Shown here: piece after piece, positions 1 through 64,000 of the stretch | How positions within the stretch are numbered: the stretch's first letter is position 1 | Layout: each line of letters begins with the position of its first letter | Assembly: GCF_014174375.1 (NCBI RefSeq) | Contig: NZ_JABEQE010000011.1 | Span: forward strand, 62,001-126,000 | DNA: 64,000 nt | Direction of reading: 5' to 3' | From: Gluconacetobacter asukensis | GTDB lineage: Bacteria > Pseudomonadota > Alphaproteobacteria > Acetobacterales > Acetobacteraceae | Translations under genes and position numbers: made by a program | The notes under the pieces: generated by a model | Database searches by the model: none | The model's input: the letters and a program-made list of their open reading frames with translations, nothing else | Told to the model about the DNA's origin: nothing

Positions 1-31
1 CGGCGGCGGCGAAAAGGTCGCGACGATTCAA
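1..31 (-). CDS. 5' end of a gene with a Tat-like signal peptide (cut by window edge)
   Basis: On the minus strand a TTG start at position 31 begins LNRRDLFAAA, which has the twin-arginine look of a Tat signal peptide (NRRDLF). A Shine-Dalgarno sequence GGGAGAG lies about 7 nt upstream of the TTG. Only ten codons are inside the window, so the mature protein cannot be named. The call rests on the start context and the RR motif, and a chance match is possible. Confidence 0.4.
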   Translation of the reverse strand, partial: MNRRDLFAAA

Positions 32-495
32 TGGAAATCTCTCCCGTGTGCGGGTTCAGGGCGGCTGGTGCCGGCGTGCCTCCTGACCTCATGCGGAAAA
101 TGCCGATCCGGTCGGCAGGCCATGCTTCACCAGACCGGAGGTGGTTGCAACAGTGGTCATCGCATGATCGGCCATGCCGGCAGCCCGATCCGGGCCGCGG
201 CCATCAAGCGGGAGTGGGGCAGGCGCGCCATGGCGGCATTGTTCTTAATATTATTTTCATGCGCTGGGAGGCTGTATCCCGATATGCGGGCCGGTGCGGT
301 GGTTCGCAATCGTCTTTGCTACATAAAATTACGTTTTGACGAAAAATATAATTTATATTTTCTTCGTGATTGTATTACGCATTTTGAATGAATGATCCTT
401 TGCGTCCTGACGTGGAAGGCAAGGTAGATCAGGAATATTTTCCTTCAAGGATAAATTCTTTTTTCTTTCTTGTCTGACAGGCAGTGCCCGAAATT
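32..495. other. intergenic region, AT-rich on its right half
   Basis: No convincing gene was seen. Short overlapping reading frames at 31-391 lack a ribosome-binding site and any recognisable motif. From about 240 the sequence becomes clearly AT-rich, unlike most of the window, and leads into the AT-richer sulfotransferase gene. The region should hold the divergent promoters for that gene and for the Tat-signal gene at the left edge. I could not place specific -35/-10 boxes. Confidence 0.5.
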
Positions 496-1509
496 ATGAA
501 TCGTACAGAAAACAGAAAGAAATTGATCGTTGTCCTCGGCATGCATCGCAGCGGAACCAGCGCCATAACATGCGGCTTGCAGGCGCTGGGAGTCTCGCTG
601 GGCGACCATCTGATGCCGCCTGCCGGAGATAATGGTAAAGGGTTCTGGGAAGATATCGATATTGTTGCCTTGAATTCCGAGATGCTTGCGGTGCTCGGGT
701 GCAGTTGGCATGCGCTGCGATCCATAACCGATCAGGATGTCGAATTTCTTTGTGCTCACGGGTATATTTCAAAATCAATTCAACTGTTGAATGAAAAAAC
801 CGCGAATGCGCCTGTATTCGGTTTCAAGGACCCTCGGACCACGAAACTACTTCCGTTCTGGAAGCGGGTTTTTGAAAAATCATCTTTTGATGTCGAATAT
901 ATTCTCGCCAGTCGCAATCCTTTGAGCGTTGTCGAGTCTCTTGGAAAAAGGGATCATTTTTCAAGGGAAAAATCATATATGTTGTGGCTTGAATATACCA
1001 TGACGGCCCTGTGTGCCGTTGGTTCGGGCCGCGCCCTTCCGGTCGATTACGACAGGCTCATATCCTTCCCGGAAGAAGAACTGGAACGTGTTTCGGATTG
1101 GCTCGGTCTTCTTCTCATCAGGGAAGAAGTCGAAAGATATTGCCGCGATTTTCTCGAAAAAAGCCTGCGTCATACGCATTTCGATGCCGAGCATGTCTAT
1201 GCGGACGAGGCGGCGATGCCTTTGGTCAAGGAAGTCTATGCCTTTCTTCTCGACCTGCAGGCCGGGAAAATCCGCCTGGAGGATGGCATGATGTCGGGTC
1301 TGTTCCACGAATGGAAAGGCAGGCTCGACCGCATGCAGCCTCTCCTGAAACTGATCGACAGGCAGGAAATTCGGATTTCAAGCGCGCATGAGAAAATTGA
1401 ATCCTTCGAAAGGAAGGGTCAGATCGTTTCCAGAGCCGTTGGAAAAATAAGGGGACTGGGGAGAAGGACGGAGTTTTTCATCCGTGCGCATTTTCCGTCA
1501 GTCTCCTAA
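496..1509 (+). CDS. sulfotransferase family protein
   Basis: The 337-aa product begins with a short basic stretch and then a sulfotransferase phosphosulfate loop, LGMHRSGTSA, at about residues 14-23. This matches the HRSGTS motif that binds the 5'-phosphosulfate of PAPS. A second motif, ASRNPLSVVESL, fits the 3'-phosphate-binding segment. Such cytosolic enzymes transfer sulfate to surface glycans or small acceptors, but the acceptor here is unknown. The last 60 residues look helical and possibly coiled. ATG at 496 is chosen over a GTG at 484; neither has a good Shine-Dalgarno sequence. Codon use is clearly more AT-rich than in neighbouring genes, suggesting transfer. Its stop overlaps the convergent priA stop by 4 bp. 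Confidence 0.8.
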   Translation: MNRTENRKKLIVVLGMHRSGTSAITCGLQALGVSLGDHLMPPAGDNGKGFWEDIDIVALNSEMLAVLGCSWHALRSITDQDVEFLCAHGYISKSIQLLNEKTANAPVFGFKDPRTTKLLPFWKRVFEKSSFDVEYILASRNPLSVVESLGKRDHFSREKSYMLWLEYTMTALCAVGSGRALPVDYDRLISFPEEELERVSDWLGLLLIREEVERYCRDFLEKSLRHTHFDAEHVYADEAAMPLVKEVYAFLLDLQAGKIRLEDGMMSGLFHEWKGRLDRMQPLLKLIDRQEIRISSAHEKIESFERKGQIVSRAVGKIRGLGRRTEFFIRAHFPSVS

Positions 1510-3758
1510 AGGAACGAGACGGGATCGATATCGACATCGATCCGCGCGCCGCGTTCCGGTGCTACCCGCTCCAGCCATTGCCGCACGATCGGTTGCAGCG
1601 CGATCTCGCGTCGCGCGCGCAGCAGCAGCCGCCGGCGGTGGCGGCCGCGCAGGATGGCCAGGGGGGCCGGCGCCGGGCCCAGGACCTGCATGCCCTCGCC
1701 GCGCGGGGCGCTGGCCCCCAGGGCGCGGGCGGTGGCATCGGCGGCTTCCGGCGTGTCGGCACTGACGATCAGCGCTGCCAGGCGCCCGAACGGGGGCCAG
1801 AAGCCGGGGTGGCGCTGCTCGGCCTCCTGCCGCATGAAACTGGCAAAATCGCCCGAGACAAGGGCCTGCATCACCGGATGTTCGGTGCAGTAGCTTTGCA
1901 GCAGGACCGTGCCCGGCGCCTCGGCGCGGCCTGCGCGGCCGGCGACCTGGTGCAGCAGCTGCACCGTACGTTCCGCCGCGCGCAGGTCGCCGCCGCCCAG
2001 CCCCAGATCGGCGTCGACGACGCCGACCAGGGTGAGGTGCGGAAAATGCCAGCCCTTGGCGACGATCTGGGTGCCGATCACCAGATCGACCTCGCGTCGG
2101 GCGATCTGCGCCACCGCGTCGGCGGTCGCCGCCGGGCCGGGCAGCGTGTCGCTGGCCATGACCAGAAGCCGGGCGTCGGGGAAGGTGGCGCGGGCTTCCT
2201 CGGTGATGCGTTCCACGCCGGGGCCGATCGGGGTCAGGCTGGCTTCGGCATGGCAGGAGGGGCAGGTGGGCGGCGTGGGCTCCTGATAGCCGCAATGATG
2301 GCAGGTGATCACCCGGCGCGCGCGATGTTCCACCAGCCAGGCGGTGCAGTTGGGGCATTGCAGGCGATGGCCGCAGGTGCGGCACAGCGTCAGCGGCGCA
2401 TAGCCGCGGCGGTTGAGGAACAGCATGGCCTGTTCGCCGCGGGCCATCGTCGCCTGCATGGCTTCGGTCAGCACGGGCGACAGGAACAGCCCGCGTTCGG
2501 GCGGGTGGGCGCGCATATCCACGGTGCGCACCTCGGGCATGGCCGCCCCGCCATGCCGTGCGGTCAGCGCCAGATGGCGGTAGCGGCCGGCGCCGACATT
2601 GGCCAGCGTTTCCAGGCTGGGCGTGGCGGAGACCAGGATGATCGGGGCGTGGTCCATGCGCGCCCGCACCACCGCCATGTCGCGCGCATGGTAGGTCACG
2701 CCGTCTTCCTGCTTGAAGGCGCTTTCATGCTCCTCGTCGACGATGATCAGGCCCAGTTCCGCGAAGGGCAGGAACAGGGCCGAGCGTGCGCCCACCACCA
2801 CGCGGGCGCTGCCCTCGGCCACCGCGTGCCAGGTGACGCGGCGCAGGCGCGGGCTCAGGTCGGAATGCCAGAGCGCGGGCTCGGCCCCGAAGCGCCGGGC
2901 GAAGCGGCCGGTCCATTGCGCCGACAGGGCGATTTCCGGCAGCAGCACCAGCACCTGCCGGCCGCGTTCCAGGCAGGCGGCGATGGCTTCCAGATAGATC
3001 TCGGTCTTGCCCGATCCGGTGACGCCTTCCAGCAGCGTGACGGAGAAGCCGCCCGTGCCGGCGAGGTCGCGCAGGCTTTGCGCCGCCTCCATCTGGCCGT
3101 CACCCAGGGTTGGCGGGCAATGAGCAGGGTCGGGCGCGGCGAATGGGGGCGCGGGTTTCAGCACCACGGCACGCAGCGCGCCGGCATCGGCCAGTCCGCG
3201 CACGACGCTGGCGCCCACACCCGCGCGTCGCGCCAGTTCGGCGCCGGGGAGAGGGCCGTCGCTGCTGGAGATGTCCAACACCCGTCGGCGGGCGGGGGTT
3301 TCGCGCAGGTCGGGCGGCGGTTCGGCGACGGCCCAGCCCGTTGAAGGGGTAATGGGGGTGGTGGTGGCGGTCCGCAGCGCCATCGCCAGCACCATGCCGG
3401 GCGGTGAGAGCGTATAGGCCGCGACCCAGTCGACGAAACGGCGCAGCGCGCCGGGCAGGGGCGGCTGGTCCAGGCGGGCGATCACCGGCTTCAGCCGTCC
3501 GTCGGCGACGGGTTTCATCGGCGGGGGGGTGAATTCGGGCGGCAGGGCCGGGGTCGGGTCCCAAACCACGCCGGTCTCGGTCCGGCGGCCCAGCGGCACG
3601 CTGACGATGTCGCCCGGTTGCAGGTCGGCCAGCGCGGGTGGCACGGCATAGTCGAACGGGCAGGGAAAGGGCAGCGGCAGCAGCACCGCGACGCGCGGCC
3701 GGCCGGCGCTTTCCGGCTTTCGCGCGGGGGGGCGTTTGTCTAGACTCGCGTTTACCAT
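1506..3758 (-). CDS. priA: primosomal protein N' (replication restart helicase PriA)
   Basis: The 750-aa product has PriA architecture. An N-terminal DNA-binding domain includes the typical PFDYAVP segment. A superfamily 2 helicase core follows, with Walker A GVTGSGKT near residue 245 and a DEEH box (IVDEEHESAFKQ). A cysteine-rich zinc-binding insertion has several CxxC pairs, such as CRTCGHRLQCPNC. PriA reloads the replisome at stalled forks. The reading frame stays open far upstream across xerC, but the family N-terminus begins at MVNASLDK, so 3758 is chosen. The ribosome-binding site is weak. The gene is divergent from xerC with about 70 bp between starts. Confidence 0.95.
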   Translation of the reverse strand: MVNASLDKRPPARKPESAGRPRVAVLLPLPFPCPFDYAVPPALADLQPGDIVSVPLGRRTETGVVWDPTPALPPEFTPPPMKPVADGRLKPVIARLDQPPLPGALRRFVDWVAAYTLSPPGMVLAMALRTATTTPITPSTGWAVAEPPPDLRETPARRRVLDISSSDGPLPGAELARRAGVGASVVRGLADAGALRAVVLKPAPPFAAPDPAHCPPTLGDGQMEAAQSLRDLAGTGGFSVTLLEGVTGSGKTEIYLEAIAACLERGRQVLVLLPEIALSAQWTGRFARRFGAEPALWHSDLSPRLRRVTWHAVAEGSARVVVGARSALFLPFAELGLIIVDEEHESAFKQEDGVTYHARDMAVVRARMDHAPIILVSATPSLETLANVGAGRYRHLALTARHGGAAMPEVRTVDMRAHPPERGLFLSPVLTEAMQATMARGEQAMLFLNRRGYAPLTLCRTCGHRLQCPNCTAWLVEHRARRVITCHHCGYQEPTPPTCPSCHAEASLTPIGPGVERITEEARATFPDARLLVMASDTLPGPAATADAVAQIARREVDLVIGTQIVAKGWHFPHLTLVGVVDADLGLGGGDLRAAERTVQLLHQVAGRAGRAEAPGTVLLQSYCTEHPVMQALVSGDFASFMRQEAEQRHPGFWPPFGRLAALIVSADTPEAADATARALGASAPRGEGMQVLGPAPAPLAILRGRHRRRLLLRARREIALQPIVRQWLERVAPERGARIDVDIDPVSFL

Positions 3759-3827
3759 GAGGTTTTTTATCGTCCTGGCCGCCTGCTGTCTTGTCCCGCG
3801 ATCGGCGCGCGCCGTGCGGCTGCGGCC

Positions 3828-6761
<2,934 letters not shown>

Positions 6762-6770
<9 letters not shown>

Positions 6771-6799
6771 CGGGCATGGCGGGATGTGCCGCCATGCCC
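6762..6799 (-). terminator. rho-independent terminator of the 173-aa minus-strand gene
   Basis: An 11-bp perfect inverted repeat, GGGCATGGCGG at 6772-6782 and CCGCCATGCCC at 6789-6799, encloses a 6-nt loop. Read on the minus strand it is followed by a run of six T residues (plus-strand A run 6762-6767, inside the last codons of the protease-like gene). This is a standard terminator for the minus-strand gene that ends at 6808. Confidence 0.8.
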
Positions 6800-6807
6800 G
6801 GCCCGGT

Positions 6808-7329
6808 TCAGCCCTTCAGATGGGCATTGCAGACGCTGTAATAGCCGCCGCCCTTCTGGATCCATTTCAGGCCGCCATTGGCGTTGGTCGCCTTGTTGGT
6901 GTTGTACTGGTCCAGGCAGGTGTGCATGCGGGCCTTGCCGGGGCTTTCGCTGGCATATTTGGGCGAAAGCGCGGTGGGCAGTACCGCACTGCCGGCGGCG
7001 GCGGTGGCGGCGATGCTGGCAGGGTTCTTGGACGGCGTGACCGGCGCCTGCGGCGGTGCCGCGGTCACCGACGGGGTCGCCTGCTCGGCGGGCGTGGTGG
7101 CGGCGGGTGCGGCAGCGGCGGCGGCCGGTGTCGTGTCCGTCGCGCACTGTGCCGCCTTGAAGTCCTTGTAGGTCTGGCCCTTGATTGTGCCGGCTTTCCG
7201 CTCGGCATTGAATTTCTTGTAGCAGGCCTGCGCCGGGCTGTCGGCGTGGGCAGCCGGAGCGGCGAACGGGATGGCCGGCGAGGCGAGAAGCAGGGCGGCG
7301 GCGATTCGGCCGCGAAGTGCGAGAGCCAT
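6808..7329 (-). CDS. secreted protein with two cysteine-bounded repeats and an Ala/Pro/Thr linker
   Basis: The 173-aa product has a clear signal peptide, MALALRGRIAAALLLA with cleavage likely after AHA. It then has a short domain ACYKKFNAERKAGTIKGQ..C, an A/P/T-rich linker of about 60 residues, and a second cysteine-bounded domain, TCLDQYNTNKA...GGGYYSVC. The first repeat loosely resembles PsiF repeats, but I do not claim membership. ATG 7329 is preferred over upstream starts because AAAGGA lies about 11 nt before it and it begins directly with the signal peptide. Function is unknown, probably periplasmic. A strong terminator follows. Confidence 0.7.
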   Translation of the reverse strand: MALALRGRIAAALLLASPAIPFAAPAAHADSPAQACYKKFNAERKAGTIKGQTYKDFKAAQCATDTTPAAAAAAPAATTPAEQATPSVTAAPPQAPVTPSKNPASIAATAAAGSAVLPTALSPKYASESPGKARMHTCLDQYNTNKATNANGGLKWIQKGGGYYSVCNAHLKG

Positions 7330-7429
7330 GGCTAAGGCGATCCTTTCCGTTTTCGGAATGGCCCGGTGCTGCTTCATGCGGCAGGGCCGTTCAGTCTGGA
7401 CAGAATCCCATAACATCATGACTTGAATA

Positions 7430-7467
7430 CGGAAAGAAAAAGGCCGAACCGCGTCCGCGGTTCGGCC
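7430..7467 (-). terminator. rho-independent terminator of glnK-amtB
   Basis: A 12-bp perfect inverted repeat, GGCCGAACCGCG at 7442-7453 and CGCGGTTCGGCC at 7456-7467, has only a 2-nt centre, so one or two pairs probably open. On the minus strand it is followed by TTTTTCTTTCC. It lies just after the amtB stop codon at 7489. Confidence 0.85.
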
Positions 7468-7488
7468 TGAGAAGGCGGAGCGGACGGA

Positions 7489-9299
<1,811 letters not shown>

Positions 9300-9450
9300 T
9301 CACGCACATGGTTGACGGAGCGCAGTGTCTGGTGTGCCTTGCGCCATCGGTGCGCGGTACTATCTGCCTGAATTGTGGGCGGGCGCATCCGAACGGATCA
9401 CTCTTGTCGGCGGGCCGTCGGGCCGGCACGGCTATCACAGGACCACAGGC

Positions 9451-10686
9451 ATGACCGCAGGCATGACGTCTCCCCCCCAGACCGGCGCCGGGCATGACGA
9501 TGTGGATGTCTGCATCGTGGGGGCCGGGCCGGTCGGCGCCACGCTGGCCTGCCGGCTGGCGGTGGCGGGTCTGCGCGTGGCCATTGTCGACCGCGCTTCC
9601 CTGCCGCCGATGGAAGACCCGGCGTTCGACGGCCGCGCCTATGCCATCGCCGCCGGTCCGCGCCGGCTGCTGGAGGAGGCCGGGGTGTGGGATCTGCTGC
9701 CCCTGCAGGCCTGCCCGATCGAGGAGATCCGCGTTTCCGACGGCCGGCCGGGCGAGGCGCCGTCGCCCCTGTTCCTGGAATTCGGGCGGGAGGATGCCGA
9801 GCAGCCCTTCGGCTGGATGATCGAGGCGCGGGCGCTGCGTGTGGCGCTGAATCGGGCGCTCTATGCCCACGACCTGATCACGGTGCTGGCGCCCGACGAA
9901 GTGACGGTGACCCGCACGGAAGAAGGCGCGCGGGTGCGGACCCACTCGGGCCGGACCTTCGGCGCGCGGCTGGTCGTGGCGGCCGAGGGGCGGCGGTCCG
10001 CGCTGCGCGACCAGGCACGGATCGGCATCACCCGCCTGCCTTACCATCAGAGCGGCATCGTCTGCGCTGTGGCGCACGAACACCCGCACAACAACCGCGC
10101 GCTGGAACATTTCCTGCCCGCCGGGCCGTTCGCGCAGTTGCCGATGGCCGCGACGCCCGACCATCCGAATCTTTCGGCCATCGTCTGGTCCGAAAGCGAC
10201 GCACTGGCCCAGCGCATGGTGGGGTTGCCGCACGATGCCTTCGCCCATGAGATCCAGCGCCGCATGGGCGACTGGCTCGGCCGCGTGACGCCGGTCGGGC
10301 GGCGCTGGGTCTATCCGCTGTCCGCGCAATATGCCCAGCGTTATTTCGATACGCGGATGGTGCTGGTGGGGGATGCGGCCCACGGCATCCATCCCATCGC
10401 CGGGCAGGGGCTGAATCTGGGCTTCCGCGACGTGGCGGCGCTGTCCGACGTGCTGATCGCCGCCCATGCACGGGGCGAGGATGTGGGCGCGCCGTCCCTG
10501 CTGCGCCGCTATCAGGCGCGCTGCCGGCCCGCCAACATGCTGATGCTGGCCGCGACCGATATGCTGGAGCGGCTGTTCGGCAACGACAATCCCGTTCTGC
10601 GCCGGGCCCGCGACCTCGGCCTGGCCGGGGTGCACCGGATGCCCGCGCTGAGGCGGGCCTTCGTACGCCACGCCATGGGCCTCTGA
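9451..10686 (+). CDS. FAD-dependent ubiquinone biosynthesis hydroxylase (UbiH/UbiF/Visc family)
   Basis: The 411-aa product has the class A flavin monooxygenase pattern. The N-terminal dinucleotide-binding motif is VGAGPVGATLACRLA, a middle segment reads GRAYAIAAGPRRLLEEAG, and the FAD-binding GD motif is VLVGDAAHGIHPIAGQGLNLG near residue 305. The family hydroxylates the ubiquinone ring at C5, C6 or C1. The specific position cannot be assigned from sequence alone, since alphaproteobacterial UbiL/UbiM/UbiH look alike. ATG 9451 is chosen; ATG 9463 is also possible, and the longer GTG start at 9325 lacks family sequence. A structured repeat begins right at the stop codon. Confidence 0.88.
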   Translation: MTAGMTSPPQTGAGHDDVDVCIVGAGPVGATLACRLAVAGLRVAIVDRASLPPMEDPAFDGRAYAIAAGPRRLLEEAGVWDLLPLQACPIEEIRVSDGRPGEAPSPLFLEFGREDAEQPFGWMIEARALRVALNRALYAHDLITVLAPDEVTVTRTEEGARVRTHSGRTFGARLVVAAEGRRSALRDQARIGITRLPYHQSGIVCAVAHEHPHNNRALEHFLPAGPFAQLPMAATPDHPNLSAIVWSESDALAQRMVGLPHDAFAHEIQRRMGDWLGRVTPVGRRWVYPLSAQYAQRYFDTRMVLVGDAAHGIHPIAGQGLNLGFRDVAALSDVLIAAHARGEDVGAPSLLRRYQARCRPANMLMLAATDMLERLFGNDNPVLRRARDLGLAGVHRMPALRRAFVRHAMGL

Positions 10687-10846
10687 GCGTGGGCGGACAT
10701 GCGCGCTGGTGGCGATCCGACGCACGTTTCCTGTGCTCCGGTGCTCACGGCCAATAAGGCCGCTCCGCTCCGGTGCTCGGAAACGCACGCCGGGCGCGGC
10801 CCTGCCGGGCCGCTCTCGCTCACCAGCCCACATGTCCGCCCACGCT
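10686..10846. repeat. intergenic palindromic repeat, copy A (161 bp)
   Basis: The outer arms are a 15-bp perfect inverted repeat, AGCGTGGGCGGACAT at 10686-10700 and ATGTCCGCCCACGCT at 10832-10846. Inside is a long imperfect palindrome with arms containing CGTTTCCTGTGCTCCGG and CCGGTGCTCGGAAACG. It starts at the ubiH-like stop codon and ends about 85 bp before the cysE start. Its reverse complement matches copies B (34806-34941) and C (41311-41472) closely over the interior, with different outer arms. Confidence 0.85.
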
Positions 10847-10931
10847 TGGGATGATGCACTCGTTTCCGCCGCCTCTGGTTAAGGAGGCGGTGCGTTCCCA
10901 TATGGTTCCTTCTGCTGACAGGACCGGTTTC

Positions 10932-11795
10932 ATGCCTGATATCTCTCCGACTTCGCTGGCCTCGGCCCGGGGCGCGCGCGCCGTGGTCGATCCGACCTTG
11001 CTGCCCATCGACCAGGAACGGTTGTGGACCGATATCGCGGCGGGGTGCGAGGGCTGTGACGATCCGCTGGTGCGTGGGTTGCTGGCGACCGGCATCCGCA
11101 ATCATGCCACCTTCGCCAATGGGCTGGCCGCGCTGATCGGGCGCAAGCTGGGCGACCGGTCGGTGGCCGATGACGCGCTGTCGGAACTGGTGACCGAGGC
11201 CTTCGCCGCCGATCCGGAAATCGTCGCCGCCGCCGCCGCCGACCTGGTGGCGATCCGCGAGCGCGATCCGGCGACGGCGAACTACGCGACGCCGTTCCTG
11301 TTCTTCAAGGGCTATCACGCGGTGCAGAGCTACCGCGTGGCCCACTGGCTGTGGAACAACGGCCGGCGCTATCTGGCGCTGCATCTGCAAAGCCGCACGT
11401 CGGAACTGTTCGCCGTGGATATTCATCCGGCGGCGCGGCTGGGGCGGCGCATCCTGTTCGATCATGGAACGGGGATCGTGATCGGCGAGACCTCGGTGCT
11501 GGAAGATGATGTGTCGCTGTTGCAGGGCGTGACGCTGGGCGGCACCGGCAAGAATGTGGGGGATCGCCACCCGAAGGTGCGGCGTGGGGTGCTGATCGGC
11601 GCCGGGGCCAAGATCCTGGGCAATATCGAACTGGGCGAGGGCGCCAAGGTCGGCGCCGGGTCGATCGTGCTGGAATCGGTGCCGCCCTTCACCACCGTGG
11701 TCGGCAATCCGGCGCGCCCGGTCGGCACGCGCCACAGCGCGCTGCCGGCCTTCACCATGGATCAGATGCTTCCCCCCATCGACTACATGATCTGA
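10932..11795 (+). CDS. cysE: serine O-acetyltransferase CysE
   Basis: The product (about 287 aa) transfers acetyl from acetyl-CoA to L-serine, the first step of cysteine synthesis. The N-terminal helical domain is typical (NYATPFLFFKGYHAVQSYR). The C-terminal left-handed beta helix shows hexapeptide repeats, with DIHPAARLGRRILFDHGTG, IVIGETSVLEDD and the loop LGGTGKNVGDRHPKV. The catalytic His/Asp are in DHGTG and DIHP. ATG 10932 with AGGA 8 nt upstream is chosen. ATG 10902 with a strong AAGGAGG, but about 14 nt spacing, is an alternative adding 10 residues. Earlier in-frame codons run into repeat A and are unlikely. Confidence 0.92.
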   Translation: MPDISPTSLASARGARAVVDPTLLPIDQERLWTDIAAGCEGCDDPLVRGLLATGIRNHATFANGLAALIGRKLGDRSVADDALSELVTEAFAADPEIVAAAAADLVAIRERDPATANYATPFLFFKGYHAVQSYRVAHWLWNNGRRYLALHLQSRTSELFAVDIHPAARLGRRILFDHGTGIVIGETSVLEDDVSLLQGVTLGGTGKNVGDRHPKVRRGVLIGAGAKILGNIELGEGAKVGAGSIVLESVPPFTTVVGNPARPVGTRHSALPAFTMDQMLPPIDYMI

Positions 11796-11802
11796 AGGCT
11801 TG

Positions 11803-11899
11803 ACCGGACATGCGCGCCGGCGGCGACCCGGCGCGCGTTTTCTGGTCAGGCCCTGGCGGCGAGGGCCGGCTGTCCGAGCGCGCCGGTCCGGAAACGCGG
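11803..11899. repeat. truncated, diverged copy D of the intergenic palindromic repeat
   Basis: The sequence from CCGGACATGCGCGCC resembles the left half of copy A (GCGGACATGCGCGCTGGTGG), including GCGCGCGTTTTCTGG against GCACGTTTCCTGTG. It ends in CCGGTCCGGAAACGCGG, like the inner right arm. The outer right arm is missing; the element stops next to the convergent Lrp gene's stop. It lies between the 3' ends of cysE and the lrp-type gene. Divergence is substantial, so this is a weaker member. Confidence 0.6.
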
Positions 11900-11900
11900 A

Positions 11901-12368
11901 TCAGAAATGCAGGTAGGTCCGCTGGACGACCTCCTTCATGGAGAAGAACGTCCTGGTCATGCGAATCCCCGGAAGCGAAACCAGCCAGTCGCCATAGATC
12001 GCGTTGAATTCGTCGATCGACGACGCCCGGATCGTGACCAGGTAATCGAATTCACCGGACACGAGGTAGCACGAGACGACCAGCGGGTGATCGCGGATCG
12101 CGGCTTCGAATTCCGCGAAGGCCAGCTTGTTCAGTCGGTCCAGGCAGACGCCCATGACGATGACCGCGCTTCGTCCGACCGCGGTCGGGGCGACGTCGGC
12201 CCTGAAGCCGGTGATGATGCCGTCCTCGGTCAGGCGCTGTACGCGCCGGAAACAGGTTGCGGTGCTGGTCGCGGCATGGCGCGCCAGGTCGGTGATCGAA
12301 ATCCGCCCGTCGATGCTGAGAACCCGCAGGATTCGCTTGTCGATTTCGTCTATGTCAAACTGTTTCAC
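11901..12368 (-). CDS. Lrp/AsnC family transcriptional regulator
   Basis: The 155-aa product has an N-terminal winged helix-turn-helix (DEIDKRILRVLSIDGRIS, recognition helix near TSTATCFRRVQRL) and a C-terminal RAM ligand-binding domain with the pattern GEFDYLVTIRA. Lrp proteins form octamers that bind amino acids and regulate nearby or global genes. It is divergent from the TonB-dependent receptor gene, so it probably controls that receptor and itself from the 143-bp spacer. The ligand is unknown. The start ATG 12368 fits the family N-terminus. Confidence 0.92.
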   Translation of the reverse strand: MKQFDIDEIDKRILRVLSIDGRISITDLARHAATSTATCFRRVQRLTEDGIITGFRADVAPTAVGRSAVIVMGVCLDRLNKLAFAEFEAAIRDHPLVVSCYLVSGEFDYLVTIRASSIDEFNAIYGDWLVSLPGIRMTRTFFSMKEVVQRTYLHF

Positions 12369-12434
12369 TTTTCAGTGATCCAGGAAAAAATGGAAAAATC
12401 GTTCATTTTTGTCTCCGCAATAACGCCATCCGTC

Positions 12435-12505
12435 TTCATTTTGATGAAAAAACGAATGCACCGATCATAACGGACTAGATATGTTTTGCCCTCCTATTTT
12501 GAGGG
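12435..12505. promoter_or_regulatory. divergent control region: Lrp-type dyad and SD-masking hairpin
   Basis: Between the divergent Lrp and TonB-receptor genes is an AT-rich dyad, TTCAT-TTTG-ATGAA (12435-12448), that suits an Lrp-family operator. Closer to the receptor gene, CCCTC (12489-12493) can pair with GAGGG (12501-12505). The GAGGG is the Shine-Dalgarno sequence of the receptor gene (ATG 12512), so the hairpin would hide the ribosome-binding site. The stem is only 5 bp, so regulation by it is an inference. Confidence 0.45.
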
Positions 12506-12511
12506 TCTGAT

Positions 12512-14938
12512 ATGCAAAAAACTGATGACTTCGGTTTGAAGGCGACGATTCCCGTGCGGGCGGGAGGGGGTGCGCGCCCCGTCGACCGCCGTCGCCGGCT
12601 GATGCTGGCAACGGCCCTGGGGGCAATGGCGCTGGCACCTGTGGCGCTCCCGGATGCTCATGCGCAGGCCGCCCCGCCGGCACCGGCCCACGGCACGGGC
12701 GCCCCGGCGCGGCATGCGGCCGTAAAGCCGGCGGCGCACCGCGCGCAAGCCGCGGAACCCCGCTCGGCCGAGGCGTTGTCAGTCGTAGGGTCGCACGAGA
12801 CGTCCCACGGCATGGAGCAAACCATCACGCGCAAGATGCTCAACCGCTTCGTGGCGGGAACCAGTCCGCTTCAGGTCCTGGGGGCGACGACGCCGGGTGT
12901 CAGTTTCGCTACGGCGGACGCGCTTGGCCTCGATACCTATGCCAATTCGCTCTACATTCGCGGCTATAATCAGAGCCAGCTGGGCGTCACGCTGGACGGG
13001 ATTCCCCTGGGCGACCAGGGATTCATCAACACGAACGGTCTGGATATCAACGAGGCCGTCACGCCCGACAACATCGCGCGTATCGACATGTCCCAGGGCG
13101 GTGGCGCGCTGGACGTCGCGTCGACCGCGAACCTGGGCGGCGCGCTGCAATATTACACGCAGGACCCGCGCGACACGTTGGGCGCCGATGTCTCGCAAAC
13201 CTTCGGCAGCAACAATACCTATCGCACGTTCGGGCGGTTCCACAGTGGCGTGCTGAACCAAACCGGCACGAAATTCATGGCGTCCTATGCGCGCACTGAC
13301 GCGCAGAAATGGAAGGGCCATGGTGACCAGTACGAACAGCAGGCGAATTTCAAGTTCGTTCAGCCCCTGGGCGAGCGTGGGCAGTTGACGGGATTTTTCG
13401 ATTATTCGGAATTCAACCAGTATAATTATGGAAATATCAGCCTGGAGATCAAACAGAAGCTGGGATCGAGGACGGATTATTTCTATCCGGACTACAAGGG
13501 CGCCTATCTGGCCGCGCAGGGCATCTTTCCCGCCGGATGGGACCAGGTGTCCAGCCCCACGGACATTGCGTATTACGACGCCGCGCAGGATCAGCGGAAT
13601 TATCTGACCGGGCTGAACGGGAATTACGACCTGACATCGCGGCTGCGGCTGAAGAGCGTGCTGTACGCGCAGGTATCCGGCGGGGACTATGAATTCACCA
13701 ATCCGTACGTGTCGTCGCCCAACGGCGCGCCGATGATCCAGCAGGCCGACCACCAGTGGTTCCGCCGCGTGGGCGGCACGCTGGCGCTGCAATACCGGCT
13801 GGGCCATCACGACCTGGAATCCGGCGTCTGGTACGAAAACAACGATTTCACATATTCGCAGCGGCTGTACAGCCAGCCTCTTCTGGGCGAGGGCACGCCG
13901 CGCAAGGGCACCGGCCCCTACGAGGATTCGTTCGCAACGCGCTATGGCGTGCAGATGAACACCAACACCTTCCAGTATTATCTTCAGGATGCCTGGCACA
14001 TCATGCCCAGCCTGCGCCTGCATGCCGGGTTCAAGTCGCTGCTGGTCACGACGGCGGGCGGCGCGTTCGAGAACAACGAGACCTATACCGGGCAGAGCGC
14101 GTTGCCCAGCGGCAGCCTGACGACGGCGGGTGCCTTCCTGCCGCATGTCAGCCTGAACTGGACGTTCCTGCGGCATCATGAGCTGTTCTTCGATGTGTCG
14201 CGCGACATGCGCGCCTATTCCTATGGCGGGTGGAATTCACCGGTCGCCTGGGGTGTCGACAACCAGACCATTTTCTCGCAGTTGCGCAAGACGCTGAAGC
14301 CCGAGAGCACCTGGAATTACCTGATCGGCTATCGCTACAACTCGAAATATGTCGATGGCGTGCTGAACCTGTATCATTCGGATTATTCGAACCGCCTGGC
14401 GCCGATTACCAGCGGTACACTGGTCAACGCCAACCAGACCTTCCTGAATGTCGGGTCCATGGCGATGTGGGGTATCGATGCCGGAGTCACCGTCCGGCCC
14501 CTGCCGCACTTGGAAATCTTCAACAGCATCAGCTACAATCATTCGACCTACGGTCAGGGAATCTATAATGCAGGGGTCTATTACGATCTGAAGGGCAAGC
14601 TGGAAGTCAATTACCCGTCCGTCATGTACAAGTCGAACGTCGCCTATACCTACGGGAACGCGACGCTGAACTTCAACGTGTATTACATGGGACGACGGTA
14701 TCTGTCCTACATGAACGATACGTCGGTCGACCCGTACTGGAACGCGAACCTGACGGCGTCGTATGATTTCAAGCATGTCCCGCATGTGGCGGATCTGAAT
14801 TTCTCCCTTGGCATCTACAACCTGTTCAATCAGGAATATATCAGCTCGATCGGCGCCAATCCGATTTCGGGCGACCGGCAGTCCATGTTCGCTGGTGCGC
14901 CGCGCCAGTTCTTCGGAACGTTGCGCGCACGATTCTGA
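12512..14938 (+). CDS. TonB-dependent outer-membrane receptor
   Basis: The 808-aa product has a twin-arginine-containing N-terminus, a hydrophobic signal segment with likely cleavage near AHAQ, and an A/P/H-rich linker. A plug domain follows (FVAGTSPLQVLGATTPGVSF, LYIRGYNQSQLGVTLDGIPL), and then a beta barrel ending in aromatic GTLRARF. Such receptors import iron chelates, cobalamin or other scarce ligands with TonB energy. The ligand is not evident, and no siderophore genes are adjacent. GAGGG lies 6 nt before the ATG and supports the start. The divergent Lrp regulator, rather than a Fur-type gene, hints at amino-acid-linked or nutrient control. Confidence 0.9.
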   Translation: MQKTDDFGLKATIPVRAGGGARPVDRRRRLMLATALGAMALAPVALPDAHAQAAPPAPAHGTGAPARHAAVKPAAHRAQAAEPRSAEALSVVGSHETSHGMEQTITRKMLNRFVAGTSPLQVLGATTPGVSFATADALGLDTYANSLYIRGYNQSQLGVTLDGIPLGDQGFINTNGLDINEAVTPDNIARIDMSQGGGALDVASTANLGGALQYYTQDPRDTLGADVSQTFGSNNTYRTFGRFHSGVLNQTGTKFMASYARTDAQKWKGHGDQYEQQANFKFVQPLGERGQLTGFFDYSEFNQYNYGNISLEIKQKLGSRTDYFYPDYKGAYLAAQGIFPAGWDQVSSPTDIAYYDAAQDQRNYLTGLNGNYDLTSRLRLKSVLYAQVSGGDYEFTNPYVSSPNGAPMIQQADHQWFRRVGGTLALQYRLGHHDLESGVWYENNDFTYSQRLYSQPLLGEGTPRKGTGPYEDSFATRYGVQMNTNTFQYYLQDAWHIMPSLRLHAGFKSLLVTTAGGAFENNETYTGQSALPSGSLTTAGAFLPHVSLNWTFLRHHELFFDVSRDMRAYSYGGWNSPVAWGVDNQTIFSQLRKTLKPESTWNYLIGYRYNSKYVDGVLNLYHSDYSNRLAPITSGTLVNANQTFLNVGSMAMWGIDAGVTVRPLPHLEIFNSISYNHSTYGQGIYNAGVYYDLKGKLEVNYPSVMYKSNVAYTYGNATLNFNVYYMGRRYLSYMNDTSVDPYWNANLTASYDFKHVPHVADLNFSLGIYNLFNQEYISSIGANPISGDRQSMFAGAPRQFFGTLRARF

Positions 14939-14952
14939 TGAGTGCGGGAACC

Positions 14953-15027
14953 GCGCGCTGGATCGCCCCCAGCGCGCACCCAATGATCTGATCACGAATG
15001 GGTTTCCAAAGGGCGATTGCCCTTTGG
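14953..15027. terminator. two stem-loops after the TonB-receptor gene
   Basis: GCGCGCTGG (14953-14961) pairs with CCAGCGCGC (14969-14977) around a 7-nt loop. CCAAAGGGC (15006-15014) pairs with GCCCTTTGG (15019-15027) around GATT. Neither is followed by a clear T run, so they may be weak or rho-assisted terminators, or simply 3'-UTR structures. The remainder up to 15209 holds no gene that I can support. Confidence 0.35.
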
Positions 15028-15209
15028 CGGCTCAAGGGCAAAGTCCTCGTTGACGATATCTCGCGCGTTGATCTTGCGGCGCATGGAAAAATGAGGTGGT
15101 GCCCGTCGCCCTGGCCAAGTGTAATGATGGACGGTCGATCTGGACATCCCGGCCATCGCACTGAACACTGTGCGGGACAGTGGAATAGGGGCAGGAAAGG
15201 GCGGCCGAC

Positions 15210-16631
15210 ATGAAGACTGCATCACGGATTGACGGGAAGTGCACCCGGTTCCGGACGGCTCCATTCTGGGCAGCCCTGTCGCTGGGGACCTGGCTGGCAG
15301 GCACCGCATCGGGGGCGCTGGCGGCGCAGCCGGTGCTGCTGGAACATGCGACGATCATCGACGGCACCGGCCGGGCACCGCTGGCCGACGGCGCGCTGCT
15401 GATCCGAGACGGGCGGATCGTGTCGGTGGGGGCCGCGGGCACCGTGGCGGCGCCGGGGGCGAAACTGGTCGACTTGACCGGGCGGACCATCCTGCCGGGC
15501 CTGATTTCCGATCACAGCCATACCGGGCTGGTGAAAGGCACCAAGGACGACAGCGCCAATTACACGCGCGACAATATCCTGGCGCAGTTGAAGCAGTATG
15601 AGCGCTATGGCGTGCTGACCGTGGTGTCGCTGGGCCTCAACAAATCGCCGCTGTTCGACCAGTTGCGGCAGGAACAGCATGCGGGGCGCAATCCGGGGGC
15701 CGACCTGTTCGGGGTCGATCAGGGGATCGGCGCCCCAGACGGCGTGCCGCCGCAGGGGATGTTCCATCTGGGACCGGACCAGGTCTATCGCCCCACCAGC
15801 GTGGCCGAGGCGCAGGCCGCCGTCGATCGCATGGCCGGCGAGGGCACGGATCTGGTGAAGATCTGGGTGGATGATTTCCGCAATGGCGTGCCGGGGGCCA
15901 AGGGCTATCCCAAGATCGACCCGGCGATCTATCGCGCGGTGATCGAACGGGCCCATGCCCATGGGCTGCGCGTCGCAGCACATATCCACGATCTGGCCGA
16001 TGCCAAGGCGCTGGTCAGCGCCGGCGCCGATATCATTGCCCACGGGGTGCGGGACCAGCCGGTCGATACCGATTTCATCATGCTGATGGAACAGAAGGGC
16101 GCCTGGTACATCGCCACCCTGGACCTGGATGAGGCGAACTACATCTTCGCCGAACATCCGGAATGGCTGGACGATCCGTTCCTGTCGGCAGGGCTGAATC
16201 CCGATCTGCGGGCGCAGTTCGCCGACCCGGCTTGGCGGGCGAAGATCCTGGCAGCCCCCCTGACGGCGGCGGCGAAGAAGGCGCTGGCCCTGAACGAGCG
16301 CAATCTGGTCACGCTTTACCGGGCGGGCATCCATATCGGCTTCGGCACCGATTCCGGGGCGTCCGCCACCCGCATCCCCGGCTTTGCCGAACATCGCGAA
16401 CTCAAGCTGATGGTCTCGGCCGGCCTGACGCCCATGGAGGCGCTGGCAGTGGCGACCGGCAATGCGGCTGCCCTGATGCATCTGGATGACCGGGGGATTC
16501 TGCTGCCGGGCCGCTGGGCCGACCTGATGGTGGTCTCGGGCGATCCGGCGGCGGACATCAATGCGGTCGACAGGATCGAGCAGGTCTGGCATCGCGGGGC
16601 GCGGACCGAAGGGCCGTTGGTACCCCGCTGA
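15210..16631 (+). CDS. exported amidohydrolase family protein (imidazolonepropionase-like)
   Basis: The 473-aa product has a signal peptide (about 1-38) and a metal-dependent amidohydrolase barrel. Visible elements are the metal-binding HSH after ILPGLISD, a bridging lysine candidate in DLVKIWVDD, AAHIHD, IIAHGV and GTDSGA. These fit an amidohydrolase with a binuclear or mononuclear zinc site, and the C-terminal GILLPGRWADLMV is family-typical. Periplasmic members often hydrolyse dipeptides or cyclic amides (prolidase-like), but the substrate is not determined. ATG 15210 has AGGAAAGGG upstream. It follows the receptor gene after a 271-bp gap, so co-regulation is possible but unproven. Confidence 0.82.
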   Translation: MKTASRIDGKCTRFRTAPFWAALSLGTWLAGTASGALAAQPVLLEHATIIDGTGRAPLADGALLIRDGRIVSVGAAGTVAAPGAKLVDLTGRTILPGLISDHSHTGLVKGTKDDSANYTRDNILAQLKQYERYGVLTVVSLGLNKSPLFDQLRQEQHAGRNPGADLFGVDQGIGAPDGVPPQGMFHLGPDQVYRPTSVAEAQAAVDRMAGEGTDLVKIWVDDFRNGVPGAKGYPKIDPAIYRAVIERAHAHGLRVAAHIHDLADAKALVSAGADIIAHGVRDQPVDTDFIMLMEQKGAWYIATLDLDEANYIFAEHPEWLDDPFLSAGLNPDLRAQFADPAWRAKILAAPLTAAAKKALALNERNLVTLYRAGIHIGFGTDSGASATRIPGFAEHRELKLMVSAGLTPMEALAVATGNAAALMHLDDRGILLPGRWADLMVVSGDPAADINAVDRIEQVWHRGARTEGPLVPR

Positions 16632-16687
16632 TTCCGGCTGCCCCCGCGCGCCGGTTGGCGGGGAGCGCGCGAGGGAGCAGGAGCAGC

Positions 16688-17923
16688 ATGGCCCATATCG
16701 TGGTGATAGGCGCCGGACCGGCCGGTCTGGCTGCCGCCGAGGCATTGGCCGCCGGCGGATGTGCCGTGACGGTGGTGGAGCGCATGCCGACCATCGGCCG
16801 CAAGATGCTGATGGCCGGCCGGGGCGGGCTGAACCTGACCCATTCCGAACCGCTGGACCGGTTCCTGACCCGCTATGGTGCTGCGCGCCCGTGGCTGGAA
16901 GACGCCGTGCGGGCATTTTCCCCCGACGATCTGCGGGCGTGGGCGGCGGCGCTGGGCCAGCCCTGTTTCGTCGGCAGCAGCGGGCGGGTGTTCCCACAGG
17001 CGATGAAGGCCTCGCCGTTGCTGCGGGCATGGGGGGCGCGGCTGGCGAAACAGGGGGTGACGATCCTGACACGCCATGACTGGACCGGCTGGGACGGGCC
17101 GGGACGGGTGCGTGTGGTCTCGCCGCAGGGGGAGCGCGTGCTGGCCGCCGATGCGGTGGTGCTGGCCTTGGGCGGGGCAAGCTGGGCCCGGCTGGGCGCC
17201 GATGGCGCATGGGTTGGCAGGCTGGCCGAGGAGGGGGTGGATCTGGCGCCGTTCCGCCCGGCCAATTGCGGCTTCCGTACCAACTGGAGCGATACGCTGA
17301 GCGATCGTTTCGCAGGCACACCGCTGCGGGGTATCGCGCTGACGCCCGAGGGCGGCCCGACCGTGCGGGGCGAGGCGGTGGTGACGGCGCGGGGGCTGGA
17401 AGGCGGGGCGGTCTATGCCCTGTCGCCCCTGCTGCGTGACCGGATCGCCGCCGACGGGCAGGCGCGGCTACTGGTGGATCTGCGCCCCGACATGACCGAG
17501 GCGGCGCTGGCCGAGCGGCTGGCGCGGGTGCGGGTGCGGGAGAGCCTGTCGAACACGCTGCGCAAGGCGCTGCGCCTGCCACCGGTCGCGGTGGCCTTGC
17601 TGCGCGAGGGGCCGGATGCGCCGCCGCGTGACGCGGCGTCGCTGGCGGCCCTGATCAAGGCGGTGCCCGTGACGCTGACGGCGCCCGATTCGCTGGACCG
17701 GGCGATCTCCGTGGCCGGCGGGGTGCGGGCCGATGCGGTGGATGCGCGCTTCATGCTGCGGGCGTTGCCCGGTGTGTTCGTGGCGGGCGAGATGCTGGAT
17801 TGGGAAGCGCCGACCGGCGGTTATCTGTTGCAGGCCTGCTTCGCGACCGGCGTTGCCGCGGCGCGCGGCGTGCTGGACTGGTTGCAGGAGGGGGGCAAGG
17901 AACGGTATCCGTCCTGTCCATGA
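16688..17923 (+). CDS. BaiN/HI0933-type NAD(P)/FAD-dependent flavoprotein
   Basis: The 411-aa product starts MAHIVVIGAGPAGLAAAEAL, an FAD-binding GxGxxG motif, followed by IGRKMLMAGRGGLNLTHSE, diagnostic of this flavoprotein family. A second FAD contact, VAGEMLDWEAPTGGYLLQ, lies near the C-terminus. The physiological substrate is generally unknown, and this gene is most like the TIGR03862 branch of alphaproteobacteria. ATG 16688 is supported by GGGAGCAGGAG. The stop overlaps the start of the downstream ATPase as ATGA, suggesting coupled expression. Confidence 0.88.
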   Translation: MAHIVVIGAGPAGLAAAEALAAGGCAVTVVERMPTIGRKMLMAGRGGLNLTHSEPLDRFLTRYGAARPWLEDAVRAFSPDDLRAWAAALGQPCFVGSSGRVFPQAMKASPLLRAWGARLAKQGVTILTRHDWTGWDGPGRVRVVSPQGERVLAADAVVLALGGASWARLGADGAWVGRLAEEGVDLAPFRPANCGFRTNWSDTLSDRFAGTPLRGIALTPEGGPTVRGEAVVTARGLEGGAVYALSPLLRDRIAADGQARLLVDLRPDMTEAALAERLARVRVRESLSNTLRKALRLPPVAVALLREGPDAPPRDAASLAALIKAVPVTLTAPDSLDRAISVAGGVRADAVDARFMLRALPGVFVAGEMLDWEAPTGGYLLQACFATGVAAARGVLDWLQEGGKERYPSCP

Positions 17924-19413
17924 CGGTTTCGATCACGATTGGGGATGTGCGGGGTGGCGGCCCGGCGGTCATGGACCTGGCAGAATTGCTGTCCACCCGG
18001 CTGCTGGTGCAAGGCAATTCGGGATCGGGCAAGTCCCACCTGCTGCGGCGCCTGCTGGAGCAGTCCGCGACGCTGGTGCAGCAGGCGATCATCGACCCCG
18101 AGGGCGATTTCGTCAGCCTGGCGGAACGGTTCGGCCATCTGGTGATCGACGGCGCCACCCATACCGAGGCCGAGTTGCAGGCGGCCGGCGAACGGATGCG
18201 CGTGCATCGGGCCTCGGTGGTGCTGAACCTGGAAGGCGCGGATGCCGAGGTGCAGATGCGCCGGGCGGCGGCCTTCCTGGGCGGGATGTTCGAGGTCGGG
18301 CGCGAATATTGGTATCCGGTGCTGGTGGTGGTGGACGAGGCGCAGCTTTTCGCCCCCGCCGCCGCGGGCGAGGTGACGGACGAGGCGCGGCGTGCCTCGC
18401 TGGGCGCCATGACCAACCTGATGTGCCGCGGGCGCAAGCGCGGGCTGGCGGGCGTGATCGCCACCCAGCGCCTGGCCAAGCTGGCCAAGAACGTGGCCGC
18501 CGAGGCGTCGAATTTCCTGATGGGGCGCACCTTCCTCGATATCGACATGATGCGCGCCGCCGATCTGCTGGGTATGGAGCGCCGGCAGGCCGAGAGTTTC
18601 CGCGACCTGGAACGGGGATATTTCGTGGCGCTGGGGCCGGCGCTTTATCGCCGGCCGGTGCCGGTGCGCATCGGCGAGGTGGAGACCGAGAGCCGGTCCG
18701 CCGGCCCGTCGCTGCTGCCCATGGCGCCGGCCGCGCCGCCCGAGGATATTCGCGACCTGATCCTGGCCAGACTGCCGGAACGCGAGAGCCTGCCGAGGCC
18801 GGCCCGGCCGGCCGCCCCGCCGCCGCCCGATATTCTGGCACAGCTTGCCGCCCATGCGGCCTCGGCGGCCGTGGAGGCAGAGGCGGAGGCACCGGTGGTG
18901 GAAACGCCGGCCGACAAGGCCGAGCAGCGCCGGCGTTTCCTGGCGATCCTGACCGAAATCCTGCGTGACGAGGATGCCGGCTTCCGCCCGCCGCCCGTGC
19001 TGTACCAGGATTTCCTCGTCCGCTGCCGGATCGAGGGCATGGGGCGCGAGGCATTGGACATGCCGCGTTTCCGCCGGCTGCTGGCGACCGCGCGGGCCGG
19101 TGTGGATGCCGAGACCGCCGAATCCGACCGCTGGATGCAGGCGGAACGTATGGCCGCCCCGCTGCCGGAGGATGTGCGCAGCATTTTCCTGCTGATCGCC
19201 CGCGCCGCGATGGAAGGCGAACCCTGCCCATCGGACGCAGCAGTCGCGCGCGTTTACGGCACTCATTCGCTGGGTCGCGCCCGCCGCCAGCTGACCTATC
19301 TGGAAGAGCAGAACGTCATTGTCCTGCGCGTGGATGGCATGGGGCGGCGGAGTGCCGCCGTGATCGGGCCGGGATGGGAAACCGCGCCCGCCGACCCTAA
19401 CGAGGCAGCATAG
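17920..19413 (+). CDS. HerA-type (DUF87) P-loop ATPase
   Basis: The 497-aa product has a P-loop QGNSGSGKSHLL near residue 31, a Walker B VLVVVDEAQLF near 145, and ITQR-type sensor sequence GVIATQRLAKLAK, as in HerA/FtsK-like DNA pumps. DPEGDF after the P-loop is also typical of HerA. About 170 C-terminal residues form a separate helical, winged-helix-like region. No partner nuclease such as NurA is adjacent; it is instead coupled to a BaiN-type flavoprotein through ATGA. The role may be DNA handling, but this is inferred from the ATPase family only. The many in-frame A/P residues near 260-320 suggest a flexible linker. Confidence 0.82.
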   Translation: MTVSITIGDVRGGGPAVMDLAELLSTRLLVQGNSGSGKSHLLRRLLEQSATLVQQAIIDPEGDFVSLAERFGHLVIDGATHTEAELQAAGERMRVHRASVVLNLEGADAEVQMRRAAAFLGGMFEVGREYWYPVLVVVDEAQLFAPAAAGEVTDEARRASLGAMTNLMCRGRKRGLAGVIATQRLAKLAKNVAAEASNFLMGRTFLDIDMMRAADLLGMERRQAESFRDLERGYFVALGPALYRRPVPVRIGEVETESRSAGPSLLPMAPAAPPEDIRDLILARLPERESLPRPARPAAPPPPDILAQLAAHAASAAVEAEAEAPVVETPADKAEQRRRFLAILTEILRDEDAGFRPPPVLYQDFLVRCRIEGMGREALDMPRFRRLLATARAGVDAETAESDRWMQAERMAAPLPEDVRSIFLLIARAAMEGEPCPSDAAVARVYGTHSLGRARRQLTYLEEQNVIVLRVDGMGRRSAAVIGPGWETAPADPNEAA

Positions 19414-19559
19414 CAGAGCCCTGCACAGCGCAGCCGGGTTCCTGTTATAACAATAACGTGTGGAATTTCCCGCATGCCGGCTCTATATTCGGAGAAAGAT
19501 AGCCATTGATGTCTTAACCGCTCGACGACCGAGATGGGCTATGCCAGGAGCGGTGCTGA

Positions 19560-21023
19560 ATGGTGGGACCTGCGCGTCCGTGGATGACGATCGGCAGATC
19601 ATTAACAAAATGGCGTCCTTTCCGCGAAGCGGAACAGTCGCACGGGGCCGGCCTGGTCCTGATTCTTCTTGCCCTGTTCACCGGTCTCGTTGCGATCACC
19701 CGTTTTCTTATCGAGGATAATGACGGGTTTTCGGTCTTCTGGCCCGCCAACGCGGTGATGCTCGTCGCCCTGCTGATCCTGCCCGAGGCACGGGCCCTGG
19801 CTGTGATCGGTGCCTGTGGCGCGATCAATCTGTGCATCAATTATGATGCGGGGTGGACAAATGGCGAGGCTATTCAGGCCTGTCTGCTGAATGTCGTGCA
19901 GGTGGCCATTGCCGCCCCGCTGACGCGGCGCTTCTGCGGCGCCCGGACGGATCTGGCGCGTCTGCCGCGTTTCGTCGCGTTTTCGATCATCGCCGTCGCC
20001 TCGTCCGCGATCGAGGGCGGGCTGGGCGTCCTGGGTGATCGTTTCATCATGGGGGACCCCGACCCCCTGCTCAGGGACTGGATGCAATGGACGGCGTGCG
20101 ACGCGCTTGGCCTGATCATCGCAACGCCGGGCGTCATGTACCTGGTCCGGAATGCGCGTGGAGATGACGATCCCCGGCGCAGCCTGTCGATGTTCCTTGC
20201 CCTCCTGTGCCTGGCTGTCACGATCGCCAGCTTCATATGGGGGCGTTCGCCGCTGCTGCTGTTCAGCTATCCGCTCCTCACCCTGGTTGCATTCCGGGCG
20301 AGGCCGGTATGGACGTCGGTCACCGTCTTCGCCGTGGCGGTCTGCGCGGCGGCGTTCACGCGGCGGGAATGGGGGCCTATTGCGCTCTTTTCAGGGGACG
20401 ATGTCCACATGCACCAGTTTGCGGTGCAGGCCTATCTGGTGTCGCTTGTCCTCACCGTCCTGCCCGCGAATGTATCGGTCGATGAAAACCGGCGTTATCT
20501 GAGGCGCATGCTCTTCGTGCAGGAGCGGCTGCGGCATGCATCGTCGCATGATGACCTGACGTCGGCCCTGAACCGGCGGACCTTCGAGCCCGCGGTCGAG
20601 GCCCGGATGAGGCTTTCCGCGACGGGGGCCTTGCTGATCGTCGATCTGGACCATTTCAAGCAGATCAACGATACGTTCGGCCACAGCATGGGTGATGAAG
20701 TGCTGCGGGTTTTCACGCAGCGCCTCATCCGGATGCTCCGGGACGTGGACGGGCTGGTCGCCCGGTATGGCGGGGATGAGTTCGTGGCGTTCACATCCGG
20801 CGTCCGCTCGGCGCCGGAACTGGAAGCGCTGTGCAGCCGGATCTGTCACGAACTGGCTTTGCCCTACGACATGCCGGTGGTGGGTGGGGCGGTGACGGCC
20901 AGTATCGGGGCGGCCCTGTCCGGGCCGGGGGCGCAGAATTTCAAGGACCTGATACGGCGGGCCGATCTCGCGCTTTACAAGACCAAGGCGGCCGGTCGGA
21001 ACGGTTACACGCTCCTCGCCTGA
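19560..21023 (+). CDS. membrane diguanylate cyclase (MASE1-GGDEF)
   Basis: The 487-aa product has about eight transmembrane helices in residues 25-320, of MASE1 type (FSVFWPANAVMLVALLILP), and a C-terminal GGDEF domain. The active site is RYGGDEFV, so cyclic-di-GMP synthesis is expected. Upstream, RDVD could be an inhibitory I-site, but the spacing to GGDEF is one residue longer than in PleD, so feedback inhibition is uncertain. LLIVDLDHFKQINDTFGH is the usual metal and substrate segment. AGGAG 9 nt before ATG 19560 supports this start. In acetic acid bacteria c-di-GMP controls cellulose and biofilm, so this may be relevant, but no target is adjacent. Confidence 0.9.
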   Translation: MVGPARPWMTIGRSLTKWRPFREAEQSHGAGLVLILLALFTGLVAITRFLIEDNDGFSVFWPANAVMLVALLILPEARALAVIGACGAINLCINYDAGWTNGEAIQACLLNVVQVAIAAPLTRRFCGARTDLARLPRFVAFSIIAVASSAIEGGLGVLGDRFIMGDPDPLLRDWMQWTACDALGLIIATPGVMYLVRNARGDDDPRRSLSMFLALLCLAVTIASFIWGRSPLLLFSYPLLTLVAFRARPVWTSVTVFAVAVCAAAFTRREWGPIALFSGDDVHMHQFAVQAYLVSLVLTVLPANVSVDENRRYLRRMLFVQERLRHASSHDDLTSALNRRTFEPAVEARMRLSATGALLIVDLDHFKQINDTFGHSMGDEVLRVFTQRLIRMLRDVDGLVARYGGDEFVAFTSGVRSAPELEALCSRICHELALPYDMPVVGGAVTASIGAALSGPGAQNFKDLIRRADLALYKTKAAGRNGYTLLA

Positions 21024-21315
21024 CAATGAAAACGATGTGCGGATGAGGCGGGTCCGGGCCGAGGCTCTCGGGATGTGGCCAGGGGGCATGGCTCATTTCC
21101 ATATCCAGGTCATGCCAGCGGGCCATGGCGATCAGGCCATTGGTCTCCGCAACCGGCCCTTCTCTGCGCCGCCTATGTCGCTTCCAGAAAACCCTGTCCG
21201 GTCGCCGTCAGCACCACGGCGCCGGGCATCCCGACATCCAGATGGCCCATGCGCAATCCGGGCCGCGCCAATCCGTTGGACGCGATTCGCAGGTTCGGGC
21301 TATGCTGGGTGCGCA
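21024..21315. other. intergenic region before the Fur-family gene
   Basis: About 290 bp between the cyclase and the Fur-family regulator. Several overlapping frames are open, but none has a ribosome-binding site or motif. I see no convincing gene and no terminator. The promoter of the regulator should lie near the right end. Confidence 0.4.
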
Positions 21316-21753
21316 ATGAAAACAGACGACAGGCTGGACTCCCCGATCGCCGCAATGTGCCGCGAGAAGGGCATGAAACTGACCGGGCAGCGGCGCACGA
21401 TCGCGCACGTCCTGTCCGAATCCGACGACCATCCCGATGTCGAGGAACTCTATCGCCGGGCTACGGCGGTCGATCCGCGCATCTCCATCGCAACAGTATA
21501 CCGCACGGTCCGGCTGTTCGAGGAAAACGGCATCCTGCGCCGGCGGGATTTCGGTGGCGGCCGCGCGCGGTACGAGACGACCGATCATGGTGATCATTTC
21601 CATCTGATCGATGTCGACACCGGTAACGTCATGGAGTTCGACGACGAGGAACTGAAGGCGCTTCTGGCCGGAATCGGCGCCCGGATGGGCTACGAGATCG
21701 CGACGACCCGCCTGGAGCTTTATGGGCGCCGGCTGAAGAAAAAGGATCGATAA
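21316..21753 (+). CDS. fur: Fur/Mur-family metal-dependent regulator
   Basis: The 145-aa product has the Fur winged helix (GMKLTGQRRTIAHVLSE, recognition helix ISIATVYRTVRLF) and a dimerisation domain with TDHGDHFHLIDVDTG. The metal-sensing histidines are present (HGDHFH), but the structural-zinc CxxC of E. coli Fur is absent: the expected first CxxC reads DVDTG and there is no second pair. This is known for alphaproteobacterial Fur/Mur proteins, so the effector could be Fe2+ or Mn2+. ATG 21316 is the only start that yields the family N-terminus. The long frame upstream has no family sequence. Confidence 0.88.
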   Translation: MKTDDRLDSPIAAMCREKGMKLTGQRRTIAHVLSESDDHPDVEELYRRATAVDPRISIATVYRTVRLFEENGILRRRDFGGGRARYETTDHGDHFHLIDVDTGNVMEFDDEELKALLAGIGARMGYEIATTRLELYGRRLKKKDR

Positions 21754-21905
21754 ACGATCGGGTCCCCGGCCGGTGCCGATATTTTCAAACAGGTTCGCAG
21801 GCGGGGTGGTGCCTCGATAATCCCGCCGTGCGCGCATGGATTTCGGCGTCCGCGCTGACGCCCCCGCCTCGGTGAGGTCAGGGGGCCTTCATTCTTCGTA
21901 TTGCA

Positions 21906-21924
21906 ATTGCGATGCGGTCGCAAT
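21906..21924. promoter_or_regulatory. perfect dyad ATTGCGA-N5-TCGCAAT, possible Fur/Mur-type operator
   Basis: A 7-bp perfect inverted repeat with 5-bp spacing lies in the otherwise non-coding 320 bp (21754-22074) between the Fur-family gene and the next plus-strand gene. It is preceded by TTGCA. The TTGC/GCAA pattern resembles alphaproteobacterial Fur/Mur boxes. No binding data can be seen; the assignment is inferred from position and symmetry. The rest of the spacer shows nothing I can name. Confidence 0.4.
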
Positions 21925-22074
21925 AATGATTGGACGTCCACGGGACATCCGGCAGTTGCCCGACCGTCGATTTCCCAACCCGTTCCCGTGGAAACTGCAG
22001 GCGGCATCGATGGCGCGCTTTTGCCCTCCGATGCCGCTGGTCTCTTTTCGCCTCATGACGGGAAGCTGTTGACG

Positions 22075-23031
22075 ATGAGCGAGACAATCGGTTGCGACGC
22101 CTCCTGGCACCTCACGCACTCGCAGCCGCCGCTGCTGGTGGATTATTTCGACCCCGGCCGGGGCTTTGCTGGGCAGATCAATATGCTCGTCAGCCGGTTT
22201 CAGACCGTCCAGGCTGTGTGCCAGGGCGGTGAGGGGCCCGTGCGCCTGACGGAACTGCGCAATGAACTGGCCTTTCACCTGGTGAAGATGTCGCGCTGGT
22301 GGGGGTTCGATTTCTGCCCTCTCGGCCTGACCGGCGTGCGGAATCCGCTGTTCATGAGCTATGTGAAGGCGCATGCGGCCCGTTCGATCGAGGATGAAGC
22401 GCTGCTGGATCTCTTTACCATGCAGCAGCATATGCATGCGGGCGATCCGGGGCATATCCTGGTTCTGGGCAAGGACCCGGGCAGCACTGGCGCGCTGTCG
22501 ATTTTCTATGGTCTCGACGGCCAGAAATCCTTTCGGTTCACGACCGGGGCAAAGGGGGCGACGATCGAATGGCGTCGCCACAGTTACCCTGATTTTGTCA
22601 GCGCGTGGCTGGCGGCATGGACCTGTCATTGTCCGGCTGGCCATGTCTGCGCGAATATGCGCGAGCATCTGGCTGCCGAGCGTGAACATGGCTGGGCGCA
22701 GAGCTGGCACCGGCGGCATTTTCATCGCACGGGAGGAAACCTGCTTGTCCGGCTCTATCTGGATGCGATGAGCCAGCTTTCGGCGTGTCAGTCCCGTTTC
22801 GGCCGGGCGGAGTTTGAATCCATCGTGAACGCCATTGCCTTCAAGATGGTGCGGCACGCGGTCGAGCGGCGGATTTCCCTTGCTGCCCTGCTTGAGGAAG
22901 GCGGTTCGCGGCAGATGAGCCAGCGCGTTGTCGCTGTCGTCAGGCAGCGGGCGCGCCTGTATGTCGGCCGATCGATCGATTCGCTTCAGCGCCCGAAACT
23001 GGCGGCCCTGATCGAGCAGTGCCTCCCATGA
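22075..23031 (+). CDS. hypothetical protein with a Cys/His-rich central segment
   Basis: I do not recognise this 318-aa protein. It has no signal peptide or membrane helix. The most notable stretch is AWTCHCPAGHVCANMREHL near residue 180, followed by WAQSWHRRHFHRTGG. The clustered C, H and W residues could bind a metal. The C-terminal third is basic and helical. ATG 22075 is chosen, with GGGAAG about 9 nt upstream; the frame is open to 21901, but that part is crossed by the dyad at 21906. Base composition is close to the neighbours. It follows a Fur-family gene on the same strand, so metal-linked control is a possibility only. Confidence 0.6.
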   Translation: MSETIGCDASWHLTHSQPPLLVDYFDPGRGFAGQINMLVSRFQTVQAVCQGGEGPVRLTELRNELAFHLVKMSRWWGFDFCPLGLTGVRNPLFMSYVKAHAARSIEDEALLDLFTMQQHMHAGDPGHILVLGKDPGSTGALSIFYGLDGQKSFRFTTGAKGATIEWRRHSYPDFVSAWLAAWTCHCPAGHVCANMREHLAAEREHGWAQSWHRRHFHRTGGNLLVRLYLDAMSQLSACQSRFGRAEFESIVNAIAFKMVRHAVERRISLAALLEEGGSRQMSQRVVAVVRQRARLYVGRSIDSLQRPKLAALIEQCLP

Positions 23032-23067
23032 TCCATGACAGCCTCACCGGCGGGAGGGGGGAGGGCA

Positions 23068-23502
23068 TCAGATCGGCAGTGCGGCCTTGTCGGGATCGAC
23101 CCAGCGTGATCGTGCGTCGGGGCTGAATAAGGTTTCCCGATTCCAGTAGGCGAGTAACCAGTCGCTTCTGCCGGGAGGTCCGGCCATCAGAGCGTCCAGG
23201 ACGCAAAAAAGCGGCGTATTGGGCGGGTGGGTTTCGAGGAAGGACTTCGCGGTGCGCATCGAGGCGATTGTGATCGTTTCGTGATAGCCGCTGGAGGACG
23301 CATTGGCGGTTCCGGTTGCCGTATTATAGGCGCGGATAAGACCGCGCATGACGGCAAGTTCCGCGCATTCGGGCCGATGACGCAGCAACCAGAGGGCGGC
23401 GGCGAAATGCGCCGCATGCGTCCATTCGGCCTTGGGCAGGTTTCCACTCAGGAAACTCGCCACGAGGTCGTCGATCTCGGTGTCGTCGGTATAGGTCGTC
23501 AT
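23068..23502 (-). CDS. conserved hypothetical protein (EWTHAAHF-GYHET family)
   Basis: The 144-aa product contains WTHAAHFAAALWLLRHRPE near residue 28 and GYHETITIA near 80, a pattern I know from small conserved proteins of unknown function in proteobacteria. The invariant histidines and the GYHET motif suggest a small-ligand or metal site, but no activity is known to me. ATG 23502 gives the family N-terminus. It is convergent with the Cys/His-rich hypothetical gene, 36 bp away. Confidence 0.68.
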   Translation of the reverse strand: MTTYTDDTEIDDLVASFLSGNLPKAEWTHAAHFAAALWLLRHRPECAELAVMRGLIRAYNTATGTANASSSGYHETITIASMRTAKSFLETHPPNTPLFCVLDALMAGPPGRSDWLLAYWNRETLFSPDARSRWVDPDKAALPI

Positions 23503-23642
23503 GGCTGCATGCTTTTGGGGGCTCGTCTGGCAATGTGCGCCGGTGGCGCGTCCTGCGGAGGCTTTCCGTTGTTTCAATGTCCGGCCGCTGTCCAGCCCTG
23601 CCTTCAGGCTGTCCCAGGCAAGGCCGACCGGCAAATGAAACT

Positions 23643-23675
23643 CTTTTGAAAAGATCACCGCCGGTTATCCGGCGG
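23643..23675 (-). terminator. rho-independent terminator of the chemoreceptor gene
   Basis: CCGCCGG (23658-23664) pairs with CCGGCGG (23669-23675) around TTAT. On the minus strand the stem is followed by TGATCTTTTC. It lies about 25 bp after the chemoreceptor stop codon at 23698. The stretch 23503-23642 holds nothing I can support. Confidence 0.65.
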
Positions 23676-23697
23676 CCTCCCGGTTGCACGAAAGCTC

Positions 23698-25905
23698 TTA
23701 CGCTCTGTTCCTGGCCCTGTATTCTGCGAGATTCGCAGTGCTGGCCAGCCGGAAACGACTGACGAGTTGTGTCAGTTTGTCCGTCTCGCCTGCCAGGCGG
23801 CGGGACGCGGTGCGGGAATGTTCGGCAACGGCGGCATTGCGCTGCGTCACCTGATCCATGTTGCCGACAGTGATGTTGATTTCGGTCAGGGTGGCGGACT
23901 GTTCCTGCGCCGCCGTCAGGATCTGATTTAGATTGTCGCTGATCTGAGCGATGAAGCTGGAAATATCCTGAAGCGCCTTTCCGGTTTCGGTGACGCGCCG
24001 CGAACCGGTCCGGATGTCTGCCGTCGTGGTCTTGACCAGGGTGCCGATCTCTTTCGCTGCCTGGGCGCAGCGCAGCGACAGTGCCCGCACTTCGCTGGCG
24101 ACGACGGCGAAACCCTTGCCCGCGTCTCCGGCCCGGGCAGCCTCGACGGCGGCGTTGAGGGCCAGGATATTGGTCTGGAACGCGATGACGTCGATCGTCT
24201 CGACAATGGCGACGATCTGCTTGGAACTCTCCTCGATCCTCAGCATGGCCGTCTGCGTCTGCTGCATGATGTCGGAAGAACTGCTGGCGGACCCGCGCGC
24301 CTGCAGGCCGACCTTCTGTGCGTCGCTGATCTGCTGGACGGAGCTGCTGACGCTTTCGGTAATTTCGTTGACCGCGGCGGCAGTTTCCTCCAGCGACGCG
24401 GCCTGCTGCTCCGTCCGCTCGGCCAGGGTTTCGGCCTCCGTCGCAAGTTGCGCGGTGCCCTTGCTGATGCTGCGGCCCGTGCCGGCGATTGCGGACAGGG
24501 CCTCGGCGAGCTGGTGCACCGACTGGTTGAAATTCTGCCGCAGGGGCTCGAACTCGGGCGGCAGGGGATTATCGATCTGGCAGGACAGGTCGCCCCTGGC
24601 CAGATTGTCCAGCCCTTCTCCCATGGTCCGGATGACGTTGTTGATGTTCCGGATCTTGGTTTCTTCTTCCTGCCTCGTCTTCTTCTGGAGCTGCTCGTGC
24701 TGGTCACGGGCTTCCGCCGCGCGGGCCTCGGCCTCCCTGCTTTTCAGGAGCGTCTTGCGAAAACCTTCCAGCCCCTGGGCGACCATGCCGATCTCGTCGC
24801 CCCGTTGCGTCCCGGAAACCTGGTTATCATATTTGCCTCGGGTAAGGTCGGAAACCGTGCCGAGCAGGTTGCGGAACGGCGCCTTGATCAATTTTCCCGA
24901 GATGAAATAGACGACGAGCACGGAAAGGATCATCAGCAGCACGCCTGAAATCATCAGGGCGATGACGTTGTTCTTCACCGGTGCGTCCAGCGCGGCGCGG
25001 GGGATGTCGACGACGAGGGTCCAGACATTGCTGAAGCCCGGGATCTGGAAGGGGACCAGGACCCGTTCCTGCTCCCCGTCATGAAAGCCGCGGATGATCC
25101 GCACCTTGCGGCTGGAAATCGCCTGCGACAGTTCGGCCTTTCCGTCGTCCTTGTAGGGCTGGAGCAGGCGCTTCTTGTCGGGATGCGAGATCCAGACCAT
25201 GTCTTCGGACAGGAGCGAAATGCTGTTGCTGCCGAAGACGTCGGAATTGCCGAGAAGGGTGACGATCCAGTCAAGCGGGGTATCGATCCCGGTAACGCCG
25301 ATCTTCTTGCCGTCGAAGGTGACCGGATAGGAAAAGGAGACCATCTCCACCCCGCTGCCCTCGTCGATATAGGGCTCGGTCAGGATGCCGGTTCCACGCT
25401 CCATCGGCAGTGTGAACCAGGTCTGGCTGTAATGTTCGTCGACGGCATTGAAATCGATCGAACCGTCCGGCTTGCGCACATAATAAGGATTGAGGATGCC
25501 GTGGCTGTTGGTCCCCGGGGCATTGAATGCCTTCTGGCCGTCGAACCCCCCGGGTATTTCCTCCATCCAGACGGCATAGAGGTTGGGGGAGCGGATCTCG
25601 GCCTCGCGGAGCAGGCTGACGATTTCGGCCCGGCTGGCCGTTCCGGCCTTGTGGATTGCTTCTACGGCCACCGAATTGGCGCGTGCGATGTCGTTCTGGT
25701 CCAGCAATCGCCGTGTGATCTGGTCGACCAGGATCTGGCTGCGGGATGTTGCTTCGGAAAAAACGCTTTTCTCGACTTGGGACTTCATCATCCATGCCGA
25801 TATCGTCACCGCCATTGCCTGTATGGTGATGAAGGCGAGCCCGCATATCAGAACAATTCGGGCGGACAGGCTGTTCCATAAACGGCGTTCTGAATGACCT
25901 GACAT
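23698..25905 (-). CDS. methyl-accepting chemotaxis protein with Cache sensor
   Basis: The 735-aa product has a transmembrane helix near residue 15-40, a periplasmic double-Cache domain (about 45-330, with YAVWMEEIPGGFDG and ILNPYYVRKPDGS), a second helix near 330, a HAMP segment and a long cytoplasmic signalling helix bundle. The hairpin tip reads FQTNILALNAAVEAARAGDAG, which contacts CheA and CheW. Double-Cache sensors usually bind amino acids, purines or carboxylates; the ligand here is unknown. ATG 25905 with AAGGA upstream is chosen over ATG 25935 and GTG 25959. No che genes are adjacent, so it is an orphan receptor. The guanine deaminase gene lies upstream on the same strand. Confidence 0.92.
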   Translation of the reverse strand: MSGHSERRLWNSLSARIVLICGLAFITIQAMAVTISAWMMKSQVEKSVFSEATSRSQILVDQITRRLLDQNDIARANSVAVEAIHKAGTASRAEIVSLLREAEIRSPNLYAVWMEEIPGGFDGQKAFNAPGTNSHGILNPYYVRKPDGSIDFNAVDEHYSQTWFTLPMERGTGILTEPYIDEGSGVEMVSFSYPVTFDGKKIGVTGIDTPLDWIVTLLGNSDVFGSNSISLLSEDMVWISHPDKKRLLQPYKDDGKAELSQAISSRKVRIIRGFHDGEQERVLVPFQIPGFSNVWTLVVDIPRAALDAPVKNNVIALMISGVLLMILSVLVVYFISGKLIKAPFRNLLGTVSDLTRGKYDNQVSGTQRGDEIGMVAQGLEGFRKTLLKSREAEARAAEARDQHEQLQKKTRQEEETKIRNINNVIRTMGEGLDNLARGDLSCQIDNPLPPEFEPLRQNFNQSVHQLAEALSAIAGTGRSISKGTAQLATEAETLAERTEQQAASLEETAAAVNEITESVSSSVQQISDAQKVGLQARGSASSSSDIMQQTQTAMLRIEESSKQIVAIVETIDVIAFQTNILALNAAVEAARAGDAGKGFAVVASEVRALSLRCAQAAKEIGTLVKTTTADIRTGSRRVTETGKALQDISSFIAQISDNLNQILTAAQEQSATLTEINITVGNMDQVTQRNAAVAEHSRTASRRLAGETDKLTQLVSRFRLASTANLAEYRARNRA

Positions 25906-26243
25906 AAAAGGCACTATCCTTAATTTGGCTCTCATGACCTTCGATGGGAGAGAAATCACATTTCCTTCATCGGCCCGGCCGTCGCGGGCGCAAGGATGGC
26001 GCGGAAGGCTATCGGCTGCCCATCATGGACATTGTCGCGTCACTCATGCCGAAAGATCAGGGCATATTCGGCGACGCCAGACAGATCGAGGCGCTGGCGG
26101 GGTGTCCCCGGCCCTTATGGGGGACGTCGGAAACCACCTGCCGCACCGGGCCATATCGTTTGCGATATGAGGGCATGTCATGGAGTGGTTTCGACATGAC
26201 GATCCTGAGTGTTAACGGTTCCCTAACGTAACATATCGTTCGT
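25906..26243. other. intergenic region between chemoreceptor and guanine deaminase
   Basis: About 340 bp without a supported gene. The small plus-strand frames here have no ribosome-binding site. An AT-rich patch at 26205-26265, close to the guanine deaminase stop codon, is the only compositional feature. The chemoreceptor promoter is expected within this stretch, but no clear -35/-10 pair was recognised. Confidence 0.4.
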
Positions 26244-27626
26244 TCATGTAAATGAAGTAATGTGGCCGGGGTCTCGCTCCCCCGCGGCTTCCGGGGCGTC
26301 CCGGTCATGGACCAGTTGGCCGGCCACATAGGTTGCGCGGACGCTGCGGTCGTCCCCCAGCATCATCAGCACGAACAGCAGGTCTTCGATCGTTTCGCAC
26401 TGTTCGGCACGCTGGGCCATCAGCGGCGTGGCGTGCGGATCGAGCACGCACAGATCGGCTTCCATGCCGGGGGCGATGGTGCCGATGCGGTCGTCCAGAT
26501 ACAGTGCGCGGGCGCCCCCGGCCGTGGCCAGCCAGAAGGCCTGGGCCGGATGCAGGCGCCGCCCGGTGGATTGCGCGACCTTGTAGGCTTCGTTGAGCGT
26601 CTGCAATTGCGACAGGCTGGTGCCGGCGCCGACATCGGTGCCCAGGCCCACGCGCACCGGCCGGCGCGGGTCGAGCGCGTCGAAGAGGCGGAAGGCGCCG
26701 CTGCCCAGGAACAGGTTGGACGTCGGGCAATGCGCCAATGCGCATCCGGCCGCATGGCAGGTATGGAATATGTCTTCATCGACATGCACGCCATGGCCCA
26801 GCACGCTGCGCGGCCCCACCAGGCCGGCATGAGCATAGACATCCAGATAGGAGGCACGCCGGGGAAAGAGGTGGCTGATCCATTCCACCTCGGCCAGGTT
26901 TTCCGACAGATGCGTCTGCATGAACAGGCCCTCGCGCTGGCGCAGCAGGCTGCCTGCGAGGTCGAGCTGCTCTTCAGTGCTGGTGGCGGCGAAGCGCGGG
27001 GTGACGGCATAGAGCTGCCGCCCGTGCTGGTGCCAGCGCTCGATCAGCGCCAGGGAATCGTCATAGCCGCCCTGGGGCGTGTCGCGCAGGTTGGCCGGTG
27101 CATTGCGGTCCATCAGTACCTTGCCCGCCACCATGCGGGTATTCAGGCGGGCCGATTCCGTAAAGAAGGCATCGACCGACTGGGGGTGGACGGTGCAGTA
27201 CACCGCCGCGCTGGTGGTGCCGGCACGCAGCAGTTCCCGCAGGAAACGCCGCGCCACGCCGGCTGCGTAATCGGGGTCGGCAAAGCGGGCCTCGGTGGGA
27301 AATGTATAGCGCTCCAGCCATTCCAGAAGCTGTTCGCCATAGGCCGCGATCATGGGCAGTTGCGGGTAATGGACATGGGTGTCGACGAACCCGGCCGAAA
27401 TGATGCCGTGGTGCCAGGTGGTGACCGGTGTATCGGGCGGCAGCGTGTCGCGCAGCGCATCGAAGGCGCCGAATCGCGTGATGTGTCCATCCTCGATCAG
27501 GATCAGGGCATCGGGCTCATGCACCAGCGCCCGCGCCGGATCGTCCAGGAAAGGATTGGTACCGAAGGTGACGGCGCGCCCCCGAAGGGCATGGCGGGCG
27601 GGTGCAGGGGGCAGGGACGGGATCAT
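26244..27626 (-). CDS. guaD: guanine deaminase (bacterial GuaD type)
   Basis: The 460-aa product converts guanine to xanthine. The zinc-binding HVH is in GFVDTHVHYPQLPMIAAYG, and the next family signature is QLLEWLERYTFPTEARF. Further metal and catalytic segments are QTHLSENLAEVEW, VLGHGVH and GLGTDVGAGTS. The YPQ..IAAYGEQLLEWL signature matches the bacterial GuaD subgroup. It is downstream of the FUSC transporter gene on the same strand, with 73 bp between. A second, different guanine deaminase is encoded at 30028-31413. Confidence 0.93.
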   Translation of the reverse strand: MIPSLPPAPARHALRGRAVTFGTNPFLDDPARALVHEPDALILIEDGHITRFGAFDALRDTLPPDTPVTTWHHGIISAGFVDTHVHYPQLPMIAAYGEQLLEWLERYTFPTEARFADPDYAAGVARRFLRELLRAGTTSAAVYCTVHPQSVDAFFTESARLNTRMVAGKVLMDRNAPANLRDTPQGGYDDSLALIERWHQHGRQLYAVTPRFAATSTEEQLDLAGSLLRQREGLFMQTHLSENLAEVEWISHLFPRRASYLDVYAHAGLVGPRSVLGHGVHVDEDIFHTCHAAGCALAHCPTSNLFLGSGAFRLFDALDPRRPVRVGLGTDVGAGTSLSQLQTLNEAYKVAQSTGRRLHPAQAFWLATAGGARALYLDDRIGTIAPGMEADLCVLDPHATPLMAQRAEQCETIEDLLFVLMMLGDDRSVRATYVAGQLVHDRDAPEAAGERDPGHITSFT

Positions 27627-27699
27627 GATCGGGTACTCGGTCTGGTACGATCCGGCCAGTGTTGCCTGTTTTGCCCCGGTGGTGAAGGCGCGGTGCCCG

Positions 27700-29892
27700 T
27701 CAGGCTGGCGGCTGGGGACGATAGGACCGGGAGGTATCGAGAAACACAGCGTTGGCGTCCAGTTCGTTCGAAATGACCAGCAGATAGGCGATGGCGCGGG
27801 TCAGTTCGATGCGGGCGCCGATATTGGTCTCGCGCGCCTCGATGGCGCGCAGGCTGGCGACGGCGGTGCGCGCCGCGCGGGCGGTGCGGCCGTGCTTGCC
27901 GGTCAATTGCGCCATCCGCCGCAGCACCAGGAGCAGGGGGCGGCGCGCCTGGAGCGGCAATTGCTCTCGGGCCAGGACCGTCCGCACGCGGATGATGTTC
28001 AGCCCGATCGTCATGACCGACAGCGTGCCTTGCAGATAGGCTTCGATGGTGGGCGTGGGGGTGGGGCCGGCATGGCGGATCAGGCGGGCGAAACGGTCGG
28101 TGTTCAGCCCGATCCAGTCGTGGGTCTGCGGTATGGGCAGCGCCGAGGCCAGATGATGCAGGTCGTGCAGATTGCGCTCGCGCATGCGCAGGCGCTCCGC
28201 CTTGCTGCTGAAGGGCAGGACGGTGCGGAAGATCAGGACCGAGAAGCCGATGCTGGCCAGCAGCGAAAGTGAGGAATTGAAATAGGCGATCTCGTCCAGC
28301 CTTCCCTGGTTCGACGGCCCGATCAGGTTGGAGAGGAAGAGCGTATAGGATGCGGCAGCCCCCGCCGTTGCGGGATTGCGGGTCGCCAGGCCGCCGGCAA
28401 TCATCGGGGGCGCCAGGCAGGCGGCCAGGATTTCGAAATCCGCCGGGTGCGGCAGGATCAGGACGACCAGGACGAACGAGACCCCGACCGCCCACACCGC
28501 GCCGAGCAGGAAGTTCATGGTGGCCAGGACCGGGTTTTCGCGCGTCGCGAACAGGCCGCAGGTCAGGGCGACCATGATGATGAAGGCCAGGCCGCTGGGC
28601 CAGGCGGTCACTTCCCAGATCAGGCCGGCGGACGTGATCGCGACGGCGGCGCGGATGCCGTTATGGGCCGCCTCCTTGAGGTCGCGATGCGATTTCAGGC
28701 GGAAATGGAAACGGTCGCCGCGGATGACGCGGTGACTGGCATCGAATTCCTCCAGCGCCTGCTGGAGTTCCGCCAGCAATTCCTCCAGCGCGCTGTGCAG
28801 GATGCGCCCATCCAGCAGTGCCTGGATCTCGGGGCTGTCGGGCGGGTGCTGGCCGTTGCTTTCCTCGGTCAGTGCATTGACGATCTGCTGGCGGCAGACG
28901 CCGCGCAGCGCGCGCAGGTCGGCCAGCACCGCCGGCAGGTCCTCGTCCTGTTTCAGGCGCGGTGGCAGGCCCTGAAGAAAGGTGCGTACCAGCAGCGAGG
29001 TTTCGGTAAAGCCCTGGTGTGCCGTGCCCAGCGCGCGCAGGCGCGCGGTCATGCCCAGGCCGCGCGACAGCAGCACCGATACCGTGGCCAGGGCGGCGCG
29101 GGCATGGTCGCCCTCATGCCCGTGGGGACCCATCTCGATCTCGCTGAACTCGATCTGGTCGTTGATGGTCAGGATGGTGCCGAACAGCGCGCGCGAGCGG
29201 ACGAAAGCCTCCTCATTGCCGGCCAGCAGGTCGGCGATGGCGCCCGAGGTGCTGGTCAGGGCCGTCAGCAGTTTCTCGCGGATATTGCGGCGCGCGGTGT
29301 CGGCCAGGTTGTGGGACAGCAGGCCGGCGATCAGGCTTTCGCACGCAATGCCCAGTACGATGTAGGTCGAGCGCGACATGGCGATCATGAACACGTCGTT
29401 CGGGCTGCGCACCGCATCCAGCGCGATGATGGCGCAGGTGTAGCCCGACAGTACCAGCGCGTAGGAGCGGAAGTTGCGCACCAGGGTCGCCACGCCGCAG
29501 CACAGGCCGATCCAGATGCCGATGGCGGGAAAGAACAGCCACGGCGCCTGTGGAAACGCCGCGACCAGGGCGACGGCCGAAATGGCGCCGATGGCGGTGC
29601 CGACCAGGCGCCATCGCGCCTTCGACAGGCTTTCGCCGCGCGATCCCTGCGCCACGATCCAGACGGTCATCGGCGCCCATTGCGGATCGTCCAGTTCCAT
29701 CCACATCGCCAGGATCAGCGACAGGATGGCCGCGGCGGTGGTGCGCAGCGCAAAGCCGACCGCCTCGGCCTTGGGGGCATACAGCCAGCGCAGATGGCTC
29801 AGCCGTCCGGCGCCCGGCGGGCGCAGGGAACGGGGGCGCCATGACAGAAGGCGTTCCAGCACGGTGAGGGCAAAGTCAGGGAAGGCGGGCAC
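27700..29892 (-). CDS. FUSC-family inner-membrane transporter
   Basis: The 730-aa product has the FUSC/AaeB-like architecture: an N-terminal block of about six transmembrane helices (residues 45-190, with DDPQWAPMTVWIVAQGSRGESL), a long soluble middle section, and a second transmembrane block near residues 420-560. The DxxWA(P/A)(M/L)TV signature is typical. Members export aromatic acids or other small molecules. Here the gene probably forms an operon with guaD downstream and is divergent from the second guanine deaminase gene, so a purine-related substrate is suggested by context only. The start is GTG at 29892. Confidence 0.85.
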   Translation of the reverse strand: MPAFPDFALTVLERLLSWRPRSLRPPGAGRLSHLRWLYAPKAEAVGFALRTTAAAILSLILAMWMELDDPQWAPMTVWIVAQGSRGESLSKARWRLVGTAIGAISAVALVAAFPQAPWLFFPAIGIWIGLCCGVATLVRNFRSYALVLSGYTCAIIALDAVRSPNDVFMIAMSRSTYIVLGIACESLIAGLLSHNLADTARRNIREKLLTALTSTSGAIADLLAGNEEAFVRSRALFGTILTINDQIEFSEIEMGPHGHEGDHARAALATVSVLLSRGLGMTARLRALGTAHQGFTETSLLVRTFLQGLPPRLKQDEDLPAVLADLRALRGVCRQQIVNALTEESNGQHPPDSPEIQALLDGRILHSALEELLAELQQALEEFDASHRVIRGDRFHFRLKSHRDLKEAAHNGIRAAVAITSAGLIWEVTAWPSGLAFIIMVALTCGLFATRENPVLATMNFLLGAVWAVGVSFVLVVLILPHPADFEILAACLAPPMIAGGLATRNPATAGAAASYTLFLSNLIGPSNQGRLDEIAYFNSSLSLLASIGFSVLIFRTVLPFSSKAERLRMRERNLHDLHHLASALPIPQTHDWIGLNTDRFARLIRHAGPTPTPTIEAYLQGTLSVMTIGLNIIRVRTVLAREQLPLQARRPLLLVLRRMAQLTGKHGRTARAARTAVASLRAIEARETNIGARIELTRAIAYLLVISNELDANAVFLDTSRSYRPQPPA

Positions 29893-30027
29893 GGGGCGTG
29901 GAGTTTCCGGCGGCAGGGGCTATTACGCGACAGACTAGGTCAGGCATCTCCGGGACGATAGCCAGGCCGTGTATATCAGTCATAGACATCGGAAGTCGCA
30001 TGGCGGGGACACCGCACGGAGGGAAGG

Positions 30028-31413
30028 ATGACCGACCGATATTCCGCCGCGCATTCATGGGCGGACCTGCGGAACCGCGTGGTGGCCGGGGACTGGTTCC
30101 ATGCCCCGTCGCCCGGCCGGCTGGAGCGGATGGAGGGCGGCCTGGTCGAAATCGGGGCCGATGGGCGGATTGTCGCAGTGTGCCATGCAGGCAGCGAAGG
30201 GCATCGCGCGATGGCGCGCGCGGCGGCGCGGGCGGGCCGGCTGGTGACGCTGGACGGGCTGATGATCCCGGGGCTGGTCGATCTGCATGTCCATGCGCCG
30301 CAATATCCGCAACTGGGCAAGGGGCTGGACCAGCCGCTGGAAGTCTGGCTGCAACGCTATACGTTCCCGCTGGAGGCGCGTTATGCCGACCGCCTGTTCG
30401 CCCGGCATGTCTATCGGCGCCTGGTGGCCGACCTGCTGGCGGGCGGCACCACCACGGCGCTGTATTTCGCCAGCCGGCATGTCGAAGCCACCTGTGAACT
30501 GGCCGATGCCTGCATCGCGGCCCGGCAACGGGCGCTGGTGGGGCGGGTGGTCATGGACAATCCCGGCCAGTGTCCGGACTTCTATCGTGACGCTTCGGTG
30601 GCCGAAGGGCTGGCGGCCACCCGGGCGGTCGCGGCACATATTGAATCCCACCCGGCCAATGACGGATGGGTGCGGCCGGTGGTGACCCCGCGCTTCCTGC
30701 CTTCCTGCACCGACGACATGCTGCGCGCGCTCGGGGATCTGGCCGGGGAATGCGGCTGCCATGTCCAGACCCATTGCGCGGAAAGCGACTGGGCGCGCGA
30801 TTACGGCCAGGCCCGTTTCGGGCACAGCGATGTCGAGACACTGGACCGTTTCGGCCTGCTGACCCGCCATACCGTGCTGGCCCATAGCAATTTCATCACC
30901 GGGTCGGACATGGACCTGATGGCCCGGCGGGGTGCCGCGGTGGCGCATTGTCCGCTGTCGAACGCCTGGTTCGCCAATGCGGTCTTTCCGCTGCGCGCCG
31001 CACTGGAAAAAGGTGTGCGGGTTGGGCTGGGGACCGACATTGCGGGTGGCCCTTCGGCATCGATGATGGGGGCGATGCGCATGACGGTCGCCGCCTCGCG
31101 CATGCTGCGCGACGGTGTCGATCCCGACCGGCCGGCGGCGGAACGCGGCCGGCCGGGCAGCGATGTGGACATGATCACGGCTTTTCATCTGGCCACGGCC
31201 GGGGGCGGCGACGCGCTGGACCTGCCGGTGGGGCGGTTTGCCCCCGGCCAGCATTTCGACGTGCTGCGCATCGACCCCGACGCGCCCCTGGGCACCATGC
31301 GGCTATGGGGCGACGAGAGTGACGAGGACCTGCTGGCGACGGCGCTCTATACGGCGTCGCGGGCCAATATGACCCATGTATGGACCGGCGGGCTGCAAAC
31401 AGGGCAGGCCTAG
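30028..31413 (+). CDS. second guanine deaminase (eukaryote-like subgroup)
   Basis: The 461-aa product is an amidohydrolase of the guanine deaminase family with IPGLVDLHVHAPQYPQLG and PLEVWLQRYTFPLEARYAD. The APQY...GKGLDQPLEVWLQRYTFP pattern is nearer to the eukaryotic GDA subgroup than to the neighbouring GuaD. Other zinc and catalytic segments are QTHCAESDWA, VLAHSNF and GLGTDIAGG. The substrate is probably guanine, but related aminopurines or pterins are not excluded. GGAGG just before ATG 30028 supports the start. It is divergent from the FUSC gene, with 135 bp of shared promoter space. The stop TAG overlaps the convergent ribokinase stop within one CTAG. Confidence 0.86.
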   Translation: MTDRYSAAHSWADLRNRVVAGDWFHAPSPGRLERMEGGLVEIGADGRIVAVCHAGSEGHRAMARAAARAGRLVTLDGLMIPGLVDLHVHAPQYPQLGKGLDQPLEVWLQRYTFPLEARYADRLFARHVYRRLVADLLAGGTTTALYFASRHVEATCELADACIAARQRALVGRVVMDNPGQCPDFYRDASVAEGLAATRAVAAHIESHPANDGWVRPVVTPRFLPSCTDDMLRALGDLAGECGCHVQTHCAESDWARDYGQARFGHSDVETLDRFGLLTRHTVLAHSNFITGSDMDLMARRGAAVAHCPLSNAWFANAVFPLRAALEKGVRVGLGTDIAGGPSASMMGAMRMTVAASRMLRDGVDPDRPAAERGRPGSDVDMITAFHLATAGGGDALDLPVGRFAPGQHFDVLRIDPDAPLGTMRLWGDESDEDLLATALYTASRANMTHVWTGGLQTGQA

Positions 31414-32360
31414 CCGGGCTGGGCCGCCAGCAGGCGTTCGACCTCGGGCCGGGTCGGGGCTGCTTCGGCGGCACCCTTGCGCGTCGTGGCCAGGGCTCCG
31501 CAGGCGGCGGCGTAGCGCGTGGCGCCCGCCAGATCCATGCCGGATGACAGCGCGACCGCCAGGCCGCCATTGAAGCAGTCCCCGGCCGCCGTGCTGTCGA
31601 TGGGGACGACGGCAAAGGGTGGCACGAAGCCTTGGCCGGATGCGTCGGAATACAGCACACCCCGCGCCCCCAGCTTGACGATGGCGCGCCGCAGCCCCAG
31701 CCGGTGCAGCTTGTCGGCGGCGAGGCGTGCGCTGTCCGCATTGTGCGGGCGCAGGCCGGTCAGGCGTTCGGTCTCGGTCTCGTTGGGCGTCATCAGTTCG
31801 GCGAGCGCAAACAACTCGGCGTCCAGCCCGTCTTCGGGCACCGGGGCCGGGTCGAGAATCAGCCGCGCCCCGACCTGCGCGATCGCCCGCGCGGCGGCGC
31901 GCAGCGTGTCCATCGGAATTTCGCATTGCGTCAGCACGATCGCGCCCGGTGTCAGCAGGGGCGACAGGCGGGCGATATCGGTGGCGTCGATGGTCATGTT
32001 GGCGCCGCCCACGACGACGATCGTGTTTTCGCCGCCCGAGTCGGTGCAGATCATCGCGAGTCCCGTCAGATCGGCCGCCGAACGATACAGGTCGTCGGGC
32101 GCGACACCGTGCCGCCGCAGCGCCGCTGCCGCGAAATCGGCCAGCGGATCGTCCCCCGTCCGGCCGACAAGCCGGACATCCGCGCACAGCCGCGCCGCCG
32201 CCACCGCCTGGTTGGCACCCTTGCCGCCCAGGCCCAGCCCGGCATCCCGCGCATGGAGGGTTTCCCCTGGAACGGGAAAGTGATTCAGTCGCGCGCTGAC
32301 GTCGATATTGACGCTGCCGAATACGAAGATTGGGGATTTATTACTTCCTGTTACGAACAC
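31410..32360 (-). CDS. rbsK: ribokinase (PfkB family)
   Basis: The 316-aa product phosphorylates D-ribose to ribose 5-phosphate. Ribokinase signatures are visible: the GGKGANQAVAAARL motif near residue 46 and the C-terminal DSTAAGDCFNGGLA with the anion hole and catalytic aspartate. Placement beside two guanine deaminases suggests use of ribose released from nucleosides, though no nucleosidase is adjacent. The start is GTG 32360 with GAGG about 5 nt upstream. A different PfkB sugar or nucleoside substrate cannot be excluded. Confidence 0.87.
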   Translation of the reverse strand: MFVTGSNKSPIFVFGSVNIDVSARLNHFPVPGETLHARDAGLGLGGKGANQAVAAARLCADVRLVGRTGDDPLADFAAAALRRHGVAPDDLYRSAADLTGLAMICTDSGGENTIVVVGGANMTIDATDIARLSPLLTPGAIVLTQCEIPMDTLRAAARAIAQVGARLILDPAPVPEDGLDAELFALAELMTPNETETERLTGLRPHNADSARLAADKLHRLGLRRAIVKLGARGVLYSDASGQGFVPPFAVVPIDSTAAGDCFNGGLAVALSSGMDLAGATRYAAACGALATTRKGAAEAAPTRPEVERLLAAQPG

Positions 32361-32418
32361 CGGCGCCTCGTTCCCGTTAAAAATTTAAAATGTTTTTGTA
32401 AGAATTATTTGTCTTCGC

Positions 32419-32442
32419 TATCATTTCAAGATATTTATGATA
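32419..32442. promoter_or_regulatory. AT-rich dyad TATCAT-N12-ATGATA upstream of mucR
   Basis: An inverted repeat, TATCAT at 32419-32424 and ATGATA at 32437-32442, lies in a notably AT-rich divergent spacer (32361-32502) between ribokinase and mucR. MucR/Ros proteins bind AT-rich targets and often repress their own gene, so this is a plausible autoregulatory site. That role is inference. Confidence 0.4.
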
Positions 32443-32502
32443 ATGAAGCGGTGCGAATCGCTGACGTCGTAAGAAGTCATAATAACAGGATGGAATTTCG
32501 GT

Positions 32503-32988
32503 ATGTCGGAAATCGAGCAGGGTGCATCTTTGTTGGAACTCACGGCGCAGATCGTGTCGGCGCATGTTTCGAACAACAGCGTGGTCGCCGATGGCGTGCC
32601 TGATCTGATCCGGCAGGTCTACCAGGCGCTGACCTCTCTCGGCCAGGCCGCGCCGGAGCCCGAGAAGCTGCAGCCCGCGGTGCCGATCAAGCGTTCGGTC
32701 TTCCCGGACTACATCGTCTGTCTCGAGGACGGAAAGAAGTTGAAGATGCTCAAGCGGCATCTCCAGAGCGCCTATGGCATGACGCCGGAGCAGTATCGCG
32801 AGCGCTGGGGCCTGCCGACCGATTATCCGATGGTCGCCCCGAACTATGCCGAGCGCCGCTCCACCCTGGCGCGGGAAATCGGTCTGGGCCGCAAGATCAC
32901 CGCGACGGTGGAAGAAGCGCCGGCCGACAACGGTGCGGCCGCCAAGCCGGCCCGGCGCGGGCGCAAGGCCGCCGCGCCGCAGGAGTAA
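32503..32988 (+). CDS. mucR: Ros/MucR-family transcriptional regulator
   Basis: The 161-aa product is a typical Ros/MucR regulator. An N-terminal oligomerisation segment (ELTAQIVSAHVSNNSV) precedes a prokaryotic zinc finger with YIVCLEDGKKLKMLKRHLQ and GMTPEQYRERWGLP. The ligand set is C-D-H-H, not C2H2, as usual in many MucR proteins. A basic A/K/R-rich tail follows. In alphaproteobacteria such proteins act as H-NS-like silencers of exopolysaccharide, motility and virulence genes. AGGA lies 12-13 nt and TGGA about 9 nt before the ATG. It is divergent from the ribokinase gene. Confidence 0.92.
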   Translation: MSEIEQGASLLELTAQIVSAHVSNNSVVADGVPDLIRQVYQALTSLGQAAPEPEKLQPAVPIKRSVFPDYIVCLEDGKKLKMLKRHLQSAYGMTPEQYRERWGLPTDYPMVAPNYAERRSTLAREIGLGRKITATVEEAPADNGAAAKPARRGRKAAAPQE

Positions 32989-33024
32989 CGGTGCGGTTCG
33001 CGTCGCGGCCGGGCCGGAGGCCCC

Positions 33025-33963
33025 ATGGCTGATCCCGATCTGGTGGTGGACCGGCTGCGCCTGCGCCGCCGGTTGCTGTTCTGGCGGGTGGGGGCGGTCG
33101 CCGCGTTCGTCCTCGCCTGGCTGGGGCTCGGCGGTCATGCGCTGTTCCATCATGGCGCCCTGATCGGTGTCGACCATCTGGCGCGGGTGCGGGTGTCCGG
33201 CATCATCGGGTCGGACAATCGCAAGCTGATCGACCTGATCGACCGTGCCGCGAAGGCGGACACGGTGCGGGGCCTGGTGCTGTCGGTCGACAGTCCGGGC
33301 GGTTCGGTCAGCGGCGGCGAGGCCCTGCATGATGCGGTGGCCCGTTTTGCCGCGCGCAAGCCGGTCGTGGTGACGATGGGCGGAGTCGCGGCGTCGGCGG
33401 GGTACATGATCTCGGTTCCGGCGCAGCGCATCTTTGCCAGCCAGTCGACCCTGACCGGATCGATTGGGGTGATCATGCAGGCGCCGGATGTCTCCGGCCT
33501 GCTGGACCGGGTGGGCGTTCGCGTGGACGAACTGGTTTCCGGCCCGATGAAGGGGCAACCTTCGGTCGTTCAGCCGCTTTCGCCCGAGGGGCGGCAGATG
33601 CTGCAGGGCGTGGTGGCGGATCTGTTCGACCAGTTTGTCACGATGGTGGCCGACGGGCGGCATATGCCGGTCGACCGGGTGCGATCGCTGGCCGATGGCC
33701 GCCCCTATACCGGCCGGCAGGCGCTGCCGCTTGGACTGATCGACCAGATCGGGACCGAACGCGATGCCGTGACCTGGTTGGCGCGGAGGCTGCACCTGTC
33801 CGAGACGGTTCCGGTTCTCGATCTGAAGGTCCCGGCCGACCGGGACTGGATTCCGCGGCTGACGCGCAGCATGCTCGGTGTCATTCTTGGTGAGGAATGG
33901 GCGGGATCTGTGGTATCGCAAGGTGTTGCGCTCGACGGAGCGGTTGCGCTCTGGAAACCTTGA
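33025..33963 (+). CDS. sppA: signal peptide peptidase SppA (S49)
   Basis: The 312-aa product has one N-terminal transmembrane helix (about 20-40) and a periplasmic S49 protease domain. The nucleophile is S124 in [10 protein letters not shown], and the general base is K176 in SGPMKGQPS. Their separation of 52 residues equals that in Bacillus subtilis Spp[13 protein letters not shown] is another family signature. It degrades cleaved signal peptides in the membrane. GGAGG about 5 nt before the ATG supports the start. It is followed closely by the IHF-beta gene, an arrangement usual in proteobacteria. Confidence 0.92.
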
Positions 33964-33983
33964 ATCGAAACGGGACAAGACGG

Positions 33984-34283
33984 ATGACCAAATCGGAGCT
34001 GATTGCCGAACTGGCTGCGGCCAATCCGCATCTTCTCGGCCGCGATGTCGAACTGATCGTTCAGACGATTTTCAGCGAGATCAGCGCGGCGCTGGCCCGG
34101 GGCGACCGGGTGGAGCTGCGCGGATTCGGCGCGTTCACGGTCAAGAAGCGCGATGCCCGTACCGGCCGCAACCCCCGCACCGGCGAGATGGTGGCGGTGG
34201 ACGAAAAGGTTGTCCCCTTCTTCAAGGCGGGCAAGGAACTGCGTGAACGCGTCAATGGCGGCGTCGAACCCGGCGCCGACTGA
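33984..34283 (+). CDS. ihfB: integration host factor beta subunit
   Basis: The 99-aa product is a DNA-bending HU/IHF-family protein. It starts [12 protein letters not shown], and the beta-arm signature [12 protein letters not shown] carries the intercalating proline. [17 protein letters not shown] is specific to IHF-beta rather than HU. It pairs with IHF-alpha to bend DNA in transcription, recombination and replication. The gene lies 20 bp after sppA, so co-transcription is likely. ATG 33984 gives the family N-terminus. Confidence 0.93.
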
Positions 34284-34413
34284 TCGTTCCGGCCTGGCGA
34301 TCGCGGGACGGGACGTGTCCTGTGTGTCTGATAGAATGTTCTTGATATGTTCTGACTGCCGCTGCTACGAATCCTTCTCCACGAGCGGTGCCGGACCGCG
34401 GAGGTGCGTAAGG

Positions 34414-34692
34414 GTGCGGGACGTAATCTCTGGACTTCTTGTTGTGTGCGTTGCGGTGTCGTGTGTTGCCGTGCCGGCATGTGCCGGCACCCGCCATGCG
34501 CCGCATCATCATCGTCGCACGGGGCTGGCAGCCCATCTCTGCGCGTCTCATGACGCCGTGATCGGGACCCATGGCCACCGGCTGCGTGCCATCGGCCGTC
34601 GGCAATATTTCGCCCCGATCGGGCAGGCCATGTATTATCGCGACAAAGCCCACCGCTGCCAGCTTGGCCGCACCGCCCGCCGGCATAGCTGA
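34414..34692 (+). CDS. small exported protein, His/Arg-rich
   Basis: The 92-aa product starts at GTG 34414, with an ideal GGAGG 9 nt upstream. It has a signal peptide, RDVISGLLVVCVAVSCVAVP, ending near ACAG. The mature part is rich in H and R (RHAPHHHRRTG) and contains two cysteines. I do not recognise the family. Histidine clusters may suggest metal binding, but this is speculative. It follows ihfB after 130 bp and precedes repeat copy B. Confidence 0.58.
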   Translation: MRDVISGLLVVCVAVSCVAVPACAGTRHAPHHHRRTGLAAHLCASHDAVIGTHGHRLRAIGRRQYFAPIGQAMYYRDKAHRCQLGRTARRHS

Positions 34693-34805
34693 CAGGGCAG
34701 GGCCGCCAGCGGCCGAGGTCGTGGTTTTCTTACGCTCTGGCGCAAGGCCAAGACCCGCAGCCATGAAACATGGCGCACACAACGCTTCGGTTTGACAACC
34801 GATGA

Positions 34806-34941
34806 GAGACCCGGTTGGGAAATGTGGGCTGGTGAGCGAGAGCGGCCCGGAACGGACCGCGCCCGGCATGTGTTTTCGAGCACCGGAGCGCAGAAAACGC
34901 GCGTCGGATCGCCGCCAGCGCGCATTTCCCAACCGGGTCTC
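34806..34941. repeat. intergenic palindromic repeat, copy B (136 bp)
   Basis: The outer arms are a 19-bp perfect inverted repeat, GAGACCCGGTTGGGAAATG at 34806-34824 and CATTTCCCAACCGGGTCTC at 34923-34941. The interior (GTGGGCTGGTGAGCGAGAGC, then GTTTTCGAGCACCGGAGC, then GCGTCGGATCGCCGCCAGCG) matches the reverse complement of copy A and copy C closely. A segment of about 27 bp present in A and C is missing, which shortens the element. It lies between two converging genes. Confidence 0.85.
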
Positions 34942-34944
34942 GGC

Positions 34945-35160
34945 TTAGAGGGGGCGGTGGGCGCGCTCGATCAGCCGCCGCCACACCGAGCGGGCTTGGG
35001 CCAACACGGGGTTAGGCTGCGCGGCTGGGGTGGAAACGGCCTTGCGGGCCCCTTCCTTGCGGGCCAGCCAATTATCGAGGCTGACGCCTGCCTTCGCGGC
35101 CCGGCGGGCTTCGTAGGCCTGCTTTCCCGGGCCGCTTGCCGGCTTGTCGCGACTGCTCAT
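34945..35160 (-). CDS. small basic hypothetical protein
   Basis: The 71-aa product is basic and helical (GKQAYEARRAAKAGVSLDNW, VWRRLIERAHRPL) with no signal peptide or known domain. ATG 35160 is chosen. It lies 33 bp downstream of the LysR gene on the same strand, so it may share its transcript. The stop is 4 bp from repeat copy B. I cannot assign a function. Confidence 0.5.
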   Translation of the reverse strand: MSSRDKPASGPGKQAYEARRAAKAGVSLDNWLARKEGARKAVSTPAAQPNPVLAQARSVWRRLIERAHRPL

Positions 35161-35193
35161 CGGTGCTGCGCTTCCTTGCGGGCGTTGCACCGC

Positions 35194-36078
35194 CTAATGG
35201 CGGGCATTGATTTCCGACAGCAGGAAGTCGCGGAACACGGCGACGCGCTTCGATGTCCGCAATTCTTCCGGATAGACGAAATAGGCATCGACCGTCGGCA
35301 GGGGAACGTCGGGCAGGATCTTGACCAGGTTCGCATGCGGTCCGGTCGCGTAAAGCGGCACCGAGCCAATGCCGACCCCGGCCGCGATGGCCGATGCCAT
35401 TGCCGGCAGGCTGTTGACCTCAAGCCGGGCGGCCCGCTTCTCGTCCGACGGCACGCCGGCTTCCGCCAGCCAGTTGATGTGCGGGACGGGCGGATGATAG
35501 CCGCCGAACAGCACCAGCTTGTGGGCCGACAACTCGTCCAGGGTCTGGGGGGTGCCGAATTCTTCCAGATAGCTGGGGGAGGCATAGATCGGCAGCGGGA
35601 AATCCGCGAGGTGGCGCTGGATCAGGTCGGGCTGGCGCGGCGGATGCATGCGGACGGCCACATCGGCCTCGCGCATGCCCAGATCCAGGTCGTTATCCTC
35701 CAGGATTAACGTAATCGTGATGTCCGGATTGGTTTCCATGAAGCGATGCAGGCGCGGCGTCAGCCAACAGGTGCCGAAACCCGTCGTTGTGGTCACGCGC
35801 AGGCGGCCGGCGGCCTTCTCCTTGCTTTCGGTCAGCAGGGACTGCGTCATCGCCAGTTTCGAGAAGACTTCCCGCACCGTCTGGTTCAGGGTCTCGCCCT
35901 GTTCTGTCAGGATCAGGCCACGGGCATGGCGGTGGAACAGCGGAACCTGAAGCGCTTCTTCCAGGGCCGAAATCTGTCGCGAGACGGCAGACTGGCTGAG
36001 GTTGAGTACGTCGCCCGCATGCGTGAACGAACCGGCTTCGGCCACCGCATGAAAAATACGGAGTTTGTCCCAGTCCAA
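35194..36078 (-). CDS. LysR-family transcriptional regulator
   Basis: The 294-aa product has the LysR N-terminal helix-turn-helix (DWDKLRIFHAVAEAGSFTHA, then LNLSQSAVSRQISALEE) and a periplasmic-binding-protein-like effector domain. TTG 36078 is chosen as start because it gives the family N-terminus LDWDKLRIF and has GGAG 6 nt upstream. A TTG at 36117 without a Shine-Dalgarno sequence would add 13 residues. The N-terminal sequence is a conserved alphaproteobacterial type. The next gene upstream on the same strand is trxB, 91 bp away, which it might control, but this is not shown. Confidence 0.88.
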   Translation of the reverse strand: MDWDKLRIFHAVAEAGSFTHAGDVLNLSQSAVSRQISALEEALQVPLFHRHARGLILTEQGETLNQTVREVFSKLAMTQSLLTESKEKAAGRLRVTTTTGFGTCWLTPRLHRFMETNPDITITLILEDNDLDLGMREADVAVRMHPPRQPDLIQRHLADFPLPIYASPSYLEEFGTPQTLDELSAHKLVLFGGYHPPVPHINWLAEAGVPSDEKRAARLEVNSLPAMASAIAAGVGIGSVPLYATGPHANLVKILPDVPLPTVDAYFVYPEELRTSKRVAVFRDFLLSEINARH

Positions 36079-36169
36079 TGTACGCTCCGATCCTGACAGG
36101 AGGAATTGTGAAACCAATGTTACTTTTGGTGACCGAAACGGGCCGTCCGGTCAAGGATTTGATGGGGAG

Positions 36170-37129
36170 TCAGCCCGGGATTCCAGCCAGGAAACGTTCC
36201 GCTTCCAGCGCGGCCATGCAGCCGGTGCCGGCGGCCGTGATGGCCTGGCGATAGATCTTGTCCTGAACATCGCCGGCCGCGAAGACACCGGGCACCGATG
36301 TCCGGGTTCCGCCGGGGTTGGTGACGATATAGCCCTCGTCATCGGTCTCGACCTGGCCACGGAAAATGTCCGTGTGCGGCGCATGGCCGATGGCGACGAA
36401 CACGCCGTCGACCGACAGATCTTCATGCGCGCCGGTCGTGGTGTCGCGCAGGGTGATGCCGGTGACGACGGGCGGCTCGCCGTCCGCGACGATCTCCTCG
36501 GTCACGCGGTTCCACTTCACCGTGATCTTGGGGTGCGCGAACAGCCGGTCCTGCAGGATCTTCTCGGCGCGCAGGCTGTCGCGCCGGTGGATCAGGAACA
36601 CATGTTCGGCATGATGGGTCAGGTAGAGCGCTTCCTCGACCGCCGTATTGCCGCCGCCGATGACGGCCACGGTGCGACCGCGATAGAAAAACCCGTCGCA
36701 GGTGGCGCAGGCCGAGACCCCGGCGCCCTGATATTGGGCTTCGCCGGGAATGCCCAGCCACTTCGCCTGTGCCCCGGTCGCGATCACCACCGAGCGGGCC
36801 AGGTAGACATCGCCCGAATCGCCGACCAGGCGGAAGGGTTCGCCCGCCTTGCGCCCCACCAGCGCGCATTCCGTGATGATGTCGTGGATGATCCGCGTTC
36901 CGACATGGGCGGCCTGGGCGGCCATCTGCTCCATCAGCTCGGGGCCCTGGATGCCTCGGGCGAAACCCGGATAGTTTTCCACGTCCGTCGTGATCATCAG
37001 CTGGCCGCCGGGCTGGAGGCCGGCAACCAGAATCGGCTTCAGGTTGGCGCGGGCGGCGTAGATGGCGGCGGTGTAGCCGGCGGGGCCGGCCCCGATCACG
37101 AGCAGGTCGGTGGAATGGGTATGGGTCAT
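36170..37129 (-). CDS. trxB: thioredoxin reductase
   Basis: The 319-aa flavoprotein reduces thioredoxin with NADPH. It has the FAD motif VIGAGPAGYTAAIYAARA near residue 11, the redox CATC pair C141/C144 in SACATCDGFFY, the NADPH motif VIGGGNTAVEEALYL near 155, and the C-terminal GVFAAGDVQDKIYRQA. Length is typical of the low-molecular-weight bacterial type. ATG 37129 gives the usual N-terminus. It is divergent from an Lrp-type regulator. Confidence 0.95.
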   Translation of the reverse strand: MTHTHSTDLLVIGAGPAGYTAAIYAARANLKPILVAGLQPGGQLMITTDVENYPGFARGIQGPELMEQMAAQAAHVGTRIIHDIITECALVGRKAGEPFRLVGDSGDVYLARSVVIATGAQAKWLGIPGEAQYQGAGVSACATCDGFFYRGRTVAVIGGGNTAVEEALYLTHHAEHVFLIHRRDSLRAEKILQDRLFAHPKITVKWNRVTEEIVADGEPPVVTGITLRDTTTGAHEDLSVDGVFVAIGHAPHTDIFRGQVETDDEGYIVTNPGGTRTSVPGVFAAGDVQDKIYRQAITAAGTGCMAALEAERFLAGIPG

Positions 37130-37279
37130 GGACTCGGCACAGGTCTGTTCAAGCTGCATGGGATATGGCCGTGTGGCGCGCCAGGCACAAGCCATGTGGG
37201 GATCTGGATGCTCTTTTCGGCGAGGGGCGCATGCCGTATCCTGAAGGCTTGATATTCTGGGACGGACAAAACTGACGTG

Positions 37280-37774
37280 ATGGATCTGGATGCGATTGAC
37301 CGTCGGATCGTAGCGGAACTCCAGGCGGATGGCCGCATGACCAACGTGGAACTCGCGCGTCGGGTTGGCATTTCCGCCCCACCATGCCTGCGGCGTGTGC
37401 GCCGGCTGGAGGAGGAAGGGCTGATCCGCGGCTATCATGCCGACACCGACGCGGCCCTGCTGGGATGGACGATCACGCTGTTTGCCCTGATCGGGCTGGA
37501 CAGCCAGAAGGAAGCGGTCCTGACCGCCTTCGAGTCCCAGGTCGCCGGATGGCCGGAGGTGCGGGAGTGCCACATGATCCGCGGCGGCGGCGATTTCCTG
37601 GTCCGGCTGGTGGCGCGCGACGCCGCGCATGAAAACCAGCTGACCCGGCGCCTGACCGAAAGCCCGCATGTCAGCCGGGTCCAGACATTGCAGACCATCC
37701 GCACCTCGCTCAGCCGCGCCGGGGTGCCGGTGCAGCCACTGGCCCAGCCTTTCGGCGACACAGACGGCGCATGA
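37280..37774 (+). CDS. Lrp/AsnC family transcriptional regulator
   Basis: The 164-aa product has a winged helix-turn-helix (DAIDRRIVAELQADGRMTN, VGISAPPCLRRVRRLE) and a RAM domain (ECHMIRGGGDFLVRLVA). ATG 37280 is preferred to the adjacent GTG 37277. Being divergent from trxB, it may regulate that gene; orthologues beside trxB are common in alphaproteobacteria. Its stop overlaps the glycosyltransferase start as ATGA. Confidence 0.9.
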   Translation: MDLDAIDRRIVAELQADGRMTNVELARRVGISAPPCLRRVRRLEEEGLIRGYHADTDAALLGWTITLFALIGLDSQKEAVLTAFESQVAGWPEVRECHMIRGGGDFLVRLVARDAAHENQLTRRLTESPHVSRVQTLQTIRTSLSRAGVPVQPLAQPFGDTDGA

Positions 37775-38934
37775 CCCAGGTCCGGGGCCAGGCCGGCCCC
37801 GTGTGGGGGGATGACGCCGGAGTTGCGGGCGGGGCCGGCCTGGCGCGTCCGGCGGCGGATATCAGCATCGTGGTGCCCTGCTACAATGAGCGCGCCAATG
37901 TGCGCCCCCTGGTCGCGGCGCTGTACCAGGCCCTGGCGGGGCGGGCGTGGGAGGTCATCTTCGTTGATGACAGCTCGCCCGACGGCACGATCGACGAGGT
38001 GCGGGCCCTGGCGGAAAGCGATGGCCGCGTGCGCGGATTGCTGCGCGTGGGGCGGCGCGGCCTGTCGTCGGCGGTGATCGAGGGCGTGCTGTCCTCCTCG
38101 GCACGGATCGTCGCCGTCATGGATGGCGACATGCAGCACGACGAATCGTGCCTGGGGCGGCTGATCGACGCCGTGGCACGTGACGGGTACGACATCGCGG
38201 TCGGCAGCCGCCATGTGGCCGGCGGCGACAATGCGGGGCTGGCCAATGGCTGGCGGACCTTCCTCTCCGACTCCGGCATCCGCCTGGTGCAGATGATCCT
38301 GCCGGTGCGGCTGGGCGATCCGATGAGCGGATTCTTCGCCATGCGCCGCGATCTGTTCGAACGCACGGTGCCGCGCCTGTCGGGCACCGGCTTCAAGATC
38401 CTGCTGGATGTGTTCCTGTCCGCGCCCCAGCGGCCACGGGTGCTGGAGGTGCCGTTCGTCTTCCGCCCCCGTGCGGCGGGCGAGAGCAAGCTGGACATCC
38501 TGGTACTGATGCAGTTCGTAGCGATGCTGGCGGACAAGATCTGCCGGGGGTTCCTGCCGACCCGGTTCATCGCGTTCTCGCTGGTCGGGCTGGTCGGCAT
38601 TCTGGTCAATCTGGCGGTGCTGGATATCGGGCGGCGTTTCGGGGCCGATTTCACCACCAGCCAATGGCTGGGCACATTGGTCGCCATGGTGACGAATTTC
38701 TGGATGAACAACGCGCTGACCTATCGCGACCGGCGGCTGCGCGGCGCGCGGATGTGGCTGGGGCTGGGGCTGTTCATGATCATCTGTTCGGCCGGGGCCG
38801 TCGCCGATGTCGGCATCGCACGGGCGATCTTCAGCCGTGACGGGGAATGGCGCCTGGCCGGGGCGGCCGGGGCGGCGATCGCGGTGGTGTGGAATTACGC
38901 CGTTTCATCGACCCTGATCTGGCGCGTGCGATGA
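37771..38934 (+). CDS. GT2 polyprenyl-phosphate glycosyltransferase fused to GtrA membrane domain
   Basis: The 387-aa product has a GT2 domain (about 30-255) of dolichol/undecaprenyl-phosphate mannosyltransferase type: SIVVPCYNERANV, IFVDDSSPDGT and the DxD-like VMDGDMQHD. A GtrA domain with four transmembrane helices follows (about 265-385, FIAFSLVGLVGILVNLAVL). It probably makes an undecaprenyl-phosphate sugar and helps it cross the membrane. The next gene encodes a GT83-type transferase that would use such a donor. The start overlaps the Lrp stop by 4 bp, and its own stop overlaps the next start. Confidence 0.9.
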   Translation: MTQVRGQAGPVWGDDAGVAGGAGLARPAADISIVVPCYNERANVRPLVAALYQALAGRAWEVIFVDDSSPDGTIDEVRALAESDGRVRGLLRVGRRGLSSAVIEGVLSSSARIVAVMDGDMQHDESCLGRLIDAVARDGYDIAVGSRHVAGGDNAGLANGWRTFLSDSGIRLVQMILPVRLGDPMSGFFAMRRDLFERTVPRLSGTGFKILLDVFLSAPQRPRVLEVPFVFRPRAAGESKLDILVLMQFVAMLADKICRGFLPTRFIAFSLVGLVGILVNLAVLDIGRRFGADFTTSQWLGTLVAMVTNFWMNNALTYRDRRLRGARMWLGLGLFMIICSAGAVADVGIARAIFSRDGEWRLAGAAGAAIAVVWNYAVSSTLIWRVR

Positions 38935-40397
38935 CGGGCGCCAGGGGACTGGGCGGGCCCGACCTGTCGCGATGGGGCCTGGCCCTCCTCGGGGTGACGG
39001 TACTGCGCGTGATCGTGGCCGCGTGGACGCCCCTGTCGCCGGACGAGGCCTATTACTGGGTCTGGTCCCGTGCGCTGGCGCCGGGCTATCTGGACCATCC
39101 CCCGATGGTGGCGCTGTGGATCCGCGTGGGCACGGCCCTGCTGGGAGACGGCCCCCTGGGCGTGCGCCTGCTGGCCCCGCTCTCGGCAGCGATCGGCACG
39201 CTGTTCCTAGTTGTGGCGGCGCGCGACCTCGGCCAGGGCGACGGGCCACCGGCCGGCCGGATGGTGCGGGCGGGGCTGCTACTGAACGCCACGCTGGCGC
39301 TGGGCATCGGCGCCGTGACCATGACCCCGGATACGCCGCTGCTGTTCTTCGTGACGCTGGCGCTGTGGGCGCTGGGCCGGCTGCTGGCCACGGGTCGGGG
39401 GGTATGGTGGCTGGTGCTGGGGGCAGTGCTCGGCCTGGCCTGCGACAGCAAATATACGGCCGTGCTGCCCGGTGGCGGGCTGGCGCTGTGGTGCCTGTGC
39501 AGCCGGTTCGGCCGGGCGTGGCTGCGCACGCCCTGGCCCTGGTGCGGTGTGGTGCTGGCCGCGATCCTGTTCCTGCCGGTCATCGGCTGGAACCACGCGC
39601 ATCACTGGGCCAGCTTCGTGCGTCAGGGCGGTCGGGCAGGGGATTGGCGGCCGGCGCGGGCCGTGCAGTTCCTGTCGGAACTGGCAGGGGGGCAGATCGG
39701 CCTGATGACGCCGCTGATCGCGCTGGGGTTCGGCGGCGGAATGTGGCGGGCCTGGCACCGTGCCGGGCGCGATCCGGGGGCAGCGGTGCTGCTGTGGTGG
39801 ATCGTGCCGTCGGCGCTCGTGTTCGTGCAGCACGCGCTGGGCGATCGGGTGCAGGCCAACTGGCCGGTGCTGCTCTATCCTGCCATGGCGGTACTCGCCG
39901 CTTCGCCCGCCTGGCGCTTCTGGCGCGCGGGAACGGTCCTGGGGTTTGCGCTGACGCTGCTGGTCTATGTCCAGTCCACCCTGGCGCCCGTTTCGCTGTC
40001 GCCGCATCTGGACATTACCCTGCGGCAGATGGCCGGCTGGCAGGACCTGGCGCGCAAGGTCGATGCCCTGGTGGCCCCCGGCGACATGGTGGCGGCCGAC
40101 GAATACGGGCTGGCGGCGGAACTGGCCCTGGCCCTGCCACGCCGGACAGTGATCGGGATCGAGCCGCGCTGGGCGCTGTTCGACCTACCGCGCCCGGTGG
40201 GGGGCAGTGGTATCTTCCTGTGCAGCGTCCGGCGGCTGCGCGACCTCGATCTGTCGCCTTTCAGCAGCGCCACGCGGATCGGCACCGTGGAGCGGGCACG
40301 CAAGGGCAGGGTTGCCGAACGCTATGCCGTCTTCCGTGTCACGCTGGCGCCCGGCCCGCTCGCCGGCGCAGCCCGCCTGTCGGCTGGGGAGGAATAG
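38931..40397 (+). CDS. ArnT/PMT-like integral membrane glycosyltransferase (GT83)
   Basis: The 488-aa product has about eleven transmembrane helices. The first periplasmic loop carries PLSPDEAYYWVWSRAL, containing the DE motif of GT83/PMT-type lipid-linked sugar transferases, and YLDHPPMVALWI is also family-typical. Such enzymes transfer a sugar from undecaprenyl phosphate to lipid A or another periplasmic acceptor. It is coupled by ATGA to the GT2-GtrA gene, forming a donor-synthesis and transfer pair. The acceptor is unknown; lipid A is a reasonable guess. Confidence 0.87.
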   Translation: MTGARGLGGPDLSRWGLALLGVTVLRVIVAAWTPLSPDEAYYWVWSRALAPGYLDHPPMVALWIRVGTALLGDGPLGVRLLAPLSAAIGTLFLVVAARDLGQGDGPPAGRMVRAGLLLNATLALGIGAVTMTPDTPLLFFVTLALWALGRLLATGRGVWWLVLGAVLGLACDSKYTAVLPGGGLALWCLCSRFGRAWLRTPWPWCGVVLAAILFLPVIGWNHAHHWASFVRQGGRAGDWRPARAVQFLSELAGGQIGLMTPLIALGFGGGMWRAWHRAGRDPGAAVLLWWIVPSALVFVQHALGDRVQANWPVLLYPAMAVLAASPAWRFWRAGTVLGFALTLLVYVQSTLAPVSLSPHLDITLRQMAGWQDLARKVDALVAPGDMVAADEYGLAAELALALPRRTVIGIEPRWALFDLPRPVGGSGIFLCSVRRLRDLDLSPFSSATRIGTVERARKGRVAERYAVFRVTLAPGPLAGAARLSAGEE

Positions 40398-40404
40398 AGC
40401 GTCG

Positions 40405-40761
40405 TTATGGCGCCGCGCTGTCCAGTGTGCCGCGCACCAGCTCCATCAGCGCGCGGACCCGGAATGGCTTTTCCAACGTAGGGATCGGCGCGAGGGTGGC
40501 CAGGCGGGCCGGGTCACCGCTGATGGCGATCAGGGGGATGCCCCCCGCCTTCAGTCGGGCGATCAGGCGATCTGGCGGGCCGTCGGGCAGGGACAGGTCG
40601 ATGATGGCCAGGTCGATCGGCCCCTGTTCCACTGCGTTCATGGCCGATTGCACGCCCGGACAGGCGGTGACGCGCAGGTCGGATGCCTCCAGCGCCGTGC
40701 AGATCAGGTCGGCGATGGCGGATTCGTCCTCGACCAGCAGGATATGGCGGCCAGATATCAT
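40405..40761 (-). CDS. stand-alone response regulator receiver protein
   Basis: The 118-aa product is only a receiver domain. Phosphoacceptor D55 is in AIIDLSLPDG, the acidic pocket is in LLVEDESA, and the conserved lysine is K98 in LEKPF. No output domain is present, so it would act by protein interaction, or as a phosphate shuttle. It overlaps the NUDIX gene by 4 bp (ATGA), suggesting one transcript. No histidine kinase is adjacent. Confidence 0.88.
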   Translation of the reverse strand: MISGRHILLVEDESAIADLICTALEASDLRVTACPGVQSAMNAVEQGPIDLAIIDLSLPDGPPDRLIARLKAGGIPLIAISGDPARLATLAPIPTLEKPFRVRALMELVRGTLDSAAP

Positions 40762-41255
40762 GATGCATGGTCCTGTGCGGGGATGAGGCGACGGGGATCG
40801 CCCCCGGGGACGGGCCAGGGGGCGGCCCCCCGTTCGGAAAGCGCCAGGGTGCCCAGTTCCAGCAGGCCGGGGCTCATGCGCTCCGGGTTGGCCCGGATCT
40901 GGTCGAGGGTGAACCAGCCCGTGGCTACCGCGTCATCGGCAGCCTGGATGTCGGTCTGGCCGGAATCGGCGCAGTGCACGACGGTGATGACGTAATGAAA
41001 GCGCAACTGCCCGTCGGGTGCCCGGTCCAGCACGTCGAATGCCGTCAGCACGCCCTGGGCCCGGGTGACGAACCCGGTTTCCTCGCGCAGTTCGCGTTCG
41101 GCCGCCTGGAACAGGGTCTCGCCATGTTCGATCCGGCCGCCGGGAAAGCCCCATAGCCCCTGATCCGGCGGGTTGGCGCGCCGGATCAGCAGCAGGCGCG
41201 CGTCACGGACAACAACGGCCAGGATGGCGGCCGACACGGTGGAGGAAGCAGTCAT
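40758..41255 (-). CDS. NUDIX hydrolase
   Basis: The 165-aa product has a complete Nudix box, GRIEHGETLFQAAERELREE, continuing ETGF, at about residues 40-62. The N-terminal strand reads AAILAVVVRDARLLLIRRA. It resembles ADP-ribose pyrophosphatase-type enzymes that clean up nucleotide diphosphates. The exact substrate cannot be read from the sequence. It is the first gene of a two-gene unit with the receiver protein, and repeat copy C lies just upstream. Confidence 0.88.
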   Translation of the reverse strand: MTASSTVSAAILAVVVRDARLLLIRRANPPDQGLWGFPGGRIEHGETLFQAAERELREETGFVTRAQGVLTAFDVLDRAPDGQLRFHYVITVVHCADSGQTDIQAADDAVATGWFTLDQIRANPERMSPGLLELGTLALSERGAAPWPVPGGDPRRLIPAQDHAS

Positions 41256-41310
41256 GCGGTAATCTTAACCGCATGCCTGCCTCCGGCGCCACCATGCCGG
41301 GGCGCCGCAA

Positions 41311-41472
41311 AGCCTGGCCGGACATGTGGGTTGACGAGCGAGAGCGGCCCGGAACCGGCCGCGCCCGGCGTGTGTTTCCGAGCCTCGGAGCGGAGCGGCC
41401 TTGATGGCCGCGAGCACCGAAGCACAGGAAACGCGCGCCAGATCGCCGCCAGCGCGCATGTCCGGCCACGCT
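41311..41472. repeat. intergenic palindromic repeat, copy C (162 bp)
   Basis: The outer arms are AGCCTGGCCGGACATG at 41311-41326 and CATGTCCGGCCACGCT at 41457-41472, complementary except for one pair. The interior matches the reverse complement of copy A almost throughout, including GAGCGAGAGCGGCCCGG, GTGTTTCCGAGC, GGAGCGGAGCGGCCTTGATGG and CAGGAAACGCGCG. It ends one base before the stop codon of the ester hydrolase gene on the minus strand. Confidence 0.85.
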
Positions 41473-41473
41473 G

Positions 41474-43459
41474 TCAGGGGACGACCGGCAGCCAGATGGC
41501 CGTCGACTGCTCACCACCCCGATGGATTGTCTGGGTGGCGGTCACATAATCATGCGGCGTGGCACGCAGCACGTTGGGGACGAAGGTCTGCGGATTGCGG
41601 TCGTAGAGCGGGAACAGCGAGGACTGGATCTGCACCATGATCCGGTGCCCCGGCTTGAACACGTGGTTGACCGCCGGCAGCGTGAAGCGATAGCGCGCCG
41701 TCGCGTTGGCTACCGCGGCCACAGAATGGTCGAACCCTTCACGGTAGCGGCCACGGAAGATGTCCATCGACACGGCCAGTTCGTATCCGCCCATTTCCGG
41801 CCGGTCGCCGTCGGTGGCGGGCATCACGTCGATCAGCTTCACCACCCAGTCGGAATCGGTGCCGCTGGTCGCCGCGAACAGGTCGGCCACCGGCACGCCG
41901 CTGACGCGGACGGACTTGGTCAGGACCGGCGTTTCATAGGTCAGCACGTCCGGGCGGCTTTCGGCCGGCCGCTGGTCCTGGACCAGCCAGGTCTTCCAGC
42001 GCGGTGAATCCTCCGCGAAATTGAACGGACGCTGCACGAACGGCACCGGATGCGCCGGGTCGGACACGTAGGAATCCTGTCCGGTGGCGGGGTGGTCGAA
42101 CGACAGGCTGTAGCCGGCCTGCAGGTACAGCGGCTTCAGCTTCTGGTCGCAGCTCTTGTCGTCACACGCCAGGGGCCAGTGCGGGAAGCGGTCCCAATGG
42201 TTCTCGCCGGAATTGTAGATGATGGCTTCCGGCAGATGAACCTCGGGCGAGCCGGGGCGCAGATACTGGTTGAAGAAGGGCAGCAGCACCTCGGCGCGGA
42301 ATTGATGCGCGGTGTCCCCGTTCCAGTGCAGCGGGCCCAGTTCCGACCCGTCGTAATTGACCTGGCTGTGGCGCCAGGGGCCCATCACCAGCACGTTGGG
42401 CACGTTCGGGCTGGTCGCCTTCAGCGCCTGCCAGGAATGGATGGCGCCCCACATGTCTTCCTGATCCCACAGCCCCTGTTCCCAGATGGTGGGAACGGTC
42501 AGCGGGTGGCGGGTGATCAGCTTGTCCAGCGCCTGGTCCTGCCAGAAGGAATCATAGTCCGGATGGGCCAGCATGCGCTGCCACCACGGAAACTGGTCCA
42601 GCCCGGCGGCGGAGGCGAACTGGGCGGCCGAGCCTGCGCGCAGGAAGTTGGTGTAGTCGTCGCGATCGACGCGGGGGATTGAGGAGCCGGAGCCACGCAC
42701 CGTCATCTGGTCGGTGAAATAGTCCAGTCCGCCCTGGCGGAAGGCGCCGTAATGGTACCAGTCGTCGCCCATCCAGCCATCGACCATCGGGCTTTCCGGG
42801 GCCGCGACCTTCAGCGCCGGGTGCGGGTTCAGCAGCGCCATGACGACCGTGAAGCCTTCATAGGACGAGCCCAGCATGCCCACGCGCCCGTTGGACTGCG
42901 GCAGATTGTGGACCAGCCAGTCGATCGTGTCCCACGCATCGGTGACTTCGTCGGTATGGGTGGGGTTCAGCGGGCCGCGCACCGGGCGCGTCATGACGTA
43001 ATCGCCCTCCGACCCGTATTTGCCGCGAATGTCCTGGAACACGCGGATATAGCCGGATTCCACGAACACATCGTCGCCCTGGGGCAGTAGCGCGCGCATG
43101 GTCGGCGCATCCTCGACCCGGTTGAGGCGCTTCGAGGCATGATAGGGCGTGCGCGTCAGCAGGATCGGCGCATCATGGGCGTCGCGCGGGATTACGATCA
43201 CCGTATGCAGCTTCACCCCGTCGCGCATCGGGATCATGATCTCGCGCTTGACGTAATCGCGCGCGGCGGTGGGGAAGGTGACGTGGGCGGGAATGTCGCT
43301 GCCCGTCTGCACCGTCAGGGACGATGCGGCCGTCGGCGCCGCCGGAGGGGCGGCATGGCCCAGACTGCTGATCAGGCCGAGGGCGGTCGCAAAGGCGATC
43401 GCCCCGCCCGGGCGATGGAAGGGAAGGGTCAAACCAGGCGCTCCTGCTCTATCCGTCAT
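41474..43459 (-). CDS. alpha-amino acid ester hydrolase (CocE/NonD family)
   Basis: The 661-aa product has an N-terminal signal peptide, an alpha/beta-hydrolase domain, a cap and a C-terminal jelly-roll domain. The triad fits S199 (GSSYEG), D332 (LWDQEDMW) and H364 (PWRHSQ). The spacing S to D of 133 and S to H of 165 equals that of the Acetobacter turbidans enzyme. The carboxylate cluster that recognises the alpha-amino group is also present: D233, E334, D335. The family hydrolyses or transfers alpha-amino acid esters and beta-lactams such as ampicillin and cephalexin. The natural substrate is unknown; location is periplasmic. ATG 43459 is chosen, with an upstream start at 43501 possible. 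Confidence 0.9.
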   Translation of the reverse strand: MTDRAGAPGLTLPFHRPGGAIAFATALGLISSLGHAAPPAAPTAASSLTVQTGSDIPAHVTFPTAARDYVKREIMIPMRDGVKLHTVIVIPRDAHDAPILLTRTPYHASKRLNRVEDAPTMRALLPQGDDVFVESGYIRVFQDIRGKYGSEGDYVMTRPVRGPLNPTHTDEVTDAWDTIDWLVHNLPQSNGRVGMLGSSYEGFTVVMALLNPHPALKVAAPESPMVDGWMGDDWYHYGAFRQGGLDYFTDQMTVRGSGSSIPRVDRDDYTNFLRAGSAAQFASAAGLDQFPWWQRMLAHPDYDSFWQDQALDKLITRHPLTVPTIWEQGLWDQEDMWGAIHSWQALKATSPNVPNVLVMGPWRHSQVNYDGSELGPLHWNGDTAHQFRAEVLLPFFNQYLRPGSPEVHLPEAIIYNSGENHWDRFPHWPLACDDKSCDQKLKPLYLQAGYSLSFDHPATGQDSYVSDPAHPVPFVQRPFNFAEDSPRWKTWLVQDQRPAESRPDVLTYETPVLTKSVRVSGVPVADLFAATSGTDSDWVVKLIDVMPATDGDRPEMGGYELAVSMDIFRGRYREGFDHSVAAVANATARYRFTLPAVNHVFKPGHRIMVQIQSSLFPLYDRNPQTFVPNVLRATPHDYVTATQTIHRGGEQSTAIWLPVVP

Positions 43460-43557
43460 GGCGGAGATGTCATGCTTTTCGCGTGGTCGACCATGTCGCA
43501 ACCGGATGGATCAGGCAACCGCCCATCATCCCGGCGCAAGGCGTTCGGCAGGCCGCT

Positions 43558-44037
43558 TCAATGGCCCAGGAAATGCTCCCTGGAATGGGATTGCGGGCGG
43601 GTCAGGACCACATGGGCGTGGCAGCGCGGCGTGCCGTAGGTGCCATGGATCTCAACCCCTTCCGGCGTGCCTTCGAACACCATGGGAAAGGGCTTGTGGT
43701 TCATGTCGCTCAGCACGAGCTGGGCGTGGAAATGGCCCGGTGTCGCATCGCGCTGGCCGCGCAGGGTGTGCGCGCCGTCGGCGGGGGTGAAGGCAATGCG
43801 CTTGCCTTCGATCTGCAAGGTCGACGGGGCCCGCGTCTCGGGGCAGATGCCACGGTCGGCGACCAGCGTGCCGGTCCAGATCCCGAGCGGATCGCGGGCC
43901 GCATCGTCGGCCGCTCCGGCGGCCCGCGACAGGCCGCCCGTCGACAGGGCGAGGATGAGGGCGCCCATCATCGTCGCGCGCCCCAGGCAGGCGCGACGGG
44001 AAACGGGCAAAGGGTGGTCCAGTCGGAAGAGGGACAC
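43558..44037 (-). CDS. exported protein of unknown function with Tat-like signal
   Basis: The 159-aa product begins at GTG 44037, with GGAG 7 nt upstream. The N-terminus [19 protein letters not shown] has a twin-arginine motif before a hydrophobic core. The mature part is beta-rich ([41 protein letters not shown]) and ends in a histidine-containing segment. I do not recognise the family. It is divergent from guaA by 184 bp and lies upstream of the ester hydrolase on the same strand. Confidence 0.65.
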
Positions 44038-44221
44038 GTTCGGGCTCCGTAACACCTTGGTCTGGCCCCTTATATGGCGGCGGCCGGCCCGTTGGACCAT
44101 AGGGTCCCGCCCGCTCCGGGCTTGCACTATATTCTGTGTCGACGCATATCCGGCTCCTGCACGGCCCGCCCGGTCGCGCAGCGCGCCCTGCGACCGTAAC
44201 GCCGCGACCGAAAGAGCAACG

Positions 44222-45844
44222 ATGAGCGACGATGTGAAGACCGCCGGTTCCACCCAGACCCTGCCCGAGGATACGACGACGCTGGACGCCGCGTTGCATC
44301 AGGACCGGATTCTGATCCTGGATTTCGGCAGCCAGGTCACGCAGCTGATCGCCCGCCGTGTGCGCGAAAGCGGCGTCTATTGCGAAATCTGGCCGTTTTC
44401 CACCGACGCGGCGCGGATCCGCGCCTTCGCCCCGCGCGGCATCATCCTGTCGGGCGGCCCGGCCAGCGTGCTGGACGAGAACGCGCCCCGCATCCCTGAT
44501 GTCGTGTTCGCCCTCAACGTGCCGGTGCTGGGCATCTGCTACGGCCAGCAGGCAATGTGTTTCCAACTGGGCGGCGCGGTGGAAACGCACGCGCATCGTG
44601 AATTCGGCCGCGCGCATGTCGATATCGTCGAGGATTGCGCGCTGTTCCGTGGCACCTGGACGCGAGGCGGGCGCGAGCAGGTGTGGATGAGCCATGGCGA
44701 CCGGGTGACGAAGCTTCCGCCCGGCTTCCGCGCGGTGGCCGTCAGCGAGGGCGCGCCCTATGCCATCATCGCGGATGAGGGGCGGCGCATGTATGGCGTG
44801 CAGTTCCACCCCGAGGTGGTGCATACGCCGCATGGTGCGGCCCTGTTGCGCAACTTTACCCACGGCGTGGTGGGTTGCCAGGGCACCTGGACCATGGCCG
44901 GGTTCCGCGACATGGAAATTGCCCGTATCCGCCAGCAGGTCGGGTCGGGCCGGGTCATCTGCGGCCTGTCGGGCGGGGTCGATTCCTCGGTGGCGGCGGT
45001 GCTGATCCACGAGGCGATCGGCGACCAGCTGACCTGCATCTTCGTCGATCCCGGCATCCTGCGCGCCGGCGAGGCCGAGGAGGTGGTCAAGACCTTCCGT
45101 GGCCGCTTCAACATCAAGCTGATCCACCGCGACGCGTCGGACCTGTTCCTCTCCGCCCTGGAAGGCGTGACGGACCCAGAGGTGAAGCGCAAGACGATCG
45201 GCCGTCTGTTCGTCGAGGTGTTCGAGGAAGAGGCCGCGAAGCTGGGTGGCGCGGAGTTCCTGGCCCAGGGCACTCTGTATCCGGACGTGATCGAAAGCGT
45301 CAGCTTCACCGGCGGCCCGTCGGTGACGATCAAGTCGCATCACAATGTCGGCGGCCTGCCGGAACGCATGAAGATGCAGCTGGTCGAGCCGCTGCGCGAA
45401 CTGTTCAAGGACGAGGTTCGGGAACTGGGCCGCCAACTGGGGATTCCCGAGGCCATCGTCGGCCGCCATCCGTTCCCCGGGCCGGGCCTGGCCATCCGCA
45501 TTCCCGGCGCGATCGATCGCGACAAGCTGGCGCTGCTGCGCCAGGTCGATACGGTTTTCCTGGAAGAAATCCGGGGTGCCGGCCTGTATGACGCGATCTG
45601 GCAGGCCTTCGCGGTCCTGCTGCCGGTCCGCACTGTCGGCGTGATGGGCGACGGCCGCACCTACGACTATGCCTGTGCGCTCCGCGCAGTCACCAGCACC
45701 GATGGCATGACGGCCGATGTCTATCCGTTCGACATCGGCTTCCTGAACCGCGTCGCCAGCCGCATCGTGAACGAGGTGCGCGGCATCAATCGCGTGACCT
45801 ACGACATCACGTCGAAGCCGCCCGGGACGATCGAGTGGGAGTGA
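44222..45844 (+). CDS. guaA: GMP synthase (glutamine-hydrolysing)
   Basis: The 540-aa product converts XMP to GMP. It has a class I glutamine amidotransferase domain ([10 protein letters not shown] with the nucleophilic cysteine, then [12 protein letters not shown]), an ATP pyrophosphatase domain (P-loop [14 protein letters not shown]), and the C-terminal dimerisation domain ending KPPGTIEWE. Length is normal with a short N-terminal extension of about 25 residues. Its 3' end is a recognised integration hot spot for genomic islands, and a cut-down P4-type integrase lies about 300 bp downstream. Confidence 0.96.
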
Positions 45845-46012
45845 TTTTGGTCTATCCGGGCGTATCCAAAACTACGCCACAGTAAGATCTAACCAACGGA
45901 AAAAGATAAATAATTAGTCCAATATCTGTCGATATCCATTGGTGGGCAGAGATCGCGTCCGTCGGCCCGTGTGACGGACCTCGCGCATATTGATCGCGGG
46001 GAAATTTGAAAG

Positions 46013-46052
46013 TACCGTCAGGACAGATGAGGCTCCTGACGGTATTTTTTTT
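46013..46052 (+). terminator. terminator hairpin in the integrase leader (possible attenuator)
   Basis: TACCGTCAGGA (46013-46023) pairs perfectly with TCCTGACGGTA (46034-46044), followed by eight T residues. It could terminate guaA transcription on the plus strand. The 5' arm AGTACCGTCA (46011-46020) is also the exact reverse complement of TGACGGTACT near 46114-46123, just upstream of the integrase ribosome-binding site, so two alternative pairings exist. The rest of 45845-46139 is AT-rich and holds no gene. Confidence 0.75.
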
Positions 46053-46139
46053 GCGCTAAGCTTCTGACAATACGCCGTCTTTTTCGACGAGAGCCCCCCA
46101 AAAAAACCGCGTGACGGTACTTTTTGGAGGTGGTCCACC

Positions 46140-46337
46140 ATGTTGAAGGACGCTGCGATCAAGGCGCTGAAATCAAAAGATAAAATCTACAAAGTGACCG
46201 ATCGCGACGGCATGTATGTGCGCGTCGCGCCATCGGGCGCCCTTTCATTCAGGCTGGACTACCGGCTCGATGGTCGGCGCGAGACGGTCCATCTGGGCAA
46301 GTACGGACGAGACGGAATCTCGCTAGCGCGAGCTTGA
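46140..46337 (+). pseudogene. N-terminal fragment of a P4-type integrase
   Basis: The 65-aa product matches the N-terminal DUF4102 domain of P4-type tyrosine integrases (LKDAAIKALKSKDKIYKVTD, GMYVRVAPSGALSFRLDY, ETVHLGKYGRDGISLARA) and then stops. The core-binding and catalytic domains, some 330 residues, are gone. GGAGG lies about 9 nt before the ATG, so the fragment may still be translated. Position directly after guaA marks this as the left edge of an island remnant. The truncation point is within 20 bp of the convergent epoxide hydrolase end, suggesting a deletion junction. Confidence 0.85.
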
Positions 46338-46351
46338 GAGCTGTGCCTGCC

Positions 46352-47506
46352 CTATTGCCGAAGCGGCCGAAAGAACGCCCTGATATCTTCGGCCAGCAGT
46401 TTGGGTTGTTCGAGTGCAGCGAAGTGCCCGCCCGCCGGCATCTCCGTCCAGCGGGTCACAGGAAATACCCGCTCGACCCAACTGCGCGGTGGCGTCGGCA
46501 GTTCATAAGGGAACACGGCCACGCCGAGGGGAACGTCCACGCGCTCACCCACTTCGAAGGCAAGTGGGTTCAGACGGTTCTCCTTGTAGAGGCGCAATGA
46601 TGCATCGACATTTTCGGAGAACCAGTAAAGCGAGATGTCGGTGAGCAAGACATCGAGGGGAACGCCAGACTGTGGAGCATTCCGCCTGTCGGTCCAGGTA
46701 TGGAACTTCTCGGCGATCCAGGCAGCAAGCCCGACCGGGCTGTCCGTTAGCGAGAACGCCAGCGTTTGCGGCTTGGTGGCCTGTAGGGCGGAGTAGGCTC
46801 CTTCCTCCGCCGAGAAACGACCGGCACGTTCAAGGAAGCTGTTTTCCTCGGCTGAGACCGGCTGGCTCACATTGACGATCCCTGGTTTGAAGCTGCCGGG
46901 GATGTAGTTCACATGAGCGCCCAGAATGCTTTCTGGAAAAAGCCGCGCGAGCCACATCGACACGCCTGCGCCAATATCGCCACCTTGTGTTGCGAACCGT
47001 TCATAGCCAAGCTCGCACATCAATTCGCGCCAGAGCATGGCGATCGTCTTCGAACTCGTCCCAGCCTTTGTCGGGCGCGCGGAGAAGCCGAATCCGGGCA
47101 GTGAGGGAATCACCACGTCAAATGCGTCTGCGGGATCGCCTCCGTGCGCGCCAGGGTCGGTCAGCAAAGGAAGGATGTGCTCCATTTCGCAGAAAGAGCC
47201 TGGCCAGCCATGTGTCAGGATGAGCGGGATAGGCGCAGGGCCGATACCTTTCTGATGAACGAAATGAATGTCAGTGCCGCCAACATCCAGCAGGAATTGT
47301 GGCAGGCAATTCAGTCGTTGTTCCTGGCTGCGCCAATCGAAGTTGTGAAGCCAATATTGAACGAGTTGCCGGATCTCGGTCAGACTGGCGCCATCCGCCC
47401 AACTCGTATCATCGAGTACGACCGGCCATCGCACCGCCTGCAACCGTGCTCTGAGGTCAGCGATCGCATCGTCGCTGACATGAATCTTATATTCACGTAT
47501 TCCCAT
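46352..47506 (-). CDS. epoxide hydrolase (alpha/beta hydrolase with EHN domain)
   Basis: The 384-aa product has the N-terminal epoxide-hydrolase segment (DDAIADLRARLQAVRWP..W) and an alpha/beta-hydrolase core. Visible features are the oxyanion motif HGWPGSF, the nucleophile region GGDIGAGVSMWLA with Asp, a lid tyrosine candidate and the C-terminal catalytic histidine in PAGGHFAALEQP. It opens epoxides to diols in the cytoplasm; physiological substrate unknown. The gene lies inside the guaA-associated accessory stretch. A decayed TetR gene lies next upstream, possibly its former regulator. Confidence 0.87.
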   Translation of the reverse strand: MGIREYKIHVSDDAIADLRARLQAVRWPVVLDDTSWADGASLTEIRQLVQYWLHNFDWRSQEQRLNCLPQFLLDVGGTDIHFVHQKGIGPAPIPLILTHGWPGSFCEMEHILPLLTDPGAHGGDPADAFDVVIPSLPGFGFSARPTKAGTSSKTIAMLWRELMCELGYERFATQGGDIGAGVSMWLARLFPESILGAHVNYIPGSFKPGIVNVSQPVSAEENSFLERAGRFSAEEGAYSALQATKPQTLAFSLTDSPVGLAAWIAEKFHTWTDRRNAPQSGVPLDVLLTDISLYWFSENVDASLRLYKENRLNPLAFEVGERVDVPLGVAVFPYELPTPPRSWVERVFPVTRWTEMPAGGHFAALEQPKLLAEDIRAFFRPLRQ

Positions 47507-47615
47507 CTGAATTTCCTATCTTGGCGCGGCGTGCCGATGAAGCAACATCATGTTGTGCGCTGTAAGCATCAAGCGCCTCCGCCTGCTTCCCGACTAGGGG
47601 TTTCCGTAGGGCGTG

Positions 47616-47925
47616 TCAGGCTCCAGGCCGATTTGTCAGGATGGTGCTGGTAATGAGATTGAAGAGATGATCGGATCGTGAAACAAACGCCCGTTGGCTG
47701 ACCAGCCAGCCGAGCCCCGACATCAGGGCGAACAGGTCGTCCGAATCCATATCCTTGCGCGCCGTTCCCTCGGCCTGGGCACGAAGAAGCAGTCACGCGC
47801 CGGCCGAGTGCACCGCTGCACATGGCGCATAGAGCGCGGAGTTCGGGTCTGCGTGGGCGCTGGCCATCAAGGCAACAACGCCGCTGTAGCTGCCAACGAA
47901 CGCCACGCCTTCGCGAAACCAGGAT
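47616..47925 (-). pseudogene. decayed TetR-family regulator, C-terminal part only
   Basis: A minus-strand frame ending at TGA 47616-47618 reads backwards through LLRAQAEGTARKDMDSDD, LFALMSGLGWLVSQRAF and SDHLFNLITSTIL, the C-terminal end of TetR regulators. An in-frame stop at 47793-47795 interrupts it. Beyond that stop the same frame continues with FVGSYSGVVALMASAHAD and SALYAPCAAVHSAGA, also TetR-like. The N-terminal DNA-binding domain is missing, and IS3-type sequence starts where it should be. The gene is inactive. Confidence 0.78.
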
Positions 47926-47936
47926 GGCTGGCCGGC

Positions 47937-48225
47937 AAGGCGCTGGAACGCGACGTGCGCGAGTTGCCGCAGGCCAATGAAATCCTGCGGAAAGCGTCGG
48001 CGTATTTCGCCGAGGCGGCGCTCGATCCCTTCTGCCTATCTTCCAACGATGCTACGCATCGCCGGAACCTTCCGGCAGGCTTTGCCTTTTTCGGAAATGA
48101 GGACATTCGTTGACACGCCCCGTGGGAATACGGGGTCGAGCCGATCTGCAGGATGCTGAAGATCACCCGGTCGGCCTATTATGAGCGGCTGCGCAAACCG
48201 GTCTTCACCAATCCCGAGGCGGTTC
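47937..48225 (+). mobile_element. IS3-family transposase remnants
   Basis: At 47937-48026 the plus strand encodes KALERDVRELPQANEILRKA and SAYFAEAALD, the C-terminal end of IS3 OrfA. At 48126-48225 it encodes EYGVEPICRMLKITRSAYYE and RLRKPVFTNPEAV, the start of OrfB, in another frame. Between them about 100 bp are scrambled, and the catalytic DDE part is gone. No terminal inverted repeats were found. The element probably broke the TetR gene. Confidence 0.75.
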
Positions 48226-48274
48226 AGAGTGGATCACTCATGTGCCATCGGCGAAAGGGTTTTTTAACAGTCTG

Positions 48275-49111
48275 TTAGAATGTGTAACCTGCACCCACGA
48301 TGAAAATGGTCATGAAGGACGGTCTACTATAGGATTCGTAGGAGCGGACCGCATTTGAACCGCCATTTGAAACGCTCATATGTGCATCGAGCGCGCCGAA
48401 CTGGCGCGACATGCTGATGAGCCAGTCGTACTGGACGCTGCCGGATCGGATATAGGCTCGGGCAGAGCCCGTCTCGCCATTCAAATATGTCAGCAGACCC
48501 AAATGCGCGCTCAGCCGGATTCCTGCCACCAGACCCGTATTGCCGCCCAACTCGGCATAGAACGTCTGATTGTTCGATTTCCAGTAATCGGGAGAGTAGT
48601 AGAGATGAAGGGAGACGTGACGCGAACTGAGGCCCGTGTAGACCTCGCTATACCCGATGCTTGTACCCCCTGGGCCGACGCCGATATATTCCGAGTGCGT
48701 CACCCCGGCATCGGCGGAGAGCCACAAGCCCAGGCGCCTGGCATAGCCTGCGTCGCCAATGATACCGGTGAGCCCCGGATGGTTGCGATCGGGGAGCGCC
48801 CCCAGAGCGGATCCGTTGAAGAACAGGCCCGACGTTAAATCATACGAAAGATCCAGCCTGCCAACGGGGCGTCCGCCAGTGACGGAGATGCCACGTACTT
48901 CATAATTGTTTTGCAGGCCCATCTGGCCGGCCACCTGCGCATGAGCGCGGCCGCAGCACATGATGGCCAGGGTGGCGGCACCCAGAACATGCACGCCCGG
49001 AAAACGAAAGGAAGAAAAAGCCGATTTATCTCCCCGCCATGATGGCGTGCGCATGGATTGGGCAGTCACAGTCGCATGGTTTTCCAGCATGCAATAATGT
49101 AGCACAGGCAT
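48275..49111 (-). CDS. outer-membrane beta-barrel protein (TorF/Gcw_chp-like)
   Basis: The 278-aa product has a signal sequence ending near AHAQ and then a beta-rich protein with LQNNYEVRGISVTGGRPVGR, DLSYDLTSGLFFNGSALGA, and a C-terminal aromatic end VGAGYTF. This resembles the Gcw_chp/TorF family of putative outer-membrane proteins, which bind or transport unknown solutes. AGGAGG 8 nt before ATG 49111 is a strong start, although it makes the gene overlap the S8 peptidase gene by 86 bp. It is last in a sigma/anti-sigma/peptidase operon and is probably an effector or target of that system. Confidence 0.72.
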   Translation of the reverse strand: MPVLHYCMLENHATVTAQSMRTPSWRGDKSAFSSFRFPGVHVLGAATLAIMCCGRAHAQVAGQMGLQNNYEVRGISVTGGRPVGRLDLSYDLTSGLFFNGSALGALPDRNHPGLTGIIGDAGYARRLGLWLSADAGVTHSEYIGVGPGGTSIGYSEVYTGLSSRHVSLHLYYSPDYWKSNNQTFYAELGGNTGLVAGIRLSAHLGLLTYLNGETGSARAYIRSGSVQYDWLISMSRQFGALDAHMSVSNGGSNAVRSYESYSRPSFMTIFIVGAGYTF

Positions 49112-50303
49112 CGATCACTCCTCCTGTCAGCCGAGGCGTGGCCAGCAGGGCAACAGGAGCATTTTTGCGGTCCTCACGGAGCAGCGCAACGAGTCCGCTG
49201 ACATGAGCTGCGGCATAAGAGCTGCCATGGGCCAGGGCCCACTGGCCGCCCGGCTGCGTCGTCGGCACGTCCTCGCCAGGGGCGAGGTAGACGCCTGATG
49301 GCGCGGTGGACGCGGAATCGATATCCACCGGAATGACATCGGGTGCGGAGGCCGGAAACCCGCCTTGGGGCAATGTCGGGTCGTACGCTGCAACGATCAC
49401 TATGCCGCGATGAGCAGCTATATCGATCAGGTTCGCGAGCAGGCGGTCAGGAGGACCTGAAAGGCTGAGATTGATGACGTCAGCAGAGTGTTCAATAGCG
49501 TATTGCAGTGCCTTTGCGAGGCTGAGGCTGTCACAGACAGTCGGCGCCGTCTGCTTTGTGGCATCGGTCTGCCAGCAGGCGCGTAGCGCCATCAGCTTCG
49601 CCCGAGGTGCTACGCCGGCGATACCAATGGCGTTGCCGGCCTTCGCCGCAATCACGCCTGCGACGCCAGTGCCATGCGTCTCGGCTGGTCCGTTGTCGGT
49701 GTCGACGAAATTCTCGCTGGAGACGAACTGGCCCGCAAGGTCGGGATGGTCAAGCTGAACGCGGCTGTCGACCACCGCGACGACCACGCCGCGCCCTGTT
49801 GCGACCCGGTGGAGGGCTGTCAAATTCCAGGCGGTGGTCACCGGCTGGAGGTCTGCCAGGGGGTCGTTAACAATGGGTGAGGGCGATGCTTCGGCCCTGT
49901 AGAGATGCATCGCCTGGGACCACAGAACGTTACTGTCGTCAGAAATGCGTTTTATCGCGGTTTCAACCGTATCGCCTGGCCCGACCTGCATAACGTAGCA
50001 GTCCACGCCCAGCAGGGGCATTTGCCATCCGTTGCCGACAAACGCCAGCCCGTAGCGATGGGCGATATCCTCCGCGCGCCGTCTCTGCGCAGCGATGGTG
50101 AACGCGTCGGCGTAATCCCCGCCATAGGACGCGCTGGGCCGGTGATGGTCCGGTGGAATGCGAAGCATCACGAGGATCTGCCGGGCATTCGTGGCCACTT
50201 CGCGCGAGGCGGCCGGCATATTGGGCAACATTAAACCCAGAAGCAGGACAAAAATGGTCTGAACCGCGCGGCACCAGGCCAGGGCAGCCACTTTACGCGT
50301 CAC
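49026..50303 (-). CDS. S8 (subtilisin-like) serine peptidase, exported
   Basis: The 425-aa product has a signal peptide (about 12-33), a propeptide-like region (about 40-135) and a subtilase domain. The triad is D179 (VAVVDSRVQLDHPDL), H210 (ETHGTGVAGVIA) and S362 (HGSSYAAAHVSG). The oxyanion-hole asparagine, usually in an AAGN segment, appears replaced (IVIVAAYDPTLP), so activity may be reduced or altered. The start is GTG 50303 directly after the anti-sigma stop codon, which suggests re-initiation. Location is periplasmic or outer-membrane. The C-terminus has CDCDC-like cysteines after KP. Confidence 0.85.
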   Translation of the reverse strand: MTRKVAALAWCRAVQTIFVLLLGLMLPNMPAASREVATNARQILVMLRIPPDHHRPSASYGGDYADAFTIAAQRRRAEDIAHRYGLAFVGNGWQMPLLGVDCYVMQVGPGDTVETAIKRISDDSNVLWSQAMHLYRAEASPSPIVNDPLADLQPVTTAWNLTALHRVATGRGVVVAVVDSRVQLDHPDLAGQFVSSENFVDTDNGPAETHGTGVAGVIAAKAGNAIGIAGVAPRAKLMALRACWQTDATKQTAPTVCDSLSLAKALQYAIEHSADVINLSLSGPPDRLLANLIDIAAHRGIVIVAAYDPTLPQGGFPASAPDVIPVDIDSASTAPSGVYLAPGEDVPTTQPGGQWALAHGSSYAAAHVSGLVALLREDRKNAPVALLATPRLTGGVIDACATLLHAGKPCDCDCPIHAHAIMAGR

Positions 50304-50945
50304 TCATCGCATATCACCGTCGATCGGTTCCGCGACGGTGACGTTGCTGTTGCTCCGGAGCCGGGACAGGGCCGCTGCACGCTGGTCATCGGCCACGTGC
50401 AGCACATAGGCATCAGACGTGGTGGGGCCATCCACAATCCTGGCCTGGTTCTGCGTCAGCACCGTGCGCAGGATGGCTTCGGACGTGTCTGGCTTGAATT
50501 TCACAATGACATTGCCAATGCTGGGATGAGGTGACCCACCAAGTGTCCGGTAGAGTGGCAGCGGTTTCACCAGCAAGAAAATCGCGACCGAAGCCGCCGC
50601 TGCAAATGCCATCGCTCCGGAGACCAATCTTCGGCTGCTGCGAGCATGTTGTCTCGGCTGCGGCCGCTTCATATCTGCCTGACCGGCTTCGATACGCGCC
50701 TTCATCGCGGCCCACCCCTGATCGACATCGCCCGGAAGCGCCCTGATCTTCCGCGCCTGGGCCCGTTCCATCCGCAAATCCTCACGGCACTCCGCACATT
50801 CAGCGAGATGCCGCTGAACGAGCGCCCTGTCGGTATCGCCGAGCGTGCCGGTCACAAACCAAGGCAACAATAGCTTGGTTTGGCTGTGCGGGGAGTCGTC
50901 GAAACGGCTGATGCCCATCTTAATGGACTCGATAATGTCCACCAT
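50304..50945 (-). CDS. membrane anti-sigma factor with subtilase-propeptide-like C-domain
   Basis: The 213-aa product has a zinc-binding anti-sigma domain (HLAECAEC, with H46, C50 and C53), one transmembrane helix near residues 104-126, and a periplasmic domain of about 70 residues (VIVKFKPDTSEAILRTVL, ARIVDGPTTSDAYVLHV, LSRLRSNSNVTVAEP). This last part resembles the propeptide fold that precedes subtilases. It is 9 bp from the sigma gene and immediately before the S8 peptidase gene. The peptidase may bind or cut this domain to release the sigma factor; this is inference. Confidence 0.82.
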   Translation of the reverse strand: MVDIIESIKMGISRFDDSPHSQTKLLLPWFVTGTLGDTDRALVQRHLAECAECREDLRMERAQARKIRALPGDVDQGWAAMKARIEAGQADMKRPQPRQHARSSRRLVSGAMAFAAAASVAIFLLVKPLPLYRTLGGSPHPSIGNVIVKFKPDTSEAILRTVLTQNQARIVDGPTTSDAYVLHVADDQRAAALSRLRSNSNVTVAEPIDGDMR

Positions 50946-50954
50946 AATGGACTC

Positions 50955-51563
50955 CTAGATCCAATCCGGCAGAGTGCCGTCCAACAGGCGACGCAGCTGA
51001 CGCCGCGCATGGAACATGCGGGTCTTCACGGTACCGACTGGGCATGACATGATGTCAGCGATCTCCTGATAGCCAAATTCCTGAAAATAAGTGAGTTCGA
51101 GAACCTCGCGGTGCTCGACAGAGAGGCCTTCCATCGCTTCCAGGAGCAGCTCCCGGTTGCGCCGGCGGCCGAGATTGTCTTCCGGGCTGAGTTCGGGGCT
51201 TACCTGTGACTCCGCGTTCTCGTCTTCCATCGGGTCCTGGTGATTTCGGAGCGCCTTCATGGACTTGCGGTAGGCGATGCCGAATATCCAGGTCGATAGC
51301 CTGCTGTCGCCCTTGAACGAATCCGTGTGGTCCCAAACCACCATCAGCGTGTCATTTACAACCTCTTCAACAAGATGGGGACGATGAACGCGTTTAAGCA
51401 CAAAGCGTGCGAGACGATCATAATAGCCGCGATAGAGTTCTTCAAAGGCAACCATGTCTCGCGCCCGGATGCGCTCCACCAACAGCGCATCGTTGTTGTT
51501 TCGGGCAACTGGCTGGCGCCGCGCAGCTTCCACGCTGCGGTCGCCCAAATCTTGGTCCCCCAT
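50955..51563 (-). CDS. ECF-type RNA polymerase sigma factor
   Basis: The 202-aa product has sigma-70 region 2 (AFEELYRGYYDRLARFVLKR, DTLMVVWDHTDSFKGDSRLS, WIFGIAYRK) and region 4 (LELTYFQEFGYQEIADIMSC, PVGTVKTRMFHARRQLRRLL). ATG 51563 with AGGA 6 nt upstream is chosen over start codons further upstream. It is the first gene of a four-gene unit: sigma, anti-sigma, S8 peptidase, outer-membrane protein. Autoregulation is usual in such operons, but I could not pick a confident ECF promoter. Confidence 0.92.
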   Translation of the reverse strand: MGDQDLGDRSVEAARRQPVARNNNDALLVERIRARDMVAFEELYRGYYDRLARFVLKRVHRPHLVEEVVNDTLMVVWDHTDSFKGDSRLSTWIFGIAYRKSMKALRNHQDPMEDENAESQVSPELSPEDNLGRRRNRELLLEAMEGLSVEHREVLELTYFQEFGYQEIADIMSCPVGTVKTRMFHARRQLRRLLDGTLPDWI

Positions 51564-51744
51564 GCTTATTCCTTTTGGTGCCCTGGAGCGCGTCCAAGGT
51601 TCAAGATTCAATTTATTCGCGAAAATTTTCATGGGCGCCACCACTAATAACGACCTCTCTCCGCGATCGAACGTTTCAGCGGCCGGATGGAACTAAGCTG
51701 TGGGGAAAGCACACAATGATGTGTGCAACGACAAGGTATCGTGA

Positions 51745-52989
51745 ATGGACTGCGAATGGGATGTCGAGGCCGGACTCTCCGCCGAGGAGGTACGTCAACG
51801 TTTCGCCTGGGCCCGCAGGCAGGGACGGCCGGCCTGGCTGTGGCCTGACGTGTCGGTCGAATCATGGGGTGCCGCGCTCGGAACCATTCAGAAGGCGGCT
51901 GTTGCGTGTCTTGGCGGAGAGGCGGCCACGGATCTTGACGGTGGCGCGGAGGCTCTGGGTCTGGCCGGCTACACGTCCGGCATGGGGCCGCTTCTCGGCT
52001 TCTGGATCGAACAGGGGCGGCTGCGGGCTGGCCCGTCCGTCGTCGTGGAGCTTGAGCGCCAGCTGAGGCATAACAGGCGGCGGGCGAAGCGGATGGCGGC
52101 GGTAGCCGCCGCGCTTGTCGGCAGGCTGGTCGAGCTTCGGATCGAGGTTCTGATACTCAAGGGCGCTCACACGAGCACGGTCTATTTTCCCGAGCCCGGC
52201 GTGCGGCCGGCATCGGATATCGACCTGCTGGTGGCGCATGGGGATGGGCATCGCGCCGAGGCTGTGCTGGCGCAACTCGGGTTTTCGCTACAGAAGCGTG
52301 GCAGGTGGGAGAGCAGCTGGTCCCTGCCGGCGGCGAGCGGCGAACCGCGAACGCTTACTTATGTCCATGCCGACGATCCCTGGTCGATCGACCTGCATAT
52401 TTCGCTCGACATATCGGCGGGACACGGCACGCCGCTGGGCCATTTCGACCTGGCGGCTCCGTTCGCGGGCAGGGAGCGTTGGGCTGTCGATGCGCGGGCC
52501 CGCGTACTGGAGCCAGCGCCGTTGCTGCTGCATCTGGCGGCCCATGCGGGAGTCGGCTGGCAGAACCTGACCTTGTTGCGTCAGGTCGAACTGGTTCTGG
52601 TCGTACGGCGGGAGGTCGCCTTGCGCCGCCTGTGCTGGGACGAATTCCTTGCGACGGGTCGGCTCACGACGGCGCTCGGCTATGCCTATCCAGCCCTTCG
52701 GTTGGCCGAGCGGCTTCTGCCGGGCACGGTGCCGGCGAACGTTCTCGAAGAGTGTGCCCGATGGGTTCCGCGCACCGTGCGGCGCAGGCTCGCGCGCTTG
52801 AGCCCTGCATCGGCCCAGCGTATCGGGCGCAACTCGCTCGCCGAGCATTTCATGTGGGCCCAGGGATGGCGCGGACGGTTGCGGATGCTCGCAGCGGACC
52901 TGCTTCCCGACGACCGCCGTTGGTCGGATCGCCGCCGAATCTACGAAGCCCGCGCCTGGCGTCTCATCCGTGGAACGATCAGCCGGTAA
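51745..52989 (+). CDS. NTP_transf_5 nucleotidyltransferase-like protein
   Basis: The 414-aa product has the core of the uncharacterised nucleotidyltransferase family (PF14907 type): ILKGAHTSTVYFPEPGVRP then ASDIDLLVAHGD, with K139 and D158/D160. The family appears in clusters for exopolysaccharide, exosortase systems and some lasso peptides, often beside HprK-like kinases. An HprK-like gene is indeed 4.6 kb away on the same strand. The biochemical substrate is unknown. It is divergent from the ECF sigma operon and convergent with the radical SAM gene, overlapping its end by 11 bp. No signal peptide. Confidence 0.8.
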   Translation: MDCEWDVEAGLSAEEVRQRFAWARRQGRPAWLWPDVSVESWGAALGTIQKAAVACLGGEAATDLDGGAEALGLAGYTSGMGPLLGFWIEQGRLRAGPSVVVELERQLRHNRRRAKRMAAVAAALVGRLVELRIEVLILKGAHTSTVYFPEPGVRPASDIDLLVAHGDGHRAEAVLAQLGFSLQKRGRWESSWSLPAASGEPRTLTYVHADDPWSIDLHISLDISAGHGTPLGHFDLAAPFAGRERWAVDARARVLEPAPLLLHLAAHAGVGWQNLTLLRQVELVLVVRREVALRRLCWDEFLATGRLTTALGYAYPALRLAERLLPGTVPANVLEECARWVPRTVRRRLARLSPASAQRIGRNSLAEHFMWAQGWRGRLRMLAADLLPDDRRWSDRRRIYEARAWRLIRGTISR

Positions 52990-54523
52990 GGACCATCCTG
53001 GGCGATCTCCGCGGCTTCGGCGCGCTTGCGGGGCGCAAATGGCCATAGGCCTGGGAATCGTCGGGCGTAATGCGGGCGAACCTGCGGATCTGCCGCAGGA
53101 GCCGCGGATCGTCGTAGATCTCCTGCCTCCAGCGCCACCACGCGGCAGCCTTGCCGAGCAGCTTTCCCCAATCCCGCGTCTTTCGGTCATGAACCGAGGG
53201 GAAGCGGCTTTTCAGCACCAGATCAAAATCCTGTGCGCGTGTCCGCAGTTTTTGCGCGAACCAGGGTAGGCGCGGGTCTTCGTGCGTCATCCACGCCACC
53301 CATTCCGGCTCGATCCATTCCTCAAGAGTGTCGGGAGTGCCCGCATGGGCATCTACGCCGCCATAGGTCTGGCGGCGCTGGGGCGTGGGCGTGAAGAAAT
53401 AGCTGATCAGCTCCATATCCGGATTTATCGCCTTCAGCCTGCGAATGAAGGAGAACGTGTTCTCCATCTCTTGCTCCGGCCTTTCCGGATCGCCGAAGAT
53501 GAAGGAAAACTCGGGGATGATGCCGTGTTCCCGCGTCTTCGCCGCCGTCATGAGTATCTGCTCGGTCGTGATGCCCTTGTTCATCCGCTCCAGCACCTCG
53601 TCCGAACCGGATTCGGCTCCGCAGAACACCATGAAAAGGCCGGCCTCCCGAAGTGCCCGCCAGGTCGCATCGGAAAAGCGGCAGAGCGCGTCGACCCTCG
53701 CTTCACACCACCACCGCAGGCCCAGCGGCTTCATCGTACGGGCGACCTCCTGGGCGTGCGCTTCGTTGAGGAAGAAATTATTGTCGTAGAAATGCACCGA
53801 ATCCATGCCGTGATGCTGCACGAGATAGCGGAGATGCTCGGCAGTGCGCTCGGGCTGCTGGACTTTCTCGCGGCGGCCGAAGACGCTGATCACGCCGCAG
53901 AAATTACAGCCATATGGGCATCCGATCGAGGCCTGATAGACGCCGGACCGATGGCCCAGTATGGTCGGCCGAAGATACTGGCCGACATCGATCCTGTGAT
54001 ATGGCGGCGCGGGCAGCTCGCCCGGTCCCTTCCAGACGCGCTCCGGCCCGATCCAGTGCGATCCGTCCTCCTGCCGGAAGGCGATGCCGGCGACGGTTTT
54101 CGGATCGCGCCGGCCAGCGATGGCTTCGAGCAGCTCCAGGAACGTCTCCTCGCCCTGTCCCTGCACGACCCAGTCGACATAAGGCGCGTTCAGCACCGGC
54201 TGCGGATACAGGCTGCCGAAATTGCCGCCCCAGATCATCGGAATGTCCGGATAGCGCTGCTTTATCGCCTTGGCGAGGGGCACGGCGCTTACGAGTTGCG
54301 GGCCCGGCATGACGGTCATGGCGATGCTGCGCACCGGGTCGCCTTCCGCCGCTGCCTGTTCGATATGCCCGGCTATGACGGAGAACGCGTCGATGCCGGG
54401 CAGGTTCCCGTCGACGATCTTCCAGTTGACGTCGGAGGGAAGTGCCGCGCCGATGGCCATGACCGAGAGCGGGAAGCGGCGATTTTCCGGGCGCGTGGCG
54501 CGCGGGTTCACGAGGATAATCAC
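52979..54523 (-). CDS. B12-type radical SAM protein (1)
   Basis: The 514-aa product has an N-terminal Rossmann-like cobalamin-binding-type domain (about 1-150, IWGGNFGSLYPQPVL, VVQGQGEETFLELLEA) and a radical SAM core with the 4Fe-4S motif GCPYGCNFC (C202, C206, C209). The DxHxxG cobalamin base motif is not visible, so B12 may be bound base-off or not at all. Such enzymes catalyse methylations or rearrangements at unreactive carbons. It is last of a four-gene minus-strand unit and overlaps the methyltransferase before it by 4 bp. The product is unknown. Confidence 0.85.
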   Translation of the reverse strand: MIILVNPRATRPENRRFPLSVMAIGAALPSDVNWKIVDGNLPGIDAFSVIAGHIEQAAAEGDPVRSIAMTVMPGPQLVSAVPLAKAIKQRYPDIPMIWGGNFGSLYPQPVLNAPYVDWVVQGQGEETFLELLEAIAGRRDPKTVAGIAFRQEDGSHWIGPERVWKGPGELPAPPYHRIDVGQYLRPTILGHRSGVYQASIGCPYGCNFCGVISVFGRREKVQQPERTAEHLRYLVQHHGMDSVHFYDNNFFLNEAHAQEVARTMKPLGLRWWCEARVDALCRFSDATWRALREAGLFMVFCGAESGSDEVLERMNKGITTEQILMTAAKTREHGIIPEFSFIFGDPERPEQEMENTFSFIRRLKAINPDMELISYFFTPTPQRRQTYGGVDAHAGTPDTLEEWIEPEWVAWMTHEDPRLPWFAQKLRTRAQDFDLVLKSRFPSVHDRKTRDWGKLLGKAAAWWRWRQEIYDDPRLLRQIRRFARITPDDSQAYGHLRPASAPKPRRSPRMVLTG

Positions 54524-55323
54524 GGGCGCGTGGCACTCCAGAGATCGAAACGGGAGGGCGCGCGCGCGCGCCGCAGTCTGGCGACGACGGGGCGGATTTC
54601 ATACCAGAGCGGATAGCGCACGCGCGACCGGCGCCACGCGCAGCCGATCGGCGCCGATGCAGCCGCCAGGCGTTCGCGTGTCAGGAATTCGATGAAGGGG
54701 AGGGACATCAGCGTTTCGGCATGCGCGCCGAAGCGGCATGGCGCGTCGGCCAGTTTCTCCGCCACCATGACAAGCCCGTCGGCCTCGTGGCGGTAGAAGG
54801 GCGAATCAAGGATCACGAGCCGGCCGCCGGGCCGCACGGCGCGGGCTGCCTCTGCCAGGACGGCGCCGAGATTCGTCGCGTAATGCAGCGAGGCATTGAA
54901 GACCGCGATATCGAAGCTGGCATCCGGCATGGGGATGGCGTCGAAAGAAGCATCCAGGGTCTGCATCCTGCCGCCGCTCCGCTCCAGAAAAGGGGCTGCG
55001 GCGCCTAGTCCGTCGACCTTGTCGCTGCGGATGTCGAGTGCCGTCGTGTCATGCCCTTCCAGCGCAACGCGGTAGCTCAGCCAGCCATTGCCCGCCCCCA
55101 GGTCAAGCAACTGCAACCCGCGGCCGAGCGATGCGGCGAGGGGCCGGATGATCCGACCAAGCAGCGCCTCGAAGCTGCGTGCCCGCACACCCCATTGGCG
55201 CGCGAGGGGGCCATGGCGCAGATAGGGCAGGCCGAGCAGCGCGTCCTCGGCATAGAGGCGGCCTTCCGCCGCGCGGTGGGCCGCGTAATCCCGGGCGAAA
55301 TCCCGCAGCGCGTCGCGGCTCAT
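54520..55323 (-). CDS. class I SAM-dependent methyltransferase (1)
   Basis: The 267-aa product has motif I LLDLGAGNGWLSYRVAL near residue 72, TTALDIRSDK, then FDIAVFNASLHYA and the post-motif RPGGRLVILDSP. These fit a class I methyltransferase of the small-molecule type. The substrate is unknown. ATG 55323 is chosen because it overlaps the upstream gene's stop as ATGA; the frame runs further up but only as a shadow. It is third in the unit rSAM(2)-MT(2)-MT(1)-rSAM(1). Confidence 0.83.
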   Translation of the reverse strand: MSRDALRDFARDYAAHRAAEGRLYAEDALLGLPYLRHGPLARQWGVRARSFEALLGRIIRPLAASLGRGLQLLDLGAGNGWLSYRVALEGHDTTALDIRSDKVDGLGAAAPFLERSGGRMQTLDASFDAIPMPDASFDIAVFNASLHYATNLGAVLAEAARAVRPGGRLVILDSPFYRHEADGLVMVAEKLADAPCRFGAHAETLMSLPFIEFLTRERLAAASAPIGCAWRRSRVRYPLWYEIRPVVARLRRARAPSRFDLWSATRP

Positions 55324-56129
55324 CGGGCTTCGGCCCCGTTGCGCACGAAACGGTAGAGAATATGGTCCCCCAATCGCGCGAGCGGCCCGGCGAACACGCG
55401 GTCGAGCCTCTCGAACGCATCCAGGAGTCTCGGATGGCCCGATATCCAAGGCTCGGCCGCGCTGGGCGGCACGAAGACACCCACGCCCAACCGGCCATCG
55501 GGGCGAAACCACGGCGCCATCGCGCGTTCGATATCGCGCCGCCCGTGATAGCGGACGTTGAACGTGCGCCCGCCCAGCCGCGCGGGCCGGTCGCCCGTAC
55601 CAAGTCGCCGGAAGGCCTCGCCGGGACGGCCGCGCGCCATCTCGGTTACCCATTCGCCGGGGCAGGAACGGCCGAACACCACGAGTATCGCCGGCGCCCC
55701 CTCGCGCAGGAGCGTCGCCAGCCCGGCCGCAAAGGGACGGAGATCGCCGACGCAGTTCAATGCGGCGAAATTTGAGAAAGCGCCGTCCAGCGGGAGGCTG
55801 ATCCGGGTGGCCAGTCCGGCAAGGTCCTCGGCGGCGCAAAGCGCCGTTCGCGCACCGGCGCGGCCCGCGAATTTCCTGCCGGACAGGCGCACCATCGCGG
55901 GAGAGGCATCGGTCAGAAGCACCTCCCGCCCGCGCTCGAGAAGCCACAATGCGTCTTCGCCGGTGCCGCCGCCGATCTCGATCACCCGGGCGCCCGGTGG
56001 AAAAGCGCGCGCCAGGACCCTCCGGACCGCGCGCCGTTGTGCGGCCACGCTGAGCCAGGGCGTGAAGCGCGCGTCGAAACCTTCCGCGATCGCGTCGAAA
56101 GCCGCTGCGGCCGGCGGCAGGCCTTGCAT
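55320..56129 (-). CDS. class I SAM-dependent methyltransferase (2)
   Basis: The 269-aa product has motif I VIEIGGGTGEDALWLLERG near residue 45 and LLTDASPAMVRLSGRK, followed by FSNFAALNCVGD, typical of class I methyltransferases. C-terminal residues 180-265 form a separate segment of unknown role. ATG 56129 starts 11 bp after the stop of rSAM(2), and the stop overlaps the next start by 4 bp. The substrate is unknown; two different methyltransferases in one unit suggest two methylation steps. Confidence 0.82.
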   Translation of the reverse strand: MQGLPPAAAAFDAIAEGFDARFTPWLSVAAQRRAVRRVLARAFPPGARVIEIGGGTGEDALWLLERGREVLLTDASPAMVRLSGRKFAGRAGARTALCAAEDLAGLATRISLPLDGAFSNFAALNCVGDLRPFAAGLATLLREGAPAILVVFGRSCPGEWVTEMARGRPGEAFRRLGTGDRPARLGGRTFNVRYHGRRDIERAMAPWFRPDGRLGVGVFVPPSAAEPWISGHPRLLDAFERLDRVFAGPLARLGDHILYRFVRNGAEAR

Positions 56130-56140
56130 CCCGCTCAACG

Positions 56141-57538
56141 TCAAGCCTCGAGCTGATGCTGGAACGGGTGAGGCGACCGATGGTGGAAGGCTTCGGCCTC
56201 CAGCCCGTTCCACGCCTCGTCATTCCAGATACCGGTCTCGTTTTCCGCATGCAGCAGGTCGCGCACCTTGCGGTAGAATTCGGTGGAATAGGTTCCCTGG
56301 AACAGCATCGCCAGCTCGCCCGTGGTCGTCCAGTTGCGCTGCCGCCCGAGCTGGGCCTGCACGCGCGCATGAAAGGCCGTGCCCGGCAGCGGATACGCGA
56401 CCGACACGCCGATTTCGTCCGGGTTTTCCTCCCGGATCAGGTCGCGGGTGGCGAGGATGTCCGGCCAGCTTTCGGGCGGATAGCCGAGCTGGATGAACCA
56501 GCAGGCGCGCACGCCATGTGCCTTGAGCACGCGCGTCGCCGTTCGCGCGGCCGTCACGCTCGCGCCCTTGTCCATGGCGTCGACGACCCTTTGTGAGCCG
56601 CTCTCGACGCCAAGCCAGACTTCTCTCGCACCCGCCCGTGCCAGCGCGTCGACCATGCTTTCGGTCATGAGGTTGACGCGCGACTGCATGGTGAACGGAA
56701 TCCGGCAATTGCCGTTCGTGACCTCACGCGCGAAGCCGGTCGTCCAGTCGGTGTCGAGGCCGAAGATGTCGTCGGCAAACCAGACCTGGTCGGGCGCCAC
56801 TTCCGCCTTCAGGCGAATCATTTCGTTCGCGACGTGGGTTGGCGACCGAACTTCATAGCGCCGGCCGAATGTCGGTTTCGCGCACCAGTTGCACGTATAG
56901 GGACAGCCGCGCGAAGTCGCCATATTCCATGAAAATACGCCATGCGCGCCCGTCCAGGCGCGGCGGTAGGCATCGATGTCGAGCAGGTCCCACGCCGGGG
57001 ACGGCAGGCGGTCGATGTCACGCAGCGGGGGGCGAGCGGGTGTGGAAACCGGCTTGCCGGCCCCTGGCAGGAGCAACCCGGCGACGGAAGACGCGTTGTT
57101 ATTTCCCCCGTTCCAGAGGCCGACGAGTTCGGCCAGCGCCATCTCTCCCTCGCCGAGTGCCACGGCCGACGCGCCGGCGGCCAGATAGGCAGCGGGCATG
57201 TCGGCGGCATCGGGCCCATTCACGGCCACCCGGCAGCCGCGCGCCCGCGCCGCTCCGATGATCGCCAGCGCGCTCTCGCGGCGATTGGTGGTGCACATCT
57301 TGGTCAGGAAATTGAAATTGTCTTCCATGAGAACGACAATGCGCGGTTCGTACTCATCCAGTGCCTTCTCGAAATCCTCAATCCCGTCGGCGAACGTGGC
57401 GTCAAACAGTGCCACGTCATGCCCGCCTTCGCGCAGCAGCGCGGCGAGTATCAGGGTGGACAACGGGGAATAGGGCTTCATCCTTGAAAATTGTTTTGGG
57501 TCGTGCTGCAAAAAATACGAATGGGCGAGCAGGATCAA
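56141..57538 (-). CDS. B12-type radical SAM protein (2)
   Basis: The 465-aa product has a B12-binding-type N-domain (KPYSPLSTLILAALLREGGH, FDATFADG) and a radical SAM core with SRGCPYTCNWC (C212, C216, C219). Later segments AREVWLGVESGSQRVVD and QLGYPPESWPDI are typical of BchE-like and anaerobic cyclase-type proteins. No DxHxxG is seen. The start is taken as TTG 57538, with GGGAG about 9 nt upstream; no ATG gives a full N-domain. It is the first gene of the four-gene unit and is divergent from the HprK-like gene. Confidence 0.84.
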   Translation of the reverse strand: MILLAHSYFLQHDPKQFSRMKPYSPLSTLILAALLREGGHDVALFDATFADGIEDFEKALDEYEPRIVVLMEDNFNFLTKMCTTNRRESALAIIGAARARGCRVAVNGPDAADMPAAYLAAGASAVALGEGEMALAELVGLWNGGNNNASSVAGLLLPGAGKPVSTPARPPLRDIDRLPSPAWDLLDIDAYRRAWTGAHGVFSWNMATSRGCPYTCNWCAKPTFGRRYEVRSPTHVANEMIRLKAEVAPDQVWFADDIFGLDTDWTTGFAREVTNGNCRIPFTMQSRVNLMTESMVDALARAGAREVWLGVESGSQRVVDAMDKGASVTAARTATRVLKAHGVRACWFIQLGYPPESWPDILATRDLIREENPDEIGVSVAYPLPGTAFHARVQAQLGRQRNWTTTGELAMLFQGTYSTEFYRKVRDLLHAENETGIWNDEAWNGLEAEAFHHRSPHPFQHQLEA

Positions 57539-57601
57539 TGTCCGAGACTCCCACGATGCCGCATATTGTTCATCGGGTGCGATTCAGTATAAAATTGTCG
57601 C

Positions 57602-58507
57602 ATGCCAAACGAAATTTTTATCCTGCAGCTGTCGATCATGGAACGGCCAGTGAGGATATTGACATCGGATCCGGATCTTCTGGCGACGATGGAAGAGGCA
57701 TATGCAGCCTGGCGTCCGGCAACCCGCACGGACGGGGCGCCCATCACGATCGACCTGCACATCATTGATACGGACGCCGGCCTTTCCCATCGCATCGATG
57801 TCGACGGGCCCTTTCTGAGCATGAGCGGAGATGGGATCGACGGATGGGCCGATGCCGGAATTCTTTTCGCGACCTGCAAGGTTCCGAAATATCTGATCGG
57901 GCGGCCCGGGCAGCTCGCGGAGGAACTGACCGACACATTGCTGCTATTCCTGCTGACCCGCTCGGGACGGACACCGCTCCATGCGGCCGGAATCGTCCTG
58001 GGAAACAGGGCGATTCTGCTGACGGGCGCGAGCGGGAGTGGGAAGAGCACGCTCACCCTCGCTGCAATGAGGCGGGACCTCCGCATTCTTTCCGACGACA
58101 CCGTGTACATCCAGTTGCAGCCTCGCTTGCGGATTTGGGGCTTTCCGCGCCCGGTTCATGTGTTCCCCGACGATGCGCCAGGGTTCATCGCGGCAACCCG
58201 GTTGAGGGGAGGGAAATTGAAGGCGGCGATCCCCGCGCCGTTTCCGGCCGAGCCGCCCGTAGCGGACCACCCGGTTGTCGTGGTGCTGGAACGGGGCGAG
58301 ACAATCCGGATGGACCCTATCGAACCCGCGATCGCGGCGGCCGCGCTGTCGCGGCTGGAACCCGGTTTCGATCTGCTGGCCCATGCGTCCGCGAGCGCGG
58401 CAAGCGCGATCGTGGCCAGGGGCGCATGGCGATTGACGCTAGCCCGGGATCCGGACGCGGCGATGGATGCGCTGATCGGGCGGCTGGCGCAGGATGCGAT
58501 GAAATAG
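57602..58507 (+). CDS. HprK-like P-loop protein
   Basis: The 301-aa product has a C-terminal domain like HPr kinase/phosphorylase: PLHAAGIVLGNRAILLTGAS then GSGKSTLTLAAM (P-loop at about 142-150) and LSDDTVYI. PTS-type HprK activity is unlikely here; such proteins occur in glycan, exosortase and RiPP clusters with NTP_transf_5 proteins. The substrate is unknown. ATG 57602 is used; ATG 57638 is an alternative. It is divergent from rSAM(2) and convergent with the glycan protein, 5 bp apart. Confidence 0.78.
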   Translation: MPNEIFILQLSIMERPVRILTSDPDLLATMEEAYAAWRPATRTDGAPITIDLHIIDTDAGLSHRIDVDGPFLSMSGDGIDGWADAGILFATCKVPKYLIGRPGQLAEELTDTLLLFLLTRSGRTPLHAAGIVLGNRAILLTGASGSGKSTLTLAAMRRDLRILSDDTVYIQLQPRLRIWGFPRPVHVFPDDAPGFIAATRLRGGKLKAAIPAPFPAEPPVADHPVVVVLERGETIRMDPIEPAIAAAALSRLEPGFDLLAHASASAASAIVARGAWRLTLARDPDAAMDALIGRLAQDAMK

Positions 58508-58512
58508 ACTGG

Positions 58513-60003
58513 TCACGTCATGCGCCGGCGGGCGTAGTCCGCGGCCATGCCGTGCAATTGCTGCAGGGTCTCGGCGATGGGCGGCATCGTGTCCAAAAGC
58601 GCCCGCTCCCTCCGGCCGGATAAAGCCGCGATCTGCGGCAGCAACCCGTCCACATCCGCCAGCACCGCCTGCCGCCGTTCGATCAGGCCAGGGAAGGCGC
58701 CGGCCGCCGCCGGGTCGAGAAACAGGGCGGGAATGCCGAAGGCCGCCGCCTCCACGGCGGCGCCGGAGGCGAGCGAGACCAGCACGTTCACGCGTTCGAG
58801 CAGCGCGGTGAGGGGCAGCAGGCAGGCTTCCTCGACGATAACATTGGGTCTTCGGAGAGCCAGGAGATCGCTGTATTCGGCATCCTGCGACGCGGAGGCG
58901 GACGGATGGCGGCGTATCCACCAGCGCCAGCTTGCGGGGGATGCCTCGATATGGCGCGCCAGCTTCTGCCACACCGCGCGATATCCGCCGATCGGCTGCA
59001 ATGCCACCAGGATTTCCCGATCGAAGGCCGGGTCTGGATGCGGACCCGGCACCTTCGCGTGGGCGGCGTGCTGCGTGTGGCCGCCATGGATCGCCCCGTG
59101 CCACGGGGCCCGCGCCCAATCCGCGATCCGTGCCACATCCTCGGCGCCCCAGCACCAGAACATCGCGGGGAGCGTGGAATAGCCCGATGCCGGAAGGCCG
59201 TGCCAGCTATAGGCGCGGTGCCCTTCCTGCGGGCAGTGCTGGAGATCGATGCACAGGATACCCTCTCGCCGGCAGGCGAGGGCGAAAGCGTGGCCGAGGC
59301 CTGCATAATACGTGACCACGAAGGCGATCCGGGGCCTGACCCTGCGAAGAATGCGCTGAAAGAGCGTGGCTGCGGCAAAGACGGTGCGAAATCGCCTGTT
59401 CAGCCGCTCGGCATGGAGCGAAGGCGCACGCACGCCTTCCTGGTGCAGGAATTCGAGAACCGGGGCATGATCCGGCAGATCGAGAGATCGTGCCGGCCGG
59501 AGAGCGCCCGTGAGAGCCGCCGTGAGGGCCGCGCGGACCGCGACCGTATTGGCGGCATAGGTCGGGCGCAGCCAGGGCAGGCGGTTCAGCCCGCCCGGCT
59601 GCATGAGGAAGGTTCCAAGCCCCTGCCCATCGAGGGTTGCCATCACCGGTTCGCCGTAGCGGTCGCGCCAGGAGCCCGCGACCCTGTCCAGCGAAACACC
59701 GTCGCCGAGCAGGATCGCATCGGCCGGCACCGGTCGCGGCTGCCAGTGGCGCAGGTCCTTCCGGCTCTTCCAGACATTGGTGAGCGGGGTGGCGAGGCTC
59801 GCGGCGGCGCGGTGGAGGAAAGGCCGGGGCGGCGGCGCGGTGTTGCCGCCCGCGGCGCCGAACATGTCGAGGAACAGGTCCGTCGCGGCAAGCGGCCAGA
59901 GATCGACATCTCCGCCCCGCCACCGGGCCACGTCGAAACGCGCCTCGATCGCCCCGACGAGGCGGCGATGGTTTTGCTGGACGGCATTCATCTGGCGTGT
60001 CAC
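58513..60003 (-). CDS. capsule/surface-glycan biosynthesis protein (GT-B-like)
   Basis: The 496-aa product contains CIDLQHCPQEGHRAYSWHGL, resembling the LQHG..H.GY segment of capsule and surface-glycan transferases, and a C-terminal nucleotide-sugar-like site (WWIRRHPSAS, then VSLASGAAVEAAAFGIPALF). This pattern suggests a GT-B fold that transfers a sugar or glycerol phosphate. The specificity is unknown. GTG 60003 overlaps the preceding methyltransferase stop as GTGA and is chosen; ATG 59991 would be four residues shorter. Confidence 0.62.
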   Translation of the reverse strand: MTRQMNAVQQNHRRLVGAIEARFDVARWRGGDVDLWPLAATDLFLDMFGAAGGNTAPPPRPFLHRAAASLATPLTNVWKSRKDLRHWQPRPVPADAILLGDGVSLDRVAGSWRDRYGEPVMATLDGQGLGTFLMQPGGLNRLPWLRPTYAANTVAVRAALTAALTGALRPARSLDLPDHAPVLEFLHQEGVRAPSLHAERLNRRFRTVFAAATLFQRILRRVRPRIAFVVTYYAGLGHAFALACRREGILCIDLQHCPQEGHRAYSWHGLPASGYSTLPAMFWCWGAEDVARIADWARAPWHGAIHGGHTQHAAHAKVPGPHPDPAFDREILVALQPIGGYRAVWQKLARHIEASPASWRWWIRRHPSASASQDAEYSDLLALRRPNVIVEEACLLPLTALLERVNVLVSLASGAAVEAAAFGIPALFLDPAAAGAFPGLIERRQAVLADVDGLLPQIAALSGRRERALLDTMPPIAETLQQLHGMAADYARRRMT

Positions 60004-60689
60004 GCGCCGGTGCCCCGTTTCCGGAACCCTACAGGATAATAGCGCCCGTTCGGAACGAGCAGACCGTTCCGGTCGTAGAGCAGGTCTGTCGCCATCTGAT
60101 CCGGCCGAGCTTCGAGCACGGCGTCGAACGCCGCGGCGGCCGCCGTGTCGGAAAAGCGGAAATTCGTGGTGTGGAGGAAAAGCAGGCCGCCGGGCGCGAG
60201 GCAGCGCGAGAAACCGTCCACGGCGCGCTCGAAATCGGCGAAACGCATGAGCCTCCCGCTCCGGCGGGCGCGCCTTACGGTCAGGTCGCCATGGCACAGG
60301 ACGGCGAGGCAGAAAATCGCGTCGTAATGGCCGGAAGGCTCGGCACCGGTGTCCGGCGCGGCCTGAAAGCTCAGCCGGTCGTCGTTCAGGCCCCGCGATC
60401 GGGCGATGCAGGCGTCGATATTCGCCGGGTTGATGTCGATTCCTCTGATCGGCGCGTCCGGAAAGCGCTGGCGGAGGCTGAACACCTCATCGCCGCGCGA
60501 GCATCCGAAAGACAGCAGGCGTGGGGCCGGCTTGCCCGCGAGGGCTTCCGCCGCGAAGTCGAACAGCCACGGATAGCGGTCTGGAAGCGTGAAGGAATAG
60601 GGCTGGAAGCGCCCGGCGACCGGCTTGCGCAGGCGACGGCGCATGGCGGCGGCAAGAGGCCGCAGCGCGGCCGGGATGAAGGGCCTCAT
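60000..60689 (-). CDS. class I SAM-dependent methyltransferase (3)
   Basis: The 229-aa product shows a methyltransferase fold: LLSFGCSRGDEVFSLRQRFP near residue 58, GIDINPANIDACIARS and YDAIFCLAVLCHGDL, then CLAPGGLLFLHTTNFRF. The GCSRGDE motif is like CheR-type and small-molecule methyltransferases. It is the middle gene of a three-gene minus-strand unit: fusion protein, methyltransferase, glycan protein, all with 4-bp overlaps. The substrate is unknown. Confidence 0.82.
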   Translation of the reverse strand: MRPFIPAALRPLAAAMRRRLRKPVAGRFQPYSFTLPDRYPWLFDFAAEALAGKPAPRLLSFGCSRGDEVFSLRQRFPDAPIRGIDINPANIDACIARSRGLNDDRLSFQAAPDTGAEPSGHYDAIFCLAVLCHGDLTVRRARRSGRLMRFADFERAVDGFSRCLAPGGLLFLHTTNFRFSDTAAAAAFDAVLEARPDQMATDLLYDRNGLLVPNGRYYPVGFRKRGTGA

Positions 60690-62824
60690 GTCATCGTCCG
60701 CAGGCGGGTCGGGGTGACCAGTCGGACGGGCGCCCCGCCCAGATGCCGCTCCATCTTGTGCAGCACCTCGGCAAGCGCCCCGGCCCGCAGTTCCTCCGCG
60801 CTTCCCGCTATGTGCGAGGTGAGAAACACGTTCGGCAGGCGCCGGAGGGGATCGCGCGCGGGCGGAGGCTCGCGATCGAACACGTCGATGCAGGCGAAGA
60901 TGTCACCGGCTTTCAGGCGGGCGAGCAGCGCGCCGGGCTCGATCAGCTCCGCGCGGGCCACGTTGATCAGGACCGCACCGGGCCTGAGCCGCGCCAGTTC
61001 CGCGCTGCCGAGGAAATGCCGGGTCGCGGGCGTGAGGCCGCGATGCAGGGAGACGATGTCCGCCGCCAGGGCCTCGCCCAGGGCGGCGGGGGTGGCACCC
61101 ACCGCCCGGATATCCCCGACCGGAGCGTGTTCGGAAAACACGAGGACCTTCGCGCCCGCAGCGACGAGGCGCACGGCAAGCGCCCGTGCGTTCTCGCCCC
61201 AGCCGATCAGCCCCGTGGTCGCGCCATGCAACGCCCGCGTGGGCGTGGAGGCGGCCGGCGCGATGCCGTGGAGTGGCCGGGCCTGCCGCCAGCCCCTGCG
61301 CAGCAGCGGCTCCAGCCCCATGCGGGCCGCGACGGGGCGGACCGCCCGTGCCGCCTTCAGGGCGCTTCCCCGCCAGCCATCTGGCTGTACCGCGCTTCCC
61401 CACCCTCCGTTGCGCATGAGTTGATGCGAGGCGAAGCCGCGACGGCGGCCGAGGATCGCGAGGCCCAGGACGAATTCGGCGACATTCTCGGCATAGGTGC
61501 GGCTGGCGTTCACGAGCGCCACGTCCCGCGCGAGAAGCGCTTCGGGATTGTGCCGCGCAAAGGAGAGCCCGACGAGGCCGGCAACCCGCAGGTTGGGCAT
61601 CAGATCGAGGAGCGCGTCCGTTATCACCCGCGGTCCGGTTCCGATGAGCGCCGCCACGATATCCGGACGCGGCCGGGCCGACCGCAGCACGTCCTCGATC
61701 GCCACGATCGGCCGGTCGATGGATGTCGTGACGCGGCCCAGCGAGAGACCGCGCGCATTGACGACCAGCATGGACCCGGCGCCGGAAAGCCCGTCGCCGA
61801 CAGGTCCGTCTTCGGGAGAGCAGTCATCGGACGGGCTTTTGTCGAACCATCGGGGGGCGGCAACTGGCCGGACCGGGGATGTCTCCGGCCAGTCCACCTT
61901 ACCGCTGAAACCGGCCTCGATCAGTTCGGCGAGCCTGAGCGACGGGGCGAGCGCCGCGATGCCGTGCGGCGGCTCCGTGCGCTGCGCGATTGCGTCCAGA
62001 AATGCGGCATGCTCGGCCGCGAACCCGTCATCAAGGCCCGGCATGGGCGTGGTGTGCGTCTGGCCCGCCCTGGCGACGTGCAACGCCTCCTCGTCGATGC
62101 GGCAGGTCAGGCCGGCCGCATGGAAGGCATATGCCTCCCGCCGCTCGCCTGCGTTGTTGTCGCAGAGGAAGCTGCCCCGCGCGCCGTCGGGCCATTGCAG
62201 GAGCGCAGCATAGGCGTTGGGCCTGACGCTGGTGGCGATATGATCGGGGAGGCTGCCGTTTATGAACAGCAGGGCGTCGAGGGCATGAATGCCATTGGCG
62301 GTCAGCCAGCTGCTTGCGCCGAAGGGTGGGGCAACAGCGTGAGATGGTTTGTGGAATACGGCTTCGAGGGAGTGCCAGCCTGCCTTGCCGCCCAGGCGCC
62401 GCACTTCGCCCATGGAGCGGTAGAAGCGGCGGTTGTGCCCGCCACAGGCGACCAGCCCCCGCGCTTGCGCCATTTCGGCCAACCGGCAGGCCGCGGCGTA
62501 GTTCGGGGCGATCGGCTTCTCGGCGAAGAGATGTTTGCCCCGCTCCAGCGCCGCCATGCCCAGCGTGTAGTGCATCCGCGCGTCACCGAAAAGGTAGACG
62601 GCATCGACATCCGCGCGTTCAAAGCCGGACAGGGCATCGCCGCTGCATCGGGAAAAGCCGAATTTCTGCCGCGCCGCGACGGCGCGCTCTTCCATCACGT
62701 CGCAGATCTCGACGAGGGCAAGCCGCCCGGCGTCGCGCAACTGCGCGAGCCTGGGCAGGTGAAGCAGGCATGACGTTACCCCGGCGCCCACGACGAGTGC
62801 ACGGATCGGTGCCGCGCGCGTCAT
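60686..62824 (-). CDS. fusion: Gfo/Idh/MocA oxidoreductase + D-2-hydroxyacid dehydrogenase
   Basis: The 712-aa product joins two NAD(P)-dependent dehydrogenases. Residues 1-310 form a Gfo/Idh/MocA enzyme: ALVVGAGVTSCLLHLPRL, the EKP motif (E102-K103-P104) and H179 in ANGIHALD. After a linker (about 310-345), residues 346-712 form a D-isomer 2-hydroxyacid dehydrogenase with GLIGWGENARALAVRLV and the triad R624 (NVARAELIE), E652 (FDREPPP) and H671 (LTSHIAG). Both halves keep their catalytic residues. Together they could oxidise a sugar and then reduce, or oxidise, a keto acid. I know of no such fusion. It is first in its unit and divergent from the CapE-like gene. Confidence 0.85.
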   Translation of the reverse strand: MTRAAPIRALVVGAGVTSCLLHLPRLAQLRDAGRLALVEICDVMEERAVAARQKFGFSRCSGDALSGFERADVDAVYLFGDARMHYTLGMAALERGKHLFAEKPIAPNYAAACRLAEMAQARGLVACGGHNRRFYRSMGEVRRLGGKAGWHSLEAVFHKPSHAVAPPFGASSWLTANGIHALDALLFINGSLPDHIATSVRPNAYAALLQWPDGARGSFLCDNNAGERREAYAFHAAGLTCRIDEEALHVARAGQTHTTPMPGLDDGFAAEHAAFLDAIAQRTEPPHGIAALAPSLRLAELIEAGFSGKVDWPETSPVRPVAAPRWFDKSPSDDCSPEDGPVGDGLSGAGSMLVVNARGLSLGRVTTSIDRPIVAIEDVLRSARPRPDIVAALIGTGPRVITDALLDLMPNLRVAGLVGLSFARHNPEALLARDVALVNASRTYAENVAEFVLGLAILGRRRGFASHQLMRNGGWGSAVQPDGWRGSALKAARAVRPVAARMGLEPLLRRGWRQARPLHGIAPAASTPTRALHGATTGLIGWGENARALAVRLVAAGAKVLVFSEHAPVGDIRAVGATPAALGEALAADIVSLHRGLTPATRHFLGSAELARLRPGAVLINVARAELIEPGALLARLKAGDIFACIDVFDREPPPARDPLRRLPNVFLTSHIAGSAEELRAGALAEVLHKMERHLGGAPVRLVTPTRLRTMT

Positions 62825-63061
62825 GCGTCGGAGGCCAGGGCCGGGAGGAGTCCGGGATTGCTTGGTGCGTCCATAATGACGTGAGTGGCTTCAGCACCGG
62901 GGAAAGTTCAATTCGGACGGCCGGCAGAGGCCTGCGTGCCGGCTATTCTGTCCTCCTGGGTCGAGGGCTGTGCGTGCCGCGTGCAGGAATCGGACGGTTG
63001 CGATGAACGCGGGGGCGCCGGGAAGGAACTCATCCCAAGATTGAGGGAAGGCAGGCATTGA

Positions 63062-64000
63062 ATGGACTGGATGCGTACGCCGATCGCCACTGAAACGAAG
63101 CTTGGCGACGTGGACCTTCAGTGCGTTCCGGGCGGCGCGCAGCTTCACGCCGAGCTCCCGGAACCGAGGAACTTCTCGGGCGCTACAATCATGATCACCG
63201 GCGGCACAGGCTCATTCGGTTCGACGATTCTGAAGCATTTCCTTGCGTTGTCGGTGGCGGAAGTGCGGGTGGTGAGCCGGGATGAAAAGAAGCAGGATGA
63301 GCAGCGCCGGCGCTTCGCCGACGGCAGGATCAGACATTATGTCGGGGATGTTCGCGATTTCCGCGCGATGGAAGGCATCTGTCGGGACGTGGATTTCATC
63401 TACCATGCCGCGGCGCTGAAGCAGGTGCCGTCCTGCGAGTTCCACCCGATCGAGGCCGTAAACACCAACGTGACCGGGACGCAGAACGTTCTGGATGCCG
63501 CCATTCGCGCGGGCGTGCAGCGCGTCGTCTGCCTCTCGACCGACAAGGCGGTCTACCCGATCAACGCGATGGGAATGTCGAAGGCCCTTATGGAAAAGGT
63601 AATGGTCGCGAAGTCGCGCGAGGCATCGGGCAAGCGGACGGTGATAACCGGCACCCGTTACGGCAATGTGCTTGCCTCGCGTGGCTCCGTGGTGCCGCTT
63701 TTCATGGATCAGGTGCGGCGCGGCCAGCCGATCACCATCACCGATCCGAATATGACGCGCTTTGTCATGACGCTCGATGAAGCGGTGGAACTCTGCCTGG
63801 ATGCCTTTCAGTTTGGCGGAAACGGCGAAATTCTGGTCCGCAAAGTTCCTGCCGTGACGATCGAGAAACTAGCCCAGGCGGTTCTGGAGGTCATGGGACG
63901 GCCGGATCACCCGATCCGCATCATCGGTCCGCGTCATGGCGAGAAGCATTTCGAAACGCTGCTAAGCCGCGAGGAGATGGCGGTCGCGCAGGACCGGGAG
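63062..64000 (+). CDS. CapE-like UDP-GlcNAc 4,6-dehydratase/5-epimerase (3' end beyond window)
   Basis: An open frame of 313 codons runs off the right edge. MITGGTGSFGSTILKHFL is the NAD(P)-binding site; VVSRDEKKQDEQRRRF, HAAALKQVPSCEFHPIEAVN and STDKAVYPINAMGMSKALME follow. The methionine in place of the usual SDR tyrosine (M..SK) fits Cap5E/CapE and FnlA-type enzymes, which start the route to UDP-L-FucNAc or L-QuiNAc. The start is uncertain: homology begins near NFSGATIMITGG, about 37 residues after ATG 63062. It points to a 6-deoxy-amino-sugar in the surface glycan. Confidence 0.83.
   Translation, partial: MDWMRTPIATETKLGDVDLQCVPGGAQLHAELPEPRNFSGATIMITGGTGSFGSTILKHFLALSVAEVRVVSRDEKKQDEQRRRFADGRIRHYVGDVRDFRAMEGICRDVDFIYHAAALKQVPSCEFHPIEAVNTNVTGTQNVLDAAIRAGVQRVVCLSTDKAVYPINAMGMSKALMEKVMVAKSREASGKRTVITGTRYGNVLASRGSVVPLFMDQVRRGQPITITDPNMTRFVMTLDEAVELCLDAFQFGGNGEILVRKVPAVTIEKLAQAVLEVMGRPDHPIRIIGPRHGEKHFETLLSREEMAVAQDRE

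Follow-up and report, generated by a model that had tools for sequence, protein, structure and literature searches.

A fused Gfo/Idh/MocA oxidoreductase and D-2-hydroxyacid dehydrogenase in surface-polysaccharide loci of Gluconacetobacter and a distant alphaproteobacterium

Several described systems share features with the protein examined here. WbpB, a Gfo/Idh/MocA enzyme that acts in O-antigen synthesis, couples the oxidation of a sugar to the reduction of 2-oxoglutarate: the NADH that it binds tightly is re-oxidised as D-2-hydroxyglutarate is formed, a product that is also made by SerA, a D-2-hydroxyacid dehydrogenase (PMC8651671). Both steps of WbpB take place in one polypeptide without a D-2-hydroxyacid dehydrogenase. 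The D-2-hydroxyacid dehydrogenases themselves have an Arg-Glu-His catalytic triad (PMC6303947). Fusions of two dehydrogenases in polysaccharide loci are a general kind of protein already known from the bi-domain-containing oxidoreductases, which join a zinc alcohol dehydrogenase to a Gfo/Idh/MocA domain.

We analysed a 64,000-nucleotide stretch of DNA from Gluconacetobacter asukensis (the window) in which a Gfo/Idh/MocA oxidoreductase is followed, on the same chain, by a D-2-hydroxyacid dehydrogenase. The N half resembles WbpB/WlbA (UDP-GlcNAcA 3-dehydrogenase) in its fold (VIA Z of 32.8 to 3q2k), the lysine of the EKP motif, the histidine and the polysaccharide setting, but in the fusion a separate D-2-hydroxyacid dehydrogenase is attached. 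It also has the Gfo/Idh/MocA fold of GnnA (UDP-GlcNAc 3-dehydrogenase; Z of 33.0, 22% identity), an enzyme that, unlike the fusion, has no fused second dehydrogenase. As in the bi-domain-containing oxidoreductases, two dehydrogenases share a chain (about 730 aa in those proteins) encoded in polysaccharide loci, and the Gfo half of those proteins aligns with fusion residues 6–308 at 27%. By contrast, their partner is a zinc alcohol dehydrogenase at the N-terminal end, whereas that of the fusion is a D-2-hydroxyacid dehydrogenase at the C-terminal end. A Pfam search gave no zinc alcohol dehydrogenase match (PF00107) in the window protein; the domain is present in the bi-domain comparator. We found no description of this fusion or domain pairing in the open-access literature searched, where family names make clumsy search terms.

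A preliminary description of this DNA had proposed that one continuous 712-residue frame joins two enzymes that are normally separate, and had suggested channelling of a keto intermediate or recycling of the cofactor between the halves during synthesis of an uncommon sugar acid. Translation of the open reading frame gave 712 uninterrupted codons on the minus strand (62824 to 60686), the strand being absent from that description, and the Pfam search placed PF01408 and PF02826 on one chain. Such a frame could also result from an assembly error or a frameshift merging two genes. However, the same fusion occurs in independent assemblies, three of Gluconacetobacter and one of a distant genome, and many stops crowd the remaining sense frames of the gene. 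A stop and start near residue 320 were sought in relatives and none was found, the copies in G. tumulicola, G. aggeris and the distant genome (G657) being unbroken. We regard an artefact as extremely improbable and, given four independent genomes with the fusion, rejected it. The coordinates are collected in Table 1.

Table 1. Coordinates in the window of the fusion gene, its parts and neighbouring genes
Feature	Position	Strand	Evidence
Gfo/Idh/MocA–D-2-hydroxyacid dehydrogenase fusion, 712 aa	60686..62824	-	Translation, Pfam, full-length relatives
N half, residues 1–315, complete Gfo/Idh/MocA oxidoreductase (Rossmann and alpha/beta domains), K103, H180	61880..62824	-	AlphaFold, Foldseek/VIA, 23-sequence alignment
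Variable linker, residues 316–349	61778..61879	-	pLDDT, gaps versus distant homologue, weakest constraint (few sites)
C half, residues 350–712, D-2-hydroxyacid dehydrogenase, triad R624/E652/H671	60689..61777	-	PF02826, alignments, model confident at about 530–650
Insertion of about 47 residues (within 478–530) between substrate and Rossmann domains	61235..61393	-	Alignments; two low-confidence helices in model
Class I methyltransferase, shares 4 bp (ATGA) with the fusion stop; homologue with 56% identity in G657 locus	60000..60689	-	Pfam, comparison
492-aa glycosyltransferase-like protein (weak PF20471/DUF6716), third operon gene; 48–49% identical homologue in G657 locus	58513..59991	-	Pfam, comparison
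B12-binding radical-SAM protein	56141-57538	-	Pfam
Methyltransferase	55320-56213	-	Pfam
Methyltransferase	54520-55323	-	Pfam
B12-binding radical-SAM protein	52979-54523	-	Pfam
FnlA/CapD-like UDP-GlcNAc 4,6-dehydratase, opens FnlABC-like set	63062..64000	+	Pfam

Full-length copies with 97% identity are present in G. tumulicola LMG 27725 and G. aggeris LMG 27801, so that the fusion occurs in 3 of 14 Gluconacetobacter genomes, the window genome included. Among about 1,150 genomes, it was found in one further genome, G657, an alphaproteobacterium of another order. The G657 copy (702 aa) is about 50–52% identical end to end and scores above threshold for PF01408, PF22725, PF00389 and PF02826. Conservation against it is concentrated at both active sites while the linker drifts. 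Samples of the family, order, class and phylum, and G657's own small order, gave no further fusions, nor did viral contigs, plasmids or the other sampled genomes, and Pfam found no Gfo domain in other long D-2-hydroxyacid dehydrogenase frames. Because both halves are about 50–52% identical in a different order, the fusion is genuine, far beyond chance. It is a rare, apparently horizontally distributed bifunctional oxidoreductase. We consider it very likely that the protein is a true fusion, probably active in both halves, that serves polysaccharide precursor synthesis.

When Gfo and D-2-hydroxyacid dehydrogenase sequences were both aligned to the full protein, the Gfo rows landed on the wrong Rossmann domain; the halves were therefore aligned apart. 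In the N half, PF01408 matched at residues 7–126 (8.7e-16). E102-K103-P104 and H180 are invariant across 23 aligned sequences; the preliminary description had recognised the EKP motif and placed the histidine at 179. It had also called both nucleotide sites intact, which holds broadly for motifs that are slightly degenerate, GAGVTS in the N half and GWGENA in the C half instead of GxGxxG. The structure of the N half was predicted with 23 related sequences. AlphaFold modelled residues 1–309 as a complete Gfo/Idh/MocA fold (pLDDT 83, pTM 0.84), with a C-terminal alpha/beta domain that has an open sheet at residues 126–307. Family structures matched this model at Z of 31–34 over about 300 residues (Foldseek/VIA). 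Levoglucosan dehydrogenase, GnnA, WlbA, KijD10, DgpA and scyllo-inositol dehydrogenase all fall in this range at about equal closeness, and because of this the fold does not choose a substrate. Between species, dN/dS of the N half is 0.08–0.54, a range based on small counts.

In the C half, PF02826 matched at residues 526–673 (4.1e-36). PF00389 gave a weak match at 390–698 (0.0034; 17.5 bits against a threshold of 24.6), and in the G657 fusion it reached 41.9 bits. R624, E652 and H671 lie exactly where they had been claimed to lie and are invariant, as is N621, the triad being so across all aligned fusions and D-2-hydroxyacid dehydrogenase relatives. The model of the C-terminal Rossmann domain matches D-2-hydroxyacid dehydrogenases, and the best match of the C half is PGDH (1wwk). 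The triad is shared with SerA/PGDH-like enzymes, but these are unfused and have the usual GVG loop and Asp, where the fusion has Leu-Ser and Ser. They also lack the 47-residue insertion, which is present in both fusion lineages and missing from 10 stand-alone D-2-hydroxyacid dehydrogenases. The usual glycine of the beta4-alpha4 substrate loop is Ser421 in both fusion lineages, and Ser564 replaces the usual NAD-ribose Asp. Because some stand-alone relatives also have lost the loop glycine or have that Ser, these changes are no proof of lost function, and membership in the family stands on other features. They do warn against assuming a textbook NADH-linked 2-ketoacid reductase.

One half could instead be non-catalytic and act as a scaffold or sensor like CtBP-like proteins, and the C half does have a CtBP-like G in its HRGL loop, the insertion and a degenerate GxGxxA motif. 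The invariance of the triad and N621, together with dN/dS of about 0.2 (0.19–0.23 between species for the C half, from small counts), argues against this explanation and we consider it improbable.

The halves are joined by a linker with pLDDT below 50 at residues 309–329. It is gapped against the G657 homologue, varying in both length and sequence, and its dN/dS is mostly above that of both halves (few sites, small counts). The full-length model has a mean pLDDT of 53, is poor beyond the C-terminal Rossmann domain and gives no interdomain arrangement. A long, variable, disordered linker is what might be seen if two independent reactions of one pathway had been joined for stoichiometry or shared oligomerisation without direct coupling, and both enzyme families are usually oligomeric. 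By contrast, retention of the fusion at about 50% divergence and the independent pairing of the two activities elsewhere suggest more than convenience. Joining for co-expression seems unlikely to us.

This independent pairing is in viral contigs. Each half queried alone matched the same viral contigs, where a D-2-hydroxyacid dehydrogenase gene overlaps a following Gfo/Idh/MocA gene. Where the contig continues, a SIS isomerase gene comes next, and some contigs have a cytidylyltransferase gene. The overlapping pair occurs in five contigs (L112:7189-9570, L113:7192-10271, L114:7205-9519, L115:7166-8972 and L116:75-2528), with Gfo genes 57–59% identical to the one in contig L067. We read these genes as a sugar cassette of phage glycosylation islands and found no description of it. 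Identity between the viral Gfo genes and the N half of the fusion is only about 20–23%, so we take the pairs as a sign that it is useful to have both activities side by side, and not as orthology. Several viral contigs (L068-L070) also encode a longer D-2-hydroxyacid dehydrogenase; that at L069:1042-2637 has 532 aa, including a C-terminal extension of about 240 residues that has no Pfam match.

Separate viral genes kept with isomerase and cytidylyltransferase genes would fit an enzyme in which a single sugar-derived intermediate is handled first by one half and then by the other, the gain being proximity or channelling. The Gfo half might, for example, yield a keto-sugar or an aldonic derivative whose 2-oxo or 2-hydroxy acid group the other half might reduce or oxidise. 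The common locus and companion genes, as well as an altered L420-S421 substrate loop that fits a non-standard acid, are consistent with this. However, nothing in the sequence points to a tunnel, no intermediate was identified, and the model places neither site relative to the other. Such a sequential pathway is possible, and nearly as likely as the cofactor recycling that we tentatively prefer.

For cofactor recycling, the Gfo/Idh/MocA half would bind a sugar, probably nucleotide-activated, and Lys103 and His180 would support hydride transfer at a ring carbon so that a keto-sugar is formed and the cofactor is reduced. Using Arg624, Glu652 and His671, the attached second half would reduce a 2-oxoacid to a D-2-hydroxyacid and so re-oxidise the cofactor, making the pair redox-neutral. 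Unbroken homologues, invariant catalytic residues, the Gfo fold of the N half, companions shared by two lineages and the viral pairs favour this reading, in which we infer the substrates, the direction and the sharing of cofactor. Recycling has a biochemical precedent in the single enzymes WbpB and SerA, and a D-2-hydroxyacid dehydrogenase attached to a Gfo enzyme would split the two tasks of WbpB into two modules. Because of Ser421 and Ser564, the acceptor may be something other than a simple 2-oxoacid, and NADP(H) may serve as the cofactor; recycling fails if the halves prefer different cofactors. The protein could be a modular counterpart of WbpB, a self-contained redox-neutral sugar oxidase with its own recycling 2-oxoacid reductase domain that provides a rare polysaccharide with an unusual residue, but we hold this fuller picture to be somewhat doubtful. 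If the halves are redox-coupled, the fusion would show how nature drives an unfavourable sugar oxidation by recycling the cofactor within one protein, which would be of use to enzymology and biocatalysis. If they are only tethered, its interest is modest and lies in the rare domain architecture.

The fusion is the first gene of an operon that continues with the methyltransferase and the 492-aa glycosyltransferase-like protein. In the companion block downstream (52979..57538, minus strand), the radical-SAM genes and the methyltransferase at 55320-56213 have homologues in the G657 locus. Upstream and divergent are the FnlABC-like set and glycosyltransferase, Wzy and Wzz genes, which reach beyond the window; the locus has UDP-L-FucNAc-type genes. 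For the uncommon sugar acid suggested in the preliminary description, the genes scanned at the locus included no recognisable uronic-acid pathway, and no WbpA-like UDP-GlcNAc 6-dehydrogenase or WbpA/WbpE/WbpD set was identified among the neighbours scanned. In G657, the fusion is near Wzi, ABC transporter, SLBB export and Wzz-, Wzx- and Wzy-like genes, the last three labelled by reading the sequence and not by a profile match. The same stretch has homologues of three radical-SAM genes and of another methyltransferase. Because gene order differs between the two loci, the shared gene set is conserved but is not a fixed operon. The sugar biosynthesis setting proposed earlier agrees with these surface-polysaccharide loci and their common companions in both lineages.

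The fusion probably belongs to a mobile surface-polysaccharide cassette. The set of fusion, 492-aa protein, methyltransferases and B12-binding radical-SAM proteins, at 52979-62824 in the window and in L047/L050 of the distant alphaproteobacterial order, suggests a mobile polysaccharide cassette that makes a radical-SAM-modified residue. The fusion would then be a marker for a polysaccharide cassette that is rare, apparently mobile and equipped with B12 radical-SAM enzymes. The 492-aa protein has almost no Pfam match and possibly represents a new glycosyltransferase family; Azospirillum has a partial homologue in a polysaccharide locus of the nonulosonate type (L060). Among the genes next to the relatives of the 492-aa protein in Azospirillum and genome G638, the fusion was not found in split form. 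A convergent HPr-kinase-like gene lies inside the cassette (57602-58507), and an NTP_transf_5 nucleotidyltransferase gene is nearby (51745-52989). This pairing occurs in peptide and polysaccharide loci. At 49026-51644, genes for a sigma factor, an anti-sigma-like protein and an S8-type serine protease, as judged by sequence only, are in a row.
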